Positions 1 to 64,000 of a stretch of DNA of 64,000 nt are shown piece after piece. A program made the translations under genes and the position numbers. The first letter of the stretch is position 1, and each line of letters starts with the position of its first letter. The DNA lies in the NCBI RefSeq assembly GCF_003864295.1, contig NZ_BDQK01000013.1, positions 1,004,501 through 1,068,500 on the forward strand, in the 5' to 3' direction. The DNA comes from Aphanothece sacrum FPU1. GTDB taxonomy: Bacteria; Cyanobacteriota; Cyanobacteriia; Cyanobacteriales; Microcystaceae. The notes below the pieces were generated by a model. That model was not told the origin of the DNA and did not search any database. It saw only the letters and a list, made by a program, of their open reading frames with translations.

Positions 1-376
1 TCCGGAATTCAATTGAAATTACACTAACCATTAGATTATTACAGATTATTTAGACAATTCGTCAATTGATTTGCCAGAAATTTTCAGGACTTTTTAATTA
101 TTTCAGGAGATATCCTTAAGATTTTGCTCAAAGTGAACAAATTCTTGGCAAAGGTCTTGCTAAAAATGATGTTATATGCTTAGTCAACCTCCTCATTCGG
201 GTATTTTAAATATAACGTCGGAACAATCCCCTATAAGGATTTGTCGGATTAAGCATACACAAGGTAGACATTCAGTCAAATCTTTGTTACATTGCTTTAT
301 AGTAGAGGTAATCATTAAATCAAGCAATAACCTCTAACCAGACCCAATCATCTGTTATCTGTCAAAAGGAGTAATT
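1..376. other. Non-coding leader upstream of the nblA pair
   Basis: No convincing reading frame is visible here. A possible nblA promoter is TATAGT at 298-303. About 40 bases upstream of its expected start lies GTA-N8-GTC (264-277). This sits where a class II NtcA site would be expected but matches GTAN8TAC only in the left half, so the link to nitrogen control is a weak inference from known nblA regulation. Confidence 0.3.
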
Positions 377-541
377 ATGGAACCTATTTCTGCCAATTTA
401 AGCCTAGAACAACAGTTTGAAATGAAGCGTATTCGGGATGCAGCTAAAGGAATGAGTCGTGAACAAGCACTAGATCTTCTGTTAAAAGCGTCGCGACTAC
501 TGATGATTAAGACCAATGTTGCCCGTAATTTAGCCAAATAA
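377..541 (+). CDS. nblA: Phycobilisome degradation protein NblA (first copy)
   Basis: A 54-residue protein of the NblA family, which marks phycobilisomes for destruction during nitrogen or sulfur starvation by bridging phycobiliproteins to a Clp-type protease. The family signature SLEQQFEMKRI is seen near residues 9-19, followed by a second helix ending in NVARNLAK; the length is normal for NblA. The ATG is preceded by GGAG five bases upstream. A second nblA follows after 37 bases on the same strand, the tandem arrangement known from Synechocystis, so the two are probably cotranscribed. Identification rests on motif and size. Confidence 0.9.
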   Translation: MEPISANLSLEQQFEMKRIRDAAKGMSREQALDLLLKASRLLMIKTNVARNLAK

Positions 542-578
542 AACCCCATAGAGAACATTTAAAACAAAAGAGGTCACT

Positions 579-758
579 ATGATAGACGTACAAGTTTTTG
601 AATTATCCTTAGAACAACAATTTGAACTCCAATGCTTACAGCAGGAGTTCCAGGAACTAGAACGCGAACAAGTTATCCATTACTTACTTGATACCATGCA
701 ACAGCTTATGGCCAGGGATAATCTAATTCGGGATTTGATGAAGAATTCATTGTTCTAG
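579..758 (+). CDS. nblA: Phycobilisome degradation protein NblA (second copy)
   Basis: A 59-residue NblA paralogue with the same core (LSLEQQFELQ) at residues 9-18, but diverged afterwards: QQEFQELEREQVIHYLLD replaces the RDAAKGMSREQALDLL type region of copy one. In Synechocystis the two NblA proteins act as a heterodimer, so divergence between tandem copies is expected. An AGGT ribosome-binding site precedes the ATG. The stop codon lies inside the left arm of a long inverted repeat (751-880), so the end of this gene is probably folded in the mRNA. Confidence 0.88.
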   Translation: MIDVQVFELSLEQQFELQCLQQEFQELEREQVIHYLLDTMQQLMARDNLIRDLMKNSLF

Positions 759-880
759 TGTCTTGGGCCTAGACGATCTCCATCTCATGCCAAACTTCTG
801 GTCATTATTAGTTGTTTGAGAGAAGAAGGGCAAGGGGTTCGGGACGTCACCCGCTCAAACATAATAAAAACACTAGAACA
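751..880 (+). repeat. Nested inverted repeat at the 3' end of nblA2
   Basis: The outer arms TGTTCTAGTGT (751-761) and ACACTAGAACA (870-880) are perfect complements. Inside, TTATTA plus TGTTTGAG (805-820) pairs with CTCAAACA plus TAATAA (854-867) with a two-base bulge, and GGGT/ACCC closes the apex. There is no T-run, so a classical intrinsic terminator is not obvious. It could be a structured 3' UTR, a small RNA or an old mobile-element remnant. Confidence 0.6.
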
Positions 881-915
881 AGTGCATCTGTTAAGTTTGA
901 CTACTAAATAAAATT

Positions 916-1578
916 CTAAAGCAAATCTTCTAAAGTGGCGGCAACAACTTGATGATTAGAATCTTCTCGAAGTTGACTCAAAGCTTCCTTGACTTGGGGA
1001 CTATCAAACCGCTTTAAAGCGTAGGCAACTTGCCGACGTATTCTTTCAGATTGTGAACCAACTAATGCCAATAGTTGGGATAATGCCGCTTCTTGTTGCC
1101 TAGTTTCGGTTAAGGTACCAAGTGCTTGCACAGCAGCTTCTTGAATGATAATATCTTCATCTGCTAAACCTTCCAGACAAACCTCAAAAAGTTCGCTGTG
1201 GCACTCTAAATCACCTAATGCTGCCATAATACTGCGACGTACCAGCCAGTGATCATCCTGAATAAAAGTTAGCACTAAATGAGATGCAGCGCACTTGCCA
1301 AAGAGGGAAAGAGAATTTGCTGCTTCTGCCCTCACATTGGGTGTATTATCAAATTTCATAATTTCCAACAGTGCAGCAAAGGATTCGGCAGTTTGTTGTT
1401 TACCCAATCCCATACTAACAAAGGAACGCACTAAAAATTCTGGATCATTAAGTTTACTTGTTAATAGGGGAACTGCAATCTCCGGTGGGTAGTCTTTTAG
1501 AGAAGAAATCCCTTTAAGTCTATACTGAAAATCAGAATTATTTAGAGAAGTTTCGATTTCGTGAATATTCATAAACAA
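916..1578 (-). CDS. HEAT-repeat protein of the NblB / phycobilin lyase-like family
   Basis: A 220-residue protein built of helical HEAT-like repeats (for example DPEFLVRSFVSMGLGK, TPNVRAEAANSLSLFG, DHWLVRRSIMAALGDL and DEDIIIQEAAVQALG, each about 30 residues). This family includes the CpcE/CpcF-type bilin lyases, the CpeY/CpeZ lyase-chaperones and NblB, which helps detach bilins during phycobilisome breakdown. The length is close to NblB, and the gene faces the nblA pair, which favours NblB. The nearby cpe genes leave a CpeZ-like role open. A second in-frame ATG two codons downstream (1572) gives MNIHEIE and may be the true start. Family confident, exact function not. Confidence 0.65.
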   Translation of the reverse strand: MFMNIHEIETSLNNSDFQYRLKGISSLKDYPPEIAVPLLTSKLNDPEFLVRSFVSMGLGKQQTAESFAALLEIMKFDNTPNVRAEAANSLSLFGKCAASHLVLTFIQDDHWLVRRSIMAALGDLECHSELFEVCLEGLADEDIIIQEAAVQALGTLTETRQQEAALSQLLALVGSQSERIRRQVAYALKRFDSPQVKEALSQLREDSNHQVVAATLEDLL

Positions 1579-1660
1579 AGCAAGTAGAAGATCTGGAGAT
1601 AAATCTATTTTAACATTAATTTTAAATTTTAATTATTGTATAAATTTTAATTAAAGTCTA

Positions 1661-2029
1661 CTAATTGCTTTCATCAAATCGAGTCTTAAAACTGCCATAT
1701 TTGAACCAATAATGATGTAATTCATGGTTATTTTTTTGTAAACTTCCTTTTGCTTGATAGAGAATCACTTGTCGATGATTTCCCATCCAAACTCGTTTGA
1801 CAGCTTCGACAGAAATTAAACATCCTCCTAAACTATTAAGACATTGCTCAAATCTTTCAACTGCTGGATAATCTAGGGTTTCAAAAATCACAAATTTATC
1901 AGAAAAAATTAGGTGACGACTGCGAATCCAAGCTTGCATTTTTTTACTAGCTATTGGGGGTAGCATATTAATTAAACTTGAATTGAAATCAATATTTTGG
2001 GGGTTTTCTTTAGTCAATTGGTTAATCAT
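1661..2029 (-). CDS. cpeR: CpeR-type activator of phycoerythrin genes
   Basis: A small protein resembling CpeR, the activator needed for phycoerythrin and pebAB expression in chromatically acclimating cyanobacteria. The recognisable core starts at MLPPIASKKMQAWIRSRH and runs through GGCLISVEAVKRVWMGNHRQ to HHYWFKYGSFKTR at the C-terminus. The start is uncertain: the frame reaches back to a TTG at 2068; an ATG at 2029 gives 122 residues; an ATG at 1966 gives about 101 residues beginning at MLPP. No good ribosome-binding site decides between them. The gene lies 3' of cpeC-cpcL-cpeD on the same strand, matching cpeC-cpcG2-cpeR operons in group II chromatic acclimators. A hairpin sits in the gap behind cpeD, so read-through or a separate promoter is possible. 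Confidence 0.75.
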   Translation of the reverse strand: MINQLTKENPQNIDFNSSLINMLPPIASKKMQAWIRSRHLIFSDKFVIFETLDYPAVERFEQCLNSLGGCLISVEAVKRVWMGNHRQVILYQAKGSLQKNNHELHHYWFKYGSFKTRFDESN

Positions 2030-2365
2030 TTTTGACAATTTTAGCGCAAATTTGCTAAGAAAAATCAAGAGCGATTTATCCTATTCGCTCTAGATAAAGT
2101 AGGAGATACAAAACTTAAATAAAAAACCATGTAAAGATTTTAAGAAACTAACCATCTTTACCAGATTGATTTTAGAGGGATTAATTTTGATGCCAAATCC
2201 CTACATATAGATTAATTCAGCAGCAGGGGCTGAATAATATTCAGCCCGTACAAAACTCAGAAGTAAAAACCTTGAAACTGGATAATTACCAATAGTTAAT
2301 AGTTCATTATCAATTATTAATTATTAATTATCCATTGTTGAAGTTAGTTATGTTGAAAAATTGTT
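2030..2365 (-). other. Gap between cpeD and cpeR with a hairpin
   Basis: No gene is visible. A strong hairpin, GGGCTGAA-TAATA-TTCAGCCC, occupies 2227-2247. It has no following T-run and may attenuate transcription from cpeD into cpeR. The stretch near 2305-2340 is low-complexity ATTATTA repeat ending in TTATCCATTGTTG. Confidence 0.5.
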
Positions 2366-3133
2366 TCAAGAAACTTCTGTGATACTGACAATGGTTCCGC
2401 CAGTGCGTTGAATACGCTGAATTTGGGGAGTCATTTTCCCACCAGAAACAAGGTATTCAGTGGTACTAATTCGGCGAGGACTATCAAATTTAGACCCCTT
2501 AACCAAAATTTTGAAAGTTTTTTCGGTAGCATCTTTGTAAGGACTAATCCGACCACCTGTACTGGGTAAGGTAATCTTATTACCGCTATTCCCTGCCACC
2601 ACATCGACTAAACGAGAAGCAGTAAAAGCACTATCAACCCCAGCATATCCCTGATACAGAGATAAAGTACGATTGTAACCGACTTGCTTTTGTCCTACTT
2701 GACTTTTAGCACCTTGATAATAAGGAACGATATTTTCCCCAAATGTATCCTGATACTCGTTGCTATCGAGGTAAGAATCGATTTCTGCATCGTATCCTTC
2801 TGAGATACAGCGACAAATATGCTCAGACAGTTCAGTTTGGTCTAAGGGAGCGCGACCTAACAAATGTTTAAAGTTTAACTCAACAAAACGGTAGGGAGCG
2901 CAAGATTCAAAATACCGACCACGATAAAAGTCAGATTTAGCCACAGCGCGGACAAATTCCCGTACGGTTATTGCCCCATTACATAACTGAGATTCAGCAG
3001 TAGTCAGCCGTTCGCTTTCCATGACATGGGGATTACCCAAAACTTGCTTATAAACGGCACGAATTACAGCCTCTTTATCATTAAGGCTGCTAATAGCTCG
3101 AAGTTCAACTGGCGTATCTAAAACAACACTCAT
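2366..3133 (-). CDS. cpeD: Phycoerythrin-associated rod linker CpeD
   Basis: A 255-residue rod linker with an N-terminal phycobilisome linker domain (about residues 20-150, including AVYKQVLGNPHVMESERL, ITVREFVRAVAKSDFYR and FVELNFKHLLGRAP). A C-terminal CpcD-like domain (about 200-255) contains KFDSPRRISTTEYLVSGG and ends IQRTGGTIVSITEVS. The ESQLCNGAITVREF and SPRRISTTEY wording is typical of CpeD rather than CpcC. The frame extends upstream to 3193, but MSVVLDTP at 3133 is preceded by AGGAG at good spacing and matches family N-termini, so it was chosen. It is the third gene of the cpeC operon, 85 bases after cpcL. Confidence 0.82.
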   Translation of the reverse strand: MSVVLDTPVELRAISSLNDKEAVIRAVYKQVLGNPHVMESERLTTAESQLCNGAITVREFVRAVAKSDFYRGRYFESCAPYRFVELNFKHLLGRAPLDQTELSEHICRCISEGYDAEIDSYLDSNEYQDTFGENIVPYYQGAKSQVGQKQVGYNRTLSLYQGYAGVDSAFTASRLVDVVAGNSGNKITLPSTGGRISPYKDATEKTFKILVKGSKFDSPRRISTTEYLVSGGKMTPQIQRIQRTGGTIVSITEVS

Positions 3134-3218
3134 TGAGATTCTCCTACAAAATAGATAACAATTGAAAAAGCACCCAACTCTGCCTGCAAGCAATACAGCG
3201 CGGGCTTTTTAGCCTCAC

Positions 3219-3971
3219 CTAAAGGGAAATAATGCCCCAAGCGGCTAAAGCGGTAGCAATTACACCTAATGTCAAAAGTCCAGCACCCGTAAAGGTAATG
3301 ATTTTACCCGCTAAAATTAACCCAGCCGGATAAGGTGGTTTTTGCCATTGCCAACGAGGTGCAAGTAAATCGCGCATTCCTGCAAAATAGCCCATTGCTT
3401 CCAATTTCTGACGATGTTCTTCCCCATAACGAGGCATCCGCGCAAAGGGTAACTCTCCTAGAGTACGCTGAGGCAAAATGCGTCGCCGTTGGTAAGGAAC
3501 CGTATCGTAACCAAAATTGGTTAGATACTCGTCACTATTGAGCAAATCATCCACAAACTCCTGTAAACCCTTGCTAGCTAATACCATTGACCAAGCAATT
3601 TTTTCTCGTTCATGGTAAACATCCCGCCCCAAAACTCGTTGGACGCACATTTGTACAAAGCGATAATTATTATTCGGTTCGTAATTGCGCCAACGAAAAC
3701 AGTCAGATAACAGTAAAGCGCGAATAAAATCTCGCACCGTTATTTGACGATTTTTTAGCTGAGATTCCAAGGCTTTTTGGCGGTTGCTGGAGATTATCTG
3801 TTGCTCGTTGAAAATCTGACGATATGCCGCCCAAATCAATTCATTTGCGTCTGTGGGAGAGAATAGTTTCTCCCCCGTATAAATTCTGGGTTGTTCATCC
3901 CCAGGGATTTCATAAGCAGCAACTCGGTGATTTTGGCTTTTAGGTGAATAATCTAGTAGAGGAATAGTCAT
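3219..3971 (-). CDS. cpcL: CpcL (CpcG2)-type membrane-anchored rod linker
   Basis: A 250-residue linker that starts [14 protein letters not shown] like CpcG rod-core linkers and has the linker domain ([58 protein letters not shown]). Instead of the usual core-binding tail it ends in a hydrophobic segment of about 37 residues (214-250: [19 protein letters not shown]). That tail defines CpcL/CpcG2, which anchors rod-only phycobilisomes to the thylakoid and feeds photosystem I. The frame reaches 4001, but the ATG at 3971 matches the family N-terminus. It lies 42 bases after cpeC and before cpeD in the same operon. Confidence 0.88.
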
Positions 3972-4013
3972 CTTTAAAGTCTTTATGCTGAAATTACGCA
4001 CATTAGACGGTTT

Positions 4014-4892
4014 TTAGTTGACAGGAGTAATACTGGCAATGACTCCGCCTTGTTGGTGAATACGTTGATATTCTTGGGAAAGTCTGTCAAACGGTACTAG
4101 ATAAACCTGGTTACTGCGACGAAATTTGGAGACTCGGTTAACCTTACCTGAAGGACTATAGCCACTTACTTCGATACGGAAAACTTTACCTTCGTCACCT
4201 GCGCCAACACCTTGAGGACCTTTAGCACCCCGACTTCTTTCTTGGAATGACCAACCATCGCCAATTGCACCACCAGAAGGGGGAATTATGGTTAAGGGGG
4301 TTTCCTGAATGACGTATTTGTTCAAAACGGGAGTTTTGCCCGAAATACTGCCTTTAAAATCGCTACTAGAAGCACCGCGCAGCATAGCAAACATATGGGT
4401 AAAACCAACCATAGTTTGTCCTGGTTGGGTTTTGTAACCTCGGAAATAGGGAACGATATTTTCTCCGTAGGCATTTTGATATTCATCGCTATTGAGGTAG
4501 GAATCAATTTCTGCCTCAAATCCTTCTGTATCTAAAATGGTACTGTGCGCTCTCATTTCTTCTAAGTCAACGGGAGTACGACCAAGAAGATGTTTGAAAT
4601 TGAGTTCAATAAAGCGATAACGAGGACAAGTATCGAAAAAGCGGGAACTGTAAGCATTAGATTTGGCTAAAGCGCGAACAAACTCACGCACGCTTAATTC
4701 TCCCCGTTTAAATTGGGATTCAGGTATGGTTGCTCTTTCGCTTTCCATGACGTAAGCATTCCCCAAAACTTGCCGATAAACGGCACGAATTATGGTTTCT
4801 ACTTCTTCTTCTGAACGTCCAGGGATCAATTCTAACCTGGGAGTTTCTTCAAATAAAGCAACCCCCAATTGGGAGGCGGGTCCAAATACCAT
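4014..4892 (-). CDS. cpeC: Phycoerythrin-associated rod linker CpeC
   Basis: A 292-residue linker joining phycoerythrin hexamers in the rod. It starts MVFGPASQLGVALFEETP, has the linker domain at about residues 28-155 (ESQFKRGELSVREFVRALA, IELNFKHLLGRTPVDLEE) and a C-terminal CpcD-like domain at about 235-292 (SGKVNRVSKFRRSNQVYLV, QQGGVIASITPVN). The KRGELSVREF wording and length fit CpeC. GGAG lies nine bases before the ATG. It heads the operon cpeC-cpcL-cpeD(-cpeR). A direct-repeat G-box about 65 bases upstream predicts activation by the green-light regulator CcaR. No cpeBA structural genes are in the window. Confidence 0.87.
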   Translation of the reverse strand: MVFGPASQLGVALFEETPRLELIPGRSEEEVETIIRAVYRQVLGNAYVMESERATIPESQFKRGELSVREFVRALAKSNAYSSRFFDTCPRYRFIELNFKHLLGRTPVDLEEMRAHSTILDTEGFEAEIDSYLNSDEYQNAYGENIVPYFRGYKTQPGQTMVGFTHMFAMLRGASSSDFKGSISGKTPVLNKYVIQETPLTIIPPSGGAIGDGWSFQERSRGAKGPQGVGAGDEGKVFRIEVSGYSPSGKVNRVSKFRRSNQVYLVPFDRLSQEYQRIHQQGGVIASITPVN

Positions 4893-4958
4893 TTTCTAAG
4901 TCTCCATAACTTACCAATGTTAAATATTACCATACAACAAGTAAGGAAAAGGGTGAGG

Positions 4959-4980
4959 ATTTGGTAAAGAAATCGGAAAG
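4959..4980 (-). promoter_or_regulatory. Tandem CcaR-type G-box upstream of cpeC
   Basis: Read on the minus strand there are two adjoining 11-mers. The first, CTTTCCGATTT (4980-4970), is a perfect match to the G-box CTTTNCNATTT. The second, CTTTACCAAAT (4969-4959), matches seven of nine fixed positions. In Synechocystis and Nostoc punctiforme the response regulator CcaR binds this kind of direct repeat to activate cpcG2 or the cpeC operon in green light. A TAATAT -10 candidate lies about 29 bases downstream (4929-4924). Confidence 0.75.
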
Positions 4981-5390
4981 ATTCTCCATCAAAGCGTTAA
5001 GAATTATTAAAAAAAATATTACGTCCAGATGGCATGGTTGTAACTTAACTTTAACTCGTTCATAGTTAAGCTAGACAAAAAAAGGTTGCCTACGCAACCT
5101 AATAATGATTCTACCGACGAACAAGTTATGCTAAATTATCAAAAACAATGGACTTTAACTCGCTCAGAGTTAAGCTATACAAACAAAGGTTGCCTACGCA
5201 ACCTAGAATGAGCGTCCGCGCTCGTCGGACTTCGTTTCTATAGCATAAGGCTTTAGCCTTTTATTCATTATTAATTTAGCATAGTTTGTCCGGTAGAACC
5301 GTTTTTATAGGGTCAGGCATAAGGTCTGTTATTATATTGATTATTCGTTTAACATAGTAAGTCTGGTAGAAACTGGTTGGGAAAAACTAT
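4981..5390. other. Intergenic repeats between the phycobiliprotein-like gene and cpeC
   Basis: No gene is seen. A 53-bp direct repeat occurs at 5048-5100 and 5152-5204 with a 104-bp period. Each copy ends in the hairpin AGGTTGC-CTAC-GCAACCT. The following GTCCG/CGGAC hairpin (5214-5230) and the GGCTTTAGCC palindrome near 5250 belong to a stem-loop family seen elsewhere in the window. They may end transcription of the leftward gene at 5391-5975. Confidence 0.6.
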
Positions 5391-5975
5391 TCAAGCTTGA
5401 TTAAACTGTTTTAACGCACTAATTAAATGCTCAAAATAGGGAGATAATCCATCTTTTTCTTCCTTACTAAATTGCTGTAAACTAACCATCTTTAATTCTT
5501 CTAATCCGTAGATCATTGCTGACAAAGGAACCTGCAATTCTTGATAAAGTAACTGCATATTTTTGAGTCCTTCTTGACTCGTAAATTCAGATTTTTTTCC
5601 AGCAATTCCATAGGTAATACAGCGTAAAAAATGCCAAAAATCTCGCCAACAAGCTTCTGCACGTTCTGGGGGATAAAGATCATTCCCAGGGGCAGTAATA
5701 TTAGGGAAATGAATTAATAATTGTTCTCTGGCCTCAGCCACAAGATTAGAGGCTTGCTCCCGTAATAATCTTGATTTTTCTCCCGATTTTGCCGTATCAG
5801 GAGCAAGATTTTTCAGCATTTCTAAATCTTCATCAGTTAAATATCTTCCTTCATCATCAGCCTGTTGAAAAATGCTAATTACTTCGTCTGAATATAGGTC
5901 TTTCCAAGTAGCAAAACTAACAATTCTTGCTAGAGGAATTAACTGTTTTGCTCTGTCGCTTAATTGCATACTCAT
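5391..5975 (-). CDS. Orphan phycobilisome-family protein, allophycocyanin-like, with conserved bilin cysteine
   Basis: A 194-residue globin-like phycobiliprotein homologue. After an N-terminal extension of about 35 residues it follows the allophycocyanin pattern: EGRYLTDEDLEMLKN, then ITAPGNDLYPPERAEACW, RDFWHFLRCITYGIAG and LYQELQVPLSAMIYGLEELK. Cys109 with the following W-R-D sits exactly where bilins are attached in alpha and beta subunits (C-x-R-D), so it may carry a chromophore. It is longer than normal subunits (about 160-175 residues) and not paired with a partner gene. It lies between the cpeC operon and divergent pebAB. It is not one of the usual Apc, Cpc or Cpe subunits that I recognise; its role is unknown. 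Confidence 0.7.
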   Translation of the reverse strand: MSMQLSDRAKQLIPLARIVSFATWKDLYSDEVISIFQQADDEGRYLTDEDLEMLKNLAPDTAKSGEKSRLLREQASNLVAEAREQLLIHFPNITAPGNDLYPPERAEACWRDFWHFLRCITYGIAGKKSEFTSQEGLKNMQLLYQELQVPLSAMIYGLEELKMVSLQQFSKEEKDGLSPYFEHLISALKQFNQA

Positions 5976-6240
5976 GAAATTTAACTAATCCTTACTTGCC
6001 GATTACTTATTGGATTTTAGTAGGTTAACAAACTCATAATTGCCTAGATTAGACTAAAATTAAGAGATTTTCTGTTAATATTTATTACGATCTTCCTTTT
6101 GTCGTCTTCCCTGAACTTCACAGAAGTAGTAAGCTGTGTAACGAAATATTACTTAGTTAGTCAAAAAAGAGACGAGACTTAGGGGACTCATTTATTCTCA
6201 TATTCTCAAGGAGAGATTTTAAGGAGCTAGATTTTAATCT

Positions 6241-6975
6241 ATGTTTAAGCCGTTTCAGCAATTTCTAGAAAAAGAACTGTTTGGGCGTTTTGATTTACAG
6301 AGTCGTCCCATTCCTTCTGGCTTAGAATCTTTGGTGAGTGAAAGAGGCAAAAATCCTGCCACAATTCAAAGTTGGTGTTATGAATGCCCTGAATTACGCA
6401 AAATTCGCTACACTTACATCGATGCAGGTGAAACGGCGCAAATTTTTAATAGTGTTATCTACCCTAACTATAATTACGATTTGCCCTTACTAGGAATTGA
6501 CTTTTTAGCGTTTGGACAGAAGAAAATATTAGTAGTTTTAGATTTTCAGCCTTTATTTCGTGAGCAAGATTATCTAGATAAATATATAGAACCAATGAGT
6601 GCAATTCGAGATAAATATAAAGATTTGGCTCAAGATTTAGAAATGAAGTTTTATGATGCTAATCAGTATTTTTCTAAAAATTTGCTCTTTGCTAAAACTG
6701 ATGCAGAAACGGTTATAAAACGCTTATTTCCTGCTTATCAAGAATATGTCCAATTATATTGGCAACTCATAGAACAAGCTTCTCCTGTGACTACTATAGA
6801 AGCAAGTCAACGTATTATTAAGGCACAAAAAGATTATGATCAGTATAGTGCCGAACGTGATCCAGCATCAGGATTATTTAGTAGTTATTTTGGACACGAA
6901 TGGTCAGAGAGATTTCTCTACGAGTTCTTGTTTGAAGATGCTATTCCCTTAGCGGTAACTGCTGGAGTAAAATAA
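6241..6975 (+). CDS. pebA: 15,16-dihydrobiliverdin:ferredoxin oxidoreductase PebA
   Basis: A 244-residue ferredoxin-dependent bilin reductase. PebA reduces biliverdin IXalpha at C15 to 15,16-dihydrobiliverdin, the first step toward phycoerythrobilin. The family core is clear: [45 protein letters not shown], and the C-terminal [19 protein letters not shown]. It is followed after 19 bases by pebB in the standard pebAB order, which supports the assignment over other reductases. The upstream 265 bases should contain the promoter; in Fremyella this operon depends on CpeR, and a cpeR gene is present about 4 kb away. Confidence 0.92.
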
Positions 6976-6994
6976 GGGTAAATATTTAGTTAAA

Positions 6995-7744
6995 ATGACT
7001 CTCTATCAACCTTTTTTAGATTACGCGATCGCCCTTCTCAATGAACGACTTGAACTCGAACCCTATCCTATTCCTATAGGCTTTGAAAGCAAGGAATGTA
7101 CAACAGGCAAGGGAAAAAGGGAGCAATTAGTTGTTACGACGAGTCATGCTTTTAAATCCCCCAAACTTCGGCAAATTCGAGCCGCTCATGTTGAAGGTGG
7201 GGATTCTTTACAAGTTCTCAATTTCGTGATTTTCCCGCAATTAACTTATGATTTGCCGTTTTTTGGGGCAGATTTAGTTACTTTGCCTGGAGGACATTTA
7301 ATTGCCTTAGATATGCAGCCTCTTTTCCACAATGAGGCTTATCAAAAGCAATATAGTGAGCCTATTTTACCGATTTGGCAGAGATATCAAGAAGATTTAC
7401 CCTGGGGTGGTGATTTTCCTGAAGAAGCGAAAGCCTTCTTTTCCCCTGCCTTTCTTTGGACTCGACCGCAAGAGACAAAAATGGTAGAAACTCGCGTTTT
7501 TGAGGCATTTAAAGACTATCTCCAGGCATATTTGGATTTTGTCCAACAGGCACAACCGATAACAGATAGTCAACGATTGGGAGAGATTCTTGAGGCACAA
7601 CAACGTTATCTTAACTATCGTGCCGCAAAAGATCCCGCTAGGGGTATGTTTACCCGCTTATATGGTGAAGAATGGACAGAAGAATATATTCACGGTTTCC
7701 TGTTTGATTTGGAACGCAGTTTAGCAGTAGATGATGTCAATTAA
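6995..7744 (+). CDS. pebB: Phycoerythrobilin:ferredoxin oxidoreductase PebB
   Basis: A 249-residue bilin reductase that converts 15,16-dihydrobiliverdin to phycoerythrobilin, probably by direct transfer from PebA. Family features are [52 protein letters not shown] and the C-terminal [19 protein letters not shown]. The N-terminus [19 protein letters not shown] fits PebB. It lies 19 bases after pebA and its last 14 bases overlap the next small gene, so the three are likely one transcript. Together they supply the chromophore for the phycoerythrin rods implied by cpeC and cpeD. Confidence 0.92.
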
Positions 7745-7961
7745 TTCTAGACAAGAAACCTTAATTGAACAAGAAGTTACCTATACCCTTGAAATCAATG
7801 GCAAATTTTTTATCATGGAAAATGTCCCCGCCAGAGTTTGTGTAGAAACAGGAGAGCGTTTTTTCGCACCAGAAACTGTCGAACGGTTGCAGAAAATAAT
7901 CTGGGAAAATAAGCAACCAAAGCGAGTAATTGAAACACCAGTATTTGACTTTGCAAGTTAG
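7731..7961 (+). CDS. YgiT/MqsA-type small protein (antitoxin-like, zinc site reduced)
   Basis: A 76-residue protein with a short domain [27 protein letters not shown] (residues 24-50), the characteristic segment of YgiT-type zinc-finger or MqsA-like antitoxin N-termini that are common in cyanobacteria. The N-terminal CxxC normally seen is absent (a single Cys remains), so zinc binding is doubtful. No toxin gene is next to it; it overlaps the end of pebB by 14 bases and has no obvious ribosome-binding site of its own. It may be a stray antitoxin read with pebAB. Confidence 0.5.
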
Positions 7962-7984
7962 ATTGTAGGATGATTTAGGTGCAA

Positions 7985-8085
7985 CCATAGTAATGGAATA
8001 TCACCATACATTTAGGAAACAAAGGCACCGTAACCCATCATTTATCAATCTAAATGCGGTGGGTCACGTTTCGCTAACCCACCCT
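7985..8085. repeat. Interspersed GTGGGT...ACCCAC palindromic repeat
   Basis: The gap between the YgiT-like gene and the convergent nuclease-like gene contains GCGGTGGGTCACGTTTCG followed by CTAACCCACC (8056-8083). This is one member of the imperfect palindromes on the theme GTGGGTTACG that recur in the window (compare 22480 and 45030). Confidence 0.45.
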
Positions 8086-8731
8086 ACTTAATATTTTGTA
8101 ATTGGCAAATTGCTTTCAAAACTTGCAGTAATTTTTCTGAAGATTCAGGTTCCATTAAATGTAGTGATGGCAATGGTTGATAAGTAGGATAGGTGTTTTT
8201 CTGAATGTAAAAAAACTCATAATAGACTCCATTTGTGGTTAAACCCCATAGGGATTTTTGTTGTTCTAGACTTTTGTAAGCATAGGTTAAAAGTTGAGGT
8301 AAGCCGGAGGATGAACTGATGCTCGTATTCTTGGCTTCGATTACTAAAATCCAAAAAGGAATATCCTTCTCACTGGGATAATCTTTATTAATACAAATTA
8401 AGTCTAATCTCCCTGTGATGCTAATATCCTCATCTTGAATATTAATTCGCTCTATTTCTTGTTCTATTCTCATTTTGATTGGAGAGCGATAAAAACCTGC
8501 TAACCTCAGCAGTGGCAAAATTGTCAATGCCATTACCATGCCTTCCAATACCTTGCCATCTGTAAGATAATTTTCAAAATCAATACGGATTTGCGCCAGT
8601 TCAGAACGTTCAAATTCTGATAGCGGCTCTAACAACAACAGAGAGTTAAAAGAGCTATAGGATAGCTTTTGAAATTTGAGGTAGTGATAAACTTGATCTA
8701 GGGTCAAGGTATTAGCATTAATTACAGTCAT
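8084..8731 (-). CDS. PD-(D/E)XK nuclease-fold protein of unknown role
   Basis: A 215-residue cyanobacterial protein. The second half shows a restriction-endonuclease fold signature: GRLDLICIN (about residues 107-115), then PFWILVIEAKNTS (about 124-136), giving the D...ExK pattern, followed by QLLTYAY and WGLTTNGVYYEFFY as seen in type I restriction R-subunit N-termini. There is no helicase domain and no methylase neighbour, so it is not a complete restriction system. Such stand-alone proteins are frequent in cyanobacterial genomes and some may descend from mobile elements. The biological substrate is unknown. Confidence 0.55.
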   Translation of the reverse strand: MTVINANTLTLDQVYHYLKFQKLSYSSFNSLLLLEPLSEFERSELAQIRIDFENYLTDGKVLEGMVMALTILPLLRLAGFYRSPIKMRIEQEIERINIQDEDISITGRLDLICINKDYPSEKDIPFWILVIEAKNTSISSSSGLPQLLTYAYKSLEQQKSLWGLTTNGVYYEFFYIQKNTYPTYQPLPSLHLMEPESSEKLLQVLKAICQLQNIK

Positions 8732-8781
8732 GTTAAGTTTCTAGGTTTTTCCCATTCATCTACATTTCTTATTGTTTATTA

Positions 8782-9069
8782 ATTATTAAGTTACTTTCGC
8801 AAGAAGTCTATTATAGCGTTAACACTAAACCACTTTATCTAAGCCTCAAAGGGATTGAGGGGAACTTCTATCAGATTAACCCACACTTGGTGTCTATTGA
8901 AGGCAATACTAGAGGTGATTTTGGTATTCACTTTGACGCTAATATTCCAGGTACGGCCGGTTGTTTGGGGATTGTAGATAATGCCAATTGGCAGCAATTT
9001 CAACGGTTAATGGCTACTTATCAACGGGCTGGCTTAAGGACAATTCCTTTGATTGTTGCTTATTTCTGA
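8782..9069 (+). pseudogene. C-terminal remnant of a gene with a GIHxD...GC motif
   Basis: An open frame of about 95 codons with no convincing start: the only local starts are a TTG (8887) or GTG inside conserved-looking sequence. It reads NTKPLYLSLKGIEGNFYQIN, then GNTRGDFGIHFDANIPGTAG-C, ending GLRTIPLIVAYF. The H...GC spacing recalls L,D-transpeptidase or cell-wall amidase families, but I cannot name the family. The upstream part of the gene is missing; the preceding bases are AT-rich non-coding sequence. Best read as the tail of a deleted gene. Confidence 0.45.
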
Positions 9070-9131
9070 GATGTTTCCTAACTGTGCGATCGCGGGCTTA
9101 TTGTTCCCTAACTTTATGAAGGGGATTCTCT

Positions 9132-10259
9132 CTAACCTAAAGCGTCTTTTAACCCATAAGCAACTCGTTGTTGTTCCTCAAAAGTAATATCAGGAAACAT
9201 AGGCAAAGATAAGACCTCACGAGATGCTTTTTCCGTCACTGGAAAAGCCCCTTCTTGATACCCCAAACCTTGATAAACTTTTTGTAAATGTAAGGGAATT
9301 GGGTAATATATCATAGAAATAATTCCCTGTTCTTGTAATTTTTCTCGAATTTGATCTCGATATAATTTATCCGTAATTTCTTTTTGTTCAATTAAAATTG
9401 AATATTGATTCCAAACATGATAACCTCCTGATATTTCTTGGGGTAATTGAATTCCAGAAATAGCATTTAATAACTCATGATAACGCTTGACAACCTCGCG
9501 TCTTTGTGCATTCCAACGATCTAAATATCGTAATTTAACTTGTAAAATAGCCCCTTGAATCGAATCCAGACGACTATTAATCCCCACCATATCATGATAG
9601 TAACGTACTTGACTACCATGTTCTTTAATAGTACGAATAGTAGCCGCGATCGCCGGATCATTCGTGGTGACGGCCCCTCCATCCCCACAAGTGCCTAAAT
9701 TTTTCGTGGGAAAGAAGCTAAAACAGCCAATATGTCCGATATTACCGACTTGTTTATCCCCCCATTTAGCCCCTGTTGCTTGGGCGCAGTCTTCAATCAC
9801 ATAAAGATTATATTTTTGAGCAATTTCCATTAAACCGGTCATATTGACGGGTTGACCAAATAAATGAACCGGAATAATAGCTTTAGTTTTAGGGGTAATT
9901 GCTTTTTCTAAGCAGTTAAGCTCAATATTAAAAGTATTACGGTCAATATCAGCAAAAATAGGAGTAGCCCCGACTAAACTAATCGTTTCAGCCGTAGCAA
10001 TAAAAGTAAACGGAGACGTAATGACTTCATCTTCTGGGCCAATATTTAAGGACCGTAAAGCTAAATACAGAGCATCTGTTCCAGAATTACAACCAATACA
10101 TTCGGTGGTTCCCACATATTGGGCAAACTGGGACTCAAAATTATCAACAGCCGCACCACCAATATAGCGACCCGATTTAATAACATCGAGGACAGCAGTA
10201 TCAATTTCTTCGCTAATAAGTTTATATTGACGGACTAAATCGACGGGGGGGATGTTCAC
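9132..10259 (-). CDS. DegT/DnrJ/EryC1/StrS-family PLP aminotransferase
   Basis: About 375 residues of a sugar aminotransferase of the DegT/StrS family, which transfers an amino group to a nucleotide-linked keto-sugar for cell-surface polysaccharides. Seen: NIPPVDLVRQY at the N-terminus, CNSGTDALYLAL (cofactor phosphate site), VIEDCAQATGA, and SFFPTKNLGTCGDGGAV with the lysine that binds pyridoxal phosphate. The frame stays open to an ATG at 10349, but the extra 30 residues are unlike the family, and the GTG at 10259 places the start just before the conserved NIPPVDL. The specific sugar substrate cannot be told; no glycosylation cluster surrounds it. Confidence 0.82.
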   Translation of the reverse strand: MNIPPVDLVRQYKLISEEIDTAVLDVIKSGRYIGGAAVDNFESQFAQYVGTTECIGCNSGTDALYLALRSLNIGPEDEVITSPFTFIATAETISLVGATPIFADIDRNTFNIELNCLEKAITPKTKAIIPVHLFGQPVNMTGLMEIAQKYNLYVIEDCAQATGAKWGDKQVGNIGHIGCFSFFPTKNLGTCGDGGAVTTNDPAIAATIRTIKEHGSQVRYYHDMVGINSRLDSIQGAILQVKLRYLDRWNAQRREVVKRYHELLNAISGIQLPQEISGGYHVWNQYSILIEQKEITDKLYRDQIREKLQEQGIISMIYYPIPLHLQKVYQGLGYQEGAFPVTEKASREVLSLPMFPDITFEEQQRVAYGLKDALG

Positions 10260-10364
10260 TCGCGTAACCCAAGAATTTATAATTAATGAAAGCAAATTTT
10301 CGAGCAAAAGGGAAGGGGTTAAGGAAGTCGCCAAGTTAGAAGTCGCCAAGTTCTAGTGGCGCGA

Positions 10365-10440
10365 TTGCACGTAGGGGCGGGTTTTTGACAAAATTCCGGT
10401 GATTCTCACAAATATGCTAGATAAACCCGCCCGTACAGAA
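10365..10440. repeat. GGGCGGGTTT inverted-repeat element (MITE-like)
   Basis: GTAGGGGCGGGTTTTTGA at the left and GATAAACCCGCCCGTAC at the right form an imperfect inverted repeat around a short centre. Related copies lie at 50514-50635 and 55673-55769; the shared interior TAGATAAACCCGCCC shows common origin. It fills the gap between folD and the aminotransferase gene. Confidence 0.6.
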
Positions 10441-10532
10441 GTTTGTTTTTGTAACGGGTATTGTAAGTCTAAATCCAAAAACGTTTCGCCCCAAAAAGCG
10501 AGATTTTAGTCCCAATTATTTGAGAAATTCAA

Positions 10533-11405
10533 TCATTGTCGATCTTGATAACTCAGGACGGTATTGTAGAGTAACATAGCCACCGTCATTGGCCCAATAC
10601 CACCAGGAACCGGAGTAATATAATCCGCTACTGGGGCCACCGACTCAAAATCGAGATCCCCCACTAATATAGCATTATCATCTGACTTAACAATGCGATT
10701 AATACCCACATCAATAGCCACGGCCCCCTGTTTTACCATGTCTCCAGTGATGAATTGAGGTTTACCCACCGCAGCGATTAAAATATCAGCTTGACGGGTA
10801 ATTTCAGCTAAATTCTGAGTCCGAGAATGAGCAATAGTGACTGTAGCATTTTTTTTGAGTAACATTAACCCCAAAGGTTTCCCCACTAAAATACTACGTC
10901 CCACCACAACCGCGTGTTTTCCGGCTACCTCAATCTGATATTCTTCCAACAGACGCATGACACCAGCAGGAGTACAACTGCGTAATCCTGACTCTCCTCG
11001 CACTAAACGCCCTAAATTCATCGGATGAAGTCCATCAGCATCTTTTTCAGGGGCAATGGTATGAAGTAACGCCACTGAATCTAAATGAGGAGGTAAGGGT
11101 AACTGAACTAAAATACCATCAACACGGGGATCTTGATTAAGTTCTTGAATAACCTTTTCTAACTCAGTTTGAGAAGTTTGGCCAGGAAAATGATGGCCAA
11201 AAGAGGCCATGCCCAATTTAGCACAAGCTCGTTCCTTATTACGCACATAGACAGCACTGGCCGGATCATCACCCACCATCAACACCGCTAACCCTGGAGG
11301 CCGGCCGATTTTAGGTTGTAAGATTGTAATTAATTCTTTGAGATCACCCTGAATTTTTTCGGCTAAAGCTTTACCGTTTAATAAACAAGCAGTTGTAGAA
11401 CGCAT
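10533..11405 (-). CDS. folD: Bifunctional methylenetetrahydrofolate dehydrogenase/cyclohydrolase FolD
   Basis: A 290-residue FolD, interconverting 5,10-methylene- and 10-formyl-tetrahydrofolate with NADP in one-carbon metabolism. Signature segments are present: [17 protein letters not shown] with the catalytic Tyr/Lys, [12 protein letters not shown], the nucleotide-binding [26 protein letters not shown], and the C-terminal [19 protein letters not shown]. The length is normal. It stands alone, divergent from the following OB-fold lipoprotein gene with a gap of about 40 bases that must hold both promoters. Confidence 0.95.
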
Positions 11406-11444
11406 TGATAATCATTACACAATTGGAACTAGGAGGATTCTTAG

Positions 11445-12020
11445 ATGTCCTATTGGATAAGATATCTCAGTCAAGTCAAACTTATCGCACTCACCATGAA
11501 AGTTTTAAACATTAGGGTTTGGCACAGTAGCTTATTATCCCTGATATTGGGGGGGGTAATTGGTTGTACTCCTCTTAATTATCTGGGATTGGCTCAACCG
11601 CCTGTAATCCCTATTAAAGACCTAATTCAGCGAAAAAACACCCAACCAGAAGGAATCTATATACGGGGCAGAGTCGTTGATCGCGCCCCTTTTATGGACA
11701 GTGGTTCTTATAAACTACGGGATGAAAGTGGGACAATTTGGGTACTGACCAATGGACAACTTCCCCAAACCGGAGATGAGATAATAATTAAAGGACAGGT
11801 AGAATATCAAGCTATTCCTCTAGGTGGACAAGATTTGGGAGAATTGTATATCGTAGAAGTAGAAAAACTCGGTCAAGACTCTCAAACCGTCAGTCAACCT
11901 GTTCAAACTGTCAATCAACCTATTCAACCCATTCAAAGCGTATCTTCTCCCCAAGCTAAACCCACCACTGAACTCAATGTCGATGATCTCCTCCTTCCCC
12001 ACAAACGTAACGTCAAATAA
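11445..12020 (+). CDS. Putative OB-fold lipoprotein
   Basis: A 191-residue exported protein of unknown function. A hydrophobic segment ends in LILGGVIGC (about residues 33-41), a lipobox-like site, so it is probably membrane-anchored through the cysteine. The middle part, IYIRGRVVDRAPFMDSGSYK to GTIWVLTNGQLPQTGDEI-I, looks like a small OB-fold of the nucleic-acid/tRNA-binding (BOF) type, followed by a Gln/Pro-rich tail with repeated PVQTVNQPIQPIQ. An AGGAGG box eight bases before the ATG at 11445 supports that start; ATG 11496 would give a more usual signal peptide. It overlaps the next gene by 44 bases. Confidence 0.55.
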   Translation: MSYWIRYLSQVKLIALTMKVLNIRVWHSSLLSLILGGVIGCTPLNYLGLAQPPVIPIKDLIQRKNTQPEGIYIRGRVVDRAPFMDSGSYKLRDESGTIWVLTNGQLPQTGDEIIIKGQVEYQAIPLGGQDLGELYIVEVEKLGQDSQTVSQPVQTVNQPIQPIQSVSSPQAKPTTELNVDDLLLPHKRNVK

Positions 12021-12447
12021 TTCTCCTTCTCCCGTAGCTTTGGCTATCCTTTACCAAGATAATCAATGTTTACTGCAATTAAGGGATGATTTGCCCACAA
12101 TTCTCTATCCAGGTCATTGGGGACTATTTGGTGGCCATTTAGAACCAGGAGAAAGTCCCGAAGCAGGACTAAAACGGGAGATTCTTGAAGAAATTAGCTA
12201 TGTTATAGATGTAGCGACGGAATTCCGTTGTTATGCCGATGACAGAGCAGTAAGATATATTTATCATGCTCCCTTGACAATAGGTTTGGAGGAATTAGAC
12301 TTACAAGAAGGAGCCGATTTAGCCTTAGCATCCCTTGAAACCATTCAACAAGGACAATGTTATTCTACCAAAATTGAGCAAGTTCGTCCTTTGGGAGATA
12401 TTCACCAAAGAATTTTACTCGATTTTTTTGAGTCTCGGTTAAAGTAA
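11977..12447 (+). CDS. Nudix hydrolase
   Basis: A 156-residue Nudix-superfamily hydrolase that would cleave a nucleoside diphosphate linked to another group. The Nudix box is intact at about residues 53-75: GHLEPGE, then REILEEIS (G-x5-E-x7-RE-U-x-EE). It is preceded by YPGHWGLFGG, typical of MutT/ADP-ribose type enzymes. The substrate cannot be assigned. The start overlaps the end of the upstream lipoprotein gene by 44 bases in another frame; an internal ATG is not needed because the homologous region begins at SPVALAILYQDNQ. Confidence 0.8.
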   Translation: MSMISSFPTNVTSNNSPSPVALAILYQDNQCLLQLRDDLPTILYPGHWGLFGGHLEPGESPEAGLKREILEEISYVIDVATEFRCYADDRAVRYIYHAPLTIGLEELDLQEGADLALASLETIQQGQCYSTKIEQVRPLGDIHQRILLDFFESRLK

Positions 12448-12553
12448 ATAATTAAGGAGTGTGTTATACCTTACTCTAACCAATGGTGTTTTTCGTTTGT
12501 TCCTTGACCTGTTCTTGTAATTCATCCTTATTATCCCATTGCCTTAATACCCT

Positions 12554-13942
12554 ATGAATAAGCCTATAAAATCTGTTTGGTTATCTCAATCTGTTTTGTG
12601 GGGAGGCGCGTTCGCTGCTATGACCCTACAAGCTTTAGTTACTCCTGCCCTCAGTGAATCTGCCCCCCAAACTTTACAAGATAATCCTAGAGCATTAGTT
12701 GATGAAGTCTGGCAAATTGTTAATAATGAATTCGTAGATAGAGGCTTTAATCGGGTTGATTGGCAAGAAAAACGTCAAGAATTGCTTAGCGGTGACTATG
12801 TTAACTCGAAACAAGCGTATAAAGCCATCCGTCAAGCCTTAAAAGAGTTAGGAGACCCTTATACTCGCTTTCTTGCTCCCGAAGACTTCTCTGTTTTAAC
12901 CAGTCAAACTTCTGGGGAGTTATCAGGAGTTGGTGTAAGATTAGCTGTCGATAAACGCACCAGCAGTTTATATGTGGTAGATACAGTGAAAAATTCCCCG
13001 GCCATGGAAGCTGGGATTAAATCAGGCGATCGCATTATTCGCATCAACGATAAACCTGCGGCCCTGATGACCATAGAACAAGCTCAAGAAGAAATTAAAG
13101 GGGAAGTTGGCACTCAAATCAGTTTACAATTATCTCGCAAGGATAAAGGGGTTTTTCAAGTTAACCTCACTCGCGCCCAAATTGAAATTGCTTCGGTGAA
13201 TTATAGCGTCAAACAAGAAGATAACCTCAAGGTTGGTTATATTCGTTTAGATGAGTTTAGTTCTCATGCGGCCGAGCAGATGAAAGAAGCTATCAGTGAT
13301 CTTGGTAAACAAAAGGTTACGGGTTATGTCTTAGACTTACGAGGTAATCCGGGTGGCTTACTCTTTGCTAGTGTGGATATTGCTCGAATGTTCCTCAAAC
13401 AAGGGGAAATTGTCAGTACTATTGACCGCAGAGGCGGAGATCGCCATTTTTCAGCGAATGGGACGGCTTTAACGGATTTACCTTTAGTAATATTGGTTAA
13501 TGAGGGATCAGCCAGTGCCAGCGAAATTTTGACGGGTGCGCTCAAAGAAAATGCACGAGCTACAGTTGTCGGAACCACTACTTATGGGAAAGGAACAGTA
13601 CAGTCGGTTCATTCTCTATCTGATGGGTCTGGGTTAGCTGTTACCATCGCTCGTTATTATCCCCCCAGTGGCACTGATATTAATCATAAAGGCATTAAAC
13701 CTGATGTTTATCTTGATTTGAGCATGGAGGAACAACTCCAGTTTAAAAACGAGCCAGATATAATGGGAAGTAATGCAGATCCCCAATACAAACGGGCGAT
13801 CACTGTCTTAAAAACTCATCCTTCAGCTAAGTTTGTGCGTCCTGAACCCAAACCCGTTGGTCTGCGTTGGGAGAACTTACGGGAGACGATGAAAGAGGAA
13901 AATCCCCGTTGGCAAAGCTCACCTAAACCCGAAACGCGCTGA
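12554..13942 (+). CDS. ctpB: Carboxyl-terminal processing protease, S41 family (CtpB-like)
   Basis: A 462-residue exported serine protease. It has an N-terminal signal segment (GGAFAAMTLQALVTPALS), a PDZ domain (about residues 120-205, GVGVRLAVDKRTSSLYVV ... SGDRIIRINDK) and the S41 catalytic domain with DLRGNPGGLL, NEGSASASEILTGAL (nucleophile serine near 321) and TTYGKGTVQ (general-base lysine 346). In cyanobacteria CtpA matures the D1 protein of photosystem II; CtpB and CtpC are related periplasmic proteases. The length matches the CtpB type best, but assignment among the three paralogues is from size and general similarity only. Confidence 0.8.
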   Translation: MNKPIKSVWLSQSVLWGGAFAAMTLQALVTPALSESAPQTLQDNPRALVDEVWQIVNNEFVDRGFNRVDWQEKRQELLSGDYVNSKQAYKAIRQALKELGDPYTRFLAPEDFSVLTSQTSGELSGVGVRLAVDKRTSSLYVVDTVKNSPAMEAGIKSGDRIIRINDKPAALMTIEQAQEEIKGEVGTQISLQLSRKDKGVFQVNLTRAQIEIASVNYSVKQEDNLKVGYIRLDEFSSHAAEQMKEAISDLGKQKVTGYVLDLRGNPGGLLFASVDIARMFLKQGEIVSTIDRRGGDRHFSANGTALTDLPLVILVNEGSASASEILTGALKENARATVVGTTTYGKGTVQSVHSLSDGSGLAVTIARYYPPSGTDINHKGIKPDVYLDLSMEEQLQFKNEPDIMGSNADPQYKRAITVLKTHPSAKFVRPEPKPVGLRWENLRETMKEENPRWQSSPKPETR

Positions 13943-13982
13943 TAGCAGAAATTAAGGTCGGGAATTAGAATATAACTGGCGT

Positions 13983-14012
13983 AGGGGTCAACGACCGTTG
14001 ACCCCTACATTA
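13983..14012. terminator. GTAGGGGTCAA palindrome between convergent genes
   Basis: GTAGGGGTCAA-CGACCG-TTGACCCCTAC is a perfect 11-bp hairpin between ctpB and the convergent transporter gene, and could end both transcripts. The same palindrome type recurs at 31804-31830, so it may also be a small dispersed repeat. Confidence 0.55.
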
Positions 14013-14019
14013 GTAAATA

Positions 14020-15675
14020 TTATGGTTCATTTTCTTCATATCTTTGTTGTAATTTTAAGCGAATTTCTGCATGAACTTCACGGGTAATAGGATAAAAATA
14101 AGCTAATACTAACCCAATGATTAATACGATAGCAGGAAGGGGGCCAACTGCCAGACGAATCGCTAATAAGGCACTTTCCGGTTGGGTAGGAATTGGTTGA
14201 TCAGGTATTCTGGCAATAAATCCGGCAGCTTCTAATACAATACCTACTAAAAATAAGCCTAATGCTAAGCCAAATTTCTGTAAAAGTACCATAAACGCAT
14301 AAAAAATTCCCTCCCGTCTTTGTCCCGTTTGTAACTCATCTAATTCAATCACATCAGGAACCATAGACCAAGGAATTAAATAAGCAACTGATACGCCAAC
14401 TCCTGCCATAATAGCTAAGATAAACATTAAAGTAATTTGACCTGGTTGTAACTGAAATAAGCCAATTTGAGCCATAATCCAAACCCCCATTCCCATAAAA
14501 TAAACATTTTTTTTATCTAATTTTTGACAAACAGCTTGCCAGAAAAATAACATAATTAATGCAGTTCCTTGGACAGCTAAAGCAACTAATCCTGATTTAT
14601 CTTCTCCTAATCCCATGTAACTAACAACAAAATAAACTAAAATAGAAGCAGTTAACTGCACCCCTAACCAAGAACATAAATAAATTCCAATAATATATAA
14701 AAAGGGACGATTGTTAAAAACAATTTTTAACTGTTCTTTAAAAGGTAAAGATTCTGATTCTTGAGCAATTTTGTTTTCTTTTTTAGCTAGTTCATTAGTT
14801 AAATGATCTTCAGGGACTGCTAATAATAAACTAAGACTAAACCCTAAAAATCCTAAACTCATTAGCAAGGTAAAAAAACTGATAAAATCTAATTTACCCA
14901 TGCCACCGACTAAAGATGATAATCCAGGAATTGTTCTTAATATTCCATATATTAGACCAACGATAGCTATGGGTAATAATAATTGACCTAAAAGTTTTTT
15001 CTGTGTTAAATTTAAAATCGGTTTTGCTCCTCTTTCTTGAACCCGAAGGGTACACCATAAAAGAGCTAAAATTGCTAAAATTCCGCAACTAATACCTAAG
15101 ACTAAATATTTAATTGGGGCGTTATTAGGATAAGCAGCAGAGGCTAAAATATAAAGAATTAAAGATAAAATACTCCCTCCAATAGAAAAAGAAAACCGAA
15201 AACTATTAAGACTAGTCCGTTCATTATAATCTTGAGTTAATTCAGGAGTTAAAGCAGTATAAGGTAAATTCACTGTTGTATAACAAATATTAAACAAAAT
15301 TCCGATTAACACATAATAAGCAAATAAACCCCATGTATTAACATTAATATCATCACTAAAATGAGGTATAATCCATTGTAAACAATATAATAAAGCAAAA
15401 GGAATCATTCCCCCTAATATCCAAGGAAGACGACGACCCCAAGGGGAACGAGTGCGATCGCTTAAAATACCAATAATGGGATCATTAATAGCATCAGAAA
15501 TTTTCCCAATCATCAAGACACTACCCGCTAAACCAGGAGATAATCCCGCTACATCTGTAAAGAAAAATAATAAATAAAATACGAGAATATTAGCGGTAAT
15601 AGCGGGGCCAAAATCTCCAGCACCATAAGCCAATTTTGTGGTAAAATGAAGTTTCTCAGATTTAGGTTCGGTCAT
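14020..15675 (-). CDS. MFS transporter of the GPH (sugar:cation symporter) family
   Basis: A 551-residue, 12-helix membrane transporter. The N-terminal KLAYGAGDFGPAITANILVF and FTDVAGLSPGLAGSVLMIGK, and above all SDAINDPIIGILSDRTRSPWGRR (split here by the field limit at DR), are the hallmark of glycoside-pentoside-hexuronide:cation symporters such as MelB. A second family motif, YLIPWSMVPDVIELDE, follows in the second half. It is somewhat longer than MelB (about 470 residues) owing to a charged cytoplasmic loop near residues 285-310. The substrate is unknown; no sugar-catabolism genes are adjacent. It is divergent from rsmA. Confidence 0.78.
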   Translation of the reverse strand: MTEPKSEKLHFTTKLAYGAGDFGPAITANILVFYLLFFFTDVAGLSPGLAGSVLMIGKISDAINDPIIGILSDRTRSPWGRRLPWILGGMIPFALLYCLQWIIPHFSDDINVNTWGLFAYYVLIGILFNICYTTVNLPYTALTPELTQDYNERTSLNSFRFSFSIGGSILSLILYILASAAYPNNAPIKYLVLGISCGILAILALLWCTLRVQERGAKPILNLTQKKLLGQLLLPIAIVGLIYGILRTIPGLSSLVGGMGKLDFISFFTLLMSLGFLGFSLSLLLAVPEDHLTNELAKKENKIAQESESLPFKEQLKIVFNNRPFLYIIGIYLCSWLGVQLTASILVYFVVSYMGLGEDKSGLVALAVQGTALIMLFFWQAVCQKLDKKNVYFMGMGVWIMAQIGLFQLQPGQITLMFILAIMAGVGVSVAYLIPWSMVPDVIELDELQTGQRREGIFYAFMVLLQKFGLALGLFLVGIVLEAAGFIARIPDQPIPTQPESALLAIRLAVGPLPAIVLIIGLVLAYFYPITREVHAEIRLKLQQRYEENEP

Positions 15676-15838
15676 AGTAATAAATTAAGCAGTTGAATAT
15701 TGAATAATCAATGAGGAAAAAAAGAGGTTTTGATCCTCCTCTTTCAAGGGGATAGAAATAAAAATATTCGTTGCTTCAAGCTATCGACTTGTTTGTGGTA
15801 GTAACTGATAACTGATAACTGGTAACTGGTAACGCCAA

Positions 15839-16651
15839 ATGACACCTAATCCCCGTAAACGTTTTGCCCAACATTGGTTAAAGAGTGAAAAAGCTTTAGA
15901 ACAAATTATTAAGGCTAGTGAACTTCAACAACAAGATAGTATCCTAGAAATTGGGCCAGGAACAGGAATTTTAACTCGTCGTTTATTACCAGAAGTTAAA
16001 AATGTTGTAGCTGTAGAATTAGATCGAGATTTGTGTCACGGTTTAGTTAAAAGTTTAGGTAAAATTGATCATTTTTTACTCTTACAAGGAGATATTTTAA
16101 CCCTTGATGTAAAGAGTCAATTAATAAATTTTCCTCATTTTTTGCCTCCTAATAAAGTTGTTGCTAATATACCTTATAATATTACGGGGCCAATTCTAGA
16201 AAAATTACTAGGAAAAATTTCTCAACCCCGACACCATAATTATGATTTAATTGTTTTACTTGTTCAAAAAGAAGTAGCTCAACGTATTGTGTCTCAATCT
16301 GGTACTAAAACTTATGGAGCATTATCTGTTAGGATACAATATTTAGCCCATTGTGAGTATATTTGTGACGTTCCGAGTCAGGCTTTTTATCCCCCTCCTA
16401 AAGTTGATTCTGCTGTTATTCGGTTGCGTCCCCAAACCATTGCTAACCCTGCAATGAATCCTCAACAATTGGAAACTTTAGTCAAATTAGGGTTTTCTAG
16501 TCGTCGTAAAATGTTACATAATAATTTAAAAAGTATCATAGAAAGGGATAGTTTAACTTTAATTTTAGAACAATTAAATATTAATCCCCACGTCAGGGCA
16601 GAAGATCTAAGTCTTGAACAATGGATTATTTTGAGTAATTATTTATCGTGA
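15839..16651 (+). CDS. rsmA: 16S rRNA dimethyladenosine transferase RsmA (KsgA)
   Basis: A 270-residue methyltransferase that dimethylates two adjacent adenosines in helix 45 of 16S rRNA during small-subunit assembly. N-terminal RKRFAQHWLKSEKALEQI, the SAM-binding loop EIGPGTGILTRRLL, VAVELDRDL and the catalytic NIPYNITGPILEKLL are all present, as is the C-terminal FSSRRKMLHNNLK. The length is normal. The ATG follows a short repetitive stretch (CTGATAACTGATAACTGG) with no strong ribosome-binding site; the N-terminus nevertheless matches the family from residue 5. Confidence 0.94.
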   Translation: MTPNPRKRFAQHWLKSEKALEQIIKASELQQQDSILEIGPGTGILTRRLLPEVKNVVAVELDRDLCHGLVKSLGKIDHFLLLQGDILTLDVKSQLINFPHFLPPNKVVANIPYNITGPILEKLLGKISQPRHHNYDLIVLLVQKEVAQRIVSQSGTKTYGALSVRIQYLAHCEYICDVPSQAFYPPPKVDSAVIRLRPQTIANPAMNPQQLETLVKLGFSSRRKMLHNNLKSIIERDSLTLILEQLNINPHVRAEDLSLEQWIILSNYLS

Positions 16652-16699
16652 AACAATCTTAATAAGTAGTCGGACATAAATTGTCTATGACATAAATAT

Positions 16700-16800
16700 T
16701 TTTAAGTGTGAAAATTAATAAGATACAGCATAATTATCTGTAGGGACACGGCAATAGTAAATTAATGGTAAAATAACAATCTTATTAATGTCGTGTCCTC
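16700..16800. repeat. GGACACG inverted repeat between rsmA and proS
   Basis: AGGGACACGGCA near 16743-16754 and TGTCGTGTCCTC near 16788-16800 are imperfect inverted arms around an AT-rich centre with no frame, giving a MITE-like or terminator-like element between two convergent genes. Confidence 0.45.
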
Positions 16801-16832
16801 ACCATTTGGTTTATTAAATAAATATTATTCTC

Positions 16833-18638
16833 CTAATTTTGTGCAGAATTAACCCAACTTTTCAGAGTAGTTACCACTTCTTCAATAGCAATTTCTTGAG
16901 ACTTTTTCGTGCTACGTTCTACCACTTCTACCTTACCAGATTTAAGCGATCGCCCGGTCACAATTCGATAGGGAATGCCAATTAAATCAGCATCTTTAAA
17001 TTTAACTCCTGCTCGTTCATCTCGATCATCTAATAAAGTTTCTACCCCTATTTTATTTAACTGAGTGTAGATATTTTCTGCTACTTCTATTTGTTCTTTA
17101 TCACTGATATTAGGAATAATTATCACCACATGATAAGGCGCAATAGCTACAGGCCAAATAATGCCATCTTTATCATAAGATTGTTCTACGGCAGCTTGGG
17201 CCAAACGGGAAACACCAACCCCATAACATCCCATAATCATCGGGTTTTCTTCCCCCGCTTCATTAGTAAAAGTTGCCCCCATTGCTTGAGAATATTTAAT
17301 CCCTAATTGAAAAATATGACCCACTTCAATTCCTCTGGCATTCTCTAATATTTGAGTAGGATCATGAATAGCGCGATCGCCAATAGTTGCCTTTCTGATA
17401 TCAACAACTAAAGAAGGTAACTTAAACTCTTTATCCCAATTTGCCCCAACAACATGATAACCGTTTTCATTCGCTCCCGTGACAAAATTCTTTAATTCAA
17501 CGGCAGTTTGATCCACTAAACGTAAGAATTTGGGTATAACATCTTTAACCTTATCAATATAACCATCTTCTAAGTCAGGAGCAATATAACCTAAAGGTAA
17601 AGGTTTAGCAGCCCATTTTTGCTGTTCTGTTTCATCAGGAACCCCTAAAACTAAAATGGTTTTAGCCTTATAATTAGGAGCTAATCTAACTAATTCATTA
17701 GTTAATTTAACTTCATTAACCACTTGATCGCCCCGAATACTGACTAAAACTAACACCATTTGTCCACTATCATAAACCACTTTATAGAGGACATTTTTAA
17801 CAATATTAGTCGGAGAACATTGCAAAAACTTACACAACTTTTCAATAGTATCTGTTCCTGGAGTCTCTTTTTTTTCATACTTTTTAAAAGGAGATATTTC
17901 AGCATCAATAGGCAAAGAAACCGCCTTTTCTACATTCGCCGCGTACTTACCATCTTCCGTATAAAGAACCTCATCTTCCCCAGCTTCAGCTAAGATCATA
18001 AACTCTTGAGATGCTGACCCTCCAATAGCCCCAGAGTCAGCTTCTACCGCCCGAAAAGCCAAGCCACAACGACTAATAATGTTACGATAGGCTTTATCCA
18101 TCGCCTCATAACTTTCTTGCAAACTTTCTTGAGAAGCATGAAAAGAATAGGCATCTTTCATAATAAATTCTCGACCCCGCATTAAGCCAAAACGAGGACG
18201 AATTTCATCTCTAAATTTAGTTTGAATTTGATATAAATTAACAGGTAATTGTCGATAGGAACGGATCATTTCTTTGGCCACTGTGGTGATCACTTCTTCA
18301 TGAGTGGGGCCAAGACCTAATTCTCTCTCCTGTCTATCCGTCAGAGAAAACATGATTCCTTCTGCTTTAGTATAAGTATCCCATCTTCCTGACTCCTTCC
18401 ATAAATCAGAGGGTTGTAACTGAGGTAGTAAACATTCTTGGCCCCCCGCAGTATTCATTTCTTCCCGTACAATTTGGGAAACCTTCTGCAATACCCGCCA
18501 CATTAGAGGTAAATAAGCATAAATACCACTACCGATACGCCGGATGTATCCTCCCCGCAATAAGAGTTTATGACTAGGTATTTCTGCTTCGGCGGGATCT
18601 TCACGCAGAGTAACAAACAACATTTGAGACAGTCGCAT
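16833..18638 (-). CDS. proS: Prolyl-tRNA synthetase
   Basis: A 601-residue class II aminoacyl-tRNA synthetase charging tRNA-Pro. Motif 1 lies in [20 protein letters not shown], motif 2 around [19 protein letters not shown], and motif 3 at [10 protein letters not shown]; between motifs 2 and 3 sits the inserted YbaK-like editing domain (about residues 225-385). The C-terminal anticodon-binding domain follows ([11 protein letters not shown] to [14 protein letters not shown]). This is the bacterial long-form ProS. It is convergent with rsmA; the downstream gap holds only a small inverted repeat. Confidence 0.95.
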
Positions 18639-18689
18639 TTGTGGTTTCCTTTAAGAGACAACCTCAGAGTGAATAAGGCAAGTCATGGT

Positions 18690-19043
18690 TTAGTTGATAT
18701 CAATCCAGATACTACCTTCTTCTACCTTAACAGGAAATACAGGTAAGGGTTTTTCTTGGGAAATCATCCCCAGAACATTTCCTACAACTGGGGGCCAAGG
18801 TGTCCAGGTTTTAACCTCTCCCGTTGTCAAATCAAAAGCACTGCGGTGCATTGGACAAACAATTGCTCCATCCTCAGTAATTTTGCCTTTTTTTAGCGAA
18901 ATTTTTAGATGAGGACATATATTATCGACTGCGTACAGCCGTCCTTGATGGTTTAGTAACAAAATATTACGATTACCGACTTTTACCACTTCACGGGAGT
19001 CAGGGGAAAGCGCATCAGCGGCCAAAACTTTTGTCCAACTCAT
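18690..19043 (-). CDS. Rieske [2Fe-2S] ferredoxin-like protein
   Basis: A 117-residue soluble Rieske protein. The cluster ligands are complete: CPHLK (about residues 43-47) and CPMHRSAF (about 63-70), in the C-x-H...C-x2-H arrangement, followed by DLTTGEVKTWTPWPP. No membrane anchor or oxygenase domain is present. Small Rieske proteins of this type serve as electron carriers or sit near nitrite reductase-like systems, but there is no such neighbour here. It starts about 50 bases after the start of proS in the opposite reading order and may share its promoter region; function unknown. Confidence 0.8.
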   Translation of the reverse strand: MSWTKVLAADALSPDSREVVKVGNRNILLLNHQGRLYAVDNICPHLKISLKKGKITEDGAIVCPMHRSAFDLTTGEVKTWTPWPPVVGNVLGMISQEKPLPVFPVKVEEGSIWIDIN

Positions 19044-19134
19044 TGTTAATCACTCTTAATTGACTTAATCTAGACATCGTGGTTCACTTTACCATTTTTT
19101 GTCGTTAGTCATACCGTTATACAAGAAAATTAAC

Positions 19135-20037
19135 TTATCTTACAAATTCAAGTATTCCCTGATCTCCATCTAATCTTACTTGTATCCTAAGGGGTAAGAC
19201 AGCATTAACCCCATCATGACCAAAAGGTAACTCAGAAACAATCGGAATATTTAGATCCCCTAAGCGATCGCGCAAAACTTCCTCCACTGTCCAACCAGAA
19301 CTACCGGACGGAACTTGACAACGACTAAATCGCCCTAAAGCAACCCCTCTAACCCCATTAAATGCCCCCATTAAACGCCATTGAGTCAATAAACGGTCAA
19401 TACGGTAGGGAGCCTCTCCCACGTCTTCTAGGGCTAAAATCGCCCCATCTAGAGCAGGTTGAACGGGCGTTCCCAACAAATGGGTAGCAACGGTCAAATT
19501 AGCTGGAAGTAACCAACCTGTTGTTTGGCCGCCTCCCCATCCTTGGCCCTGCAATGGGGCAAGAAAACGACCCTCTAAACAGTCGAATAAACGATCAATT
19601 GACCAAGCTGGTTCAGCAGATAAAGTAGTCAAAACAGGTGCATGAAGCCCTGACATACCAACTGTTGCTAAACGCCATAATAACCCCGTAATATCAGAAA
19701 ACCCAATCACCCATTTAGGGGATATTTTACATATAGAAGGCCAGTCCCAATGCTCGAATAATCTAGCACTGCCATAACCCCCCCTTGTACAGAGAATAGC
19801 TTTACAATCAGGGTTTTCCCAAGCTTCTAATAATGCTTGTCGGCGTTGACTATCGGTTCCGGCTAAATAACCATAAACTGTCTGCCAATTACTCCCTAAT
19901 TCTACTTGATATCCCCGCGATCGCCAAATTTCTAGCCCTTCTTCTAATGCCGAAAACTCTTTGAGCGCACCACTAGGAGCAATGACTTGTACCCTATCCC
20001 CTGGGGTCAAAAAAGGGGGAATTTTCCAAGAGGACAT
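19135..20037 (-). CDS. LD-carboxypeptidase, peptidase family S66
   Basis: A 300-residue peptidase resembling LdcA/MccF, which trims the terminal D-alanine from murein tetrapeptides during cell-wall recycling or cleaves aminoacyl-nucleotide antibiotics. The N-terminal GDRVQVIAPSGALKEF, the nucleophile region CTRGGYGSARLFEHWDW (serine in GGYGS), the acidic residue in LALEDVGEAPYRIDRLL and the catalytic histidine in LPFGHDGVNAVLPL fit the Ser-His-Glu triad of S66. The length is normal. It lacks a signal peptide, so it is cytoplasmic, in keeping with recycling. Confidence 0.85.
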   Translation of the reverse strand: MSSWKIPPFLTPGDRVQVIAPSGALKEFSALEEGLEIWRSRGYQVELGSNWQTVYGYLAGTDSQRRQALLEAWENPDCKAILCTRGGYGSARLFEHWDWPSICKISPKWVIGFSDITGLLWRLATVGMSGLHAPVLTTLSAEPAWSIDRLFDCLEGRFLAPLQGQGWGGGQTTGWLLPANLTVATHLLGTPVQPALDGAILALEDVGEAPYRIDRLLTQWRLMGAFNGVRGVALGRFSRCQVPSGSSGWTVEEVLRDRLGDLNIPIVSELPFGHDGVNAVLPLRIQVRLDGDQGILEFVR

Positions 20038-20104
20038 AATATTTTTGCACTGTGTTAATTAAGTCAAAATTGATCAAATTATCCAACCTTTTGACCTGTT
20101 TATC

Positions 20105-20640
20105 AGAAAATTTGGTTTTAAACCCCGTCCTTCTAGGACTGCTTTTCTTGGTTTTTGAGGTAAGATTTTAACACTTCTAATGGTGCACCTCCAACAGAAG
20201 AAACAAAGTAGCTAGGCGACCATAAAGCATCTTTTCCGTACGGTTTAGGAAAACCGTATTGTCCGTATCTACGACTAGAAACACCTTTTAAAGCATTTAC
20301 GATTAAAGATATAGATAGCTTTGGCGGATATTCAATTAAGACATGAACATAGTCTGATTCCCCATTAAATTCTAGCACCATTATATTCATTTTTAATGCC
20401 ACTTCTTTAAAAGATTTTTCAATCAATGCTAGACTTTCAGCCGTAAAAACCTTACTTCTGTACTTAGTAACACAGACCAAGTGAATCTTTAAATCTGAAA
20501 CGCTGTGACGTTCTTTACGAAGATGGCTTGACATTTTAGTTGACCTAGATTAATATTCATCTACAGACCCATTTAGTATATCACATTAAATTAAGCTATC
20601 GCTATAGAATCTACCCGACAGACCAACATAAATAGCAGTT
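20105..20640 (-). mobile_element. IS200-type insertion sequence, probably decayed
   Basis: A single tnpA-like gene with a small hairpin (GTCCT-TCT-AGGAC, 20127-20139) overlapping its stop codon, as expected for the subterminal palindromes of the IS200/IS605 family. No tnpB accompanies it. Element ends cannot be fixed precisely without comparison copies, so the limits given are approximate. Confidence 0.55.
20133..20534 (-). CDS. tnpA: IS200/IS605-family TnpA (Y1 transposase) with altered HUH motif
   Basis: A 133-residue single-strand transposase. It has the family sequence LVCVTKYRSKVF, SRRYGQYGFPKPYG, LWSPSYFVSSVGGAPLEVL and the catalytic tyrosine at 125 in LKSYLKNQ. The metal-binding HUH motif, normally DHVH, reads D61-Y-V-H64 here: TAT replaces CAT, so the first histidine is lost. 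That should abolish cleavage, making this a fossil although the frame is intact. No TnpB or guide RNA is next to it. Confidence 0.8.
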   Translation of the reverse strand: MSSHLRKERHSVSDLKIHLVCVTKYRSKVFTAESLALIEKSFKEVALKMNIMVLEFNGESDYVHVLIEYPPKLSISLIVNALKGVSSRRYGQYGFPKPYGKDALWSPSYFVSSVGGAPLEVLKSYLKNQEKQS

Positions 20641-20722
20641 AGCCAAACTGTTCGGATGTTGCAGGATGTCAACAATTTTTAGATCTTCAAATTCAGATCT
20701 ATCAAAAAATAGCTAAACATGG

Positions 20723-20728
20723 TATAAT
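20723..20728 (+). promoter_or_regulatory. -10 element of the rpsP promoter
   Basis: TATAAT at 20723-20728, preceded by a G-rich ATGG; no good -35 is visible 17 bases upstream (TATCAA). A start near 20735 would leave a leader of about 95 bases before rpsP. Confidence 0.4.
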
Positions 20729-20827
20729 GAGAAGTTCGAGGTGAAAATTAGGGGAACAACCAAGACAATCCTTCCTCACCACCGAATCAATACTAACAAT
20801 TGTCCTACTCACAAAGTAACAAATAAC

Positions 20828-21076
20828 ATGGTCAAACTACGCTTAAAACGATACGGCAAAAAAGGAGAAGTCAGCTATAGAATAGTAGCAATGAAAAGCT
20901 TAAGCCGTCGAGAAGGTCGTCCCTTAGAAGAATTAGGCTTTTATAATCCCAGAACCGACGAAACCCGTCTAAATGTGCCAGCAATCGTCAAACGACTCAA
21001 AGAAGGCGCACAACCCACAGAAACCGTGCGTAGCATTTTAAGAAAAGCTCAAGTATTTGAACAAGTCAATGCTTAA
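20828..21076 (+). CDS. rpsP: 30S ribosomal protein S16
   Basis: An 82-residue S16, which joins 16S rRNA early in small-subunit assembly. [37 protein letters not shown] and the C-terminal [15 protein letters not shown] are diagnostic. An open frame continues upstream to a GTG at 20741, but the extra 29 residues are leader sequence and the ATG at 20828 fits all S16 proteins. Its last 8 bases overlap khpA, the conserved rpsP-KH domain pairing. Confidence 0.95.
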
Positions 21077-21485
21077 ACCTAATTTTCTGTCTAACCAAGG
21101 GCATCATACCACCCCAGATTATTTGGGAATGGTAGAATTTTTGGTTAAACCCCTTTTAGACTCACCAGATTCCTTGACTATTGATTGTGAAAGGGCTAAT
21201 AATAATCAACGGGCTTGGGTGCGAGTAGCGTTTGAAGAAACCGATAAAGGCCGTGTGTTTGGACGAGGAGGGCGTAATCTTCTGGCAATTCGCATAGTCC
21301 TAAGTATCGCGGCAGCAGAAGCAGGACAGTCTGTTCATTTAGATATTTATGAAGGAAACAGCGAAAATTTCCGCCCTAACCCTCGTAATAATTATGACAA
21401 CGACCGTAAATTTGTCAAAAGAAGACCCCGTTCTGGCCCCCCTGAGGGGCCTAATCTTTCGGTTAAAAGTCGTTGGCAACAGTAA
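21069..21485 (+). CDS. khpA: KH-domain RNA-binding protein KhpA
   Basis: A 138-residue protein with one KH domain. [20 protein letters not shown] opens the domain and the RNA-contacting loop GRGG occurs in [17 protein letters not shown], as in KhpA (YlqC). The C-terminal extension is basic and Asn/Arg-rich ([20 protein letters not shown]), typical of cyanobacterial members. Start at ATG 21069, overlapping the end of rpsP, implying translational coupling. KhpA binds many RNAs and influences cell division or RNA stability in other bacteria; its role here is inferred from the family. Confidence 0.85.
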
Positions 21486-21504
21486 CACTCTTTGAACCAA
21501 AAAT

Positions 21505-21525
21505 CCCCGCCGTTCTACGGCGAGG
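21505..21525. terminator. Hairpin between khpA and rpmA
   Basis: CGCCGT-TCT-ACGGCG (21508-21522) lies between convergent khpA and rpmA and could terminate either. Its TTCTA apex and CCCCG flank resemble the hairpin at the tnpA stop codon (20127-20139), so it may be an orphan IS200/IS605 end. Confidence 0.5.
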
Positions 21526-21536
21526 GAGTGCCACAA

Positions 21537-21809
21537 TTAATTAATGGCTGCTTCAGGGACAGGGTAAACGCTTACTTGTTTACGACTGCGGGTTTTGTGT
21601 TCAAAGGTCACAATACCATCAACCAAAGCAAACAGAGTATCATCATTGCCTCTACCTACATTATTCCCTGGATGAACTTTTGTTCCCCGTTGACGAATAA
21701 GAATATTCCCTGCTTTGACTACTTGTCCACCATAACGTTTAACACCGAGTCGCTGCGCTCTTGAATCACGACCGTTACGAGTACTACCAGTTCCTTTCTT
21801 ATGTGCCAT
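21537..21809 (-). CDS. rpmA: 50S ribosomal protein L27
   Basis: A 90-residue L27, located at the peptidyl transferase centre of the large subunit. [41 protein letters not shown] and [20 protein letters not shown] are the standard sequence. The N-terminus begins directly with AHKKG, so there is no cleaved leader of the Firmicutes type. It follows rplU by 46 bases in the usual rplU-rpmA operon. Confidence 0.97.
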
Positions 21810-21855
21810 AGTTCCTTATTATCTGTTTCCTAATGTTCTATAGTCTATTGTAGGC

Positions 21856-22266
21856 TTATTCTTCTTCAGTGGAGGCCGTTGTTTCCTCCTCTGAAGCTTG
21901 TGTTGCTGCCATAGATACTCCATCTAATTCAGTTTCAGCAATGACTGAACCATCTACTTTAATAGCCGTAATCATTAATCGGGTCAATTCTTGGCGATGT
22001 CCCCGTTTTTTGCGGGTTTTCTTTTTAGGACGCATTTTATAGACAATAATCTTCCGTCCGCGTCGATGTTCAAGAATCAGTCCTTCAACAATTGCCCCTT
22101 CGATAAAAGGCTGTCCCACCGTAATCCCATCATCATGATTGATCAGTAGAACTTTATCAATGCTGTAAGGGCTGTCAGTCTCAACCCCAAGACGATCAAC
22201 GTCGTAAAAACGGCCCGGTTCGACCCGAAGTTGTTTGCCTCCGGTTTCAATGATAGCGTAAGTCAT
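21856..22266 (-). CDS. rplU: 50S ribosomal protein L21
   Basis: A 136-residue L21. The family core is [39 protein letters not shown], and the basic [25 protein letters not shown] segment. The acidic C-terminal tail of about 25 residues ([16 protein letters not shown]) is a cyanobacterial extension. It is first gene of rplU-rpmA, driven by a strong consensus promoter about 120 bases upstream; the intervening leader may hold the autoregulatory L21 structure. Confidence 0.97.
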
Positions 22267-22385
22267 AAAATTGTCCTTTGTTAGTTGCCGTACAGGTAGC
22301 AGAAATATTCAGGCTTCTAGCTTGATATCTGCTTTTGCCCATGTCTTAAACCTGATCCGAGCAGGAATCTGACACACAATCTATA

Positions 22386-22415
22386 ATTATAGGGCATTTT
22401 TGTTATGCATGTCAA
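22386..22415 (-). promoter_or_regulatory. Promoter of rplU-rpmA
   Basis: On the minus strand TTGACA (22415-22410) and TATAAT (22391-22386) are separated by 18 bases, a near-ideal sigma-70-type promoter. It leaves a leader of about 115 bases before the rplU ATG. Confidence 0.75.
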
Positions 22416-22450
22416 GATCCTAAATTCCAGAACAGTACTTGAGTTTTTTT

Positions 22451-22553
22451 GTGCCTGTGGTGATAACAAAATCTTATATATCGTAGGGTGGGTTAGACGC
22501 TGCTATGATTTTGATGAAAAACGCATAACTTTTAAGGCGCGTCGTAACCCACC
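22451..22553. repeat. Dispersed repeat, GTGGTGATAACAAAATCTTA family
   Basis: The segment GTGCCTGTGGTGATAACAA through GTAGGGTGGGTTAGACGC to CGTCGTAACCCACC is found inverted at 45030-45132. The two share the left 30 bases and the GTGGGTTA/TAACCCAC terminal palindromes but differ in the centre, as expected of a non-autonomous element. A decayed third copy lies near 34893-34985. Confidence 0.65.
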
Positions 22554-22612
22554 ATATTAAGTATTGTAGCTTATTAATATACATTTTATACCAAGATGCT
22601 CGGAGATCTAAT

Positions 22613-23671
22613 CTATGTTTCGTCACCAAAATCTACATAAGTCATACCCGTTTTTTTATTTTTCAGCCATTTTCTGTATTTTTCATAGATTTCCTCTCCT
22701 GGAATAGCTTCCCCAAACTCTTTCGGTTGTTTATATTCTGTGGGGGGATGTTCTTGACGAATCCCCATAATAGCGTAGTAAGGTCTGAACCATTTACGCA
22801 TAACCTTCATTAATTCGTCAAATTTGATGTAAGAAATAGAATATCGGTTAGAAAGGGCGATATATTGGATCATGCGAGTATAGGTTTCTGGGTTACTTTG
22901 GGAGTGTGAGAGTCCAATAATGCCTCGTAGTTTCTCAAAAACACTATAATTAACCATAACCAGAGCGACTAAACTCCTAAAATCTTGTAAATCGCTTTTT
23001 CCGAGATTTTGAATCATTTCTGATATGACTCGTAAGATAGAATAGTCAGCCAGTTGATAAGCTTTGAATAAACAGAGTAGTTTTAATCCTAATTCATGTT
23101 CTGAGAGTTTATCGAGGTGTTTAGCGTAAGATTGCAAGGCAATTTTACCCTCATCTGTTTTAACTTGGGGCAGAAGTTCGATGAGTTTTTCTTGAGTTTG
23201 CTGGCGAAAGGTAGCTGTATTTTCGTGATCTTCTAATAATTCTTGGACAAAATCGTAAAATTCCTGTTGTTTAGAACCTCGATATCTTAATTCTGTTTGG
23301 TCAATGGAGATAAAGCTATCTTTGGCCTCAATAGCTACCTGAAGCAGTCGCAAACTATCATAAATGCCTTTGTATTTATCAACGTTTTTAACTAACATAT
23401 ATTTAATCTTAACAAAGATTAAAAATTCTTCTTTACCAAACTTTTCATTATCAATCGCTTGGGCAGTTTTGGCAAAAACCCGCAGATCATTCATTTCTCG
23501 GTTATGCAAAACTAAGGCACTTTCGGAGACTTCAGTTTTACTTAATTTTCCCAATAAATCTTTTAGAATACTTTTTTCACCTACTACAGGGCGATTCCAC
23601 CAAGGGACATCATTAGTCTTTGTTGTGATTTCTGGGGAAATTGAAGTTGTAATTTCAGTAAATTTATCCAT
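22613..23671 (-). CDS. Conserved hypothetical protein, mostly helical
   Basis: A 352-residue soluble protein I do not recognise. It is rich in predicted helix with no membrane segment or signal peptide. Notable stretches are VPWWNRPVVGEKSILKDLLG near the N-terminus, SKQQEFYDFVQELLEDHE in the middle, and the aromatic cluster MRKWFRPYYAIMGIRQEHPP followed by YRKWLKNKKTGMTYVDFGDE at the C-terminus. It stands alone, with a dispersed repeat downstream and about 170 non-coding bases to the next gene. No catalytic motif is evident. Confidence 0.6.
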   Translation of the reverse strand: MDKFTEITTSISPEITTKTNDVPWWNRPVVGEKSILKDLLGKLSKTEVSESALVLHNREMNDLRVFAKTAQAIDNEKFGKEEFLIFVKIKYMLVKNVDKYKGIYDSLRLLQVAIEAKDSFISIDQTELRYRGSKQQEFYDFVQELLEDHENTATFRQQTQEKLIELLPQVKTDEGKIALQSYAKHLDKLSEHELGLKLLCLFKAYQLADYSILRVISEMIQNLGKSDLQDFRSLVALVMVNYSVFEKLRGIIGLSHSQSNPETYTRMIQYIALSNRYSISYIKFDELMKVMRKWFRPYYAIMGIRQEHPPTEYKQPKEFGEAIPGEEIYEKYRKWLKNKKTGMTYVDFGDET

Positions 23672-23844
23672 AAAGTTTTTCCTGTACCATCCTAAAGCGT
23701 AATAAACTTGGTCAAATAAAAAAACACTTAAACTATTTGACAGCAGTTTAATGCTACATCTCTATGTTTCCCCAAAAGTCATCAGGACTAACAGGATAGG
23801 CAAATTTTGCGCAAAATATTGCTTAAAAAGCGATTGATGTATGA

Positions 23845-24483
23845 TTAACTTTTTCTAGTGGCATGAATGCCAAAAAGTCCTATTACTAATAAGCTCATTA
23901 CAGAACTAGGTTCAGGAACTTCAAGGGGGGGTTCTACAGAATTACCAAATTGAACTTCACCAATAATAGCGTTAGGAATAGTCTGATTATTATTGGCAAA
24001 ATTAATACGGATTTCATTAAAGAGGATATCTTTAAATCCAAAGAAATTATTAGTTTGAGTAAAGTCAGTCATTGCTTGAAATGATTCGACGACTGAACCA
24101 TTAAGTAAAGCGGTAAAGTTGGATATAGTGGGAGCAGTACTCATAGAAAAAGCGGCGGATGTTTGATCCTCAAGAAATTTAAGAGAAAACTCTGATAAAA
24201 TAGAGGAGTTAGTGACTCCTCCTAGACCAAGATTCGGTAAAGGAGGATTTGAAGGTAAAGGAAATATAAAAAAAAGTCCTGGATCAAATTCCAATCCAAA
24301 ATTAGCATATTCATTCGTTAGAAGATTTCCATCGTCAAAAATCGGGTCATCAAAAGTAATAGTTTTTTGAGGATTATTCAGCCCAAAGCTATTTTCAATG
24401 GTGGCTCCTTGGATTACTTCAATTTTCATTGCTCCACTCAGAACAAAAAAGCTTCCTAGAGTAATGATTAATGATTTTTTCAT
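23845..24483 (-). CDS. PEP-CTERM sorted exported protein
   Basis: A 212-residue secreted protein. An N-terminal signal peptide (KKSLIITLGSFFVLSGA) is followed by a beta-rich body and the C-terminal sorting signal VPEPSSVMSLLVIGLFGIH-ATRKS: a VPEP motif, a hydrophobic stretch and a short basic tail, recognised by exosortase in EPS-producing bacteria. Body sequence such as TITFDDPIFDDGNLLTNEYA is typical of these surface proteins. The function of the body is unknown; no exosortase gene is in the window. Its upstream region (24484-24720) is strongly AT-rich. Confidence 0.8.
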   Translation of the reverse strand: MKKSLIITLGSFFVLSGAMKIEVIQGATIENSFGLNNPQKTITFDDPIFDDGNLLTNEYANFGLEFDPGLFFIFPLPSNPPLPNLGLGGVTNSSILSEFSLKFLEDQTSAAFSMSTAPTISNFTALLNGSVVESFQAMTDFTQTNNFFGFKDILFNEIRINFANNNQTIPNAIIGEVQFGNSVEPPLEVPEPSSVMSLLVIGLFGIHATRKS

Positions 24484-24723
24484 GATCTTTAAGGGAACTA
24501 AATATCAAGTTTAGGACTCAAGAGTTCTTCTTGCACCAAAATTCTATCTTTGTTTTTTGATAAAATTCACAAATTTGAGGGTAATTTTTGTGGTATTTTA
24601 TAAACTTAAAAAACTTATTATTAAGAATTTTAAATCAAACTAAAGAAATGTATTTTATTGATTAATTATTCTTTATTAATAATTGAGAAAAGAAGTTAAT
24701 TTAAGGTTTATTTTATAATTAAA

Positions 24724-24751
24724 TGTGCCAAAAGACGATACTTTTGGCACA
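24724..24751 (-). terminator. Hairpin terminator of pyrE
   Basis: TGTGCCAAAAG (24724-24734) and CTTTTGGCACA (24741-24751) form a perfect 11-bp stem with a 6-base loop just after the pyrE stop on the minus strand, followed by an AT-rich stretch. Confidence 0.65.
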
Positions 24752-24761
24752 GAATAAATAA

Positions 24762-25370
24762 TTATTGATTAATTGCTTGGTAAGCTTGTTGAATCTCCCG
24801 AATCGAAAAAAGAGGCTGAAAACTTAAGCTTTGAGACTGATAAAAAGCGGCCCCTCCTTGTTCACGATCAACTAGAGCGATAATTTGTTCTACTTGATAA
24901 CCAACATTCCGTAATCGTTCTACGGCTAACATGGCGGACTTACCTGTAGTTACCACATCTTCTAAGACAACGACCTTAGCTTCTGGGGGTAAGGTGGGGC
25001 CTTCAATATAAGCTTGTGTGCCATGGCCTTTAGCTTCTTTACGAATAATTAAGGCATCTAGAGGACGATTTTCATAAGCAGACACTACACTAACGGCAGT
25101 AACGATGGGATCAGCCCCTAAAGTCAATCCTGCCACAGCTTGGGTATCTTTAGGTAAAAGAGATAGGAGTAAACGGCCAATGGCTAAAGAACCTTCGGCA
25201 TTGAGAGTAACTTGTTTACCATTAATATAGTAAGAACTGGGTTGTCCAGAAGAGAGAATAAAATCTCCTTCTTGATAAGCACGCTTAACCAATAAATCGA
25301 GAAGATAAGAACGTAACATCGATAAATCAGCCGTAGAGACTGAAATAGCTGCTGGAGAAGAAGAAGTCAT
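24762..25370 (-). CDS. pyrE: Orotate phosphoribosyltransferase
   Basis: A 202-residue PyrE, which joins orotate to PRPP to give orotidine monophosphate in pyrimidine synthesis. The N-terminal part GDFILSSGQPSSYYINGKQV, the substrate loop RKEAKGHGTQAYIEGP and the PRPP-binding motif VVVLEDVVTTGKSAMLAVE are intact. The length is normal. It ends in a clear hairpin terminator. Its upstream region is unusual: about 330 bases carrying three strong hairpins (see 25456-25723), which on this strand could be a long leader of pyrE. Confidence 0.93.
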   Translation of the reverse strand: MTSSSPAAISVSTADLSMLRSYLLDLLVKRAYQEGDFILSSGQPSSYYINGKQVTLNAEGSLAIGRLLLSLLPKDTQAVAGLTLGADPIVTAVSVVSAYENRPLDALIIRKEAKGHGTQAYIEGPTLPPEAKVVVLEDVVTTGKSAMLAVERLRNVGYQVEQIIALVDREQGGAAFYQSQSLSFQPLFSIREIQQAYQAINQ

Positions 25371-25455
25371 AGTGTTGAGAAAAACTCCGATTATTTCCTT
25401 AAGAAGCGGGGTATTTTTGCGGAAAATTCGCTAAAATACGGGTGGTTGCAGACCA

Positions 25456-25487
25456 GCAAAAATGAAGGGAAAACCCTTCACTTTTGC
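25456..25487. repeat. Strong hairpin upstream of pyrE
   Basis: GCAAAAATGAAGGG (25456-25469) and CCCTTCACTTTTGC (25474-25487) pair over 14 positions with one mismatch around an AAAA loop. It directly precedes the hairpin element at 25500-25553 and shares its GCAAAA base. Confidence 0.65.
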
Positions 25488-25499
25488 CCTATCTTAAAT

Positions 25500-25553
25500 G
25501 CAAAAAGAGGACTCCCGCCACACCGACAGGTTAGCGGTGAGATGAATTTTTGC
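25500..25553. ncRNA. 54-nt structured element, copy 1 (unknown RNA or repeat)
   Basis: The outer stem is GCAAAAA (25500-25506) with TTTTTGC (25547-25553). The inner stem is CCGC (25515-25518) with GCGG (25534-25537), flanked by conserved single-stranded-looking GAGGACTC and TGAGATGA. An equally long copy lies at 48002-48055; the arms are identical apart from one base, but the central 15 bases are reverse-complemented between copies. Transcription direction is unknown. Two equal-length, structure-preserving copies favour a functional RNA or a hairpin mobile element. Confidence 0.5.
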
Positions 25554-25699
25554 CAACGGCAGTTTCTCCTCCATTAAATCAATTAACCTGAGTTCGATAT
25601 AACTGAAATAGCCAAAACCTTTGTCCAGCTTCGCTTAAGAGGTTTCATTGTCGGGTTGTTTCTGCTGCTTATTAAGAATATTCTCAATAAAGAATCAAT

Positions 25700-25723
25700 A
25701 AAGCCCGCGATCGCGGGCTTTTT
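25700..25723 (+). terminator. Palindromic terminator built on a HIP1 site
   Basis: AAAGCCCGC-GATC-GCGGGCTTT is a perfect palindrome followed by TTTTGTC on the plus strand. There is no plus-strand gene upstream for several kilobases, so it may close a non-coding transcript that includes the hairpins at 25456-25553. Confidence 0.6.
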
Positions 25724-25927
25724 GTCATTAACTGAAACTAATTGACAATAGTAAACTAAGACTATTTGACTTGTAAGTATTCTTAGATATAAGTTTCAGA
25801 TGTTCGCTTTATGTCGAACTCAGGTAATTAATAAATAACTCAATAAATTAGGTGCGTTACATTTCATTAACGCACCCTACAAGATCCGCGATCGCACTGT
25901 ATATTATGATGTTAGGAAATAAAAGGA

Positions 25928-26173
25928 TCATAGTTCAATTCCATTGATCCAAATTTCATACTCGCTTATATCAATTTCATCATTCCAAATGATTCCGCTA
26001 CCTGATGGATCGAGTTGAAAGTTTTTAAAGAAAGCGTAATTTTTAAGGCTAGAAAATATCATTTTTTCTAGTAGCTTTTCACAGTTATATTTTCTAGCTT
26101 GATGATTAGAAAAATGCACTAATAAAGTGTAATTTTCAAAGATTTCTGCTGATGTGATTTTTGGGTAAAGCAT
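25928..26173 (-). CDS. DUF2442 family protein
   Basis: An 81-residue DUF2442-type protein: YPKITSAEIFENYTLLVHFSN with FKNFQLDPSGSGIIWNDEIDI near the end, the conserved family end being DISEYEIWINGIEL. DUF2442 genes almost always follow DUF4160 genes, and the pairs behave like toxin-antitoxin modules in their distribution. Here the partner lies four bases upstream on the same strand. No function is proven; an operator-binding antitoxin role is an inference from pairing. Confidence 0.78.
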   Translation of the reverse strand: MLYPKITSAEIFENYTLLVHFSNHQARKYNCEKLLEKMIFSSLKNYAFFKNFQLDPSGSGIIWNDEIDISEYEIWINGIEL

Positions 26174-26177
26174 TGTT

Positions 26178-26426
26178 TTATTTCAAAGGTGGTAATTTGT
26201 TGAATTCTTGAGTGTTCCACATTTTCAATAATTCTAGTTGATAGATTGTTGCCCATTCTACAACCATTTTTGTGGCTCTATTGGGTAAATCTCCTTCAAT
26301 GATTTCTAAGGTTTCCAGGTTAAATAGGGCGTTATAGTCTCCATAAATCGCATGAAAATGGGGAGGTGGATGATCGGCAAAAAAGAGTTTAATGATAATT
26401 CCATAAAATCGAGTAATTTCTGGCAT
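26178..26426 (-). CDS. DUF4160 family protein
   Basis: An 82-residue DUF4160 protein, with the family's conserved opening MPEITRFYGIIIKLFFADHP followed by PPHFHAIYGDYNALFNLETL and a C-terminal WATIYQLELLKMWNTQE. The HPPHFH motif is the recognised hallmark. It precedes the DUF2442 gene by four bases in the usual order. It is regarded as the likely toxin partner of such pairs by association only. Confidence 0.8.
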   Translation of the reverse strand: MPEITRFYGIIIKLFFADHPPPHFHAIYGDYNALFNLETLEIIEGDLPNRATKMVVEWATIYQLELLKMWNTQEFNKLPPLK

Positions 26427-26568
26427 AAATCTATTTTTAGAGGTCTTTCTTTATGACCAAAATATTATAACAAAACTTACTGGGTTTCGTTCCTCAAACC
26501 AACCTACAAGATCCGCGTTGCCGAAGGCACTGCGAAGCAGACCGCACTACAATAGTTCTAGTAATATG

Positions 26569-26766
26569 TCATACTCTACGTGTGAACCAACCCAAAACTA
26601 CTTGATTAACTATACCAATTACTTGAATTCTAGTTTCACCATAATTGCGTTTATCTTCTCTTTCTAGGCGGTTTGGGTCTAGAAAAATATTTTTTGCATC
26701 CTCAAAATCAATGTTATGTTTTATTAAATTTGAGGCAGCTTTATCTTTGTCCCATTCTATCTCCAT
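26569..26766 (-). pseudogene. Truncated BrnT-type toxin gene
   Basis: A 65-residue reading frame with the BrnT family start IEWDKDKAASNLIKHNIDFE-DA and NYGETRIQVIGIVNQVVLG. Full BrnT ribonucleases are about 90 residues and continue into an RIISARKA-type segment. Here the frame runs into GWFTRRV and stops, and what follows is dispersed repeat sequence. The antitoxin gene brnA, normally next, is missing. So this is a 3'-truncated orphan, probably inactive. Confidence 0.65.
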
Positions 26767-26995
26767 ACTACCGAAATTTTCTGTCTAGTCAATTAGTATA
26801 GGGCAAAAATCAGTTATTCAATATAGTATATATTTATGATTGTTGGGTTTCGTTCTTCAACCCAACCTGCACTCGTCCGCGATCGCTGTAGGGTGGATTA
26901 GCCTGCGCGTAATCCACCATTAAATCAATTAATGAATAACCCAATAAATTAGGTGCGTTACATTTCATTAACGCACCCTACAAGATCCGCGATCG

Positions 26996-27142
26996 CACTA
27001 AGGCAATTTCATCATTGACACCCCCTTGAATATAAATCGTTTTTAATTTGGAGTCATAACGAAAAATATTGATGAGTGGATAACCATTAGATAACCACTG
27101 AGAAAGAATAACAGCTTAAATAGATTGTGCTGAGGTTGGCAA
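26996..27142 (-). pseudogene. Dead copy of the DUF6888 gene
   Basis: Nearly identical at the DNA level to the intact small gene at 28345-28524, but codon 9 is TAA (27118-27116) where the intact copy has CAA, and the last codons are replaced by repeat cassette sequence after ALV. The upstream AAGGAGT and TTG start are kept. No DUF6887 partner follows. The homology to the region 28385-28570 extends over about 185 bases. Confidence 0.75.
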
Positions 27143-27217
27143 TTTATCAGACTCCTTATTTTAACAAAAATTATAACCTAATCAACTGATCCCATTATAG
27201 AAAAGTGCGATCGCACT

Positions 27218-27598
27218 TTATACCGCTTCAATATTTTCTTGAGCAAAATCGAGCATTCTTTGAGCTTTCTCTATAATATCTTGGGCTTTTTTTGAGGTAA
27301 TATTCGGAGTAAGGCTATAGTCCGCATCTGTTGGTTGTTCCTGTGCGTCAATTAAATAACGGTGATATTCTACAGGCAGGCGTTTTGTTTTGATAAAGGT
27401 TTTGCCAAAGGCAGCAATAACGGCTGAATGGCTGAAAAAAGTTAAGTTTTCTCCTAATAGAAATGCTTGTGCAATATAAAACATTGAATAATAAGCTCTT
27501 GCGGTTGCAAAGGCGAGTAAGTTGTTATTGGCTAATAATTGTGCAGCCTGTAAACTTTCTCTAGCTTTTTCTAATAACTGTTGTTGTTCAATTTTCAT
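27218..27598 (-). CDS. HEPN-domain protein (HEPN/MNT toxin-antitoxin pair)
   Basis: A 126-residue helical protein of the HEPN family. The central ATARAYYSMFYIAQAFLLGE and the later FIKTKRLPVEYHRYLIDAQE with PTDADYSL fit the small HEPN proteins encoded beside minimal nucleotidyltransferases. In characterised pairs HEPN is a ribonuclease toxin and the MNT protein silences it by AMP or poly-AMP transfer. It overlaps the MNT gene upstream by four bases, so the pair is translationally coupled. Confidence 0.8.
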   Translation of the reverse strand: MKIEQQQLLEKARESLQAAQLLANNNLLAFATARAYYSMFYIAQAFLLGENLTFFSHSAVIAAFGKTFIKTKRLPVEYHRYLIDAQEQPTDADYSLTPNITSKKAQDIIEKAQRMLDFAQENIEAV

Positions 27599-27954
27599 AA
27601 AATAATTCCCTCTCGCTCAATATTTAGGAGCAATGGACTTTTTTCTTGGTTAAATTGAGCTTCACTAACATAAACACAACTAATTAGCACTTCATATTCT
27701 AAACACAAATCAGAGATAAGATTAATGATTTCCTGATGTTGCTCATCGTTAATCAGCTTATCTTTTAAAATCACTAAAATATCAATATCTGATTCAGGTT
27801 TGGCTTGTCGTTTCGCTTGGGAGCCAAAGAGAATTAATTTAACTAATTGCTCTTGATAAATATTTTTGATTTGTTGTTTAAATTTTTCTAGAATTTCGGG
27901 AAGGTGAGGATGTTGTTTAGAAAAACTAAGATTTTGAATTAAGGAAGTATCCAT
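27595..27954 (-). CDS. Minimal nucleotidyltransferase (MNT antitoxin)
   Basis: A 119-residue MNT-type nucleotidyltransferase. The active-site pattern LFGSQAKRQAKPESDIDILV (G-S-x9-D-x-D) is intact at about residues 43-62, so catalysis is likely. It precedes and overlaps the HEPN gene. In known systems this protein adenylylates its HEPN partner to neutralise it. The pair sits between repeat cassettes of the accessory islet. Confidence 0.82.
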   Translation of the reverse strand: MDTSLIQNLSFSKQHPHLPEILEKFKQQIKNIYQEQLVKLILFGSQAKRQAKPESDIDILVILKDKLINDEQHQEIINLISDLCLEYEVLISCVYVSEAQFNQEKSPLLLNIEREGIIL

Positions 27955-28153
27955 GATAAATTTGTTTTTTGTTAATTAAAATTCTAAATCGAGTATTTTA
28001 TCTATTGCGTTGGGTTTCGTTCCTCAACCCACCCTACAGCGATCGCTGTAGGGTGGATTAGCCTACGCGTAATCCACCATTAAATCAATTAATGAATAAC
28101 CATAAATTAGGTGCGTTACATTTCATTAACGCACCCTACAAGGTCGGCGATCG

Positions 28154-28345
28154 CTAATGTTTTGCTATTTTTTCCATGAAAATTCGTTCTTGTTCCTCCA
28201 AGGGTATATCTTTGGAATATATTACAGGATTTGGATCTCGCTTTAATAATTCTGCTAATGCTTCACTAAATTTCTCATCATCACTGCGATTTTTAGATAA
28301 ATATTGTTTTAATTCTGTTACGGTCATTTGAGTTAGATCAACCAT
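28154..28345 (-). CDS. DUF6887 family small protein
   Basis: A 63-residue protein opening MVDLTQMTVTELKQYLSKNR and continuing EALAELLKRDPNPVIYSKDI-P, which resembles the DUF6887 proteins widely found in cyanobacteria as the second member of a DUF6888/DUF6887 pair. The start codon overlaps the stop of the upstream DUF6888 gene (TAATG). A toxin-antitoxin role is suspected only from pairing, small size and patchy distribution. Confidence 0.7.
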   Translation of the reverse strand: MVDLTQMTVTELKQYLSKNRSDDEKFSEALAELLKRDPNPVIYSKDIPLEEQERIFMEKIAKH

Positions 28346-28524
28346 TAGAAAAACCTCCAGTTTCCATCAGAATAAATTACTAATGCAATTTCATCATTGA
28401 CACCCCCTTGAATATAAATCGTTTTTAATTTAGAGTCATAACGAAAAATATTGATGGGTTGATAACTATTAGATAACCACTGACAAAGAATAACATCTTG
28501 AATAGATTGTGCTGAGGTTGGCAA
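28345..28524 (-). CDS. DUF6888 family small protein (TTG start)
   Basis: A 59-residue protein, read from TTG at 28524 as LPTSAQSIQDVILCQWLSNS, then YQPINIFRYDSKLKTIYIQG and ending YSDGNWRFF. The pattern CQWLSN.YQPIN.FRYD is that of the DUF6888 family. There is no in-frame ATG; GGGAGT lies about nine bases before the TTG, supporting that start. Its stop overlaps the DUF6887 start. A mutated duplicate lies 1.4 kb away at 26996-27142. Confidence 0.7.
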   Translation of the reverse strand: MPTSAQSIQDVILCQWLSNSYQPINIFRYDSKLKTIYIQGGVNDEIALVIYSDGNWRFF

Positions 28525-28699
28525 TTTATCATAACTCCCTATTTTAACAAAAATTATAACCTAATCAACTGATCGCTGTAGGGTGGATTAGCAAAGCGTA
28601 ATCCACCATTAAATTAATTAATGAATAACCATAAATTAGGTGCGTTACATTTCATTAACGCACCCTACAAGATCCGCATCATTCGGCAACGCCAGATAT

Positions 28700-29194
28700 T
28701 TATTCGCCACCAAGAAAGAACTGACCAACTTTCACTGCACCGTTGACTATGTTTTGAACCCTTCGCGCCCTTCTATCCTCTTCAAGCTTGTTGTCCAATG
28801 CACGTTGCTGTGACAACAAATTTGCATTTTGTTGATGAAGCGAACGATTTTGATCCTCCAGATCCCTCGTTCGAGAACTCAAACCTACTAGCAGTACCAA
28901 CATAAATACCAAAATAACTATTACAATGCTAAAACCATAAAGAAAACCATTTTCAGAAATATGCAAAGAGGCATCAAGCCAATGAATAAAAGTTATTGCA
29001 GCACCAAAAAGCCAACGCAATGATTTAGCTAACCAGTGATAAATTTCGACAGAAATAGTAGCAAGAGCTACAAGAAGCAAATATATAAGAGAAGCAATAA
29101 TTTGAATGAAAATGATTGCCCAGTTGAGTAATGTATTCATCGCATTACCCAACGATTCCAGAAAAGTATTGGTGAGACTTGTCAATGTTTGCAT
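28700..29194 (-). CDS. Small membrane protein with C-terminal coiled coil
   Basis: A 164-residue protein I do not recognise. Hydrophobic segments at about residues 22-50 (LLNWAIIFIQIIASLIYLLL), 60-72 and 83-108 (GFSIVIVILVFMLVLLVGL) indicate two or three membrane spans. From residue 109 a charged Gln-rich coiled coil follows (SSRTRDLEDQNRSLHQQNAN), ending in a small hydrophobic VKVGQFFLGGE. It is divergent from thrC. Such a layout suggests a membrane-anchored scaffold, but there is no direct clue to its job. Confidence 0.55.
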   Translation of the reverse strand: MQTLTSLTNTFLESLGNAMNTLLNWAIIFIQIIASLIYLLLVALATISVEIYHWLAKSLRWLFGAAITFIHWLDASLHISENGFLYGFSIVIVILVFMLVLLVGLSSRTRDLEDQNRSLHQQNANLLSQQRALDNKLEEDRRARRVQNIVNGAVKVGQFFLGGE

Positions 29195-29383
29195 ATGCTT
29201 CCACCAGATTGTTGTGTTCCTTAGCTATATATATAAATGAGTATTCAGAATTTTTACCCTTCTAGCACAAAATATTGACTTTTCGCCACTAAAAACTTGA
29301 TCCCTTAATTAAGTGTTACAACGATCAAAAAATAATTTGACCCCTACCCCAAAATCAATCCCGACTAAATTTATCGGGTATAT

Positions 29384-29412
29384 TTGACGCGCATTTTTGA
29401 CCGTGTTACTAT
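29384..29412 (+). promoter_or_regulatory. Promoter of thrC
   Basis: TTGACG (29384-29389) and TACTAT (29407-29412) with a 17-base spacer fit a housekeeping promoter; the start would lie near 29419, about 30 bases before the thrC ATG. Confidence 0.5.
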
Positions 29413-29449
29413 CCAAGAAGATTGACAAAGAACCATCGAGTACCCAACT

Positions 29450-30751
29450 ATGACCCAGGCAACCCAAACTCAAACAGGTTTTACCCCGACGTTTACTCAC
29501 CTCGTATCTAAAGAAGGTGGCGTTAAATATCCCCTCAAAGCCCTTCATGTCTGTGAAGAAACCTTTTCACCCCTAGAAGTCGCTTATGACTACGATGCCA
29601 TTCGTCGTCAAGTAACCCGTGAAACTATTTCTACGGGCCCCAACTCAATCTGGCGTTATAAAGCATTTTTGCCCGTAGAAAGCGAAAATCCTATTGATGT
29701 TGGCACAGGGATGACCCCTCTCGTTAAATCTAACCGTCTCGCCCGTCGCCTGGGTCTAAAGAATCTCTACATCAAAAATGATGCGGTTAATATGCCTACC
29801 CTTAGTTTTAAGGATAGAGTCGTCTCCGTTGCTTTGACTCGCGCTAAAGAATTAGGATTTACCACCGTTTCTTGTGCTAGTACCGGAAATTTAGCCAATT
29901 CTACCGCTGCTATTGCCGCTTACGCAGGTTTAGACTGTTGTGTGTTCATTCCTGCTGATTTAGAAGCCGGAAAGGTATTAGGAACCCTCATCTATAATCC
30001 TACTGTAATGGCGGTTAAAGGCAACTACGACCAAGTAAACCGTCTCTGTTGTGAAGTAGGAAATACTTACGGATGGGGCTTTGTTAACATTAATCTACGT
30101 CCCTATTATTCTGAAGGTTCCAAGACATTAGGGTTTGAGGTAGCAGAACAGTTAGGCTGGAAATTACCTGACCATATTGTGGCCCCCTTAGCCTCTGGTT
30201 CTCTCTACACCAAGATTTATAAAGGCTTCCAAGAATTTGTTAAAGTCGGATTAGTGGAAGATAAAGCTGTTCGTTTTAGTGGCGCACAAGCAGAAGGATG
30301 TTCTCCTATTGCCACAGCTTTCAGAGAAGGACGGGATTTTGTCACACCTGTTAAACCTGATACTATTGCTAAGTCTATCGCTATTGGTAATCCGGCTGAT
30401 GGTTATTATGCCTTAGATATTGCTCGTAAAACTAACGGCAATATTGAAAGTGTCAATGATGCAGAAATTATCGAAGGCATCAAATTATTAGCGGAAACTG
30501 AAGGCATTTTCACCGAAACTGCAGGCGGAACAACTGTTGCAGTGTTGAAGAAATTAGTAGAAGCGGGAAAAATTGATCCTGAAGAAACTACGGTAGTTTA
30601 TATCACCGGCAATGGATTAAAAACTCAAGAAGCGGTACAAGGTTATATTGGAGAACCTTTATTTATTGAACCCAAACTTGACAGTTTTGAACGTGCTTTA
30701 GAACGGTCACGCACCCTAGAACGTCTCGAATGGCAACAAGTTCTAGTCTAG
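29450..30751 (+). CDS. thrC: Threonine synthase
   Basis: A 433-residue pyridoxal-phosphate enzyme converting O-phosphohomoserine to threonine. The cofactor lysine is K121 in MPTLSFKDRVVSVAL. Around it are the N-terminal FLPVESENPIDVGTGMTPLV, CASTGNLANSTAAIAAYAG, and the C-terminal TAGGTTVAVLKKL and VYITGNGLKT. The size and N-terminal extension are those of the bacterial/plant-like class used in cyanobacteria. A ThiS/MoaD-like gene follows on the same strand after 242 bases full of hairpins. Confidence 0.94.
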   Translation: MTQATQTQTGFTPTFTHLVSKEGGVKYPLKALHVCEETFSPLEVAYDYDAIRRQVTRETISTGPNSIWRYKAFLPVESENPIDVGTGMTPLVKSNRLARRLGLKNLYIKNDAVNMPTLSFKDRVVSVALTRAKELGFTTVSCASTGNLANSTAAIAAYAGLDCCVFIPADLEAGKVLGTLIYNPTVMAVKGNYDQVNRLCCEVGNTYGWGFVNINLRPYYSEGSKTLGFEVAEQLGWKLPDHIVAPLASGSLYTKIYKGFQEFVKVGLVEDKAVRFSGAQAEGCSPIATAFREGRDFVTPVKPDTIAKSIAIGNPADGYYALDIARKTNGNIESVNDAEIIEGIKLLAETEGIFTETAGGTTVAVLKKLVEAGKIDPEETTVVYITGNGLKTQEAVQGYIGEPLFIEPKLDSFERALERSRTLERLEWQQVLV

Positions 30752-30993
30752 TTTAAGGTAGGGCTATTTCATCAGATGCTGACACCTTAAAAGGTGCAGC
30801 TACTAAAACAAAGCCCACCTTCGTGGGCTAATAGATGAAAAGTCTACGACGGTAGACTTCGTTTATCTAGCTTCAACGTTTAGGTTGAAGGCATAGTCGT
30901 TAGGGTTTCTTAAGGAAAACTTTAACTCTAACGGCTGAAATTTTCCCTAATATTTTCGATAATTGATTATTATCCGTTTGTTATTCAATCATT
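30752..30993 (+). other. Hairpin-rich spacer between thrC and the MoaD-like gene
   Basis: Four stem-loops follow each other: CACCTT/AAGGTG (30783-30796), GCCCAC-CTTC-GTGGGC (30812-30828), GTCTAC-GACG-GTAGAC (about 30842-30857) and CTTCAAC/GTTGAAG (about 30871-30890). The first two are part of a dispersed repeat found inverted at 38745-38791. They may terminate thrC or form a structured leader of the downstream gene. Confidence 0.55.
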
Positions 30994-31269
30994 ATGGCTG
31001 TTAAAGTATTAATCCCCACTCCTCTGCAAAAATACACTGAGAATAAAGCTACTTGTGAATGTAGCGCGAATAATTTCACCGAATTACTTGAGTCTCTTGA
31101 AGTGACTTTTCCAGGGATAAAAGACCGTTTATGTGATGAAACAGGTTCTCCCCGTCGCTTCCTCAATTTTTACGTCAACAGTGAAGATATTCGCTTTTTA
31201 GATAATACTAACACTGCCCTAAAAGATGGGGATGAAGTGAGTATTGTTCCTGCGGTGGCCGGGGGTTAA
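30994..31269 (+). CDS. MoaD/ThiS-family sulfur-carrier protein (CysO-like)
   Basis: A 91-residue ubiquitin-fold sulfur carrier. It ends in the required di-glycine ([14 protein letters not shown]), whose carboxyl group is activated and converted to a thiocarboxylate. The body [20 protein letters not shown] and [15 protein letters not shown] matches the family, and the length is nearer CysO/MoaD than ThiS. It sits downstream of thrC; in some bacteria CysO-type carriers donate sulfur for cysteine or methionine synthesis, so a link to homoserine-derived amino acids is plausible. No activating enzyme gene is adjacent. Confidence 0.8.
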
Positions 31270-31321
31270 AATCACAACTACCGGGTCTATTTTTTAGTTT
31301 TTCTTTGTCAATGTGAATGGT

Positions 31322-31354
31322 TTTAGGGTAGAGTGAGTTTACCCTAAACTTTTT
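31322..31354 (+). terminator. Terminator after the MoaD-like gene
   Basis: TTTAGGGTA (31322-31330) pairs with TACCCTAAA (31340-31348), followed by CTTTTTC: a typical rho-independent terminator between convergent genes. Confidence 0.75.
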
Positions 31355-31366
31355 CTATGGGATTTA

Positions 31367-31744
31367 TCAAGGTTTCTCACGTTTTAACCGTTTTAGTTCC
31401 TCTTGTAAATATTCTAGCTGTTTTTGTAGATCATCTACATTTTCAGACTGAGGAGAGTTAGATTCCTCCTCATCCTCTGAGATGATTTCAATACGACGGG
31501 GTTCCTTTGTTTCAGAGGTATTAGAAGTTGTAGGAGGGTTTTGTTGTGCTTGTTGAATTAAGTCATCAACATATTTTCGCGCTTCTTCAGCAGTCATTTC
31601 TCCCCGTGCTACCATTTCATCAGCGAGTTTTTGCCCTTGCGCCCTTATCTCTTGCAGGGTAACTCCAGCCTTTTCTGTTGCATAAGAAGCTATTCCCACT
31701 CCTAGATAAAGTGCTTTTTGAACCAGATCACCTAAACTAGGCAT
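31367..31744 (-). CDS. Phasin/PhaF-like helical protein
   Basis: A 125-residue protein. The N-terminal half (VQKALYLGVGIASYATEKAG, QGQKLADEMVARGEMTAEEA-RKYVDDL) resembles PhaI/PhaF-type phasin-like proteins described as polyhydroxyalkanoate granule or poly(hydroxyalkanoate) regulator proteins. A Pro/Thr/Glu-rich linker follows, then a C-terminal coiled coil DLQKQLEYLQEELKRLKREK. No polyhydroxyalkanoate synthesis genes are nearby, so a granule role is only a family-level suggestion. Confidence 0.5.
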   Translation of the reverse strand: MPSLGDLVQKALYLGVGIASYATEKAGVTLQEIRAQGQKLADEMVARGEMTAEEARKYVDDLIQQAQQNPPTTSNTSETKEPRRIEIISEDEEESNSPQSENVDDLQKQLEYLQEELKRLKREKP

Positions 31745-31803
31745 ATTTAGATATCTTCCTTTAATTGATTTGCTATCTTTAGTTTTAACAAATTTTGACT
31801 TTT

Positions 31804-31830
31804 ATCGGGGTCAAGTACCGTTGACCCCTA
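31804..31830. repeat. GGGGTCAA palindrome
   Basis: GGGGTCAA-GTACCG-TTGACCCC lies between two leftward genes. It is the same palindrome type as the one at 13983-14012 and may be a dispersed terminator-like repeat. Confidence 0.5.
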
Positions 31831-31857
31831 GAGGTTTTTGAGATACAGAATATTTAT

Positions 31858-32427
31858 TTAATAACGTTTTCGACTATTTTTTCGCTTATTAGTCTGTTTT
31901 TTAGCGTCTTTTTTTTTATTTTTATTCTGAGAACGTTTCAGCCAAGTTCCCACATGATCACTGATAGAATGACTCATAGCTCCTAATTCTAAACCAATAA
32001 AAAGTGCGATCGCTTGGTCAAAATATTGATTTAAGAACAAAGACAGGGTATTATCTCTAAAATTTTGCCAATTCCAAGTAAATACTCCTAAAAGTTGTGA
32101 GATAGCTAAAATGGGAATAGCAGCCAAACTCAGAATAGTACCTAGATATAGTAAGCGTAAAATTGTGCCAATAAGGAACCCGTGAGATAAAAAAGACCGA
32201 TGTTTGAGGTGAGACTGATAAGGAAGCCAAAGCCAACGGAATATCCCCCAACGTTTATACTGAATTGAGTAAATATCCAAATCAGGGCCAAACATCAATC
32301 CACTAAAAAAATAACCTCCCGTTACTATGACGGTTAAATCTGGCTGATGGGTGAATAAATAGGCTAATCCAGCTATCAGGGGTAAACTTAAGTAAGTAAT
32401 GCGATCATGGGTACGGCCAGACGGCAT
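31858..32427 (-). CDS. DUF2227 / YdjM-like membrane protein
   Basis: A 189-residue protein with several membrane spans. The His/Asp residues typical of DUF2227 (COG5413), described as putative metal-binding, are present: MPSGRTHDRITYLSLPLI (H7, D8), FGPDLDIYSIQYKRWG (D-x-D), and KHRSFLSHGFLIGTILRL, then GAMSHSISDHVGTW. A very basic C-terminal tail (KKKDAKKQTNKRKNSRKRY) follows. The histidine pattern recalls membrane metal-dependent hydrolases of the YdjM type. Function unproven. Confidence 0.7.
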   Translation of the reverse strand: MPSGRTHDRITYLSLPLIAGLAYLFTHQPDLTVIVTGGYFFSGLMFGPDLDIYSIQYKRWGIFRWLWLPYQSHLKHRSFLSHGFLIGTILRLLYLGTILSLAAIPILAISQLLGVFTWNWQNFRDNTLSLFLNQYFDQAIALFIGLELGAMSHSISDHVGTWLKRSQNKNKKKDAKKQTNKRKNSRKRY

Positions 32428-32437
32428 AAAAAAAGTT

Positions 32438-32466
32438 TTGATTTTTTAAGAAAGGTATGTTATGAT
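32438..32466 (+). promoter_or_regulatory. Promoter of tRNA-Val
   Basis: TTGATT (32438-32443) and TATGAT (32461-32466), spacer 17 bases, lie 17 bases before the mature tRNA 5' end. Confidence 0.6.
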
Positions 32467-32482
32467 AGTAAAGCATAAGTTG

Positions 32483-32554
32483 GGGCGATTAGCTCAGCGG
32501 TAGAGCGCCTGCCTTACAAGCAGGACGTCACTGGTTCAAATCCAGTATCGCCCA
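32483..32554 (+). tRNA. tRNA-Val (anticodon TAC)
   Basis: A complete cloverleaf: acceptor GGGCGAT/ATCGCCC, D-arm GCTC/GAGC, anticodon arm CCTGC-CTTACAA-GCAGG with anticodon TAC, T-arm ACTGG-TTCAAAT-CCAGT. CCA is not encoded in the DNA, as usual in cyanobacteria. Confidence 0.95.
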
Positions 32555-32623
32555 TTATAACCTTGATTAGCTATTAAAAAACTGGGCCAATTCCTCTATT
32601 ATTTAAGATCAAGTGCAATATAA

Positions 32624-33019
32624 ATGAGTGATATGGAAGACTGGCCAAAGGACTTGATAGAATGGGTAGAAACGGTAACAGTTGCGGTTGAAGATTTCTT
32701 CGAGGAAGTCAGCCACATAGCTGAAGAAGTGGCCGAAGATATCCAAGATGAAATTGTAAGAGATATTGAGCAATTTTTAGAAGTTGTTTTTGACCCTATT
32801 ATTGAGATTTCTATCGAAGAAGAAAGGATTTTTTGGGATGGGGAAACATTTGATCCTGATTCGATGCTTTCTCCTAAACTTGATCCCACTTCTAATGTTC
32901 ATCCGGCCTGTCAAGGGTGTTGTCACTATCACGGACATATTTATGGCAGAAGTCTATTAGTTTGTGCTATGCACCCTCATGGTTGGGATGACCTTCATTG
33001 TCCTGACTGGGAAAAGTAA
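32624..33019 (+). CDS. Conserved hypothetical with acidic N-half and Cys/His-rich C-terminus
   Basis: A 131-residue protein. The first 75 residues are acidic and helical (VAVEDFFEEVSHIAEEVAED). The C-terminal 40 residues carry a dense Cys/His pattern: NVHPACQGCCHYHGHIYGRS, then LLVCAMHPHGWDDLHCPDWE, giving C-x2-CC-x-H-x-H...C-x2-H...H-C. That could bind a zinc ion or an iron-sulfur cluster. The family is not identified by name; it resembles cyanobacteria-only proteins. A second ATG (third codon on) could also start it. It ends before a strong terminator hairpin. Confidence 0.6.
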   Translation: MSDMEDWPKDLIEWVETVTVAVEDFFEEVSHIAEEVAEDIQDEIVRDIEQFLEVVFDPIIEISIEEERIFWDGETFDPDSMLSPKLDPTSNVHPACQGCCHYHGHIYGRSLLVCAMHPHGWDDLHCPDWEK

Positions 33020-33053
33020 AAACTCTATAATATTTTTCAAAAATCAAATTAAA

Positions 33054-33090
33054 TGGTGGGGTTTTTACTTAAACTCCACCACTTCTGAAC
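33054..33090 (+). terminator. Terminator after the Cys/His-rich gene
   Basis: TGGTGGGGTTT (33054-33064) pairs with AAACTCCACCA (33071-33081) with one G-T pair; the loop is TTACTT. Confidence 0.6.
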
Positions 33091-33168
33091 ACTGTGTTAC
33101 ACATCAATATCAGAATCACTTTTTACAATGAACAATTATCCATTGTCAATTATTCATTATCCATTTTC

Positions 33169-33318
33169 TTACATTTCATCCACTGGTTTATGATAGGGTT
33201 CACATTCATAGGGTTGTACCCCAATATCTTTATAGTCATCTTTAGCTGGACTAAAAATCCGCGCAAACCCTTCAGTAAAATATTGAATGACACCTTGCAA
33301 CATTTGGTTAATATTCAT
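33169..33318 (-). CDS. Small conserved-looking protein (49 residues)
   Basis: A short gene reading MNINQMLQGVIQYFTEGFAR, IFSPAKDDYKDIGVQPYECE and PYHKPVDEM. A GAGGCAGG ribosome-binding region precedes the ATG, and the sequence has the look of a real small protein: an amphipathic helix then a tyrosine/proline-rich tail. I believe similar small proteins occur in other cyanobacteria, but I cannot name the family. It stands alone between a terminator and an AT-rich gap. Confidence 0.55.
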   Translation of the reverse strand: MNINQMLQGVIQYFTEGFARIFSPAKDDYKDIGVQPYECEPYHKPVDEM

Positions 33319-33623
33319 AACACCTGCCTCTAACTCTATTTAAAGTTTCTTGAGCAATTTTTAAGGTCTTAACTTGAGAGAAACTTAATCTTCCCTTCTG
33401 ATCTGATTATCTGATCATTTATCCTTCGTTAGCTCGCTTTGATATAAATCTTGAATTTTCTTTGTAATACTTTGCTTAAAATCGGTTTATTGTTACTTTT
33501 TATAAAGTAATGTGTCTTTTAGGATAACATTTGCTTGATCCCTTCTCTACTATTACCACATTTTAACCAAAGATTTAGCTCTTGAATGCTAAATTCGTGA
33601 TTTTTCAACACCCCAGACAATTT
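33319..33623. other. AT-rich gap with no visible gene
   Basis: About 300 bases between the 49-residue gene and the Fic-like gene. Only a weak TGATCTGATTATCTGATCA palindrome (33397-33416) stands out; no reading frame, tRNA or clear repeat is seen. Confidence 0.5.
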
Positions 33624-34490
33624 TTATAGACTATACCAAGTTGAACGTCCTTTTCCGTGTCGGGTTAATTGTTTTTGTTGACATAATTCATTCAGTCTCG
33701 CTTTAATGGTACTACGGCTTTCTGACGTATAATCCTCTATTTCTCTTGTGGTAATTCTACCCTGTTCTTTCACTAATTCTAAAATTTTTACAGATAACTC
33801 AGGGAAAGCCATTGGAAAGATTAATTCCCTTTCTAATTTTTTCTCTAATCGATCTTTTTGTCGTTTCAGTGAGCGCAAAAAAAATAACAACCAAGGGGTA
33901 TAATTAGGAGAGTCGGTTTTAAAACTTTTTTGAGTTTGTCTTAAAGCGAGGTAGTAACTCTCTTTATTCTCTTCAATAATGGTTTCTAGGGAACTATAAG
34001 GTACATAAGTATAGCCTGTTTTTAATAATAACCAAGTCGTAACAATGCGAGAAATCCTTCCATTTCCATCTTGAAAGGGATGAATAGCCAGAAATTGAAC
34101 AACAAAAATTCCGATGATTATTAGCGGATGAATCTGTTTTTCTTCAATGGCATTACGAGTCCAAATTATCAATGACTCCATTAATAATGGGGTGTCAAAA
34201 GTGGAAGCCGTTTCTAAGATAATCCCTAAACTTTTTCCTTCTTGATTAAAGGCTTCAATATGATTCTCAATAGATTTATAATTTCCTCTGTGTCTTTCAT
34301 CTTTATCGCTATATTTTAGTAAAATAGAATGGAGTTGTTTAAGATAATTTTCCGTAATTGGAATCGTTTCCCAACTATTAAATAATATTTCCATAACTTC
34401 TGCATAGCCAGCCACTTCTTGTTCATCTCGACTGGTAAACTGATCTGGATCTAGGTTACTTAATAAGGTTTCAATAGCCGCGATCGCTTA
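33624..34490 (-). pseudogene. Fic-domain (AMPylation) gene missing its N-terminus
   Basis: A Fic protein with an intact active-site motif HPFQDGNGRISR and a C-terminal winged-helix (TREIEDYTSESRSTIKARLN). From a GTG at 34415 it has 263 residues. But the frame continues upstream in conserved family sequence (LLSNLDPDQFTSRDEQEVAG-YAEVME) to a TAA at 34492-34490, where homology breaks next to a GCGATCGC. The normal N-terminal part of about 80-100 residues, carrying the S/T-x3-E-G inhibitory helix, is gone. Either a pseudogene or a protein lacking self-inhibition. Confidence 0.7.
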
Positions 34491-34648
34491 ACTTAACCCC
34501 TTCAAAGGGATATAAAACGTTTATTTTTGTTCAGGTACTTAATGTGTTGGGTTTCGTTCCTCAACCCAACCTACTTTGTTTTAGTTCTTGACAAAATATT
34601 TATGGTGATATTTACTATAATAAAGTTCAACCCCACATAGGTTAAATC

Positions 34649-34867
34649 ATGCCAACAGAAGACCGAGAATTGACCTTAAATCCAGAAGAATATAGCCTTC
34701 TGAGGGACTTGTATCAACTCACAATGACAGCTTGCTATGTCGCAGAAGGATTGACCCAAAGTCGGGCCAGTTTTAAACTATTTGTGTGTCATCTTCCCGA
34801 CTCCTTGGGTTATTTAATCGCTATGGGATTGACTCAGGGGTGGGATTATTTGGAAAAGTTGAGTTAA
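34649..34867 (+). pseudogene. pncB: 5' stub of pncB (nicotinate phosphoribosyltransferase)
   Basis: The first 72 residues match the start of PncB: LTLNPEEYSLLRDLYQLTMT, ACYVAEGL, RASFKLFVCHLP and SLGYLIAMGLTQGWDYLEKL. A full enzyme has about 450 residues. After LEKLS the frame stops and a dispersed repeat follows (34893-34985); none of the remaining domain, including the catalytic barrel, is found before nadD. This was evidently the first gene of the pncB-nadD-nrtR-nadE operon. The salvage step from nicotinate must be encoded elsewhere or lost. Confidence 0.75.
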
Positions 34868-34892
34868 ATAATGTTTAGTGGTAATAATAAAT

Positions 34893-34985
34893 GTAGATTG
34901 TAGAGTGAGTTAGACGCGGCAATCATTTTGAGGAAAAACCAATAAGTTTTTATTGGCATCGTAACGCACCAGTTGAAATATTGTA
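34893..34985. repeat. Decayed dispersed repeat within the pncB deletion
   Basis: GATTGTAGAGTGAGTTAGACGC and ATCGTAACGCACCA resemble the ends of the 22451-22553 element (GTAGGGTGGGTTAGACGC, CGTCGTAACCCACC). It lies at the point where pncB breaks off. Confidence 0.5.
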
Positions 34986-35066
34986 GCTGATTATGCAGTT
35001 TTTACAAAGATATTGAGAGAACCTGTTTATTAGTTTAGTTAGATAATTCTTTAGGAGTGAATAAAA

Positions 35067-35633
35067 GTGACAAAAATTGCCTTATTTGGTACCAGTGCTG
35101 ACCCCCCAACTGCTGGACATCAATCTATTTTAGGTTGGTTATCTAATCATTATGATAAAGTAGCGGTTTGGGCCTCGGATAATCCGTTCAAAAATCATCA
35201 AACTTCTTTAGGTCATCGTATGGCTATGTTACAGTTATTGATTGATGACATTAAACCTACTCAAGATAATATTTATTTGTCTGAGTTATTAAGTCATAGA
35301 CGCAGTTTAATTAGTGTGACTAAAGCTAAAGAAATTTGGGGTAAAGATCATGATTATACATTAGTTATTGGGTCGGATTTAATCGGTCAAATTCGTCGTT
35401 GGTATCACATTGATGAATTATTAAAAGAAGTCAATATTTTAGTGGTTCCTCGTCCTGGATATGTTATCTATGAATCTGATTTAAAAGCATTAGAAGAATT
35501 GGGAGGAAACTATAGTGTAGCTGATTTAGATGCACCGGAAGTTTCTTCTACTGCTTATCGAGAAAATCACAATCAAAATGTGTTGATTCCTCCCATCCAA
35601 AAGTATATTTATCAAGAGCAACTTTACGTATGA
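35067..35633 (+). CDS. nadD: Nicotinate-nucleotide adenylyltransferase
   Basis: A 188-residue nucleotidyltransferase forming (deamido-)NAD from ATP and the mononucleotide. KIALFGTSADPPTAGHQSIL holds the phosphate-binding T/H-x-G-H motif near the N-terminus; VIGSDLIGQIRRWYHIDELL and SSTAYREN (the SSTxxR motif) complete the site. Starts with GTG after TAGGAGTG. It overlaps nrtR by four bases (ATGA) and is followed by nadE, so three consecutive NAD genes form an operon. Confidence 0.85.
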   Translation: MTKIALFGTSADPPTAGHQSILGWLSNHYDKVAVWASDNPFKNHQTSLGHRMAMLQLLIDDIKPTQDNIYLSELLSHRRSLISVTKAKEIWGKDHDYTLVIGSDLIGQIRRWYHIDELLKEVNILVVPRPGYVIYESDLKALEELGGNYSVADLDAPEVSSTAYRENHNQNVLIPPIQKYIYQEQLYV

Positions 35634-36352
35634 TATCAGAGGAGAATAAGCTAGTATTAGCAGATTTTAAAGTTGGGGTTGATAACGTTATTTTTTCTGT
35701 GGATACTCAACAAAATCGGTTATTAGTGTTATTAATAAAAAGGACTGATCATCCATTTGTTAATCAATGGGGTTTACCAGGAACTTTAGTTAGAAAAGGA
35801 GAATCTTTAGAGAAGGCTGCTCACAGAATTTTAGCGGAAAAAATTAGGGTTGATAATCTTTATTTAGAGCAATTATATACTTTTGGCGGCCCGAATCGAG
35901 ATCCGAGAGAATCTCCTGATAGTTATGGGGTGCGTTATCTTTCTGTGAGTTATTTTGCTTTAGTTCGCTTTGAAGATACACAATTAATTAGTGATAATTT
36001 ACATAAAACATCTTGGTATATGATTGAAAGAATACCTCAATTAGCTTTTGATCATAATGAAATTTTTAGCTATGGTTATCAACGATTACGAAGTAAATTA
36101 GAATATAGTCCTATTGCTTTTAATGTGTTACCAGAATTATTTACTTTAAATGATCTTTATCAGTTTTATATGACTATTTTAGGGGAAAATTTTGCTGATT
36201 ATTCTAATTTTCGTTCTCGCTTATTAAAATTAGGTTTTCTCTTAGATACAGGGGTAAAAGTATCTAGGGGTGCAGGAAGACCGGCAAGTTTATATCGGTT
36301 TGATGCTGAAGCATTTGCACCCTTAAAAGATAAACCTTTTGTTTTTGTTTAA
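35630..36352 (+). CDS. nrtR: NrtR-type regulator of NAD metabolism (Nudix plus winged helix)
   Basis: A 240-residue protein with an N-terminal Nudix-like domain and a C-terminal winged-helix (about residues 165-235, LPELFTLNDLYQFYMTILGE ... LDTGVKVSRGAGRPASLYRF). The Nudix box is degenerate: the second glycine is Thr and the metal-binding REUxEE reads RILAEK, so hydrolysis is unlikely. This is the pattern of NrtR repressors, which sense ADP-ribose and control NAD genes; the position inside the nadD-nadE operon agrees. Older annotation of such proteins as NUDIX hydrolase would be misleading. Confidence 0.8.
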   Translation: MISEENKLVLADFKVGVDNVIFSVDTQQNRLLVLLIKRTDHPFVNQWGLPGTLVRKGESLEKAAHRILAEKIRVDNLYLEQLYTFGGPNRDPRESPDSYGVRYLSVSYFALVRFEDTQLISDNLHKTSWYMIERIPQLAFDHNEIFSYGYQRLRSKLEYSPIAFNVLPELFTLNDLYQFYMTILGENFADYSNFRSRLLKLGFLLDTGVKVSRGAGRPASLYRFDAEAFAPLKDKPFVFV

Positions 36353-36371
36353 CCTCTCATTTTTACTGATT

Positions 36372-38060
36372 ATGAAAATTGCGATCGCTCAACTTAATCC
36401 GATTATTGGTAATCTCACTAATAATGCTCAAAAAATTTATGAAATGGCTATTTTAGCGGCTAATCAAAATGTTAGATTGTTATTAACTCCTGAATTATCT
36501 TTGTGTGGTTATCCTCCCCGTGACTTATTATTAAATCCTAGTTTTATTCAATCTGTATCTATTGAATTAGAAAAATTAGCACAAATTTTACCGCCAAATT
36601 TAGCTGTTTTAGTAGGAACTGTTGAGATTAACCAAAATGCTAAAATTAAAGGAGAAAAACTGCTTTATAATAGTATTGCCTTATTAGAAAATAAACAAGT
36701 TAAACAAATTTTTCATAAGCGTCTTTTACCCACTTATGATGTTTTTGATGAAGGGCGATATTTTGAACCAGGAAGACAGAGTAATTATTTTACATTATCC
36801 TCTAATTTTAATGATTCTAATCCTTTAAAAATAGGGGTAACGATTTGTGAGGATTTATGGAATGATGAGGAGTTTTGGGGAGAAAAATACTATGAAGATA
36901 ATCCTATTCAAGACTTAGTTAATATTGGGGTTGACTGGGTGGTTAATTTATCTGCTTCTCCCTATTGTGTAGGAAAACAAAAGTTACGAGAAGCAATGTT
37001 AAAACATAGTAGTCAAAGGTATCAAATCCCGATTATTTATGCTAATCAAATAGGGGGAAATGATGATCTAATTTTTGATGGTAGTAGTTTTGCCGTTAAT
37101 CGTCAAGGAGAAATTGTCTTAAGAAGTAAAGCATTTCAAGAAGATTTTACAGTAATTGAATTTGATGAAATAAGCAAAAATCTACAACCCAAGATAATCA
37201 ATTTATTGTCAGAAACAGAGGAAGAAGAATTATGGTCAGCTTTAGTTTTAGGATTAAAAGATTATACTAAAAAATGTGGTTTTTCTAAAGTTGTTTTAGG
37301 ATTAAGTGGGGGTATTGATTCTTCTTTAGTGGCTGCTATTGCTACAGAAGCATTAGGAAAAGATAATGTTTTAGGTTTATTAATGCCTTCTCTTTTTAGT
37401 TCAGAACATTCTATTAAAGATGCTGAAGCATTAGTTAAAAATTTAGGAATTAAGAGTTATTTATTGCCCATTGGAGAGATTATGAACAGCTATGATAAGC
37501 TGTTAGAATCGATATTTTTAGGGTCAGAATTTGGAGTTGCTGAAGAAAATATGCAATCCCGTATTCGGGGTAATTTATTAATGGCAATGTCTAATAAATT
37601 TGGTCATCTTCTGTTATCAACTGGGAATAAATCAGAAATGGCTGTGGGATATTGTACTTTATATGGGGATATGAATGGGGGATTAGCGGTTATTTCAGAT
37701 GTTCCTAAAACCCGTGTTTTTGCTCTGTGTAAGTGGTTAAATCGTCAGGGAGATGTTATTCCCCATAATGTCTTAATTAAGCCCCCTAGTGCGGAATTAA
37801 GACCCAATCAAGTTGATCAAGATTCTTTGCCTCCTTATGAGATTCTAGACGAAATTTTAGAGCGATTAATTCATCATCATCAATCGGTTACAGAAATTAG
37901 TCAAGCGGGGTTTGATTTAGAAACCATTAATAAGGTTTTAAAATTAGTTATTCGTGCTGAGTTTAAGCGAAAACAAGCACCTCCAGGACTAAAAGTTACA
38001 GATAGAGCATTCGGTACAGGTTGGAGAATGCCTATTGCTAGTCGTTGGAAAATTGATTAA
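36372..38060 (+). CDS. nadE: Glutamine-dependent NAD+ synthetase
   Basis: A 562-residue two-domain enzyme amidating deamido-NAD. The N-terminal nitrilase-like glutaminase domain has its Glu (LLTPELSLCGYPPRDLL), Lys (HKRLLPTYDVFDEGRYF) and Cys (GVTICEDLWN); the C-terminal synthetase has the ATP PP-loop GLSGGIDSSLVAAIA. The frame begins earlier at 36339, but ATG 36372 gives the family N-terminus MKIAIAQLNPIIG. It follows nrtR by 19 bases. Confidence 0.93.
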   Translation: MKIAIAQLNPIIGNLTNNAQKIYEMAILAANQNVRLLLTPELSLCGYPPRDLLLNPSFIQSVSIELEKLAQILPPNLAVLVGTVEINQNAKIKGEKLLYNSIALLENKQVKQIFHKRLLPTYDVFDEGRYFEPGRQSNYFTLSSNFNDSNPLKIGVTICEDLWNDEEFWGEKYYEDNPIQDLVNIGVDWVVNLSASPYCVGKQKLREAMLKHSSQRYQIPIIYANQIGGNDDLIFDGSSFAVNRQGEIVLRSKAFQEDFTVIEFDEISKNLQPKIINLLSETEEEELWSALVLGLKDYTKKCGFSKVVLGLSGGIDSSLVAAIATEALGKDNVLGLLMPSLFSSEHSIKDAEALVKNLGIKSYLLPIGEIMNSYDKLLESIFLGSEFGVAEENMQSRIRGNLLMAMSNKFGHLLLSTGNKSEMAVGYCTLYGDMNGGLAVISDVPKTRVFALCKWLNRQGDVIPHNVLIKPPSAELRPNQVDQDSLPPYEILDEILERLIHHHQSVTEISQAGFDLETINKVLKLVIRAEFKRKQAPPGLKVTDRAFGTGWRMPIASRWKID

Positions 38061-38128
38061 GTCTAAGGGTTTAACCCATCCCAAGTAAATAATATCGTAT
38101 CTAATTTTTTGGTATTTTTAAGTTAAAA

Positions 38129-38701
38129 TTACCAATTTTTCGGCTGAAAATCAAGATTATTTAAAATTGCCACCGATTCTCCTGACTGTGCTAATACAAA
38201 AAAACCTTGACGATAGGCATATTTATCCGCACCTTCTTCTATTTCAATACCTGCAACTGCACCATATAATTGTTTTTGGTTATATTCAGGAAAGAATAAT
38301 CTAAACTTGGTTAAATCTTCCCTTAATTCTTGAATATCATCTACTCCTAAACTACTTTTAACTTCTACTACTAAAACATGATTTTCATTTATTACCAAAA
38401 CATCAATTTCTAAAGTTTCTCCATTTAATCTTTTTCTAACCCTTTGACTGACTTGATGAACGGGAATCCCTCGTTTTAAAAATATAGTTTCACAGGCAGG
38501 TGCTACCATGTTTTCCACAAAACGCCCCCATTTACCACCAAGATTACCGATTTCTTTGCTAACTTCGCGGATTCTGCGGTCTGTTTCTTGAAAACGGCGG
38601 TCTGTTTCCTGAGATTGTTGTTGTAATAGCCGTTCTGTTTCTTTTTGAGCAGTCGTTAATTCTGCTAATAAACGCCAGACATCATCGGCAGTTGTTGTCA
38701 T
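38129..38701 (-). CDS. PD-(D/E)XK nuclease-fold protein with coiled-coil N-terminus
   Basis: A 190-residue protein. The first 55 residues form a coiled coil with short repeats (ETDRRFQETDRRIREVSKEI). The rest is a nuclease-like fold: GRFVENMVAPACETIF, then ETLEIDVLVINENHVLVVEVKSSL with the D...E-x-K pair, then a helical tail. This is the DUF3782-type family common in cyanobacteria; the role is unknown. It is divergent from a small antitoxin-like gene, with a dispersed repeat between them. Confidence 0.65.
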   Translation of the reverse strand: MTTTADDVWRLLAELTTAQKETERLLQQQSQETDRRFQETDRRIREVSKEIGNLGGKWGRFVENMVAPACETIFLKRGIPVHQVSQRVRKRLNGETLEIDVLVINENHVLVVEVKSSLGVDDIQELREDLTKFRLFFPEYNQKQLYGAVAGIEIEEGADKYAYRQGFFVLAQSGESVAILNNLDFQPKNW

Positions 38702-38744
38702 GGTATGATCTCCATTTATTTGATATTTATAATTTTAGCCGAAA

Positions 38745-38791
38745 AGCCCGCGAAGGTGGGCTTTGTTTGGGTAACTGCACCTTTCAAGGTG
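38745..38791. repeat. Dispersed repeat shared with the thrC spacer
   Basis: AAAGCCCGCGAAGGTGGGCT-TTGTTTGGGTAACTGCACC is the reverse complement, with few changes, of 30783-30830. Confidence 0.65.
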
Positions 38792-38929
38792 TTAGTGTAT
38801 TGGTCATTTATAATCCGAATATTTTCAGTACTATCACTCAATATTTTATCCCCATGTTGTAACCGTGCTTGTGCTAATTTTTCCATCTTCTGCTATAATT
38901 ATATTAAAAATAATAGTCTAATAATAACA

Positions 38930-39169
38930 ATGCCTAACCTCAGTTTAACAGATCAACAAGTTATCGAGTTAGTCAAACAACTACCGTTTGAAAACAAATA
39001 TTCTCTATTGCTGGAATTAGCGCAAGAAGCAAGTAAAAAACGCCAAGAAAGAATGGACTATGCACAGCAACAGTTAAAACAACTCTGTCAAGAAAAAGGT
39101 TTAAACTGGGAAGAAATGATAGAAGAAGAAAAAGAATCCTTTGTTGATGATTTAGTTCATGAAGAATAA
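38930..39169 (+). CDS. Antitoxin-like partner of the PIN toxin
   Basis: A 79-residue acidic helical protein: MPNLSLTDQQVIELVKQLPF, then LLLELAQEASKKRQERMDYA and a Glu-rich end EEMIEEEKESFVDDLVHEE. The frame is open upstream, but ATG 38930 gives the typical start of antitoxins paired with COG1569 PIN toxins. It ends two bases before the toxin gene. DNA binding is not evident from sequence. Confidence 0.7.
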   Translation: MPNLSLTDQQVIELVKQLPFENKYSLLLELAQEASKKRQERMDYAQQQLKQLCQEKGLNWEEMIEEEKESFVDDLVHEE

Positions 39170-39171
39170 AT

Positions 39172-39579
39172 ATGATTCCAGTAGTTGTGTTTGATACGAA
39201 TATTTTAATATCTGCTATTGGTTGGAAAGGAACTCCATACTTTTGTGTAGAATTAGCTCGTCAAGGAATCATTGAATCTGTTACCTGTAAAGAAATTCTG
39301 GATAAACTTATTGAAAAATTACAAGTTAAACTTAATTTTTCTGATGTATATATTACAGATACAATCGCTGATTTACTAAGCTTTACTCGAATTATCAAAA
39401 TTAATAGAATTTTGAAAGTTATTGAAAGTGATTCTGATGACGATATTATTTTAGAATGTGCGATTATGAGCAAAGCAAATTATATTGTTACAGGGGATAA
39501 AAAACACTTATTACCCCTTAAAAATTATCAAGGCATTGCTATTATAAATGCGGCAGAATTTAGAAATTTAATTTGCTAA
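39172..39579 (+). CDS. PIN-domain ribonuclease toxin (COG1569 type)
   Basis: A 135-residue PIN-domain protein. The acidic active site is seen as VVFDTNILISAIGW (Asp8), an acidic residue in SCKEILDKL-type region (TCKEILDKL), SDSDDDIILECAIMSKANYI and VTGDKKHLLPL. This is the subfamily annotated as putative toxin of a PIN toxin-antitoxin system. It directly follows its antitoxin-like partner. Target RNA unknown. Confidence 0.82.
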   Translation: MIPVVVFDTNILISAIGWKGTPYFCVELARQGIIESVTCKEILDKLIEKLQVKLNFSDVYITDTIADLLSFTRIIKINRILKVIESDSDDDIILECAIMSKANYIVTGDKKHLLPLKNYQGIAIINAAEFRNLIC

Positions 39580-39704
39580 AAATAGCATCAAAAATAGATA
39601 TATTGATTCGTTCTGCTTCTTTGTACTTGCAATGATATTATATGTTTAAATATACCAGCATAATTACTGATAAAAAATTAAAGTTAGATGATAGACAAAG
39701 TAAT

Positions 39705-40988
39705 TTATTCTGAAATTAAAGCTTTAAAAATATCATCCTTAAAAGAATCTCCCCAAAATGAAGATAACTTTTTGTACATCATTTGTTGAACTTTTGTGAT
39801 AATAAGATCAGGATTGTGATATTCATCTTTTAAAGTTAAAATTTGTTCAGATAAGGGACTTTCTTCCGGTTGTCTGATAAAAATATCAGAATGAATTAAG
39901 GTAAAAATACACCCATTAACACTTTCATTATCCAAATTAACATTTAATTCATTAATATATTCCAGTAAACTATCTAGAGTATGATTAAGTTGAACCAGAC
40001 GAGATATACCCACCGCAATAATTCTTAAATCATTAAAATTGCTAATCCTCATTCGTGGTGGATTTTGGGCTAAAATAGATTTATAATTGTCCACAGAATG
40101 GAGATAATTATCATCTAAATCTGGTAAAACATTAAAGCCATTTATTACTGTATTTCTAAAAGCTAGTTTAACCTCAAATTTTGCAGAATTCAAAACCATA
40201 ATATCTGTATTAGTACATATAAATTGAAGAAAATTAACAAATTTGGCAAAGCCTAATAAAGCAGGATCAAAATTATTAATTCCATATTTAAACGCTTCTT
40301 TAACTACCGATAAAAAAATCCCATCCTTAGCTAAATCCTTAGAAGTCTCTGGGTCTTTAATAAACCATTGAATAATGCCTTTTGAGTGCTTAATAATTTC
40401 GTTTTTATCTTCACTAACTAATCTGTCTATTTGACTCGACATTCTCAAAACTTTAGGATTCGTAATTTTGAGAGTTACATCAATACTAGAGGTTTCAATG
40501 TCAGTTTCTTCTGGTTCATTAATGCCGATAAAAACATCACAAACAGAGGCAAAAATTTTATTAGTAGATGATTCATAAGCACAACCAATAACCGATTTAC
40601 CATACTCATGAAGCTTTTTAGCTAAAGAAGAAAAACCCCCATCACCCGAAACAATAACAAACACATCAATTAATGGTCTAATATAAGCAATATCCATCGC
40701 ATCAACCGCTAATTGAATATCAGCCGCATTTTTTTTCTGATATCGAGAAAAACCAAAAATTTGAATAGGATCAATACCTAATTCATTAATTTCTCCTTTC
40801 ATGATACTGAGACGAGAATCACTCCAATTTGCATAAGCACGTTGAACAGCAATTCGTTCAATATCACCTCTCGACTTAATCTCTAGAAAAATTTCTTTAA
40901 GAGAAATACTATTGAGATAATTTTGAGAAGCATTATAGCCTTTTAGTAGGTTCTCGACATCATAGAAAATTGCGGCATATCGTTGCAT
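39705..40988 (-). CDS. NYN-domain protein with C-terminal OST-HTH/LOTUS-like region
   Basis: A 427-residue protein. The first 155 residues are an NYN (DUF88/LabA) domain, a PIN-like RNase fold: AAIFYDVENLLKGYNASQNY (Asp10), KKNAADIQLAVDAMDIAYI, and VIVSGDGGFSSLAKKLHEYG. The acidic residues needed for catalysis are kept. The part from about residue 200 (RLVSEDKNEIIKHSKGIIQW, DGIFLSVVKEAFKYGINNFD) resembles OST-HTH/LOTUS RNA-binding modules, a usual partner of NYN. It stands alone; RNA processing or selfish-element control are both possible. Confidence 0.7.
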   Translation of the reverse strand: MQRYAAIFYDVENLLKGYNASQNYLNSISLKEIFLEIKSRGDIERIAVQRAYANWSDSRLSIMKGEINELGIDPIQIFGFSRYQKKNAADIQLAVDAMDIAYIRPLIDVFVIVSGDGGFSSLAKKLHEYGKSVIGCAYESSTNKIFASVCDVFIGINEPEETDIETSSIDVTLKITNPKVLRMSSQIDRLVSEDKNEIIKHSKGIIQWFIKDPETSKDLAKDGIFLSVVKEAFKYGINNFDPALLGFAKFVNFLQFICTNTDIMVLNSAKFEVKLAFRNTVINGFNVLPDLDDNYLHSVDNYKSILAQNPPRMRISNFNDLRIIAVGISRLVQLNHTLDSLLEYINELNVNLDNESVNGCIFTLIHSDIFIRQPEESPLSEQILTLKDEYHNPDLIITKVQQMMYKKLSSFWGDSFKDDIFKALISE

Positions 40989-41012
40989 AAATTCACCAAT
41001 TTTGAGAAAAGC

Positions 41013-41429
41013 TTACTTAAATAATTCAAACACCTGACGGCAAAATTTCTTTAATTTTTCGCCAATATCTGCCGCAGGTTGATAGTTCCCTAAACATTGC
41101 CAATTATCAACGGTTGACAATCTCCAGGCTTGTCCCTGATGATTAAAAGCAGATATTTCTACTCCAATTAATCCCTCAGACTGTTCAATAGGATCTTGAT
41201 GAAAGCGAATTTGTACCAACATACTACGACTCTGAAAACGGGGACTCCATCCTGGTAAATGAAACCCAATATCAATCGAATGTGGATCGACTAATTCCAG
41301 AGTATCAGGATCATTACACCAGGGTTTAAGATCTGCTTTAGCATCAGGAAAGTAAGACTTAAATAGGCCAACTAGCGCGGCAATTTTGCTAGCGACTTCT
41401 AACCCTTGTGCTTTTTCCGATGCGTTCAT
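41013..41429 (-). CDS. Conserved hypothetical protein
   Basis: A protein of 138 residues from ATG 41429 (MNASEKAQGLEVASKI); the frame extends six codons further to 41447. Soluble, with conserved-looking aromatic segments PDTLELVDPHSIDIGFHLPG and AWRLSTVDNWQCLGNYQP-A. It resembles cyanobacteria-only hypothetical proteins. No motif points to function, and it is 24 bases upstream of the NYN gene on the same strand, so they could be cotranscribed. Confidence 0.5.
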   Translation of the reverse strand: MNASEKAQGLEVASKIAALVGLFKSYFPDAKADLKPWCNDPDTLELVDPHSIDIGFHLPGWSPRFQSRSMLVQIRFHQDPIEQSEGLIGVEISAFNHQGQAWRLSTVDNWQCLGNYQPAADIGEKLKKFCRQVFELFK

Positions 41430-41578
41430 GTTCCAATCTCCTCTCATTAATTTAGGTAAAAGAATCGGTATTAGGGATAGATTAATCCCTAAATTTGTAG
41501 ATTTTGCTTTATTCTATGACAGGATTTTAATAAGTTCATTAATCATAACAATTAAAACGTTACTTTAGCCATTCTGTC

Positions 41579-42190
41579 ATGACTCAAGCTATCTCAAAAT
41601 TGCTCATTTTTGATGATTACATTGCACAATATACTAAAAATGGGGTCAAATATGAACTGATTGAGGGAAAATTAATCGAAATGATGCGACCTATTGGCAA
41701 ATATCAAGAAATTGGAGGCTTTCTTACTTTTGAGATTAGATTGGAGATTAGACGGTTACAATTACCCTATTTTATTCCGACTTCTGCTGTTGTTAAACCA
41801 AAACGAGATAAAACGGCTTATCTTCCTGATGTAATTGTCCTAGATAGAAATAATATACTTAATGATTATTATTGGGAAAAAGCTTCCTCAATTTCTCTAG
41901 GAAGTTCAGCCAAATTAGTTATTGAAATTGTTAGTTATAATTGGCGAGATGACTATGTTTATACAATAGCAGATTATGAAGCATTAGGTATTTCTGAATA
42001 TTGGATTATTGATTATTTAGTATTAGGTGAAAAACGGTTTATTGGAGATTTTAAACAACCGACAATAACCATCTGTCAATTAGTAGAAGACGAATGTCAA
42101 GTTAAATTCTTTAAAGAAAATCAGCCTATTTTTTCTACTATTTTTGCTGAATTAACCTTAACTGTGTTCCAAATTTTTCAAATCAATTAA
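41579..42190 (+). CDS. Uma2-family (DUF820) nuclease-fold protein
   Basis: A 203-residue member of the Uma2/DUF820 family, PD-(D/E)XK-fold proteins hugely expanded in cyanobacteria. Family landmarks: NGVKYELIEGKLIEMMRPIG, AYLPDVIVLD, AKLVIEIVSYNWRDDYVYTI and DYEALGISEYWIIDY. The pattern D...E-x-V/I (in place of ExK) is standard for Uma2. Function is not established; they are often linked to mobile DNA. Confidence 0.82.
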   Translation: MTQAISKLLIFDDYIAQYTKNGVKYELIEGKLIEMMRPIGKYQEIGGFLTFEIRLEIRRLQLPYFIPTSAVVKPKRDKTAYLPDVIVLDRNNILNDYYWEKASSISLGSSAKLVIEIVSYNWRDDYVYTIADYEALGISEYWIIDYLVLGEKRFIGDFKQPTITICQLVEDECQVKFFKENQPIFSTIFAELTLTVFQIFQIN

Positions 42191-42358
42191 TCAATTTAGT
42201 AAAAAAAAGAATTTTTAATTTAGAATAAATGGTATGATTTTTATCCCGCGCCAAGAATCAACGCAAAGAATTGCTGTTTCATACTCTGATTCAGCAACGC
42301 CTAAAAGGATTAATTGAATTCTATGCAGTTGCGCCCCCAGAACCTCTACTATATATCT

Positions 42359-43279
42359 ATGACATCTGTTACTATTCCTTCCTATCAAGTTAAATGGGAA
42401 AAATTGCCCGAAGATTTTGTATTACCCGATGACCCTGTGGATAATATTCATCAACCTGCCCTCGCTGCGGCTTTAACCGACAGTTTAGAAATTGCGGGAA
42501 AAATTTCTGAAAATGCAGTCACAACGACTAATTATGGCATCTGTGCCACATTAAACGGCAAAATTGTCGTAAAAGCCCCTGATTGGGCTTATATCCCTCT
42601 TATTCGCGTTCCTCAAGCTGAAATTGAGCGTAGTTATACCCCTCAATTACAAGGGGAACCACCTATTATTGTAATGGAATTTCTCTCAGATAAAGAAGGT
42701 AGCGAATATTCTAGTAAACCGACTTATCCTCCTGGAAAATGGTTTTTTTATAAGAAAATTCTGCAAGTTCCTCACTATATTATTTTTGAACCCTATGGAG
42801 GATTAATTGAACATTATCAACTTAATGACTCTGGAGAATATGAAATACAATCATCTGATGAAAGTGGACGTTATTGGATTCCTCAATTAAAGCTTTATTT
42901 AGGCTTATGGGATGGCAGGAGAGAACAACGTAAAGGCTATTGGTTAAGATGGTGGTCAGAAACCGGAGAATTGTTACTCTGGGGGTCAGAATTAGTGGTT
43001 GAGGAAAGGCAACGGGCTGAAGCTGAACGTCAACGTGCTGAAACTGAACGTCAACGTGCTGAACTTGAAACCCAAAAAGCTGAAACTGAACGTCAACGTG
43101 CTGAACTTGAAACCCAAAAAGCTGAAACTGAACGTCAACGGGCTGAAACTGAACGTCAACGGGCTGAAACTGAAAGCCAAAAAGCTGAAACTGAACGTCA
43201 ACGGGCTGAACTTGAAAGCCAAAAAGCTGAACGTTTAGTCGCTCAATTACGAGCGGCAGGGATTGAACCTGAGCTATAA
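42359..43279 (+). CDS. Uma2-family protein with a repetitive coiled-coil tail
   Basis: A 306-residue Uma2-family protein from ATG 42359 (MTSVTIPSYQVKWEKLPEDF). It has the nuclease-like core (YIPLIRVPQAEIERSYTP, PIIVMEFLSDKEGSEYS, VPHYIIFEPYGGLIEHYQL) and a tail of about 80 residues made of 7-residue units AETERQR and AELETQK encoded by near-identical 21-base repeats (43015-43240). The tail should form a long charged coiled coil and ends RLVAQLRAAGIEPEL, a usual ending for this subfamily. The repeat number is likely variable. Confidence 0.8.
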   Translation: MTSVTIPSYQVKWEKLPEDFVLPDDPVDNIHQPALAAALTDSLEIAGKISENAVTTTNYGICATLNGKIVVKAPDWAYIPLIRVPQAEIERSYTPQLQGEPPIIVMEFLSDKEGSEYSSKPTYPPGKWFFYKKILQVPHYIIFEPYGGLIEHYQLNDSGEYEIQSSDESGRYWIPQLKLYLGLWDGRREQRKGYWLRWWSETGELLLWGSELVVEERQRAEAERQRAETERQRAELETQKAETERQRAELETQKAETERQRAETERQRAETESQKAETERQRAELESQKAERLVAQLRAAGIEPEL

Positions 43280-43292
43280 AGATAATGTAGGG

Positions 43293-43357
43293 GCTTTGTT
43301 TGTATAGCCACAGGCCTTAGCCTGTTGGCATTTGGAACTAAGTTGACACTAATGAGG
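43293..43357. repeat. Dispersed CAACAGGCTAAGGCC-type repeat
   Basis: Inverted relative to 55562-55635: both contain GCC(A/G)ACAGGCTAA(A/G)GCC-TGTGGCTATAC-AACAAAG and TGTCAACT(T/G)AGT. The palindrome AGGCTAA/GCCT is its core. Confidence 0.6.
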
Positions 43358-43384
43358 GACCTTAATCCTTACATTATTTTTATG

Positions 43385-44854
43385 TTATGCCCTGAAAATT
43401 TGTATAGGATAAGATTCTGCTACTAATTTATTAGCCTCTTTTTGTACTTCAAAATTAGGGTTAAAAGAAGACTTAGGGGAAGTTTCTTGAAACTGTAGTA
43501 AAGTTTTAATTCGTTGATAAGCTTGAAAAGCAACCGTAGGAAAAAAGGAAAATTTGCCTGGTAAAACACACAAAAAATTACTATCTGGATTAGATTCAAT
43601 CCAATAACTATATCTTCGTTTTTGTTCCTCTTCACTAATAAATTCAGTTTTTACGCATTCATAACTATAAAGTTGACGACTGTATAACTTATCTTTGCCA
43701 AAATAACGCTCTGCTGATTCTAAAATTGGTTCAATATCAACTCCATCATTACTATCATCATTAGCATAACCAGAATCCGCTAATAATGAGTAAATATATT
43801 GCTCTTCTTCAATTTTTTGATGTTGAATAAAATGATTAAAATGAAACCTATTTTTAGTAGACATTCGCACAAAATTAGAATCAACTAAAGCAGGCGACGC
43901 TACTACCATCGCACTACGACTACGTTTTAATCTAGCCCTTACTTGTAAATCCGATAAAAAAGGTTCAAAACCTTCTCCCACTGCAAAAATAAATAATTGA
44001 GCTTTCAGTCGCTTAGATAAACCTGTTTGAGTCTGACATAGTAAACTTTTAAGGCGAATTTTTCCATAACGTTCCATTAATAATTTATCAATAGTTATTC
44101 CTGTTTCAAAAGTTACTCCATTACTCAACGCACTGGCCACTAAATCCCTGAGAATGAGACTGGTATTCATAGAACAATCTAAAGTTTTAATCAATTCATA
44201 ATGAGAAGGTTCTAGACCATAAGATGTATCAAAATTACGACAAAGATTAACAATTGCTTCTGTCGTATATTTAAGAGAACAATCTAATCCCTCATGATGT
44301 TCAACTTGAGCATATGTCGGGGCAATACATTGGCTATCAGTTAACCAATTGTGTTGTTTTCCATAAGCAACTTCTAATCTTCCTAATACTCGGTTACGCT
44401 GAATATTAATTTGCACTGCATCACTTTTAAGACGAGAAGAACGAATTTCAGGCGCATCAGTTTGAGGATGAATTAAATAAACTGGATTATCATTAAACCA
44501 ACCCTGAAAATTAGGAATAATAGAAGGAGTAAAAAAATCAGGCTGTTTTTCTGTTAAAGTAATATTACATTGCTCAGAAAAATAAGATGTATAAAGATTA
44601 ATTAAATCTTCTACTCCATTGACACAATTAATAAACGTTTGAGCATCATCTTGACCCGAATAAAGACCACCTGTATGATACCAACCCTCTAATTTACCGG
44701 ATGCTAAAGTTCCTAATTGGGGAGCCTTTTCTAATACTTTAATAGAAAGGGAACTATGACGAGCTAAAAATTCAGCAATAGCTAGGCCAGCGATGCCACC
44801 ACCGACTACAATAACATCAACATATTCAATTTGAGAAGCTTCAATTTGCGTCAT
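43385..44854 (-). CDS. FAD-dependent oxidoreductase (DAO family)
   Basis: A 489-residue flavoprotein. The N-terminal dinucleotide-binding fold VDVIVVGGGIAGLAIAEFLA (G-x-G-x2-G) is followed by VLEKAPQLGTLASGKLEGWY-HTGGLYSG and a second FAD-contact region QLFIFAVGEGFEPFLSDL. It belongs to the D-amino acid oxidase/glycerol-3-phosphate dehydrogenase-like group, but the substrate domain is unlike the named enzymes I know. It stands alone beside a repeat-filled gap. The reaction is unknown. Confidence 0.65.
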   Translation of the reverse strand: MTQIEASQIEYVDVIVVGGGIAGLAIAEFLARHSSLSIKVLEKAPQLGTLASGKLEGWYHTGGLYSGQDDAQTFINCVNGVEDLINLYTSYFSEQCNITLTEKQPDFFTPSIIPNFQGWFNDNPVYLIHPQTDAPEIRSSRLKSDAVQINIQRNRVLGRLEVAYGKQHNWLTDSQCIAPTYAQVEHHEGLDCSLKYTTEAIVNLCRNFDTSYGLEPSHYELIKTLDCSMNTSLILRDLVASALSNGVTFETGITIDKLLMERYGKIRLKSLLCQTQTGLSKRLKAQLFIFAVGEGFEPFLSDLQVRARLKRSRSAMVVASPALVDSNFVRMSTKNRFHFNHFIQHQKIEEEQYIYSLLADSGYANDDSNDGVDIEPILESAERYFGKDKLYSRQLYSYECVKTEFISEEEQKRRYSYWIESNPDSNFLCVLPGKFSFFPTVAFQAYQRIKTLLQFQETSPKSSFNPNFEVQKEANKLVAESYPIQIFRA

Positions 44855-45252
44855 GGAATCAATAACAGATAAAAAATAGTTGTCTACTCAATTATCATAT
44901 CCATTGACTGAGTTTAGGTTGAGATTCGAGGTAAATATCAATACATTTACCCAAAACCTACACAACCAAATTTAAGCGGATCTCCCAGCATATTGGGGTA
45001 AACTGTATTCTATGTTACAAAATATCGAAAGTGGGTTACGGCGCGGACAGGAAAACTAGATTAGAATTCACAAATTATGGCCTGCGCCTAACCCAACCTA
45101 CAATATATAAGATTTTGTTATCACCACAGGTACGGAAGATCCAACTGTAAAATGTCAAATTAACTTTTAAATAAATTGTGATACAATAAAATAATATTCA
45201 AAATTCGATTCTACCATAATTAGGGAAACTTCAAAGAAATCTGTGTCGTAAA
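44855..45252. other. Gene-free stretch holding a dispersed repeat
   Basis: Nearly 400 bases without a gene. The centre (45030-45132) is an inverted copy of the 22451-22553 repeat. The remainder is AT-rich; TGTGATACAATAAAATAAT near 45177-45195 could contain the promoter of yqeK. Confidence 0.55.
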
Positions 45253-45858
45253 GTGCGGCAGTATATCAAGATGCGAGAGCAGGTAATTATCTGGCTAGAA
45301 CAAAACGTTTCTCAACATCGCTTACAACATATTTTAGGGGTAGAGCAGATGTGTATTGATTTGGCTAATTGTCATCAGGTTAATCCCGAAAAAGCAGCAC
45401 AAGCCGGATTAATGCACGATTTAGCCAAATTTTTCCCCCCAGCCCAACTCTTAGAGATGGCTAAACAAGAACAATCAGGCATTGATCCTGTATGTATTGC
45501 TAACCCTCACTTACTCCACGCTTATGTTAGTGCCATCGTCGCTAGAGATAGGTTTGGTATTGAAGATCCAGAAATTTTAAGCGCGATTAGTAATCATACC
45601 TTGGGCAGTCCCCAGATGAGTGATCTATGTTGTATTGTCTTTGTTGCTGACGCTTTAGAACCAAATAGAGGAAATACTCCAGAATTAGAGACTATGCGTC
45701 GGGTGAGTCGTCAAAATCTTTATCAAAGTGTGCAACAAACCTGTGAGTATTCTCTAAAATATTTATTAAAGACTCAAAAAATGATCCACCCTCAAGTCAT
45801 CCTTACTCGTAATTGGGCTTTATCGGTGGCTAAACAATCAGAACCCAATACAGATTGA
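45253..45858 (+). CDS. yqeK: HD-domain nucleotide hydrolase, YqeK family
   Basis: A 201-residue HD-superfamily enzyme; YqeK hydrolyses diadenosine tetraphosphate symmetrically to two ADP. The metal site is spread over RLQHILGVEQM (H), AGLMHDLAKFFPP (HD), and SNHTLGSPQMSDLCCIVFVADALEPNRG (H, D). Start may be GTG 45253 or ATG 45271 (MREQVIIWLEQN), the latter closer to family N-termini. It is followed by rsfS, and yqeK-rsfS adjacency is a widespread arrangement. Confidence 0.85.
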   Translation: MRQYIKMREQVIIWLEQNVSQHRLQHILGVEQMCIDLANCHQVNPEKAAQAGLMHDLAKFFPPAQLLEMAKQEQSGIDPVCIANPHLLHAYVSAIVARDRFGIEDPEILSAISNHTLGSPQMSDLCCIVFVADALEPNRGNTPELETMRRVSRQNLYQSVQQTCEYSLKYLLKTQKMIHPQVILTRNWALSVAKQSEPNTD

Positions 45859-45908
45859 GAGTTTAAATCAGCTACATTAACCGCAAAATTAGGATTAAAT
45901 TAAGTTTA

Positions 45909-46328
45909 ATGACCAATTATCAACCATTGATCGAAACCATCTCCCCCACCCTAACGGTAACGAATAACAAATTTGCTCAAAACTTAGTGAAAACCATTGC
46001 TCAAGCAGCAGATGATCGCAAAGCGGCTGACATCATCGGGTTAAAAGTGACCGATGTTTCCTATTTAACAGATTATTTTGTCATTGTGACCGGATTTTCC
46101 CGAACTCAGGTCAAAGCGATCGCCGATGCTATCGAAGATAAAGTATTCCAAGTTCATGAGCAACTGCCTCTAAGAACTGAAGGAAAATCTGAAGGAAGTT
46201 GGGTACTTCAAGACTTTGGTGAAGTCATCGTTCACATATTCTTACCCGAAGAACGAGAATTTTATAATCTAGAAGCGTTTTGGGGTCATGCCGAACGTTT
46301 TGAACTTTCCCAACTCGAAACTATATAA
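45909..46328 (+). CDS. rsfS: Ribosome silencing factor RsfS
   Basis: A 139-residue RsfS/Iojap protein, which binds L14 on the large subunit and blocks joining of subunits when nutrients are short. The hallmark [39 protein letters not shown] and the C-terminal [20 protein letters not shown] are present. Length normal with a short N-terminal extension. It follows yqeK by 50 bases and precedes the CGLD27-type gene by 11 bases. Confidence 0.93.
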
Positions 46329-46339
46329 TCATAACTGTT

Positions 46340-46840
46340 ATGAGGGAATCGTCTCTTAATGTCTGTCCTGTTCCCATCGAACAACAACCCATCAACGAAT
46401 ACGAACAGTTAAAAGAATCCTGGTTATTTAGCTGGGCTACCCTAGAAAAAAGTCTTTATTGGCGAAAATTAGCCATAGTTTGGTTAATCGGATGGCTGAT
46501 AGTCAGTCCTATTGCCGCCTCTAGTTTTCCTCCGCCAAAATCTCCCCTTCTGTTTGGAATTTCGAGTAATCTAGGAGCGGCCGCCCTCCTAATGTTAGTG
46601 TTATTACAGTTATGGTTAGGTTGGCGTTACATTGGCGATCGCTTGAAAAAAGAGACAGTCTTTTATGAAGAATCGGGATGGTATGATGGGCAAACTTGGC
46701 TCAAACCCCCTGAAGTATTAACCCGCGATCGCCTGATTCTTTCCTATCAAGTAGCCCCCATTTTGCAAAGATTAACCAGAACTGTGACAATTTTAGCTGT
46801 ATTGATGATAGGGGATGGTATAGTTTGGCTGTGCCTTTAA
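46340..46840 (+). CDS. CGLD27-family (DUF1230) membrane protein
   Basis: A 166-residue protein of the CGLD27/DUF1230 family shared by cyanobacteria and chloroplasts. Seen: PVPIEQQPINEYEQLKESW, two membrane spans (WLIGWLIVSPIAASSFPPP; GAAALLMLVLLQLWLGWRYI), the family segment FYEESGWYDGQTWLKPPEVL-TRDRLI and a last hydrophobic helix. In Chlamydomonas the family is conserved in the green lineage with links to iron and chloroplast function, but its activity is unknown. It is the third gene of the yqeK-rsfS operon. Confidence 0.85.
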   Translation: MRESSLNVCPVPIEQQPINEYEQLKESWLFSWATLEKSLYWRKLAIVWLIGWLIVSPIAASSFPPPKSPLLFGISSNLGAAALLMLVLLQLWLGWRYIGDRLKKETVFYEESGWYDGQTWLKPPEVLTRDRLILSYQVAPILQRLTRTVTILAVLMIGDGIVWLCL

Positions 46841-46894
46841 TAAACCTTCAATTCCCTCATACTACTAACCCTAAACCCCAAAATTTAACGACGA

Positions 46895-47848
46895 ATGACC
46901 AGAGGACAACGTAACACCGCGCCCAAACTAGAAGTTCACCTACTCCGAGAAGGAATTATTGAATCAACTCATCGAGTAGAAGCGACGGTCTGTGATGACC
47001 GTGGACGACTGCTATCAGTGGCAGGCAGTTCAGAAACAACTGCTTTCGTTCGGTCTGCTCTCAAACCCTTTCAAGCATTAGCAGTAACCAGCACCGGAAC
47101 CCTAGAGCGATATGATTTGACGGATAAAGATTTAGCTATTATCTGTAGTTCTCATCAGGGGGCCGTAGAACAAGCGCGACAAGTGTTTAATGTGCTTTGG
47201 CGATCAGATATTGACCCTAGTGCCTTACAGTGTCCCATTCCTAAAAAATCTCATAGTCCCCTTGAGCATAATTGTTCGGGTAAACACGCAGGGATGTTAG
47301 CTGTGTGTCAGCAACGAAATTGGCCCCTCAATACCTATCTACGCCGTTCCTCCCCTGTCCAACAGTTGATCTTAAGCAAAATTTCTGAATTGTTGGCTAT
47401 GCCTGGAGATGAATTAATTGGGGCCCATGATGACTGTGGGGCCCCCACTTATTCGATGAAACTCGGACAGATGGCTCATTTATATGCTCAACTGGCTTCA
47501 GGGAATAATATAGACTTAGAGCGAGTTTTACGGGCTATGACTTATCATCCAATGATGGTGGCTGGGCCGGGAATCTTTGATACAGAACTGATGAGTTTGA
47601 CAGACGGAGAATTAGTCAGTAAATCAGGGGCAGAAGGTATTCAATGTGTCGGCCGAGTGGGTGAAGGTATGGGGTTAGCCATTAAAGTAACCGATGGCTC
47701 AAAACGGGCTAAATGCGCTGTGGCTATCCATGTCCTACGACAAATAGGCTGGATTACTCCTACTGTAGCTGAGACTCTAGCAGAACGGTTTATCTCCTTG
47801 AGTCAATACACTCGACTCGAAGTTATTGGGGAATTAGCCATGATCTAA
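46895..47848 (+). CDS. L-asparaginase II-type amidohydrolase (PF06089)
   Basis: A 317-residue member of the asparaginase II family related to the inducible Rhizobium etli enzyme, unrelated to the common E. coli types. Landmarks are FVRSALKPFQALAV with the S-x2-K pair, ICSSHQGAVEQA, NCSGKHAGMLAVCQ and GAHDDCGAPTYSM with conserved cysteines and Asp/His residues. It likely hydrolyses asparagine to aspartate and ammonia; substrate certainty is moderate. It follows the CGLD27 gene by 54 bases and precedes tRNA-fMet. Confidence 0.82.
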   Translation: MTRGQRNTAPKLEVHLLREGIIESTHRVEATVCDDRGRLLSVAGSSETTAFVRSALKPFQALAVTSTGTLERYDLTDKDLAIICSSHQGAVEQARQVFNVLWRSDIDPSALQCPIPKKSHSPLEHNCSGKHAGMLAVCQQRNWPLNTYLRRSSPVQQLILSKISELLAMPGDELIGAHDDCGAPTYSMKLGQMAHLYAQLASGNNIDLERVLRAMTYHPMMVAGPGIFDTELMSLTDGELVSKSGAEGIQCVGRVGEGMGLAIKVTDGSKRAKCAVAIHVLRQIGWITPTVAETLAERFISLSQYTRLEVIGELAMI

Positions 47849-47867
47849 AAAAAGTTTGAGAAAAGGC

Positions 47868-47896
47868 TTGCTATTTATTTGACTTACCCCTATACT
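47868..47896 (+). promoter_or_regulatory. Promoter of initiator tRNA
   Basis: TTGCTA (47868-47873) and TATACT (47891-47896) with a 17-base spacer, ending 11 bases before the tRNA. Confidence 0.55.
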
Positions 47897-47907
47897 AGAA
47901 AAGGCGA

Positions 47908-47981
<74 letters not shown>

Positions 47982-48001
47982 TTACTAACTGTGTTTAAAA
48001 T

Positions 48002-48055
48002 GCAAAAAGAGGACTCCCGCTAACCTATCGGCGTAGCGGTGAGATGAGTTTTTGC
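48002..48055. ncRNA. 54-nt structured element, copy 2 (unknown RNA or repeat)
   Basis: The outer stem GCAAAAA (48002-48008)/TTTTTGC (48049-48055) and inner stem CCGCTA (48017-48022)/TAGCGG (48034-48039) match copy 1 at 25500-25553 in length and arms. The centre (48021-48035) corresponds to the reverse complement of copy 1's centre. It lies 20 bases after tRNA-fMet and also just 3' of the leftward gene at 48155. Confidence 0.5.
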
Positions 48056-48154
48056 CAACAAATAAACCGACTCAAAGGAGACAATCCCTAAGTAGACAAA
48101 TTAGTAAGTTTTACTTAGGTTTTTGTCCATCTATTAACACCTCACAGATTTTTA

Positions 48155-48388
48155 TTAAGGAAAGGCTTGCCAAGCTTGTTCTACCAAATTACTAAGCCAA
48201 CGACGTTGAACTCGATCTAAAATAGGATCATCTTCAAGAACTTCGGCCGTTAAATCATCAAGAGACTGTCCCTGAGAACGAGCAAGTTTGACCACTCCTG
48301 CAATGGCCACAGCAATCATTTCTTCGTCTACAGGGCGACTACGCAAAGCAAAAATTTCTTCGGGACTAACTGGTATAGGATAATGCAT
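48155..48388 (-). CDS. Conserved hypothetical small protein
   Basis: A 77-residue soluble protein, MHYPIPVSPEEIFALRSRPV then DEEMIAVAIAGVVKLARSQG and DDPILDRVQRRWLSNLVEQ. Predicted mostly helical with an acidic middle. I recognise it only as a cyanobacteria-type hypothetical; no functional motif. It is divergent from cruA with a gap of about 150 bases that must hold both promoters. Confidence 0.6.
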   Translation of the reverse strand: MHYPIPVSPEEIFALRSRPVDEEMIAVAIAGVVKLARSQGQSLDDLTAEVLEDDPILDRVQRRWLSNLVEQAWQAFP

Positions 48389-48535
48389 AAACGACCTAAG
48401 AATCTGGCGAAATCATCTGAACGAAAAAAATGTAATGTTTTGTAAACTGCCTTTTAAAATACAGTAACGGAAAGTCTAACGTACTTTCAAGCAAAAGGAT
48501 TCTGTATTTATGCTTAAATTTCTTTTTGTTAACTA

Positions 48536-50449
48536 ATGGAAATGAAAGAACTTCTGTATTTAGAAATACCAACTCCTGAAACAACCGCCGTTTGTAAGTG
48601 GTTACAACAAAAGTGGAATCCGACTCTTGGAAACAAGATTATGACACCCGATGGGATTCGTGTGCAAGGGATTGATGAAACCTCATCATCAGTCCCTTGT
48701 ATTCCCGAAAATGACTTATCTATTTTTCTGTGGTCAGTACAACGTACTACCTATTTAAAAGTCTTTCGTTGGGGAAAAAGTCCCTTTCCCTCAGAAAAAA
48801 GAGTCATTGAACAGTTAATTCAAGAGATTAGAACAGAGTTTCCCCCTCAATATCCTCAACTCCCGGAACTTGATTTATCCAATCAGTCAATTTTTGCTGC
48901 CTTAGCTCCTTATTACCCTCAAACTGTTCATTTTTTCCAAAAAATGCCCCAAGGTGAGACAGATTTACGACGGGTGTACTGGTGGGAAAAACGATGGCGT
49001 GAGAGTGTAAAAAATCCGCAACAACCCAAACAAGTTATTTGTAGCGTACAAGGGTCAAATAGTCAAGTGACTGATTATGACCTAATTTACATTGGGGGTG
49101 CTTTAGGGGCGGTTCACGCGGCAGTCATGGCACAATTAGGCTATCGAGTCTTATTAGTGGAACGTTTAGCTTTTGGACGAATGAACCGAGAATGGAATAT
49201 TTCTCGTGGAGAATTTCAAAGTTTAATTGACTTAGGATTATTTACCCAAACTGAATTTGAATCAATTATTGCGAGAGAATATGTTGATGGATTTAGTAAA
49301 TTTTTTGATGGGAATAATAGTCCTCATTTAAAAGCTGATGTCTTACATACACCAACTGTATTAAATATTGCCATTGATTCTACTAAATTTCTCGGTTTAT
49401 GTGGAGAAAAATTGTTAAAAGCAGGGGGAGAAATTTGGGATAAAACAGAATTTATCAAAGCAGAAATTGATCCCAATGGAGTCACCCTAGACTTAGTAAA
49501 TTTGGATACAGGAGAACCTAAACAAGTAAGAGGAAGGTTACTCATGGACGCTATGGGAACAACTTCTCCTATTGCTTGGCAATTAAATGGTAAGCAAACT
49601 TTTAATAGTGTGTGTCCTACCGTTGGTGCAATTATAGAAGGATTATCCTCTGAAGTTTGGGATGCTAAATATGGAGATGTTTTAAATTCTCATGGAGATA
49701 TTTCTCGCGGTAGACAATTAATTTGGGAGTTATTTCCAGGAGAAGGTAATGAGTTAACGTTTTATCTGTTTCATTATCATGAAGTCCATCCTGATAACCC
49801 TGGTTCTTTATTAGAAATGTATGAAGATTTCTTTACTATTTTACCAGAATATCGTCGTTGTGACGTAGAAAATTTAGTCTGGAAAAAGCCTACATTTGGT
49901 TATATTCCTGGTCATTTTACTATGGGAAAACGGGATCGCTTAGTTGCTTTTGATCGATTATTAGCGATTGGGGATGCTGCGTCTCTGCAATCTCCTTTAA
50001 TTTTTACAGGATTTGGGTCTTTAGTGCGTAATTTAGGAAAGTTAACTCGTTTATTAGATAAAGCTTTAAAAAATGATAATTTAACGGCCGAAAATCTCAA
50101 TAAAATTCGTGCTTATCAAAGTAATGTAGCGGTTACTTGGTTATTTTCTAAAGGAATGATGGTTCCCACCGGAAAAGTTTTACCACCGCAAAGAATTAAT
50201 GAAATGTTAAACACATTTTTTGGGTTATTAGCTGATTCTCCTCCAGAAGTATCAGACACATTCATCAAAGATAAAACTACGTGGTTAATGTTTACCAGAC
50301 TTGCTTTAAAAGCAGCGCGAAAAAATCCAATTTTACTGCTTTGGATTTGGGAAATGGCAGGAAGCAAAGATATTTTACGGTGGTTAAGATCTTATTTTAA
50401 CTTTAGTTTAGATGCCTTGAAAAATGCGTTATTTTTCCCAAAAGAATGA
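48536..50449 (+). CDS. cruA: CruA-like lycopene cyclase / FAD-binding flavoprotein
   Basis: A 637-residue flavoprotein. An N-terminal domain of about 170 residues precedes the FAD fold DYDLIYIGGALGAVHAAVMA, QLGYRVLLVERL, and the segment FGRMNREWNISRGEFQSLID, which is shared by the CruA/CruP carotenoid cyclase group. Later parts include LLMDAMGTTSPIAWQ and LLAIGDAASLQSPLIFTGFG, the conserved GD...SPL flavin-contact. The length fits CruA (longer than CruP), which cyclises lycopene to gamma/beta-carotene. CruA versus CruP is judged by size and impression, not by alignment. Confidence 0.65.
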   Translation: MEMKELLYLEIPTPETTAVCKWLQQKWNPTLGNKIMTPDGIRVQGIDETSSSVPCIPENDLSIFLWSVQRTTYLKVFRWGKSPFPSEKRVIEQLIQEIRTEFPPQYPQLPELDLSNQSIFAALAPYYPQTVHFFQKMPQGETDLRRVYWWEKRWRESVKNPQQPKQVICSVQGSNSQVTDYDLIYIGGALGAVHAAVMAQLGYRVLLVERLAFGRMNREWNISRGEFQSLIDLGLFTQTEFESIIAREYVDGFSKFFDGNNSPHLKADVLHTPTVLNIAIDSTKFLGLCGEKLLKAGGEIWDKTEFIKAEIDPNGVTLDLVNLDTGEPKQVRGRLLMDAMGTTSPIAWQLNGKQTFNSVCPTVGAIIEGLSSEVWDAKYGDVLNSHGDISRGRQLIWELFPGEGNELTFYLFHYHEVHPDNPGSLLEMYEDFFTILPEYRRCDVENLVWKKPTFGYIPGHFTMGKRDRLVAFDRLLAIGDAASLQSPLIFTGFGSLVRNLGKLTRLLDKALKNDNLTAENLNKIRAYQSNVAVTWLFSKGMMVPTGKVLPPQRINEMLNTFFGLLADSPPEVSDTFIKDKTTWLMFTRLALKAARKNPILLLWIWEMAGSKDILRWLRSYFNFSLDALKNALFFPKE

Positions 50450-50483
50450 TCAAGATATAAATAACAGTAAATGAGGTAAATAT

Positions 50484-50506
50484 GGAACAGGCAAGATGCC
50501 TGTTCC
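50484..50506. terminator. Perfect hairpin after cruA
   Basis: GGAACAGGCA-AGA-TGCCTGTTCC, a 10-bp perfect stem 35 bases after the cruA stop. No T-run follows; it may be a terminator or part of the repeat that continues to about 50635. Confidence 0.5.
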
Positions 50507-50656
50507 ACTGTAAATTAGATAAACCCGCTCGTACAATAAACCCGCCCCTAACGTTGTCACTCAGGCCTGAGAGTCATATCAAAACCTGCCCTGCTATGTG
50601 TAATTAATTTTGTTTAAGCACTTATTTCCCCTGAAAACATTATAGGAGTTTTACTG

Positions 50657-51439
50657 ATGCTTTCTCCATTTCCAGGGATGAATCCCTATCTAGAACATCC
50701 TTCTCTGTGGGCAGGAATCCATCATCGGTTAATTACCGCGATCGCCGATGATCTCGCGCCTAAACTTCGTCCAAGGTACATTGTAGCCATCGAAGAACGG
50801 GTATATGAAGTGAATGGGGACACCAATCTTCTAGTAGGTGTACCCGATGTTTTGGTGCAAAGTTCCCTCTCTTTAGGGCGATCAAATCAATCTGATGTTG
50901 GGGTTGCCTTAATCCCTCAACCGATGGAGATATTGTTACCAATACCGGAGATTATGACAGAAGCTTATTTAGAAATTCGTGGGGTGAAAACTGAGGAAGT
51001 TGTGACCATTATTGAGATACTTTCTCCCAAAAATAAACAGGTAGGAATCGGACGATTGCAATACGAAACAAAGCGACTAAAAATTTTGGGGAGTGGGACT
51101 CATTTGGTTGAGATTGATTTGTTACGTCAAGGAAATTCTATGGCAATGGTGGGAAATTTTGGGCAAAATCATTATAGGATTATGGTTAGTCATAGTGAAA
51201 CTCGGCCAAAGGCTCAACTTTATGGTTTTAATGTGCGCGATAAGATTCCTGAGTTTCCAGTGCCATTAATAGCTAGTGAACCAGAACTGATGATCGATCT
51301 TAATATATTGCTCGATGAAATTTATGATCACGGAAGCTATGACTTAAGAATAGATTACAGTCGTCCCCCGATTCCTCCTTTGTCAGAACCGGATATGATT
51401 TGGGTGAAGGAAATTTTAAATAATAGTGAGAAAAATTGA
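50657..51439 (+). CDS. DUF4058 family protein
   Basis: A 260-residue DUF4058 protein, a family widespread in cyanobacteria and thought to have a PD-(D/E)XK-like fold. Typical segments are the opening SPFPGMNPYLEHPSLWAGIH, RYIVAIEERVYEV, then YLEIRGVKTEEVVTIIEILSP-KNK and LVEIDLLRQGNSMAM. Function unknown; members are often multi-copy like Uma2. An AGGAG box lies just upstream of the ATG. Confidence 0.85.
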   Translation: MLSPFPGMNPYLEHPSLWAGIHHRLITAIADDLAPKLRPRYIVAIEERVYEVNGDTNLLVGVPDVLVQSSLSLGRSNQSDVGVALIPQPMEILLPIPEIMTEAYLEIRGVKTEEVVTIIEILSPKNKQVGIGRLQYETKRLKILGSGTHLVEIDLLRQGNSMAMVGNFGQNHYRIMVSHSETRPKAQLYGFNVRDKIPEFPVPLIASEPELMIDLNILLDEIYDHGSYDLRIDYSRPPIPPLSEPDMIWVKEILNNSEKN

Positions 51440-51645
51440 TAATTTCCCCAAAAACTAAAAGGAAGAGGGTTTAACTTCTCTTCCTTATCTCTGATTTGTT
51501 TTTTGTAATCCGAATCTGGTTTCAACTTTTTGCGTAACATTTGTTGTTGCTTTCTAAGTTGTCGTTGTCTTGCGCTTCCCCCTCGTCCTTTGTCGTTACG
51601 TCCTTGACGACGGGGGGACTCCTATCGTTTTAATCTTTCCGCCAT
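51346..51645 (-). pseudogene. Possible small basic-protein gene interrupted by a TAG codon
   Basis: On the minus strand an ATG at 51645 reads MAERLKR, then TAG (51624-51622), then continues in the same frame ESPRRQGRNDKGRGGSARQR, QLRKQQQMLRKKLKPDSDYK-KQ and beyond. The basic Arg/Gln-rich composition after the stop looks protein-like, and a TACAAT promoter-like hexamer lies upstream. It could be a gene broken by a point mutation. No family recognised. Confidence 0.3.
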
Positions 51646-51790
51646 AAATTAACCTATTGTTGACAATATATTTGATTGTAGCATCTTTTTGATGTAGGTA
51701 GGGATAATAGTCAGTTTTGCCTGACCCATAGCGGCCTTGTATGATATAATTTCTAATTAAAATGAGAATGCTGTCCCCAAAAAAGCCATT

Positions 51791-52099
51791 ATGCCCCAAG
51801 CTGTCGGTGTTATTCAAACAATAGGATTTCCTGCCGTCTTAGCGGCGGCAGATGAAATGGTCAAAGGTGGCAGAGTCACCCTAGTCTATTTTGATTTAGC
51901 AGAAAGAGGCGAATTTTTAGTTGCCATACGCGGCCCCGTTTCAGAAGTGGAAAGATCAATGGAAGCGGGAATAAAAGCTGCCGAAAACTCTTTTGGAGGT
52001 GTCGTAGTCAGTCATTATATTGTCCCTAATCCCCCAGAAAATGTACTCGCTGTTTTACCTTTAGATTATACGGATAGTGTAGAACGATTCCGAGTTTAA
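51791..52099 (+). CDS. ccmK3: Carboxysome shell protein CcmK3-type (BMC domain)
   Basis: A 102-residue bacterial-microcompartment hexamer protein for the beta-carboxysome shell. PQAVGVIQTIGFPAVLAAAD-EMVKGGRVTLVYFDLAERGE, FLVAIRGPVSEVERSMEAG and SHYIVPNPPENVLAVLPLDY are the CcmK3 version rather than CcmK1, CcmK2 or CcmK4 (note YFDLAERGEF around the pore-facing region). In other genomes ccmK3 is followed by ccmK4, with which it forms mixed hexamers; here no ccmK4 follows. Confidence 0.85.
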   Translation: MPQAVGVIQTIGFPAVLAAADEMVKGGRVTLVYFDLAERGEFLVAIRGPVSEVERSMEAGIKAAENSFGGVVVSHYIVPNPPENVLAVLPLDYTDSVERFRV

Positions 52100-52161
52100 G
52101 AATCTATTTATGAAGTATATAATATAGAAGTAGGGGCAAAACACATTGTTAAGCCTGAGAC

Positions 52162-52467
52162 TTATTTATGAATCCATTGCTTAATAGAAGACAAAATAAA
52201 CGGGAAAATAACTAATAAAATAAACACAATTTCCCCAATTCCAGGAACCCCATTAAATTCAGGATTTTTTGCTGATTCTATCTTAATAATAACCGGAGAT
52301 GATGTTGTAGAATTATCTTGAGTTTTCTCTATTTTTGGGGTTAATTCATGTTTGGGAGAATGGTTATCATGAACATGACCCTCATGAGCTAATAGAGGTT
52401 CAGAAACAAACAATATAGAAGAAGAAATCAGGTTAAAATAGATCAGATTTCGAGAAGTCATAATCAA
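52162..52467 (-). CDS. Small exported membrane protein with His-rich segment
   Basis: A 101-residue protein. A signal peptide-like start (NLIYFNLISSSILFVSEPLLA) is followed by a histidine-rich stretch HEGHVHDNHSPKHE, a Ser/Thr-rich linker and a C-terminal membrane helix GEIVFILLVIFPFILSSIK. The HEGHxHD pattern suggests binding of a metal such as copper, zinc or nickel. It is immediately behind mnmA on the same strand (stop and start adjoining). Function unknown. Confidence 0.55.
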   Translation of the reverse strand: MIMTSRNLIYFNLISSSILFVSEPLLAHEGHVHDNHSPKHELTPKIEKTQDNSTTSSPVIIKIESAKNPEFNGVPGIGEIVFILLVIFPFILSSIKQWIHK

Positions 52468-53517
52468 TTACTTTTCAATAATTCCGCCTCCTAATAATAC
52501 CTCCCCATCATATAAAACGGCCGCTTGTCCTGGAGTAATTCCAAATTGAGGGTCATCAAATAATAATTGTAGACGATTATCTCCCAAAGGAATCACATTA
52601 ACCGCAACAGCAGAAGAACGATAACGAACTTGTACTTGTACACGAATAGGAGTAACAGGTTCTAATATAGATACCCAATTCATGCGCCCTACGGTACAAT
52701 CAGATCGTCCCCCACTGTCACGCTTTCCCACAATAACCTGATTCATAATAGGGTCAAGTTTCACCACATATAAAGGTTCAGCCGCAGCTACTCCTAAACC
52801 TTTTCTTTGTCCAATTGTATAATGATGAATTCCTTGATGTTTCCCTAATATTTTACCCTCCATATCAACAATATCACCCTCTTTTTGTTGGATATATTGG
52901 TCAAGAAAAGTCTTCATAGAACCATGAGCTTCAATTAAACATAAATCTTGACTTTCTGGCTTTTCTGCAGTTTTCAGTCCAAATTCTGTGGCAATACGTC
53001 GGGTTTCTTCTTTGGTATATTCCCCTAACGGAAACAGGGTTCCCCCTAAGACATCTTGACTCAGATCATATAAAAAGTAAGATTGATCTTTATTACGATC
53101 AATAGCGCGTAATAATTGATAACGTTGAGTATTTTCATCATAACGAATACGAGCATAATGACCCGTGGCAATGCCATCGCAGCCTAATTTTTGTTTAGAA
53201 TAATCTAACATAGGGCCAAATTTGACCGCCTTATTACATTGAGAACAAGGCAGAGGAGTTATACCCGACTCATAACCAGAAACTAAGTAATCAATAATAT
53301 AAGCTTGAAATACGTCTCGACTGTCAACAATATGGTGAGAAATGCCTAATTGTTCGCAAATAAACGCCGCATCTACCATCCCTTCTGAGCAACATTGGCC
53401 CTTCCCTTTCATTAACCAAAGAGTTAAACCAATGACTTCATAGCCTTGATGATGTAAAGTAGCAGCCGCGACGGAACTATCAACCCCACCGGACAAGCCA
53501 ACGACGACCTTTTTCAT
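52468..53517 (-). CDS. mnmA: tRNA-specific 2-thiouridylase MnmA
   Basis: A 349-residue enzyme thiolating U34 of tRNA-Lys, -Glu and -Gln. The ATP PP-loop [18 protein letters not shown] opens the protein; the two catalytic cysteines are C94 ([13 protein letters not shown]) and C193 ([12 protein letters not shown]); the tRNA-binding [11 protein letters not shown] and the C-terminal beta domain ending [20 protein letters not shown] are present. Length normal. Divergent from the SPOR-like gene. Confidence 0.95.
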
Positions 53518-53677
53518 AATTGTTAAACGTTCGTTAAAAAGGGAAAAACTAATTATTTACCCTTCCAGGCTAACATTATTGATATTATAATGGACGGTAT
53601 TATTTAATTGACCGAACCACCTTAGTGGCAATACTAGGGATTGACGGTGTGAGGATGTTTTTTTAGGTCAAACAATC

Positions 53678-54352
53678 ATGAATAGTTCTTTTATTTCCCC
53701 TCTGAATTCTCAGACGCAGAATTTTGTTGCGTTGTTCCGGCCTCTCTCTCAAAAATCTTCGGGTTGGCGGTGTCTGTTATACAGCCTAGTCTTGCTGCTT
53801 AGCTGTGCTAGTGTGAGTATGGCTCAAAGTGTTTCTCAGACTAAGTTACCAGCACCCCCTACTTTAGCGGTTCCGAAAACCTCTGTTTCTGCTCCTGTCA
53901 AAGCGAGTCCAGTTATTCCTAAAGTTTCTCACCCTACATCAGATAATAAGCTCTCTCAAGGGTCTACCTCTGTCCGAGAATATACGTTTCAAGCTCCTCA
54001 AACTATTTCTCCTGAGCTTCCTACCCCTGAAGTTGAAAATACTCCTCCTGTAGTTGTTTCTGAAACTCCTTCCGTATCACAAAAACCTTTGTCAACAACA
54101 GATAAACCAGGTCTTTATCGGGTTGAAGTGAGAGGTAAACAAGAGTCTGTGTTAGCTAAAGTTAAAGCGGTTGAACCTCTGGCCTTTATTCGTCAACAAG
54201 AGGGGGTTATTCATGCAGGAATGTTTCAAAATGCCCAACAAGCTCAGCAACGAGTAGAGCAACTAGGTCAAAAAGGCATATCCGCTAAGGTGGTTTCTGT
54301 TAGTCAAGATCATACTAATGACCTGACGATGCAAATGGGGCATACTCATTAA
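53678..54352 (+). CDS. Exported SPOR-like domain protein
   Basis: A 224-residue protein. A signal peptide/anchor (CLLYSLVLLLSCASVSMAQS) leads to a Pro/Ser/Val-rich linker (residues 50-140) and a C-terminal domain GLYRVEVRGKQ ... FIRQQEGVIHAGMFQNAQQA, QQRVEQLGQKGISAKVV. The pattern of beta strand, GxF, two helices and strand resembles SPOR domains, which bind denuded peptidoglycan at division sites. It ends in a histidine (MGHTH). A role at the cell wall is inferred. Confidence 0.55.
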   Translation: MNSSFISPLNSQTQNFVALFRPLSQKSSGWRCLLYSLVLLLSCASVSMAQSVSQTKLPAPPTLAVPKTSVSAPVKASPVIPKVSHPTSDNKLSQGSTSVREYTFQAPQTISPELPTPEVENTPPVVVSETPSVSQKPLSTTDKPGLYRVEVRGKQESVLAKVKAVEPLAFIRQQEGVIHAGMFQNAQQAQQRVEQLGQKGISAKVVSVSQDHTNDLTMQMGHTH

Positions 54353-54385
54353 CCAAATAATTTGGGCATTGAGATTTAAACTGGG

Positions 54386-54516
54386 TAAGTAGGTGGTCAT
54401 AATTAAAGTCACAATAGAAAAGTTCGTAGTAATGGCTTTAGCCATTATTCTACAAAGCTTTTAAGCCCTAAAGGGAACCTACTATAAACATTCGTTTATT
54501 TATGACCCCCTACTTA
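54386..54516. mobile_element. 131-bp MITE with TA ends
   Basis: The ends TAAGTAGGTGGTCATAA and TTATGACCCCCTACTTA are inverted repeats with one mismatch, each bounded by TA as in Tc1/IS630-type elements. The interior (TTAAAGTCACAATAGAAAAG, TAGGTTCCCTTTAGGGC) has no gene. An inverted copy lies at 61730-61861. Confidence 0.7.
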
Positions 54517-54588
54517 TGGGTCAAATCAGTCACCTGTTCAGTCTATGACCTACAATTAAGGAGTTATTTGATAGTACCATAGTGCATT

Positions 54589-54813
54589 ATGGAAAGAATT
54601 TCAGTTAACCCTCAAATCCACTTTGGTAAGCCTTGTATAAAAGGTACACGAATTACAGTACAGAGCATTCTTGAACTTCTTAAGGAAGGAATCTCCTTTG
54701 ATACCATTATTCAAGATTACTATCCTGACTTGCAGGTTGAAGATATTCGGGCTTGTCTTCGTTATGCAATTGCATTGATAGCGGCTGAAGACATTTCTAT
54801 CGTTTCAGTCTAA
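54589..54813 (+). CDS. DUF433 family antitoxin-like protein
   Basis: A 74-residue DUF433 protein: RISVNPQIHFGKPCIKGTRI, TVQSILELLKEGISFDTIIQ and YYPDLQVEDIRACLRYA. The family has an HTH-like fold and is usually the antitoxin-like upstream partner of a DUF5615 PIN-like gene, which follows here after two bases. The ATG lies 70 bases past a MITE. Confidence 0.85.
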   Translation: MERISVNPQIHFGKPCIKGTRITVQSILELLKEGISFDTIIQDYYPDLQVEDIRACLRYAIALIAAEDISIVSV

Positions 54814-54815
54814 CC

Positions 54816-55172
54816 ATGAAATTTCTACTTGATCAAGATGTTTACTTTATCACAGCAAAATGCTTGAGTGATGCTGGACATGATGTAGTTCTGGTGGCTC
54901 AACTTGGACTGTCACAAGGGAGTGATGAAGAAATACTTAGGCAAGCACAAGAACAGAAGCGAATTCTTGTTACCCGCGATAGGGACTATGGAAATCTCGT
55001 TTTTGTTAGAGGAATGGGAATTGGTGTCATTTATCTCCGAATTTTGCCGACAACTATAAATTCCTTACACAGCGAACTAGAGCGAATTTTACAGACTTAT
55101 TCTGAAGAAGAATTACTAAAAGCCTTTGTGGTTGTACAACCCGATGGTCATAGATTTAGAACCCTATCGTAA
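54816..55172 (+). CDS. DUF5615 PIN-like protein
   Basis: A 118-residue PIN-like protein: MKFLLDQDVYFITAKCLSDA, HDVVLVAQLGLSQGSDEEIL and RILVTRDRDYGNLVFVRG. The acidic residues D6, D8 and the D in TRDRDYG match the Mut7-C/PIN-like active site. It is the usual partner of DUF433 and likely a ribonuclease toxin; evidence is by family and pairing. Confidence 0.85.
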   Translation: MKFLLDQDVYFITAKCLSDAGHDVVLVAQLGLSQGSDEEILRQAQEQKRILVTRDRDYGNLVFVRGMGIGVIYLRILPTTINSLHSELERILQTYSEEELLKAFVVVQPDGHRFRTLS

Positions 55173-55285
55173 TAACCGTCATAAGCTTGAGGAAAACCCT
55201 ATTCTGCTCATCTTGATTCTTTTGGCAAGTTTTTGTTACATTTATTTACATAGAAAGAAACAAAACTTAAGAAAGGAGATCCATT

Positions 55286-55519
55286 ATGTTAACCCTAGTT
55301 ATTGCTTTATTAGTTGTTGGTTGGGTGGCGGCTGCAGTCATCGGTACTCAAGCTTATTTTCGAGGCGAACAAACCAAGCCTATTCATGAAAGAAACTGGC
55401 GTTCTGAGTCTTTTGAGGTCTTAGCTAAGTCCGTCACCGGAGAAACGACGGACTATAGTAAACGAGTTTTAGGTTTTCAAATGGATGCTTATGGCAGCGA
55501 AAACCTACCTACTCGCTAG
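55286..55519 (+). CDS. Single-helix thylakoid-type protein, Psb35-like
   Basis: A 77-residue protein with one N-terminal membrane helix (TLVIALLVVGWVAAAVIGTQ) and the polar segment AYFRGEQTKPIHERNWRSES-FEVL. I associate this pattern with the small cyanobacterial protein Psb35 (Ssl2148), which binds the CP47 assembly module of photosystem II and its high-light-inducible partners, but I am not certain. AAGGAG lies seven bases before the ATG. It stands alone behind the DUF433/DUF5615 pair. Confidence 0.55.
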   Translation: MLTLVIALLVVGWVAAAVIGTQAYFRGEQTKPIHERNWRSESFEVLAKSVTGETTDYSKRVLGFQMDAYGSENLPTR

Positions 55520-55561
55520 AAACTCCTGTAGGGGTCAAAGTGGCATAGACATCTTGCGGCG

Positions 55562-55769
55562 TGGTCATTGGTGTCAACTGAGTCCAAAACGCCGACAGGC
55601 TAAAGCCTGTGGCTATACCAACAAAGTCCGCCTTCGCGGACTTTCTGTAACATTAGCCTGGGTAAATAGACAAAATTAATTACACAAAATTCGTACGGGC
55701 GGGTTTTTTGCCTAAATCAATGATTATCACGAAAAAACTAGATAAACCCGCCCTGGCTGTATAATTAAT
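55562..55769. repeat. Two adjacent dispersed repeats
   Basis: 55562-55635 is an inverted copy of 43293-43357, followed by the hairpin AGTCCGCCTTCGCGGACT. 55673-55769 is a MITE-like element with imperfect ends AAAATTAATTACAC and GTATAATTAATTTT around CGGGCGGGTTTT...AAACCCGCCC, related to 10365-10440 and 50514-50635. Confidence 0.6.
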
Positions 55770-55799
55770 TTTCGCGGGATACTTATGAGGATTTCAGCA

Positions 55800-56699
55800 C
55801 TATTTTGAGGCTTTTCCGTCAATTTTAGCCAAAATATCTAAAGACTGTTGACAAAGAAGTTCGTGACAATGACCATTACTAGCTAACAACCCTCCCCATT
55901 GTCTGACATCTCCTCGGTTATAGGTTAGAGGATCGCCGTTAAAATGGGTGAATTTTCCGCCTGCTTCCGTTAAAATTAACTCTGGTGCCGCAAAATCCCA
56001 ATCTTTAGCCGCAGACTTACCAGATAGAGATATATAGACATCGGAGGTTTTTTCGAGGATAGTGGCAATTTTACCCCCAACACTGCCCATATACAGACGA
56101 TCTTTGAGGGGTAAGGCCTCGATCAACGCCTGAAAACGGTCATCTCGGTGAGTACGACTGACGACTAAGCATAAATTCTCAACTTGGTTACGATCTGAGA
56201 CACTGATCTGGTTAACCGTTCCGTCCGGGGTTTCGACAAAGGTTCCGTGACCTTTGCTGGCGAAATATAGCTTTTCTGCTTCAGGAATAGCCACTACAGC
56301 GACTACGGGACGGCCTTGATAAGCTAGGGCAATATGTAGGGCATATTCTCCCGTTTTATCGATAAAATCCCTAGTTCCGTCCAAAGGATCGATGATCCAA
56401 ACCCAGTCTTTAGCAATGGGGTCAGTTCCTTGGTGGGTTTCCTCACTGAGATAACCAAAGGTATCGGTGTCGAAAACAGCTTGTAATTTAGTTAAAATAT
56501 AGTGATTTGCGGCAATATCAGCCGCCGTCACCGGCCCATCTTTTTTATCTTCATTAATAGCTAAATTACCTTGATTTACTTCTCCACGATAATATGAACG
56601 GAGAATGTTAGCGGCCCCCCAACCTACAGAACGGGTGATCGCTTCAATTTCTGCTAATTTTTTCGTCTGTGTTAGATCCAAAATATTCCTTAGCCTCAA
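55800..56699 (-). CDS. cysQ: Inositol monophosphatase-fold phosphatase, CysQ type
   Basis: A 299-residue Mg-dependent phosphatase. The metal-binding motifs are VTAADIAANHYI, YLSEETHQGTD, WIIDPLDGTRDFID and the C-terminal KDWDFAAPELILTEAGG. The set fits CysQ-like 3'(2'),5'-bisphosphate nucleotidases that remove PAP formed in sulfate reduction; inositol phosphatase activity is also possible. Length normal. It may start a few codons later. Confidence 0.8.
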   Translation of the reverse strand: MRLRNILDLTQTKKLAEIEAITRSVGWGAANILRSYYRGEVNQGNLAINEDKKDGPVTAADIAANHYILTKLQAVFDTDTFGYLSEETHQGTDPIAKDWVWIIDPLDGTRDFIDKTGEYALHIALAYQGRPVVAVVAIPEAEKLYFASKGHGTFVETPDGTVNQISVSDRNQVENLCLVVSRTHRDDRFQALIEALPLKDRLYMGSVGGKIATILEKTSDVYISLSGKSAAKDWDFAAPELILTEAGGKFTHFNGDPLTYNRGDVRQWGGLLASNGHCHELLCQQSLDILAKIDGKASK

Positions 56700-56749
56700 T
56701 GGTTTATCTTTTTTAATTTTAAGGGAAAGGGAACCTTCTTAATCAATGA

Positions 56750-57322
56750 TCAATTTAGACTATTCAGCAGTTTTTGCGTTTCTTGATAATCATAATTATT
56801 TCCTTGTTTTTTAAATAGTTGGGCGGCGGTTTTAAAATCAGCGATCGCTTGAGTTTTATTTCCTAATATGATACTAATTTTTGCTCTTTCTAGATAAACT
56901 TCTGCCAATTCTTTATCAAGAGATAAAGCTTTTTCAAAGTCAGCGATCGCTGCTTGATAATTATTGATTTTACCATAGGCCAGACCCCTATTATAATAGG
57001 CTTCAACTTCGTAACGATTAATAGTAATAACTTGAGTAAAATTAGCGATTGCCCCTTGATAATCTCCTTTAATTCCTTTTTCCATACCTTCAATTAATAA
57101 GTCATTTAAGTTAGGATCTGAACTGTAATTTTGAGAGATAAAATTAGGTTTTATCTCTAAAGATAGATGATTAACGGTTTTACCCCACAGAGGACTTTCT
57201 AAAAAAAAGGTAGTTAATATCGCTATTTTCAAGTATAACAGATAAGTGATCGGAGAAAAATTATAAGTTCTTAATAATATTAAGCCCCTATATTGACTTT
57301 TTTTTGGTAAGTTATGATTCAT
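56750..57322 (-). CDS. Tetratricopeptide-repeat protein with N-terminal anchor
   Basis: A 190-residue protein. After a hydrophobic segment (YLLYLKIAILTTFFLESPLW, about 27-46) it has three TPR motifs between about residues 80 and 180: GDYQGAIANFTQVITINRYE, VEAYYNRGLAYGKINNYQAA and LAEVYLERAKISIILGNKTQ. It probably acts in the periplasm or at a membrane as a protein-binding scaffold. Similar TPR proteins are numerous in cyanobacteria. It ends about 50 bases after cysQ begins, on the same strand. Confidence 0.7.
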   Translation of the reverse strand: MNHNLPKKSQYRGLILLRTYNFSPITYLLYLKIAILTTFFLESPLWGKTVNHLSLEIKPNFISQNYSSDPNLNDLLIEGMEKGIKGDYQGAIANFTQVITINRYEVEAYYNRGLAYGKINNYQAAIADFEKALSLDKELAEVYLERAKISIILGNKTQAIADFKTAAQLFKKQGNNYDYQETQKLLNSLN

Positions 57323-57388
57323 TTTTACAACACAGATTATACTTTGATTTTGAGATTATTTAACCATTGAGATAACAAAAATTATTAG

Positions 57389-57760
57389 TTATTGGCAAGT
57401 TAAAATTTTACCGTTACGATAAGCTTTAGTTAACTCAGTTTTACGGGTAGGATTAAAACGTCCATAGGTAGAAATTGTGTTAAATTCTTTGGGAGTAGGT
57501 AAGGTTTGTAAGGTCTCTTCTCCTAAGTCACTAAATAAGATAACTTTTTCAATTGTGACTTGTTTTTGCTGATGTTTTTCATACAAATCTGTATAAGTTT
57601 GTAGGAGAGTTTGCCATTGTTGGGGAGGACAATAACTACGATCAATTAATAAGACATAATTCGGAGAAGCAAACACTTGACTAATTAAGATGGCTGTGAT
57701 AATAAAACACAGCCATCCTGAGGCAATAATAGTTAATAATTTCCGATTAAGTTTATTCAT
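57389..57760 (-). CDS. Small exported protein, third gene of the VWA cluster
   Basis: A 123-residue protein with an N-terminal membrane/signal segment (IIASGWLCFIITAILISQVF) and a body NYVLLIDRSYCPPQQWQTLL ... VTIEKVILFSDLGEETLQTL. The LLIDRS and LFSDLGEE strands resemble the first strands of a von Willebrand A fold, but the MIDAS serines are lacking. It lies 5 bases behind the VWA gene on the same strand, so it is probably cotranscribed. The family is not recognised. Confidence 0.55.
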   Translation of the reverse strand: MNKLNRKLLTIIASGWLCFIITAILISQVFASPNYVLLIDRSYCPPQQWQTLLQTYTDLYEKHQQKQVTIEKVILFSDLGEETLQTLPTPKEFNTISTYGRFNPTRKTELTKAYRNGKILTCQ

Positions 57761-57765
57761 TTTAC

Positions 57766-59562
57766 TTACAGATTTGTTTGGAATAATTCTTTGAGTAAGT
57801 CTTTAACATTTTCGGGGTTTCCTTTTTTAACAGTAGACTCTCTTAAGGCAGCAATTGATTGTAATTCTTGTTCATTTACTTCTCCATAAGCAATAGGATA
57901 AACTCGCACACCACTATATTCTATAATAGAACTAATATCTTTAAAAGTAAAGCCTTGATTAACTGCTCCATCCGTTAATAATAACAAATAAAATCGTCCA
58001 TCAGGATTTGCTTTTTTCTGTTCCATTAGTTTAGATAAAGCTACCATAACACCATCATACATGGCGGTTGCACCATCAGCCCGTAAACTATCAATACCTG
58101 CAAGCAACCGTTTATGTTGGAGTTCATCAAAAGGGACCAAAGGAACTAATTCATTAGGGGTATCTCCATAGGTTATTAACCCAATATAATTACCTGTATT
58201 AATTTCTTTACTCGCAATGTTTAAGCCTTCTTTAACAGCGTTTAAAGGTTCTCCATCCATTGAACCACTGGTATCAATAACTGCCATTAAATAAACTGTT
58301 TTACCAGAATCTTTTTGTTGTTTCCAAAATGCTTGACCCCTGGTTAAAACATTTCCACTTGGTAGAGGAGGAAATTCATTTTTTTGTAAATATTCGGTGA
58401 CTTCTTTCCCTTTTTGTGGTGCTAATTTTTGCATCTGTTCAGAAGTTGCAAATTGAGCCAATTTTTTTAATCCTTCTTGTTGATCAGGGGTATTCCAGGA
58501 GAAACCAACTAAGGGACTATTATGAGGAACCCCAAAGGGAATATAACTGGTTTTGGCAAATTCTGGTAATTGTTTCAATGTGGCATAACTGAGATAATCA
58601 ATAGAAAAAGCTGGTAATTTTTTAGGATCTCTGAGAAATATTTCTTTTAGATCTGTTGTGGTTAATGCTGTTAGTAATACTTGCTTTTGAAACCCTGTAA
58701 AAATAGAATTAACTTGAGGTGATTGTAAGTCAGCAATGGTTAACGGTTTGCCATCTTTATCATGACCTGCTGCTCGCCAAAAGATAGTATAAAGTAAATT
58801 AAGTCCGGTAGAACTAGCATAAGGATTTGTATAACCAATAGTAATTTTTCTAGCTAAAATAGCATCTAATACATCATCAAATGTTACTTCTTTATTGCCA
58901 AAAATTTCTTGTTTAACTTGCTCATTAAGTACAATTCCTGCATTACTAGGAAGTAAAGCTTTATTAATATTAATTGGCTCAATTCCGGCACTTTTTAACA
59001 TCTGTATCCACAAGTCATGAGAGGGTGTATAACCGGCCGGTTTAACTACTTTAGCGGCAATCATTTGTTGACCAATTCCAGAGGGAATATTTCGCACACC
59101 AACTTGAATAATTTTTCCTGAACTGGTTTTATTTTTTTGTTGATTAAACTTTTCTATGACATCAACAAACCATCGTTCATCTTCCTTAGTTGCGTTTGCT
59201 TTTTCAGGAGAACCGAAGATTTCTAGATAGACAATATTAGTATCTTGAGTAGGTTGGGCCCCATAAATTGGATATTTATTAATAGGAGGTAAAGGTTCCG
59301 CAGTATTATCAATAGCATAACGTAAGGCTACTTCATCAGGAATAATATTATTTTGGACATTAATTTTAGGAATTATATTATTTTGTAAGATTTTATAAGC
59401 ACTATCAAAAGAGTCTGCTTGGGGAACTCCTGCTAAACATCCCCATAATAAGGTTAAACACATTCCTACTAAAAACCAAGCCTTAAATGTTTGACAAAAG
59501 GTATTTTTAATCCGTTGATAAGTTAATTTAATTCTCTCAAATAACGGGTCCTTACTTTTCAT
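57766..59562 (-). CDS. Solute-binding-like protein fused to a VWA domain
   Basis: A 598-residue protein. A membrane/lipoprotein-type segment (WFLVGMCLTLLWGCLAG, about 28-45) precedes a substrate-binding-protein-like domain (about 85-410; NIVYLEIFGSPEKANA, TIGYTNPYASSTGLNLLY, SYIPFGVPHNSPLVGFSW). A C-terminal von Willebrand A domain (about 420-598) has a complete MIDAS: VIDTSGSMDG, DGATAMYDGV and LLLTDGAVNQG. It overlaps the upstream membrane gene by four bases. Extracytoplasmic ligand sensing coupled to metal-dependent adhesion is one reading; function unknown. Confidence 0.72.
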   Translation of the reverse strand: MKSKDPLFERIKLTYQRIKNTFCQTFKAWFLVGMCLTLLWGCLAGVPQADSFDSAYKILQNNIIPKINVQNNIIPDEVALRYAIDNTAEPLPPINKYPIYGAQPTQDTNIVYLEIFGSPEKANATKEDERWFVDVIEKFNQQKNKTSSGKIIQVGVRNIPSGIGQQMIAAKVVKPAGYTPSHDLWIQMLKSAGIEPININKALLPSNAGIVLNEQVKQEIFGNKEVTFDDVLDAILARKITIGYTNPYASSTGLNLLYTIFWRAAGHDKDGKPLTIADLQSPQVNSIFTGFQKQVLLTALTTTDLKEIFLRDPKKLPAFSIDYLSYATLKQLPEFAKTSYIPFGVPHNSPLVGFSWNTPDQQEGLKKLAQFATSEQMQKLAPQKGKEVTEYLQKNEFPPLPSGNVLTRGQAFWKQQKDSGKTVYLMAVIDTSGSMDGEPLNAVKEGLNIASKEINTGNYIGLITYGDTPNELVPLVPFDELQHKRLLAGIDSLRADGATAMYDGVMVALSKLMEQKKANPDGRFYLLLLTDGAVNQGFTFKDISSIIEYSGVRVYPIAYGEVNEQELQSIAALRESTVKKGNPENVKDLLKELFQTNL

Positions 59563-60227
59563 ACTGATTCTCCTTTTGCTGCATCTTGGATAATAGTTTC
59601 AATGACGGTTTGATTATCAGCAATAATTCCCCGTAGATGATAGGGTAAACCTGCTTTAATCGTAAATGTATCTAAGGAAGATACAACAACTTGATCATGT
59701 AAATGTTGTAATTGATGATGAGTTTCTTGGAGTCTATTACAACTGGTTTGTAAATGTTTTTTGGTTAGGGTTCGATAGGTTTCAGTTTGAATTTGTTCTA
59801 GGGCTAAAATAGCTTGAACTACTTGAGATAATAAACCCAAAATACTGTATAATGTTTCCAGTAAATCGGGAGTTAATATACTTTCTTTCGTGGAAATACG
59901 ATGAGCAAAAATTTGACTCTCTTTAGCCCATTTTAATACTTGTTGCCATTCAGGTAAAGATGATTTATGTCCTAAATTTTGCTCAATTTTGTTAAGCTCA
60001 TTCACAAAACTATCAATTTCGAGTAAATTAGCCCTAATATTACTTTGAAACTGCCATAATTGTTGAAACCAAATGCCAATCATTCCCAAGACAATAAGTC
60101 CACCGATAATGATAGGAAAAGGACGAATTCCTAAAACAACGATAAAGCTGATATATCCTAATATAGCCCCAATAATCAGCAAATAGGTTTGGGGTAAATG
60201 GAAAGCCCTACGCCAAAATAAAATCAT
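59559..60227 (-). CDS. Membrane protein, first gene of the VWA cluster
   Basis: A 222-residue protein with two N-terminal membrane helices (YLLIIGAILGYISFIVVLGI; FPIIIGGLIVLGMIGIWFQQ) and a long helical cytoplasmic part (NELNKIEQNLGHKSSLPEWQ, LLSQVVQAILALEQIQTETY). No enzymatic motif. Its stop overlaps the start of the SBP-VWA gene, and it heads the three-gene cluster. Helical membrane proteins next to VWA proteins often serve as anchors or signal partners. Confidence 0.6.
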   Translation of the reverse strand: MILFWRRAFHLPQTYLLIIGAILGYISFIVVLGIRPFPIIIGGLIVLGMIGIWFQQLWQFQSNIRANLLEIDSFVNELNKIEQNLGHKSSLPEWQQVLKWAKESQIFAHRISTKESILTPDLLETLYSILGLLSQVVQAILALEQIQTETYRTLTKKHLQTSCNRLQETHHQLQHLHDQVVVSSLDTFTIKAGLPYHLRGIIADNQTVIETIIQDAAKGESV

Positions 60228-60392
60228 GGGATTAGAGTCTCACTTGTTCCTAATCTTGTTATAACAACTAATTCTCTGAAAATCAATTCATATTATTCAT
60301 TTTTTACACTTAATATTTTTAATGTAGATTCAATTTTCTGTCAATGGTCAACAAAACAATCTATAATAGAGTGAAACACCTTATCTTAAACC

Positions 60393-61736
60393 ATGACCAC
60401 TTCTCAACGCCATTACCATATAACAACTTTTGGTTGTCAGATGAATAAAGCAGATTCAGAACGCATGGCAGGTATTCTAGAAAATATGGGGTTTGTCTGG
60501 TCAGAAGATCCCAATGGGGCCGATTTAATCCTTTATAATACTTGTACCATTCGAGATAATGCCGAACAAAAAGTTTATTCTTATTTAGGAAGACAAGCAA
60601 AAAGAAAACAAGAAAATCCTAATTTAACTTTAATTGTAGCTGGTTGTGTTGCTCAACAAGAAGGAGAAAAAATATTAAGACGAGTTCCCGAATTAGACTT
60701 AGTAATGGGGCCCCAACACGCTAACCGTTTAGAAGATTTATTACAACAAGTTTTTGACGGAAATCAAGTGGTTGCCACTGACCCTATTCATATTATAGAA
60801 GATATCACAAAACCTCGTCGAGATAGTACCGTAACCGCTTGGGTTAATATTATTTACGGCTGTAATGAACGGTGTAGTTATTGTGTTGTTCCTAATGTTA
60901 GAGGAATCGAACAATCTCGCACACCAGAAGCTATTTATGCGGAAATGGAACTATTAGGAAAACAAGGATATAAAGAGATTACTTTATTAGGTCAAAATAT
61001 TGATGCTTATGGACGAGATTTACCCGGAGTTACTGAAACAGGAAGACATCAACATACCTTAACAGATTTATTATATAAAGTCCATGATATTCGAGGCATT
61101 GAAAGACTAAGATTTGCCACCAGTCACCCTCGTTATTTCACAGAAAGATTGATTCGTGCTTGTCAAGAATTACCAAAAGTTTGTGAGCATTTTCATATTC
61201 CTTTTCAGTCAGGAGATAATGACATTTTAAAAGCCATGAAACGAGGTTATACTCATGAAAAATATCGGCAAATTATTACTAAAATCAGAGAATATATGCC
61301 CGATGCTTCTATTAGTGCTGATGCCATAGTTGGCTTTCCTGGCGAAACAGAAAAACAGTTTGAAAATACTTTAAAATTAGTCGAAGAAATCGGCTTTGAT
61401 CAACTCAATACTGCCGCTTATTCTCCTCGTCCTGCTACTCCTGCTGCTTTGTGGGATAATCAATTAAGTGAACAAGAAAAAAGCGATCGCTTACAAAGAT
61501 TAAATCATTTAGTTGCCCAAAAAGCAGCCGAACGTTCTCAACGTTATTTAGGGAGGATAGAAGAAGTATTAGTCGAAGATCAAAACCCTAAACAGACGAG
61601 TCAAGTAATGGGGAGAACTGGAGGCAACCGATTGACATTTTTTAATGGTAATATTGAGGAATTAAAAGGTAAAATAGTCAAAGTAGAAATTACAGAAGTT
61701 CGGGCGTTTAGTTTAACCGGAAAATTAGTTAAGTAG
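60393..61736 (+). CDS. miaB: tRNA methylthiotransferase MiaB
   Basis: A 447-residue radical-SAM enzyme converting i6A37 to ms2i6A37 in tRNA. The auxiliary iron-sulfur cysteines are C15, C51 and C85, and the radical-SAM triad is C157-x3-C161-x2-C164 in [17 protein letters not shown]. The C-terminal TRAM domain ([20 protein letters not shown]) completes it. The last two codons and the TAG stop (61731-61736) lie inside the end of a MITE copy, so the C-terminus has been remodelled by insertion, with full length still normal. Confidence 0.94.
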
Positions 61737-61861
61737 GAGGTTATCAATAAACAAATATTTGTAGTAGGTTCCCTTTAGGGGTTGAAAGTTTTGTATAATA
61801 CGATGGTCAAGCCCCCAATACGAACTTTTCTATTGTGACTTTAATTTATGACCACCTACCT
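61730..61861. mobile_element. Second MITE copy, abutting miaB
   Basis: Inverted relative to 54386-54516, sharing TAGTAGGTTCCCTTTAGGG, ACGAACTTTTCTATTGTGAC and TTATGACCACCTAC. The left end TAAGTAGGAGGTTATCAATA retains the TA boundary; the right end (CCTACCTGA) has diverged. Confidence 0.65.
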
Positions 61862-62038
61862 GATAAGTAGGTACACAAAATTAATTACACAAAATTTTTT
61901 GGTACAGACGTTAAAACCCCCTCTCCCTGCTGCGAAGCTCCCTGCTCTCATGCAGTCACAACAGGTCAATTAAATGCGTGACAGCTTATAGCTTAGGTGA
62001 TTTTAAATCAATAAAATTTGAAAATAATAATTTACTTA
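61862..62038. other. Repeat debris upstream of the 62-kb gene
   Basis: ACAAAATTAATTACACAAAA matches the left end of the 55673 MITE-like element but the rest of that element is absent. CCTCTCCCTGCTGCGAAGC-TCCCTGCTCT follows; no gene is seen. Confidence 0.45.
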
Positions 62039-62860
62039 ATGGCTAATAATAACCTCAACAAACCATTTTTAATTGCTCAAGACTTTGCTCTTTTCTTAAC
62101 AGCAAGTGTTGATGTCAAAGGAATGCCAAAAGCTTATCCAACTGTCGCAGAACAACGAGAGCAAGATTATTACAATAGTTTGACTTATTATATTCAAAAT
62201 CACCCAAAAGTTCGCAAAATTATCTTTGTGGAAAATTCAGGATGGCCTTTAGATAAACTTAAACAAGTAGCCCAAAATAATCCTCATAATAAAGAAATTG
62301 AATTTATTTCTTTAAATTGTAATGATTTCCCTCGTAAATTTGGTAAAGGTTATGGGGAGTGTTTATTAATAGAAAAAGGACTAGAACAATCCAATTTAAT
62401 TAAAACTGTTACCCATTTTGCTAAAATTACGGGTCGAATTTATTTACAAAATATTACTCAAGTTTTAGAAAGTATTTCAGAACCCTATGATTGTTTGTGT
62501 GACTATAAAGATCAGGGTTGGAGACTTAAAAAGTTATTAGGAGAAGAATCGGCTGGACCTAATTGTGATACTCGTTTTTTAGTTTTTAGTCAAAAGTTTT
62601 ATCATGAAATTATTAAACCACTTCATCAAAAACATAAAGAAGGAACCGTATCTTATTGTTTTTATATTGAGAGTCAATTTTATCAAGCTATCAACAATTT
62701 AGCAGATAAATATAAAGTTATTACCCGTTTTTTGATAGAACCGGATTTCAAAGGTATTGCCGGTCATTTTGGCGGAAAAAATTATAGTAGTCCCCAAGAA
62801 AGAGCTAAATTTTTTATCCGTTCTATCGGTCGAAAAATAACTCCTTGGATACATTTTTAA
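62039..62860 (+). CDS. Unidentified protein, possibly glycosyltransferase-like
   Basis: A 273-residue soluble protein from ATG 62039 (MANNNLNKPFLIAQDFALFL); a TTG at 62018 is a weaker start. It has an alpha/beta look: VRKIIFVENSGWPLDKLKQV resembles the first strand-helix of nucleotide-sugar transferases, KFGKGYGECLLIEKGLEQS and the HFAKITGRIYLQN strand recall the KxTGRY motif of some sugar transferases, and EPDFKGIAGHFGGKNYSSP closes the core. The D-x-D motif is not obvious. I cannot name the family. Confidence 0.5.
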   Translation: MANNNLNKPFLIAQDFALFLTASVDVKGMPKAYPTVAEQREQDYYNSLTYYIQNHPKVRKIIFVENSGWPLDKLKQVAQNNPHNKEIEFISLNCNDFPRKFGKGYGECLLIEKGLEQSNLIKTVTHFAKITGRIYLQNITQVLESISEPYDCLCDYKDQGWRLKKLLGEESAGPNCDTRFLVFSQKFYHEIIKPLHQKHKEGTVSYCFYIESQFYQAINNLADKYKVITRFLIEPDFKGIAGHFGGKNYSSPQERAKFFIRSIGRKITPWIHF

Positions 62861-62914
62861 AGCCCTTTTATCGTAGAATTTAAGGTAGTTTGACCCCTAC
62901 AGAAATCCGATAAC

Positions 62915-64000
62915 TTACCATTCTGGATTTTTTACTAATAAGTCCTCAGCATCTTCACGAGAAAGGGGTTTAGAGAAAAAATATCCCTGGCCATATTCAC
63001 AATTCAGGTCTTCTAATATCTTAACTTGGGATTCAGTTTCGAGGCCTTCTGCAATCACATCTAAATCTAAATTGTGACCCAAAGACACAATTGTCCGCAC
63101 AATTTGGATATATTTTTCATTATCTTTTCCTTCTTCCATACGACCGACAAAAGAACGATCAACCTTAAGAGTATCAATAGGAAAACGATGGAGATAACTC
63201 AAAGAAGAATATCCTGTGCCAAAATCATCAATACTAATCCTTAAACCTAATCCTTTGAGTCGTTTAAGTAATTCTATCGCCGATTCAACATCATTCATCA
63301 TCATGCTTTCAGTAATCTCTAATTTTATGCGATCGCCATCAATTTTAGCCCCATCTAAAACATCTTGAATTTGCTTAACTAAATCTGGTTGAGCAAACTG
63401 ACGACCCGATAAATTAACACTCATAATTAAGGGAGAAATATGGGGAAATTTTTCATGCCAATCACTAACTTGACGACAAGCTTCCTCCAAAATCCATTTA
63501 CCTAAAGGTACAATTAATCCAGTTTCTTCGGCAACAGGAATAAAATCTCCTGGAGAAACAAATCCTCGTTTAGAAGATTGCCAACGAACTAAGGCTTCAA
63601 AGCCTGCAATTTTTTTAGTTTTTAAGGAGATAATTGGTTGATAATAAAGACGAAATTCTTGATGTTTTAAACCCAAACGTAAATCTGTTTCTAATTGCCA
63701 ACGCTGCACCGCTTGAGTATCCATTCCTGAGACAAATATCTCATTACGAGCGGTTCCCAATTCTTTAGCCCGATACATAGCAATATCCGCATAACGCAAT
63801 AATTCATTAGCATTAAACTTTTGATCTGTTTGACTAAAAGCAATGCCAATGCTAATAGTCGTATAAATTTCTTCTCCTTGCAAAAAAAACGGTTGGATTA
63901 AATCTTGTTGTAATTGTTCGGCCAAAATCGTCACATCCTGAGCATTAACAATAGATTTTAAGCAGATAGCAAACTCATCTCCCCCGACTCGACTCAAATT
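62915..64000 (-). CDS. GGDEF-EAL cyclic-di-GMP protein, 5' end outside the window
   Basis: The C-terminal 361 residues or so of a larger signalling protein; the frame runs through the right edge. It begins in the GGDEF active loop (NLSRVGGDEFAICL), so a complete diguanylate cyclase motif is present. The EAL phosphodiesterase domain follows (about residues 95-355): GFEALVRWQ (the EAL variant EALVRW), LKLEITESMMMND, SIDDFGTGYSSLSYL, LKVDRSFVG and VIAEGLET. All metal-binding acidic residues look intact, so hydrolysis of c-di-GMP is likely. Sensor domains lie beyond the window. Confidence 0.9.
   Translation of the reverse strand, partial: NLSRVGGDEFAICLKSIVNAQDVTILAEQLQQDLIQPFFLQGEEIYTTISIGIAFSQTDQKFNANELLRYADIAMYRAKELGTARNEIFVSGMDTQAVQRWQLETDLRLGLKHQEFRLYYQPIISLKTKKIAGFEALVRWQSSKRGFVSPGDFIPVAEETGLIVPLGKWILEEACRQVSDWHEKFPHISPLIMSVNLSGRQFAQPDLVKQIQDVLDGAKIDGDRIKLEITESMMMNDVESAIELLKRLKGLGLRISIDDFGTGYSSLSYLHRFPIDTLKVDRSFVGRMEEGKDNEKYIQIVRTIVSLGHNLDLDVIAEGLETESQVKILEDLNCEYGQGYFFSKPLSREDAEDLLVKNPEW

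Follow-up and report, generated by a model that had tools for sequence, protein, structure and literature searches.

What antenna do the phycoerythrin linker genes of Aphanothece sacrum FPU1 build, and which signal switches them on? The window (the whole 64,000-nucleotide stretch analysed) carries three linker genes in a row, followed by a small gene that we take to be cpeR. On balance, we consider it probable that they form the output operon of a CcaS/CcaR system (type II chromatic acclimation plus CpcL control) with a positive loop between CpeR and ccaR. The features are as follows.

916..1572, minus strand: HEAT-repeat gene (HEAT_2, E 8.7e-27)
1661..1966, minus strand: cpeR, 101 aa; the frame stays open as far upstream as 2068 and has an in-frame ATG at 2029
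2227..2247, minus strand: hairpin with a 9-bp stem in the cpeD-cpeR gap
2366..3133, minus strand: cpeD, phycoerythrin rod linker, 255 aa; PBS_linker_poly and CpcD domains
3219..3971, minus strand: cpcL, rod-membrane linker, 250 aa, hydrophobic C-terminus; matches 8hfq_n, CpcL branch of the tree
4014..4892, minus strand: cpeC, phycoerythrin rod linker, 292 aa; PBS_linker_poly and CpcD domains
4924..4929, minus strand: possible -10 element TAATAT, at G-box positions 52-57
4959..4980, minus strand: CcaR G-box CTTTCCGATTTCTTTACCAAAT, 66 nt upstream of cpeC
5391..5975, minus strand: Phycobilisome-domain protein, 194 aa (PF00502, E 1.5e-47), between the operon and pebAB
6140..6175, plus strand: PE box, candidate CpeR-dependent element before pebA; matrix score 25.9
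6241..6975, plus strand: pebA (NF009720, 373.6 bits; cut-off 263)
6995..7744, plus strand: pebB (NF009723, 475.1 bits; cut-off 327)

Linker genes and extent of the operon

The three linkers (PBS_linker_poly E = 1.1e-50, 5.8e-47, and 4.4e-51) form one leftward block with cpeR behind them, running from 4892 to 1661, as the initial annotation had it. Both outer linkers, CpeC and CpeD, possess a CpcD domain. The middle linker combines a linker domain with a hydrophobic C-terminal helix and is without CpcD domain; it aligns over its full length, hydrophobic tail included, to 8hfq_n, 'Photosystem I-associated linker protein CpcL' (E 2.4e-114, query 1-250). Its C-terminal hydropathy of 2.11 lies inside the upper of two cleanly separated groups (at least 2.0 in 47 and at most 0.87 in 22 of 69 distinct CpcL/CpcG proteins), and these groups separate at 100/100 in a tree of the 69 proteins whose bootstrap is not fully settled. 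The membrane anchor of CpcL type read into this linker earlier is thus borne out, and CpcL would dock rods at photosystem I.

CpeC and CpeD are 83-85% and 86-87% identical to the first and second linkers, respectively, of cpeC-cpeD(-cpeE)-cpeR operons in three relatives (G192, G286, and G296); the trees of both proteins, built by a quick method, take in only rows with at least 60% identity and 90% coverage. Nine PBS_linker domains are present genome-wide, which we read as two phycocyanin-rod linkers, three ApcE domains, one CpcG, and the three operon linkers, leaving no phycoerythrin linker besides CpeC and CpeD. The operon should therefore gate phycoerythrin on all rods, and both linkers presumably also serve CpcG rods. 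The proposal of a phycoerythrin rod reserved for photosystem I keeps its CpcL anchor and is overstated in its exclusiveness. An antenna specific to photosystem I, with CpeC and CpeD built on CpcL rods only, would suit the position of cpcL, which is flanked by the two linker genes and shares their G-box promoter. It would, however, leave CpcG rods lacking linked phycoerythrin, and the three relatives with closely similar CpeC/CpeD have operons without cpcL; we regard such an antenna as very improbable.

How far the transcript runs is less clear-cut. The cpeD-cpeR gap spans 399 nt and contains dispersed-repeat sequence and a strong hairpin: the region 2215-2260 has a folding energy of -17.8 kcal/mol (z -4.5), which none of 200 shuffles reached. 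Expression of cpeR may therefore be separate from that of the genes before it. The hairpin has no T-run and does not appear in the list of terminator-like structures. Co-transcription through to cpeR is likely, though made less certain by the gap and its hairpin. A terminator between cpcL and cpeD was rejected, the AAAAAGCCC...GGGTGCTTTTT stem being no better than shuffles (z 0.59), and the general terminator scan was given no weight (9 found, 4.7 expected). Beyond cpeR, the HEAT gene begins on the same strand after 88 nt (ATG at 1572). Its relatives stand directly behind cpeR in G192, G286, and G296 (72-74% identical), and the operon probably ends with it; its product may belong among the phycoerythrin lyases or chaperones. 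It matches the NblB model at 106.5 bits, short of the cut-off of 300, and so gains no name from it. At the other end, the phycobilisome-domain protein has relatives near pebAB, HEAT, and cpe genes (48-74% identity) and can be called a putative operon member at most.

The CcaR promoter and related operons

The published G-box of PCC 6803, a 22-mer (given in the Methods of PMC8256508), was used as query. The site before cpeC is identical to it at 19 of 22 positions and is the sole match in the genome with up to three mismatches, the reversed-pattern control giving none. We further scored the promoter with a matrix from 29 hand-chosen sites among 48 strict ones. Scored on promoter positions 18-60 alone, it reaches 32.9 and ranks first among 127,880 window positions, the runner-up scoring 9.5; the 22-nt box alone scores 26.9, with the next window position at 5.6. 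No comparable site was found in the 600 nt before cpeB, cpeS, cpeY, ccaS, or pebA. The putative -10 element TAATAT finds weak backing in the pattern TAnnnT, which occurs at this offset in 15 of the 48 strict sites, cpeC's included, and at the next commonest offset (38) in 13. A sigma-70 scan (20 found, 16.6 expected) was given no weight, and a relaxed G-box consensus, at chance level in the window with two mismatches (3 matches, 2.34 expected), was replaced by the published 22-mer. The block in the initial annotation reaches up to 4980, which is where the G-box begins.

The genes for the sensor and regulator lie elsewhere in the genome as intact frames. CcaS and CcaR are 58-74% and 72-81% identical to the genes at the G-box loci examined (74% and 81%, respectively, for the pair at the G056 locus), and the CcaS GAF domain matches RcaE 7ckv (E 3.2e-47). 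Together with the unique and well-formed promoter, this agrees at the sequence level with the green-light control suggested at the outset. Judged from its sequence, cpeC-cpcL-cpeD-cpeR is a green-light (CcaS/CcaR) phycobilisome operon, of known biology and new arrangement.

Gene order was compared across other CcaS/CcaR strains, as had been suggested earlier. The contents of 42 G-box operons were read from gene tables, and some contigs end inside the operon (e.g. G266 and G288). The inclusion of cpeD between cpcL and cpeR, at first taken to be undescribed, has precedents: five genomes possess G-box-cpcL-cpeD-cpeR, and five further G-box operons contain cpeC, cpeD, cpcL, and cpeR in other orders. 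None of the other operons among the 42 has exactly the order cpeC-cpcL-cpeD-cpeR, and similar arrangements may appear among the cpcL loci in Figure 5 of PMC9415938. Roseofilum halophilum BLCC-M91 and R. acuticapitatum BLCC-M154 (L224, L232) have the G-box followed by cpcL-cpeD-cpeR, but without cpeC and with ccaR divergent and adjoining. Symploca sp. SIO2C1 and SIO1C2 (L234, L239) contain all four genes in a same-strand run behind the G-box, whereas their order is cpeC-cpeD-cpcL-cpeE-cpeS-cpeT-cpeR, again with ccaR divergent and adjoining. The Synechocystis cpcL locus (CA1) shares the CcaR G-box, and CpcL is 68-69% identical in Synechocystis-type genomes, but no phycoerythrin gene was found at that locus. 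Nostoc punctiforme ATCC 29133, whose operon reportedly runs cpeC-cpcG2-cpeR1, likewise has a CcaR-controlled operon with a phycoerythrin linker, cpcL (cpcG2), and cpeR1; A. sacrum differs in the added cpeD, in having ccaR and ccaS not adjacent, and in that its operon holds the genome's only phycoerythrin linkers. Geminocystis NIES-3708 and NIES-3709 also combine CcaS/CcaR with a phycoerythrin linker and cpeR, but the NIES-3708 operon is without CpcL, and for NIES-3709 a cpeE-cpeR operon built in the same way is described (PMC4424290, PMC4417701). The Fremyella diplosiphon operon cpeCDESTR unites cpeC, cpeD, and cpeR (title of Cobley 2002, as cited in PMC4443024), with no cpcL in its name, whereas cpeE, cpeS, and cpeT are absent from the A. 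sacrum operon.

CcaS/CcaR action is treated in PMC12461855, where ccaS, ccaR, and the operon form one gene cluster, and where a CcaR-controlled phycobilisome operon with phycoerythrin gene(s) and CpcL is given for N. punctiforme ATCC 29133. In A. sacrum the three do not lie together, and we therefore class the operon as a variant of the CcaS/CcaR type. The ccaR gene adjoins the G-box operon in 39 of 45 G-box genomes, and A. sacrum is the only one of 42 genomes with a G-box operon in which ccaR is absent from the operon's flank without a contig end to explain it. This singular position, together with a 22-nt box scoring slightly under all 29 training sites (31.1-39.2), could mean that the operon is expressed constitutively or in response to a different signal, its G-box having become a relic once ccaR moved away. 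Decay would be expected of a relic, but the cpeC promoter, scored over 60 nt, reaches 64.5, within the range of the 29 other promoters (49.0-82.3), and the CcaS and CcaR frames are intact; we hold a relic to be improbable. Type III-like control by RcaE/RcaC would fit the presence of both phycoerythrin and phycocyanin genes. The genome, however, has no L-box with up to one mismatch, and its other CcaS-like GAF domains are at most 41% identical (37% for the best-scoring one) in a comparison made with CcaS rather than RcaE, so this control is disfavoured to the point of being scarcely credible.

CpeR and the PE box

The 1661-1966 product, which we take to be CpeR from its gene context, matches no Pfam, NCBIfam, or PHROGs model at 0.001, and no library model carries the name. 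It belongs to a sequence family encoded with phycoerythrin linker genes: relatives are present in at least 180 of the 388 genomes sampled from the order, counted among the matches listed, and repeatedly follow cpeC, cpeD, cpeS, or cpeT. The genome has one copy. Most alignments begin near Met22 of the 122-aa frame, and since conservation starts there, the protein is probably the 101-aa product. A search of PDB sequences with its profile gave no relative at E 1. In the fold comparison, LAGLIDADG proteins, many of them entered repeatedly, make up 37 of the 50 listed rows; the best row is 1ef0_A (Z 8.0, rmsd 2.5 over 87 residues), and WhiA 3hyj_A has Z 7.2 and rmsd 3.1 over 75 residues. Foldseek gave no match at E <=0.001. 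We know of no DNA target described for CpeR.

A promoter motif, here termed the PE box, was come upon unsought before pebA and cpeB. Of 39 upstream regions, the 23 that showed the core pattern and came from genomes other than A. sacrum went into its matrix; several of the pebA sites in it are identical or near-copies. With this matrix, 6140..6175 is the sole match in the window scoring above 8, and 60 random 64-kb sequences gave a best score of 16.3, with two above the survey cut-off of 15. In the A. sacrum regions scanned (the window, L040, L052, L053, and L118), PE boxes occur only before pebA and cpeB. Across 154 loci, 34 of 35 matches precede pebA or cpeB, one (L242:7237) being left unexplained, and the box was not found before 6 of the 39 pebA/cpeB genes. 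CpeR is required for cpeBA and encoded in a linker operon (title of Cobley 2002, as cited in PMC4443024). The motif common to both promoters renders plausible the earlier suggestion that CpeR acts on pebAB: CpeR probably activates cpeBA and pebAB through it, the PE box being the candidate site. So sharp a motif offers a concrete place to ask how CpeR activates phycoerythrin genes.

The position of ccaR and the predicted loop

The ccaR gene is located 591 kb from the operon on the same contig, where it overlaps cpeZ (ATGA) at the end of cpeBA-cpeYZ. CpeA, CpeB, and CpeY exceed their NCBIfam cut-offs, and cpeS/cpeT adjoin cpeB. In this position, activation by CpeR should also raise CcaR, and the PE box before cpeB and pebA, combined with the published role of CpeR, suggests a positive loop. 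In green light, we infer, CcaS would phosphorylate CcaR, which would bind the single G-box and drive cpeC-cpcL-cpeD, probably continuing through cpeR and the HEAT gene. CpcL would seat rods on the membrane at photosystem I, and CpeC and CpeD would add phycoerythrin hexamers to these as well as to ordinary CpcG rods. CpeR would activate cpeBA(-YZ) and pebAB, probably through the shared motif, and more CcaR would result, closing the circuit CcaR to cpeR to cpeBAYZ-ccaR.

CcaR might also drive the operon without any loop, ccaR being transcribed from a constitutive promoter of its own in or before cpeYZ and its new position being a neutral by-product of rearrangement. The 351-nt cpeA-cpeY gap could harbour such a promoter not answering to CpeR, and the toxin-antitoxin-like genes between ccaR and ccaS (Gp49, E 2.3e-23; HTH_37, E 1.1e-16) suggest rearrangement. 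The gapless junction of cpeZ and ccaR and the PE box before cpeB speak against it, and we grant it a real but minor chance, preferring the loop.

CcaS/CcaR acclimation is described as one sensor cluster switching one antenna gene set, whereas in A. sacrum all phycoerythrin linkers, together with the linker of the photosystem-I rods, would answer to a single promoter. In its most specific and rather doubtful form, the loop would be a closed double-positive switch: CcaR would drive the only phycoerythrin linkers, the only CpcL, and the only CpeR, and CpeR, as a small DNA-binding activator of LAGLIDADG/WhiA-like fold, would act at the 36-nt PE box (CTTTGT-N11-GAGAC core) on pebAB and cpeBA-cpeYZ-ccaR, giving more CcaR. 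Such a switch would render colour acclimation sharp and possibly hysteretic, with phycoerythrin and photosystem-I rods switching together, and since the regulator gene would ride on its own downstream target, a memory of light colour becomes testable.

Operon layout and linker identity

The CcaR operon is real and ordinary in kind; its arrangement is new, its regulator is rewired, and a candidate CpeR site is unexpected. All of its elements lie on the minus strand, in the order listed from 4980 down to 916.

Features of the operon (window coordinates)
4980-4959, minus: CcaR G-box, before cpeC
4929-4924, minus: possible -10 element TAATAT, between G-box and cpeC
4892-4014, minus: cpeC, PBS_linker_poly and CpcD domains (Pfam); 42-nt gap to cpcL
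3971-3219, minus: cpcL, PBS_linker_poly, no CpcD domain (Pfam); 85-nt gap to cpeD
3133-2366, minus: cpeD, PBS_linker_poly and CpcD domains (Pfam); 399-nt gap to cpeR
1966-1661, minus: cpeR; 88-nt gap to the HEAT gene
1572-916, minus: HEAT gene, last in the minus-strand run

The PBS_linker_poly domain in all three products agrees with the initial annotation of a three-linker block, and its reading of the middle linker as CpcL type is confirmed. This product aligns over all its 250 residues, the hydrophobic tail among them, with CpcL from structure 8hfq. Tail hydropathy is bimodal among 69 distinct CpcL/CpcG proteins (47 at ≥2.0, 22 at ≤0.87; window CpcL 2.11), and the two groups split with full support in the CpcL/CpcG tree. 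The nearest CpcLs in the tree, at modest support (81/79), come from G056, G019 and G030, each with a G-box and ccaR adjoining the operon. Of the nine PBS_linker domains in the genome, two are encoded beside cpcB, a 901-aa ApcE-like frame carries three, CpcG has one, and the others belong to CpeC, CpcL and CpeD. By this tally, CpeC and CpeD are the genome's only phycoerythrin linkers and the window CpcL its only CpcL. CpeR is likewise encoded by a single copy.

The G-box and comparable operons

The G-box sequence printed in the Methods of PMC8256508 matches the genome exactly once at ≤3 mismatches, before cpeC, and its reversed control has no genome match at that threshold. A 60-nt promoter matrix, built from 29 other G-box promoters hand-picked from 48, places the window site far ahead (64.5; next -3.3). 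Promoter positions 18-60, which had no part in finding the site, rank it first among 127,880 positions on their own (32.9 versus 9.5 for the next). Restricted to the 22-nt box, the site's score of 26.9 falls short of the training range (31.1-39.2) but far exceeds that of the next window position (5.6). Within 600 nt before the cpeB, cpeS, cpeY, ccaS and pebA of this genome, no comparable G-box was found (best 2.5, 22-nt matrix). The predicted green-light control by CcaS/CcaR is well supported by these sequence data.

Across 388 genomes of the order, a strict 17-base G-box occurs in 45 (reversed control, 2). In 39 of the 45, a CcaR of at least 65% identity is encoded within 1.7 kb of a strict G-box, in every case on the opposite strand from the operon; in G153, another such regulator shares its strand with a second G-box. 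Of the remaining six genomes, G203, G121 and G195 have a site behind which no phycobilisome gene was found, G165 and G192 have theirs at a contig end, and A. sacrum itself has ccaR 591 kb away on the same contig.

A phycobilisome operon follows the G-box in 42 genomes. Nine have cpcL with no phycoerythrin gene, five have phycoerythrocyanin-type genes (read from 65-67% CpcB-like matches), 15, including our genome, combine a phycoerythrin linker or cpeR with cpcL, and 13 have a phycoerythrin linker or cpeR with no cpcL. All four of cpeC, cpeD, cpcL and cpeR are present in our genome, G198, G236, G122, G333 and G241, and probably together in G165 as well. The placement of cpeD between cpcL and cpeR, initially regarded as an unseen variant, has clear genomic precedents, since cpcL-cpeD-cpeR occurs in five genomes (G067, G089, G107, G123 and G168); no printed description was found in a literature search that reached few specialist papers. 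The full order cpeC-cpcL-cpeD-cpeR is found in our genome only (1/42) and in none of 80 named CpcL loci, a set from which our genome's record is possibly absent. Separately, the neighbour order pebA-pebB-cpcL recurs in L047, L107, L108, L226, L255 and others, frequently with cpcBA next, which suggests further links of phycoerythrobilin synthesis to CpcL rods with no strict G-box.

In quick trees, the window CpeD nests at support 95 with linker operons of G192, G286 and G296, none of which has a strict G-box. CpeC likewise falls with these three (86; 83 for its grouping with G192), and other G-box phycoerythrin operons fall in different clades. The operons of the three relatives run cpeS-cpeT-cpeC-cpeD-cpeR-HEAT, with cpeE before cpeR in two of them, and lack cpcL; a PBS-domain gene in the opposite orientation and then pebAB come next. 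G192 has an additional second linker set behind a G-box. The simplest reading, given moderate tree support, is that in our genome the main linker operon may have lost cpeE, gained cpcL and come under the G-box. G023, a member of the same family, still keeps cpeA-cpeY-cpeZ, ccaR (convergent to cpeZ), G-box, cpeC-cpeD-cpeR and ccaS together, so the present arrangement could stem from breakage of such a cluster. A Phycobilisome-domain protein at window 5391-5975 (minus) is weakly ApcA/ApcB-like, and its relatives lie near pebAB/HEAT in many phycoerythrin genomes.

A candidate site of CpeR action

In many cyanobacteria the cpeB and pebA promoters share a 36-nt motif, here called the PE box, composed of CTTTGT, 11 nt and GAGAC, with a TTATTAC-like sequence before it. 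Its matrix was built from 23 training sites, all from other genomes.

PE boxes (L118, own-genome locus with cpeBA, cpeYZ, ccaR and ccaS)
window 6140-6175, plus: before pebA, matrix score 25.9
L118:13214-13249, minus: before cpeB, matrix score 32.3

The first is the only match above 8 in the 64-kb window, and the second the only one in 19 kb around cpeBA. Among 60 random 64-kb sequences the highest score was 16.3, and two exceeded 15. The matrix scan found no PE box left of the window, around cpcBA or around cpcG, and the box is absent before cpeC in this genome. Among 154 loci (2.36 Mb), 35 distinct matches exceed 15: 25 before pebA, eight before cpeB, one more also at cpeB (L047) and one unexplained; as the training sites were drawn from these loci, only our genome and the sites lacking the core pattern are independent. 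The box occurs in 33 of 39 tested cpeB/pebA upstream regions, the weakest (L199, 17.5) being near the random maximum. In work by Cobley in 2002, CpeR, encoded in a linker operon, was reportedly required for cpeBA expression. We infer that the PE box is a candidate site of CpeR action; a literature search on a CpeR box found nothing relevant among the 10 of 43 papers listed.

An AlphaFold2 model of CpeR (window 1661-1966, minus), from 43 aligned CpeR proteins, has pLDDT 91.2 and pTM 0.84 and is arranged as helix, two strands, helix, two strands, helix. LAGLIDADG proteins fill 37 of 50 rows of a second-look alignment, many being duplicate listings of a small number of enzymes. The best of them matches at Z 8.0 (2.5 Å over 87 residues), and they include the transcription factor WhiA at Z 7.2 (3.1 Å over 75 residues). 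Foldseek gave no match at E ≤0.001, with ribosomal S6 permutants ranked first. By the tool's note, Z below 8 may reflect merely a common arrangement, and the modest likeness of the model to LAGLIDADG/WhiA DNA-binding domains is therefore a lead.

Distant partners and proposed working

The cpeB-cpeA-cpeY-cpeZ genes are on the operon's contig, about 587 kb distant, and have cpeS-cpeT divergent to them. CpeA, CpeB and CpeY are above NCBIfam cut-offs; the products that we take to be CpeZ, CpeS and CpeT are named from gene context. The start of ccaR (L118:8988-10270, minus) overlaps the cpeZ stop by four bases (ATGA), so cpeBA-cpeYZ seems to end with ccaR. The 29 other best CcaR loci, none extending more than 1.5 kb to either side, gave no cpeZ. 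Beyond ccaR lies ccaS, in the opposite direction; among the genome's other CcaS-like GAF domains, the one with the highest score shows 37% identity. Small toxin-antitoxin-type genes (Gp49 and HTH_37) separate the two (L118:7486-8988), which suggests rearrangement. The same stretch holds a frame just below the DUF2281 cut-off.

In the proposed working, green light would act through CcaS, CcaR and the G-box on cpeC-cpcL-cpeD and, probably, cpeR-HEAT. CpeC and CpeD would extend rods with phycoerythrin, as expected of their families, and CpcL would seat some rods at photosystem I. CpeR would raise cpeBA-cpeYZ and pebAB, in line with published CpeR work and the motif, and ccaR, by its position at the end of cpeBA-cpeYZ, may rise too. 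The weak points are the cpeD-cpeR gap, with a strong hairpin and repeat-like sequence, and the 351-nt cpeA-cpeY gap. The former (window 2030-2365, minus) contains an AT-rich stretch of ~40 nt that is a dispersed short repeat, with 27 other genome matches among the matches listed, some adjoining. The gap before cpeY (L118:11640-11860, minus) holds repeated GTAGGGTGCGTTCCCTAACGCA-like units.
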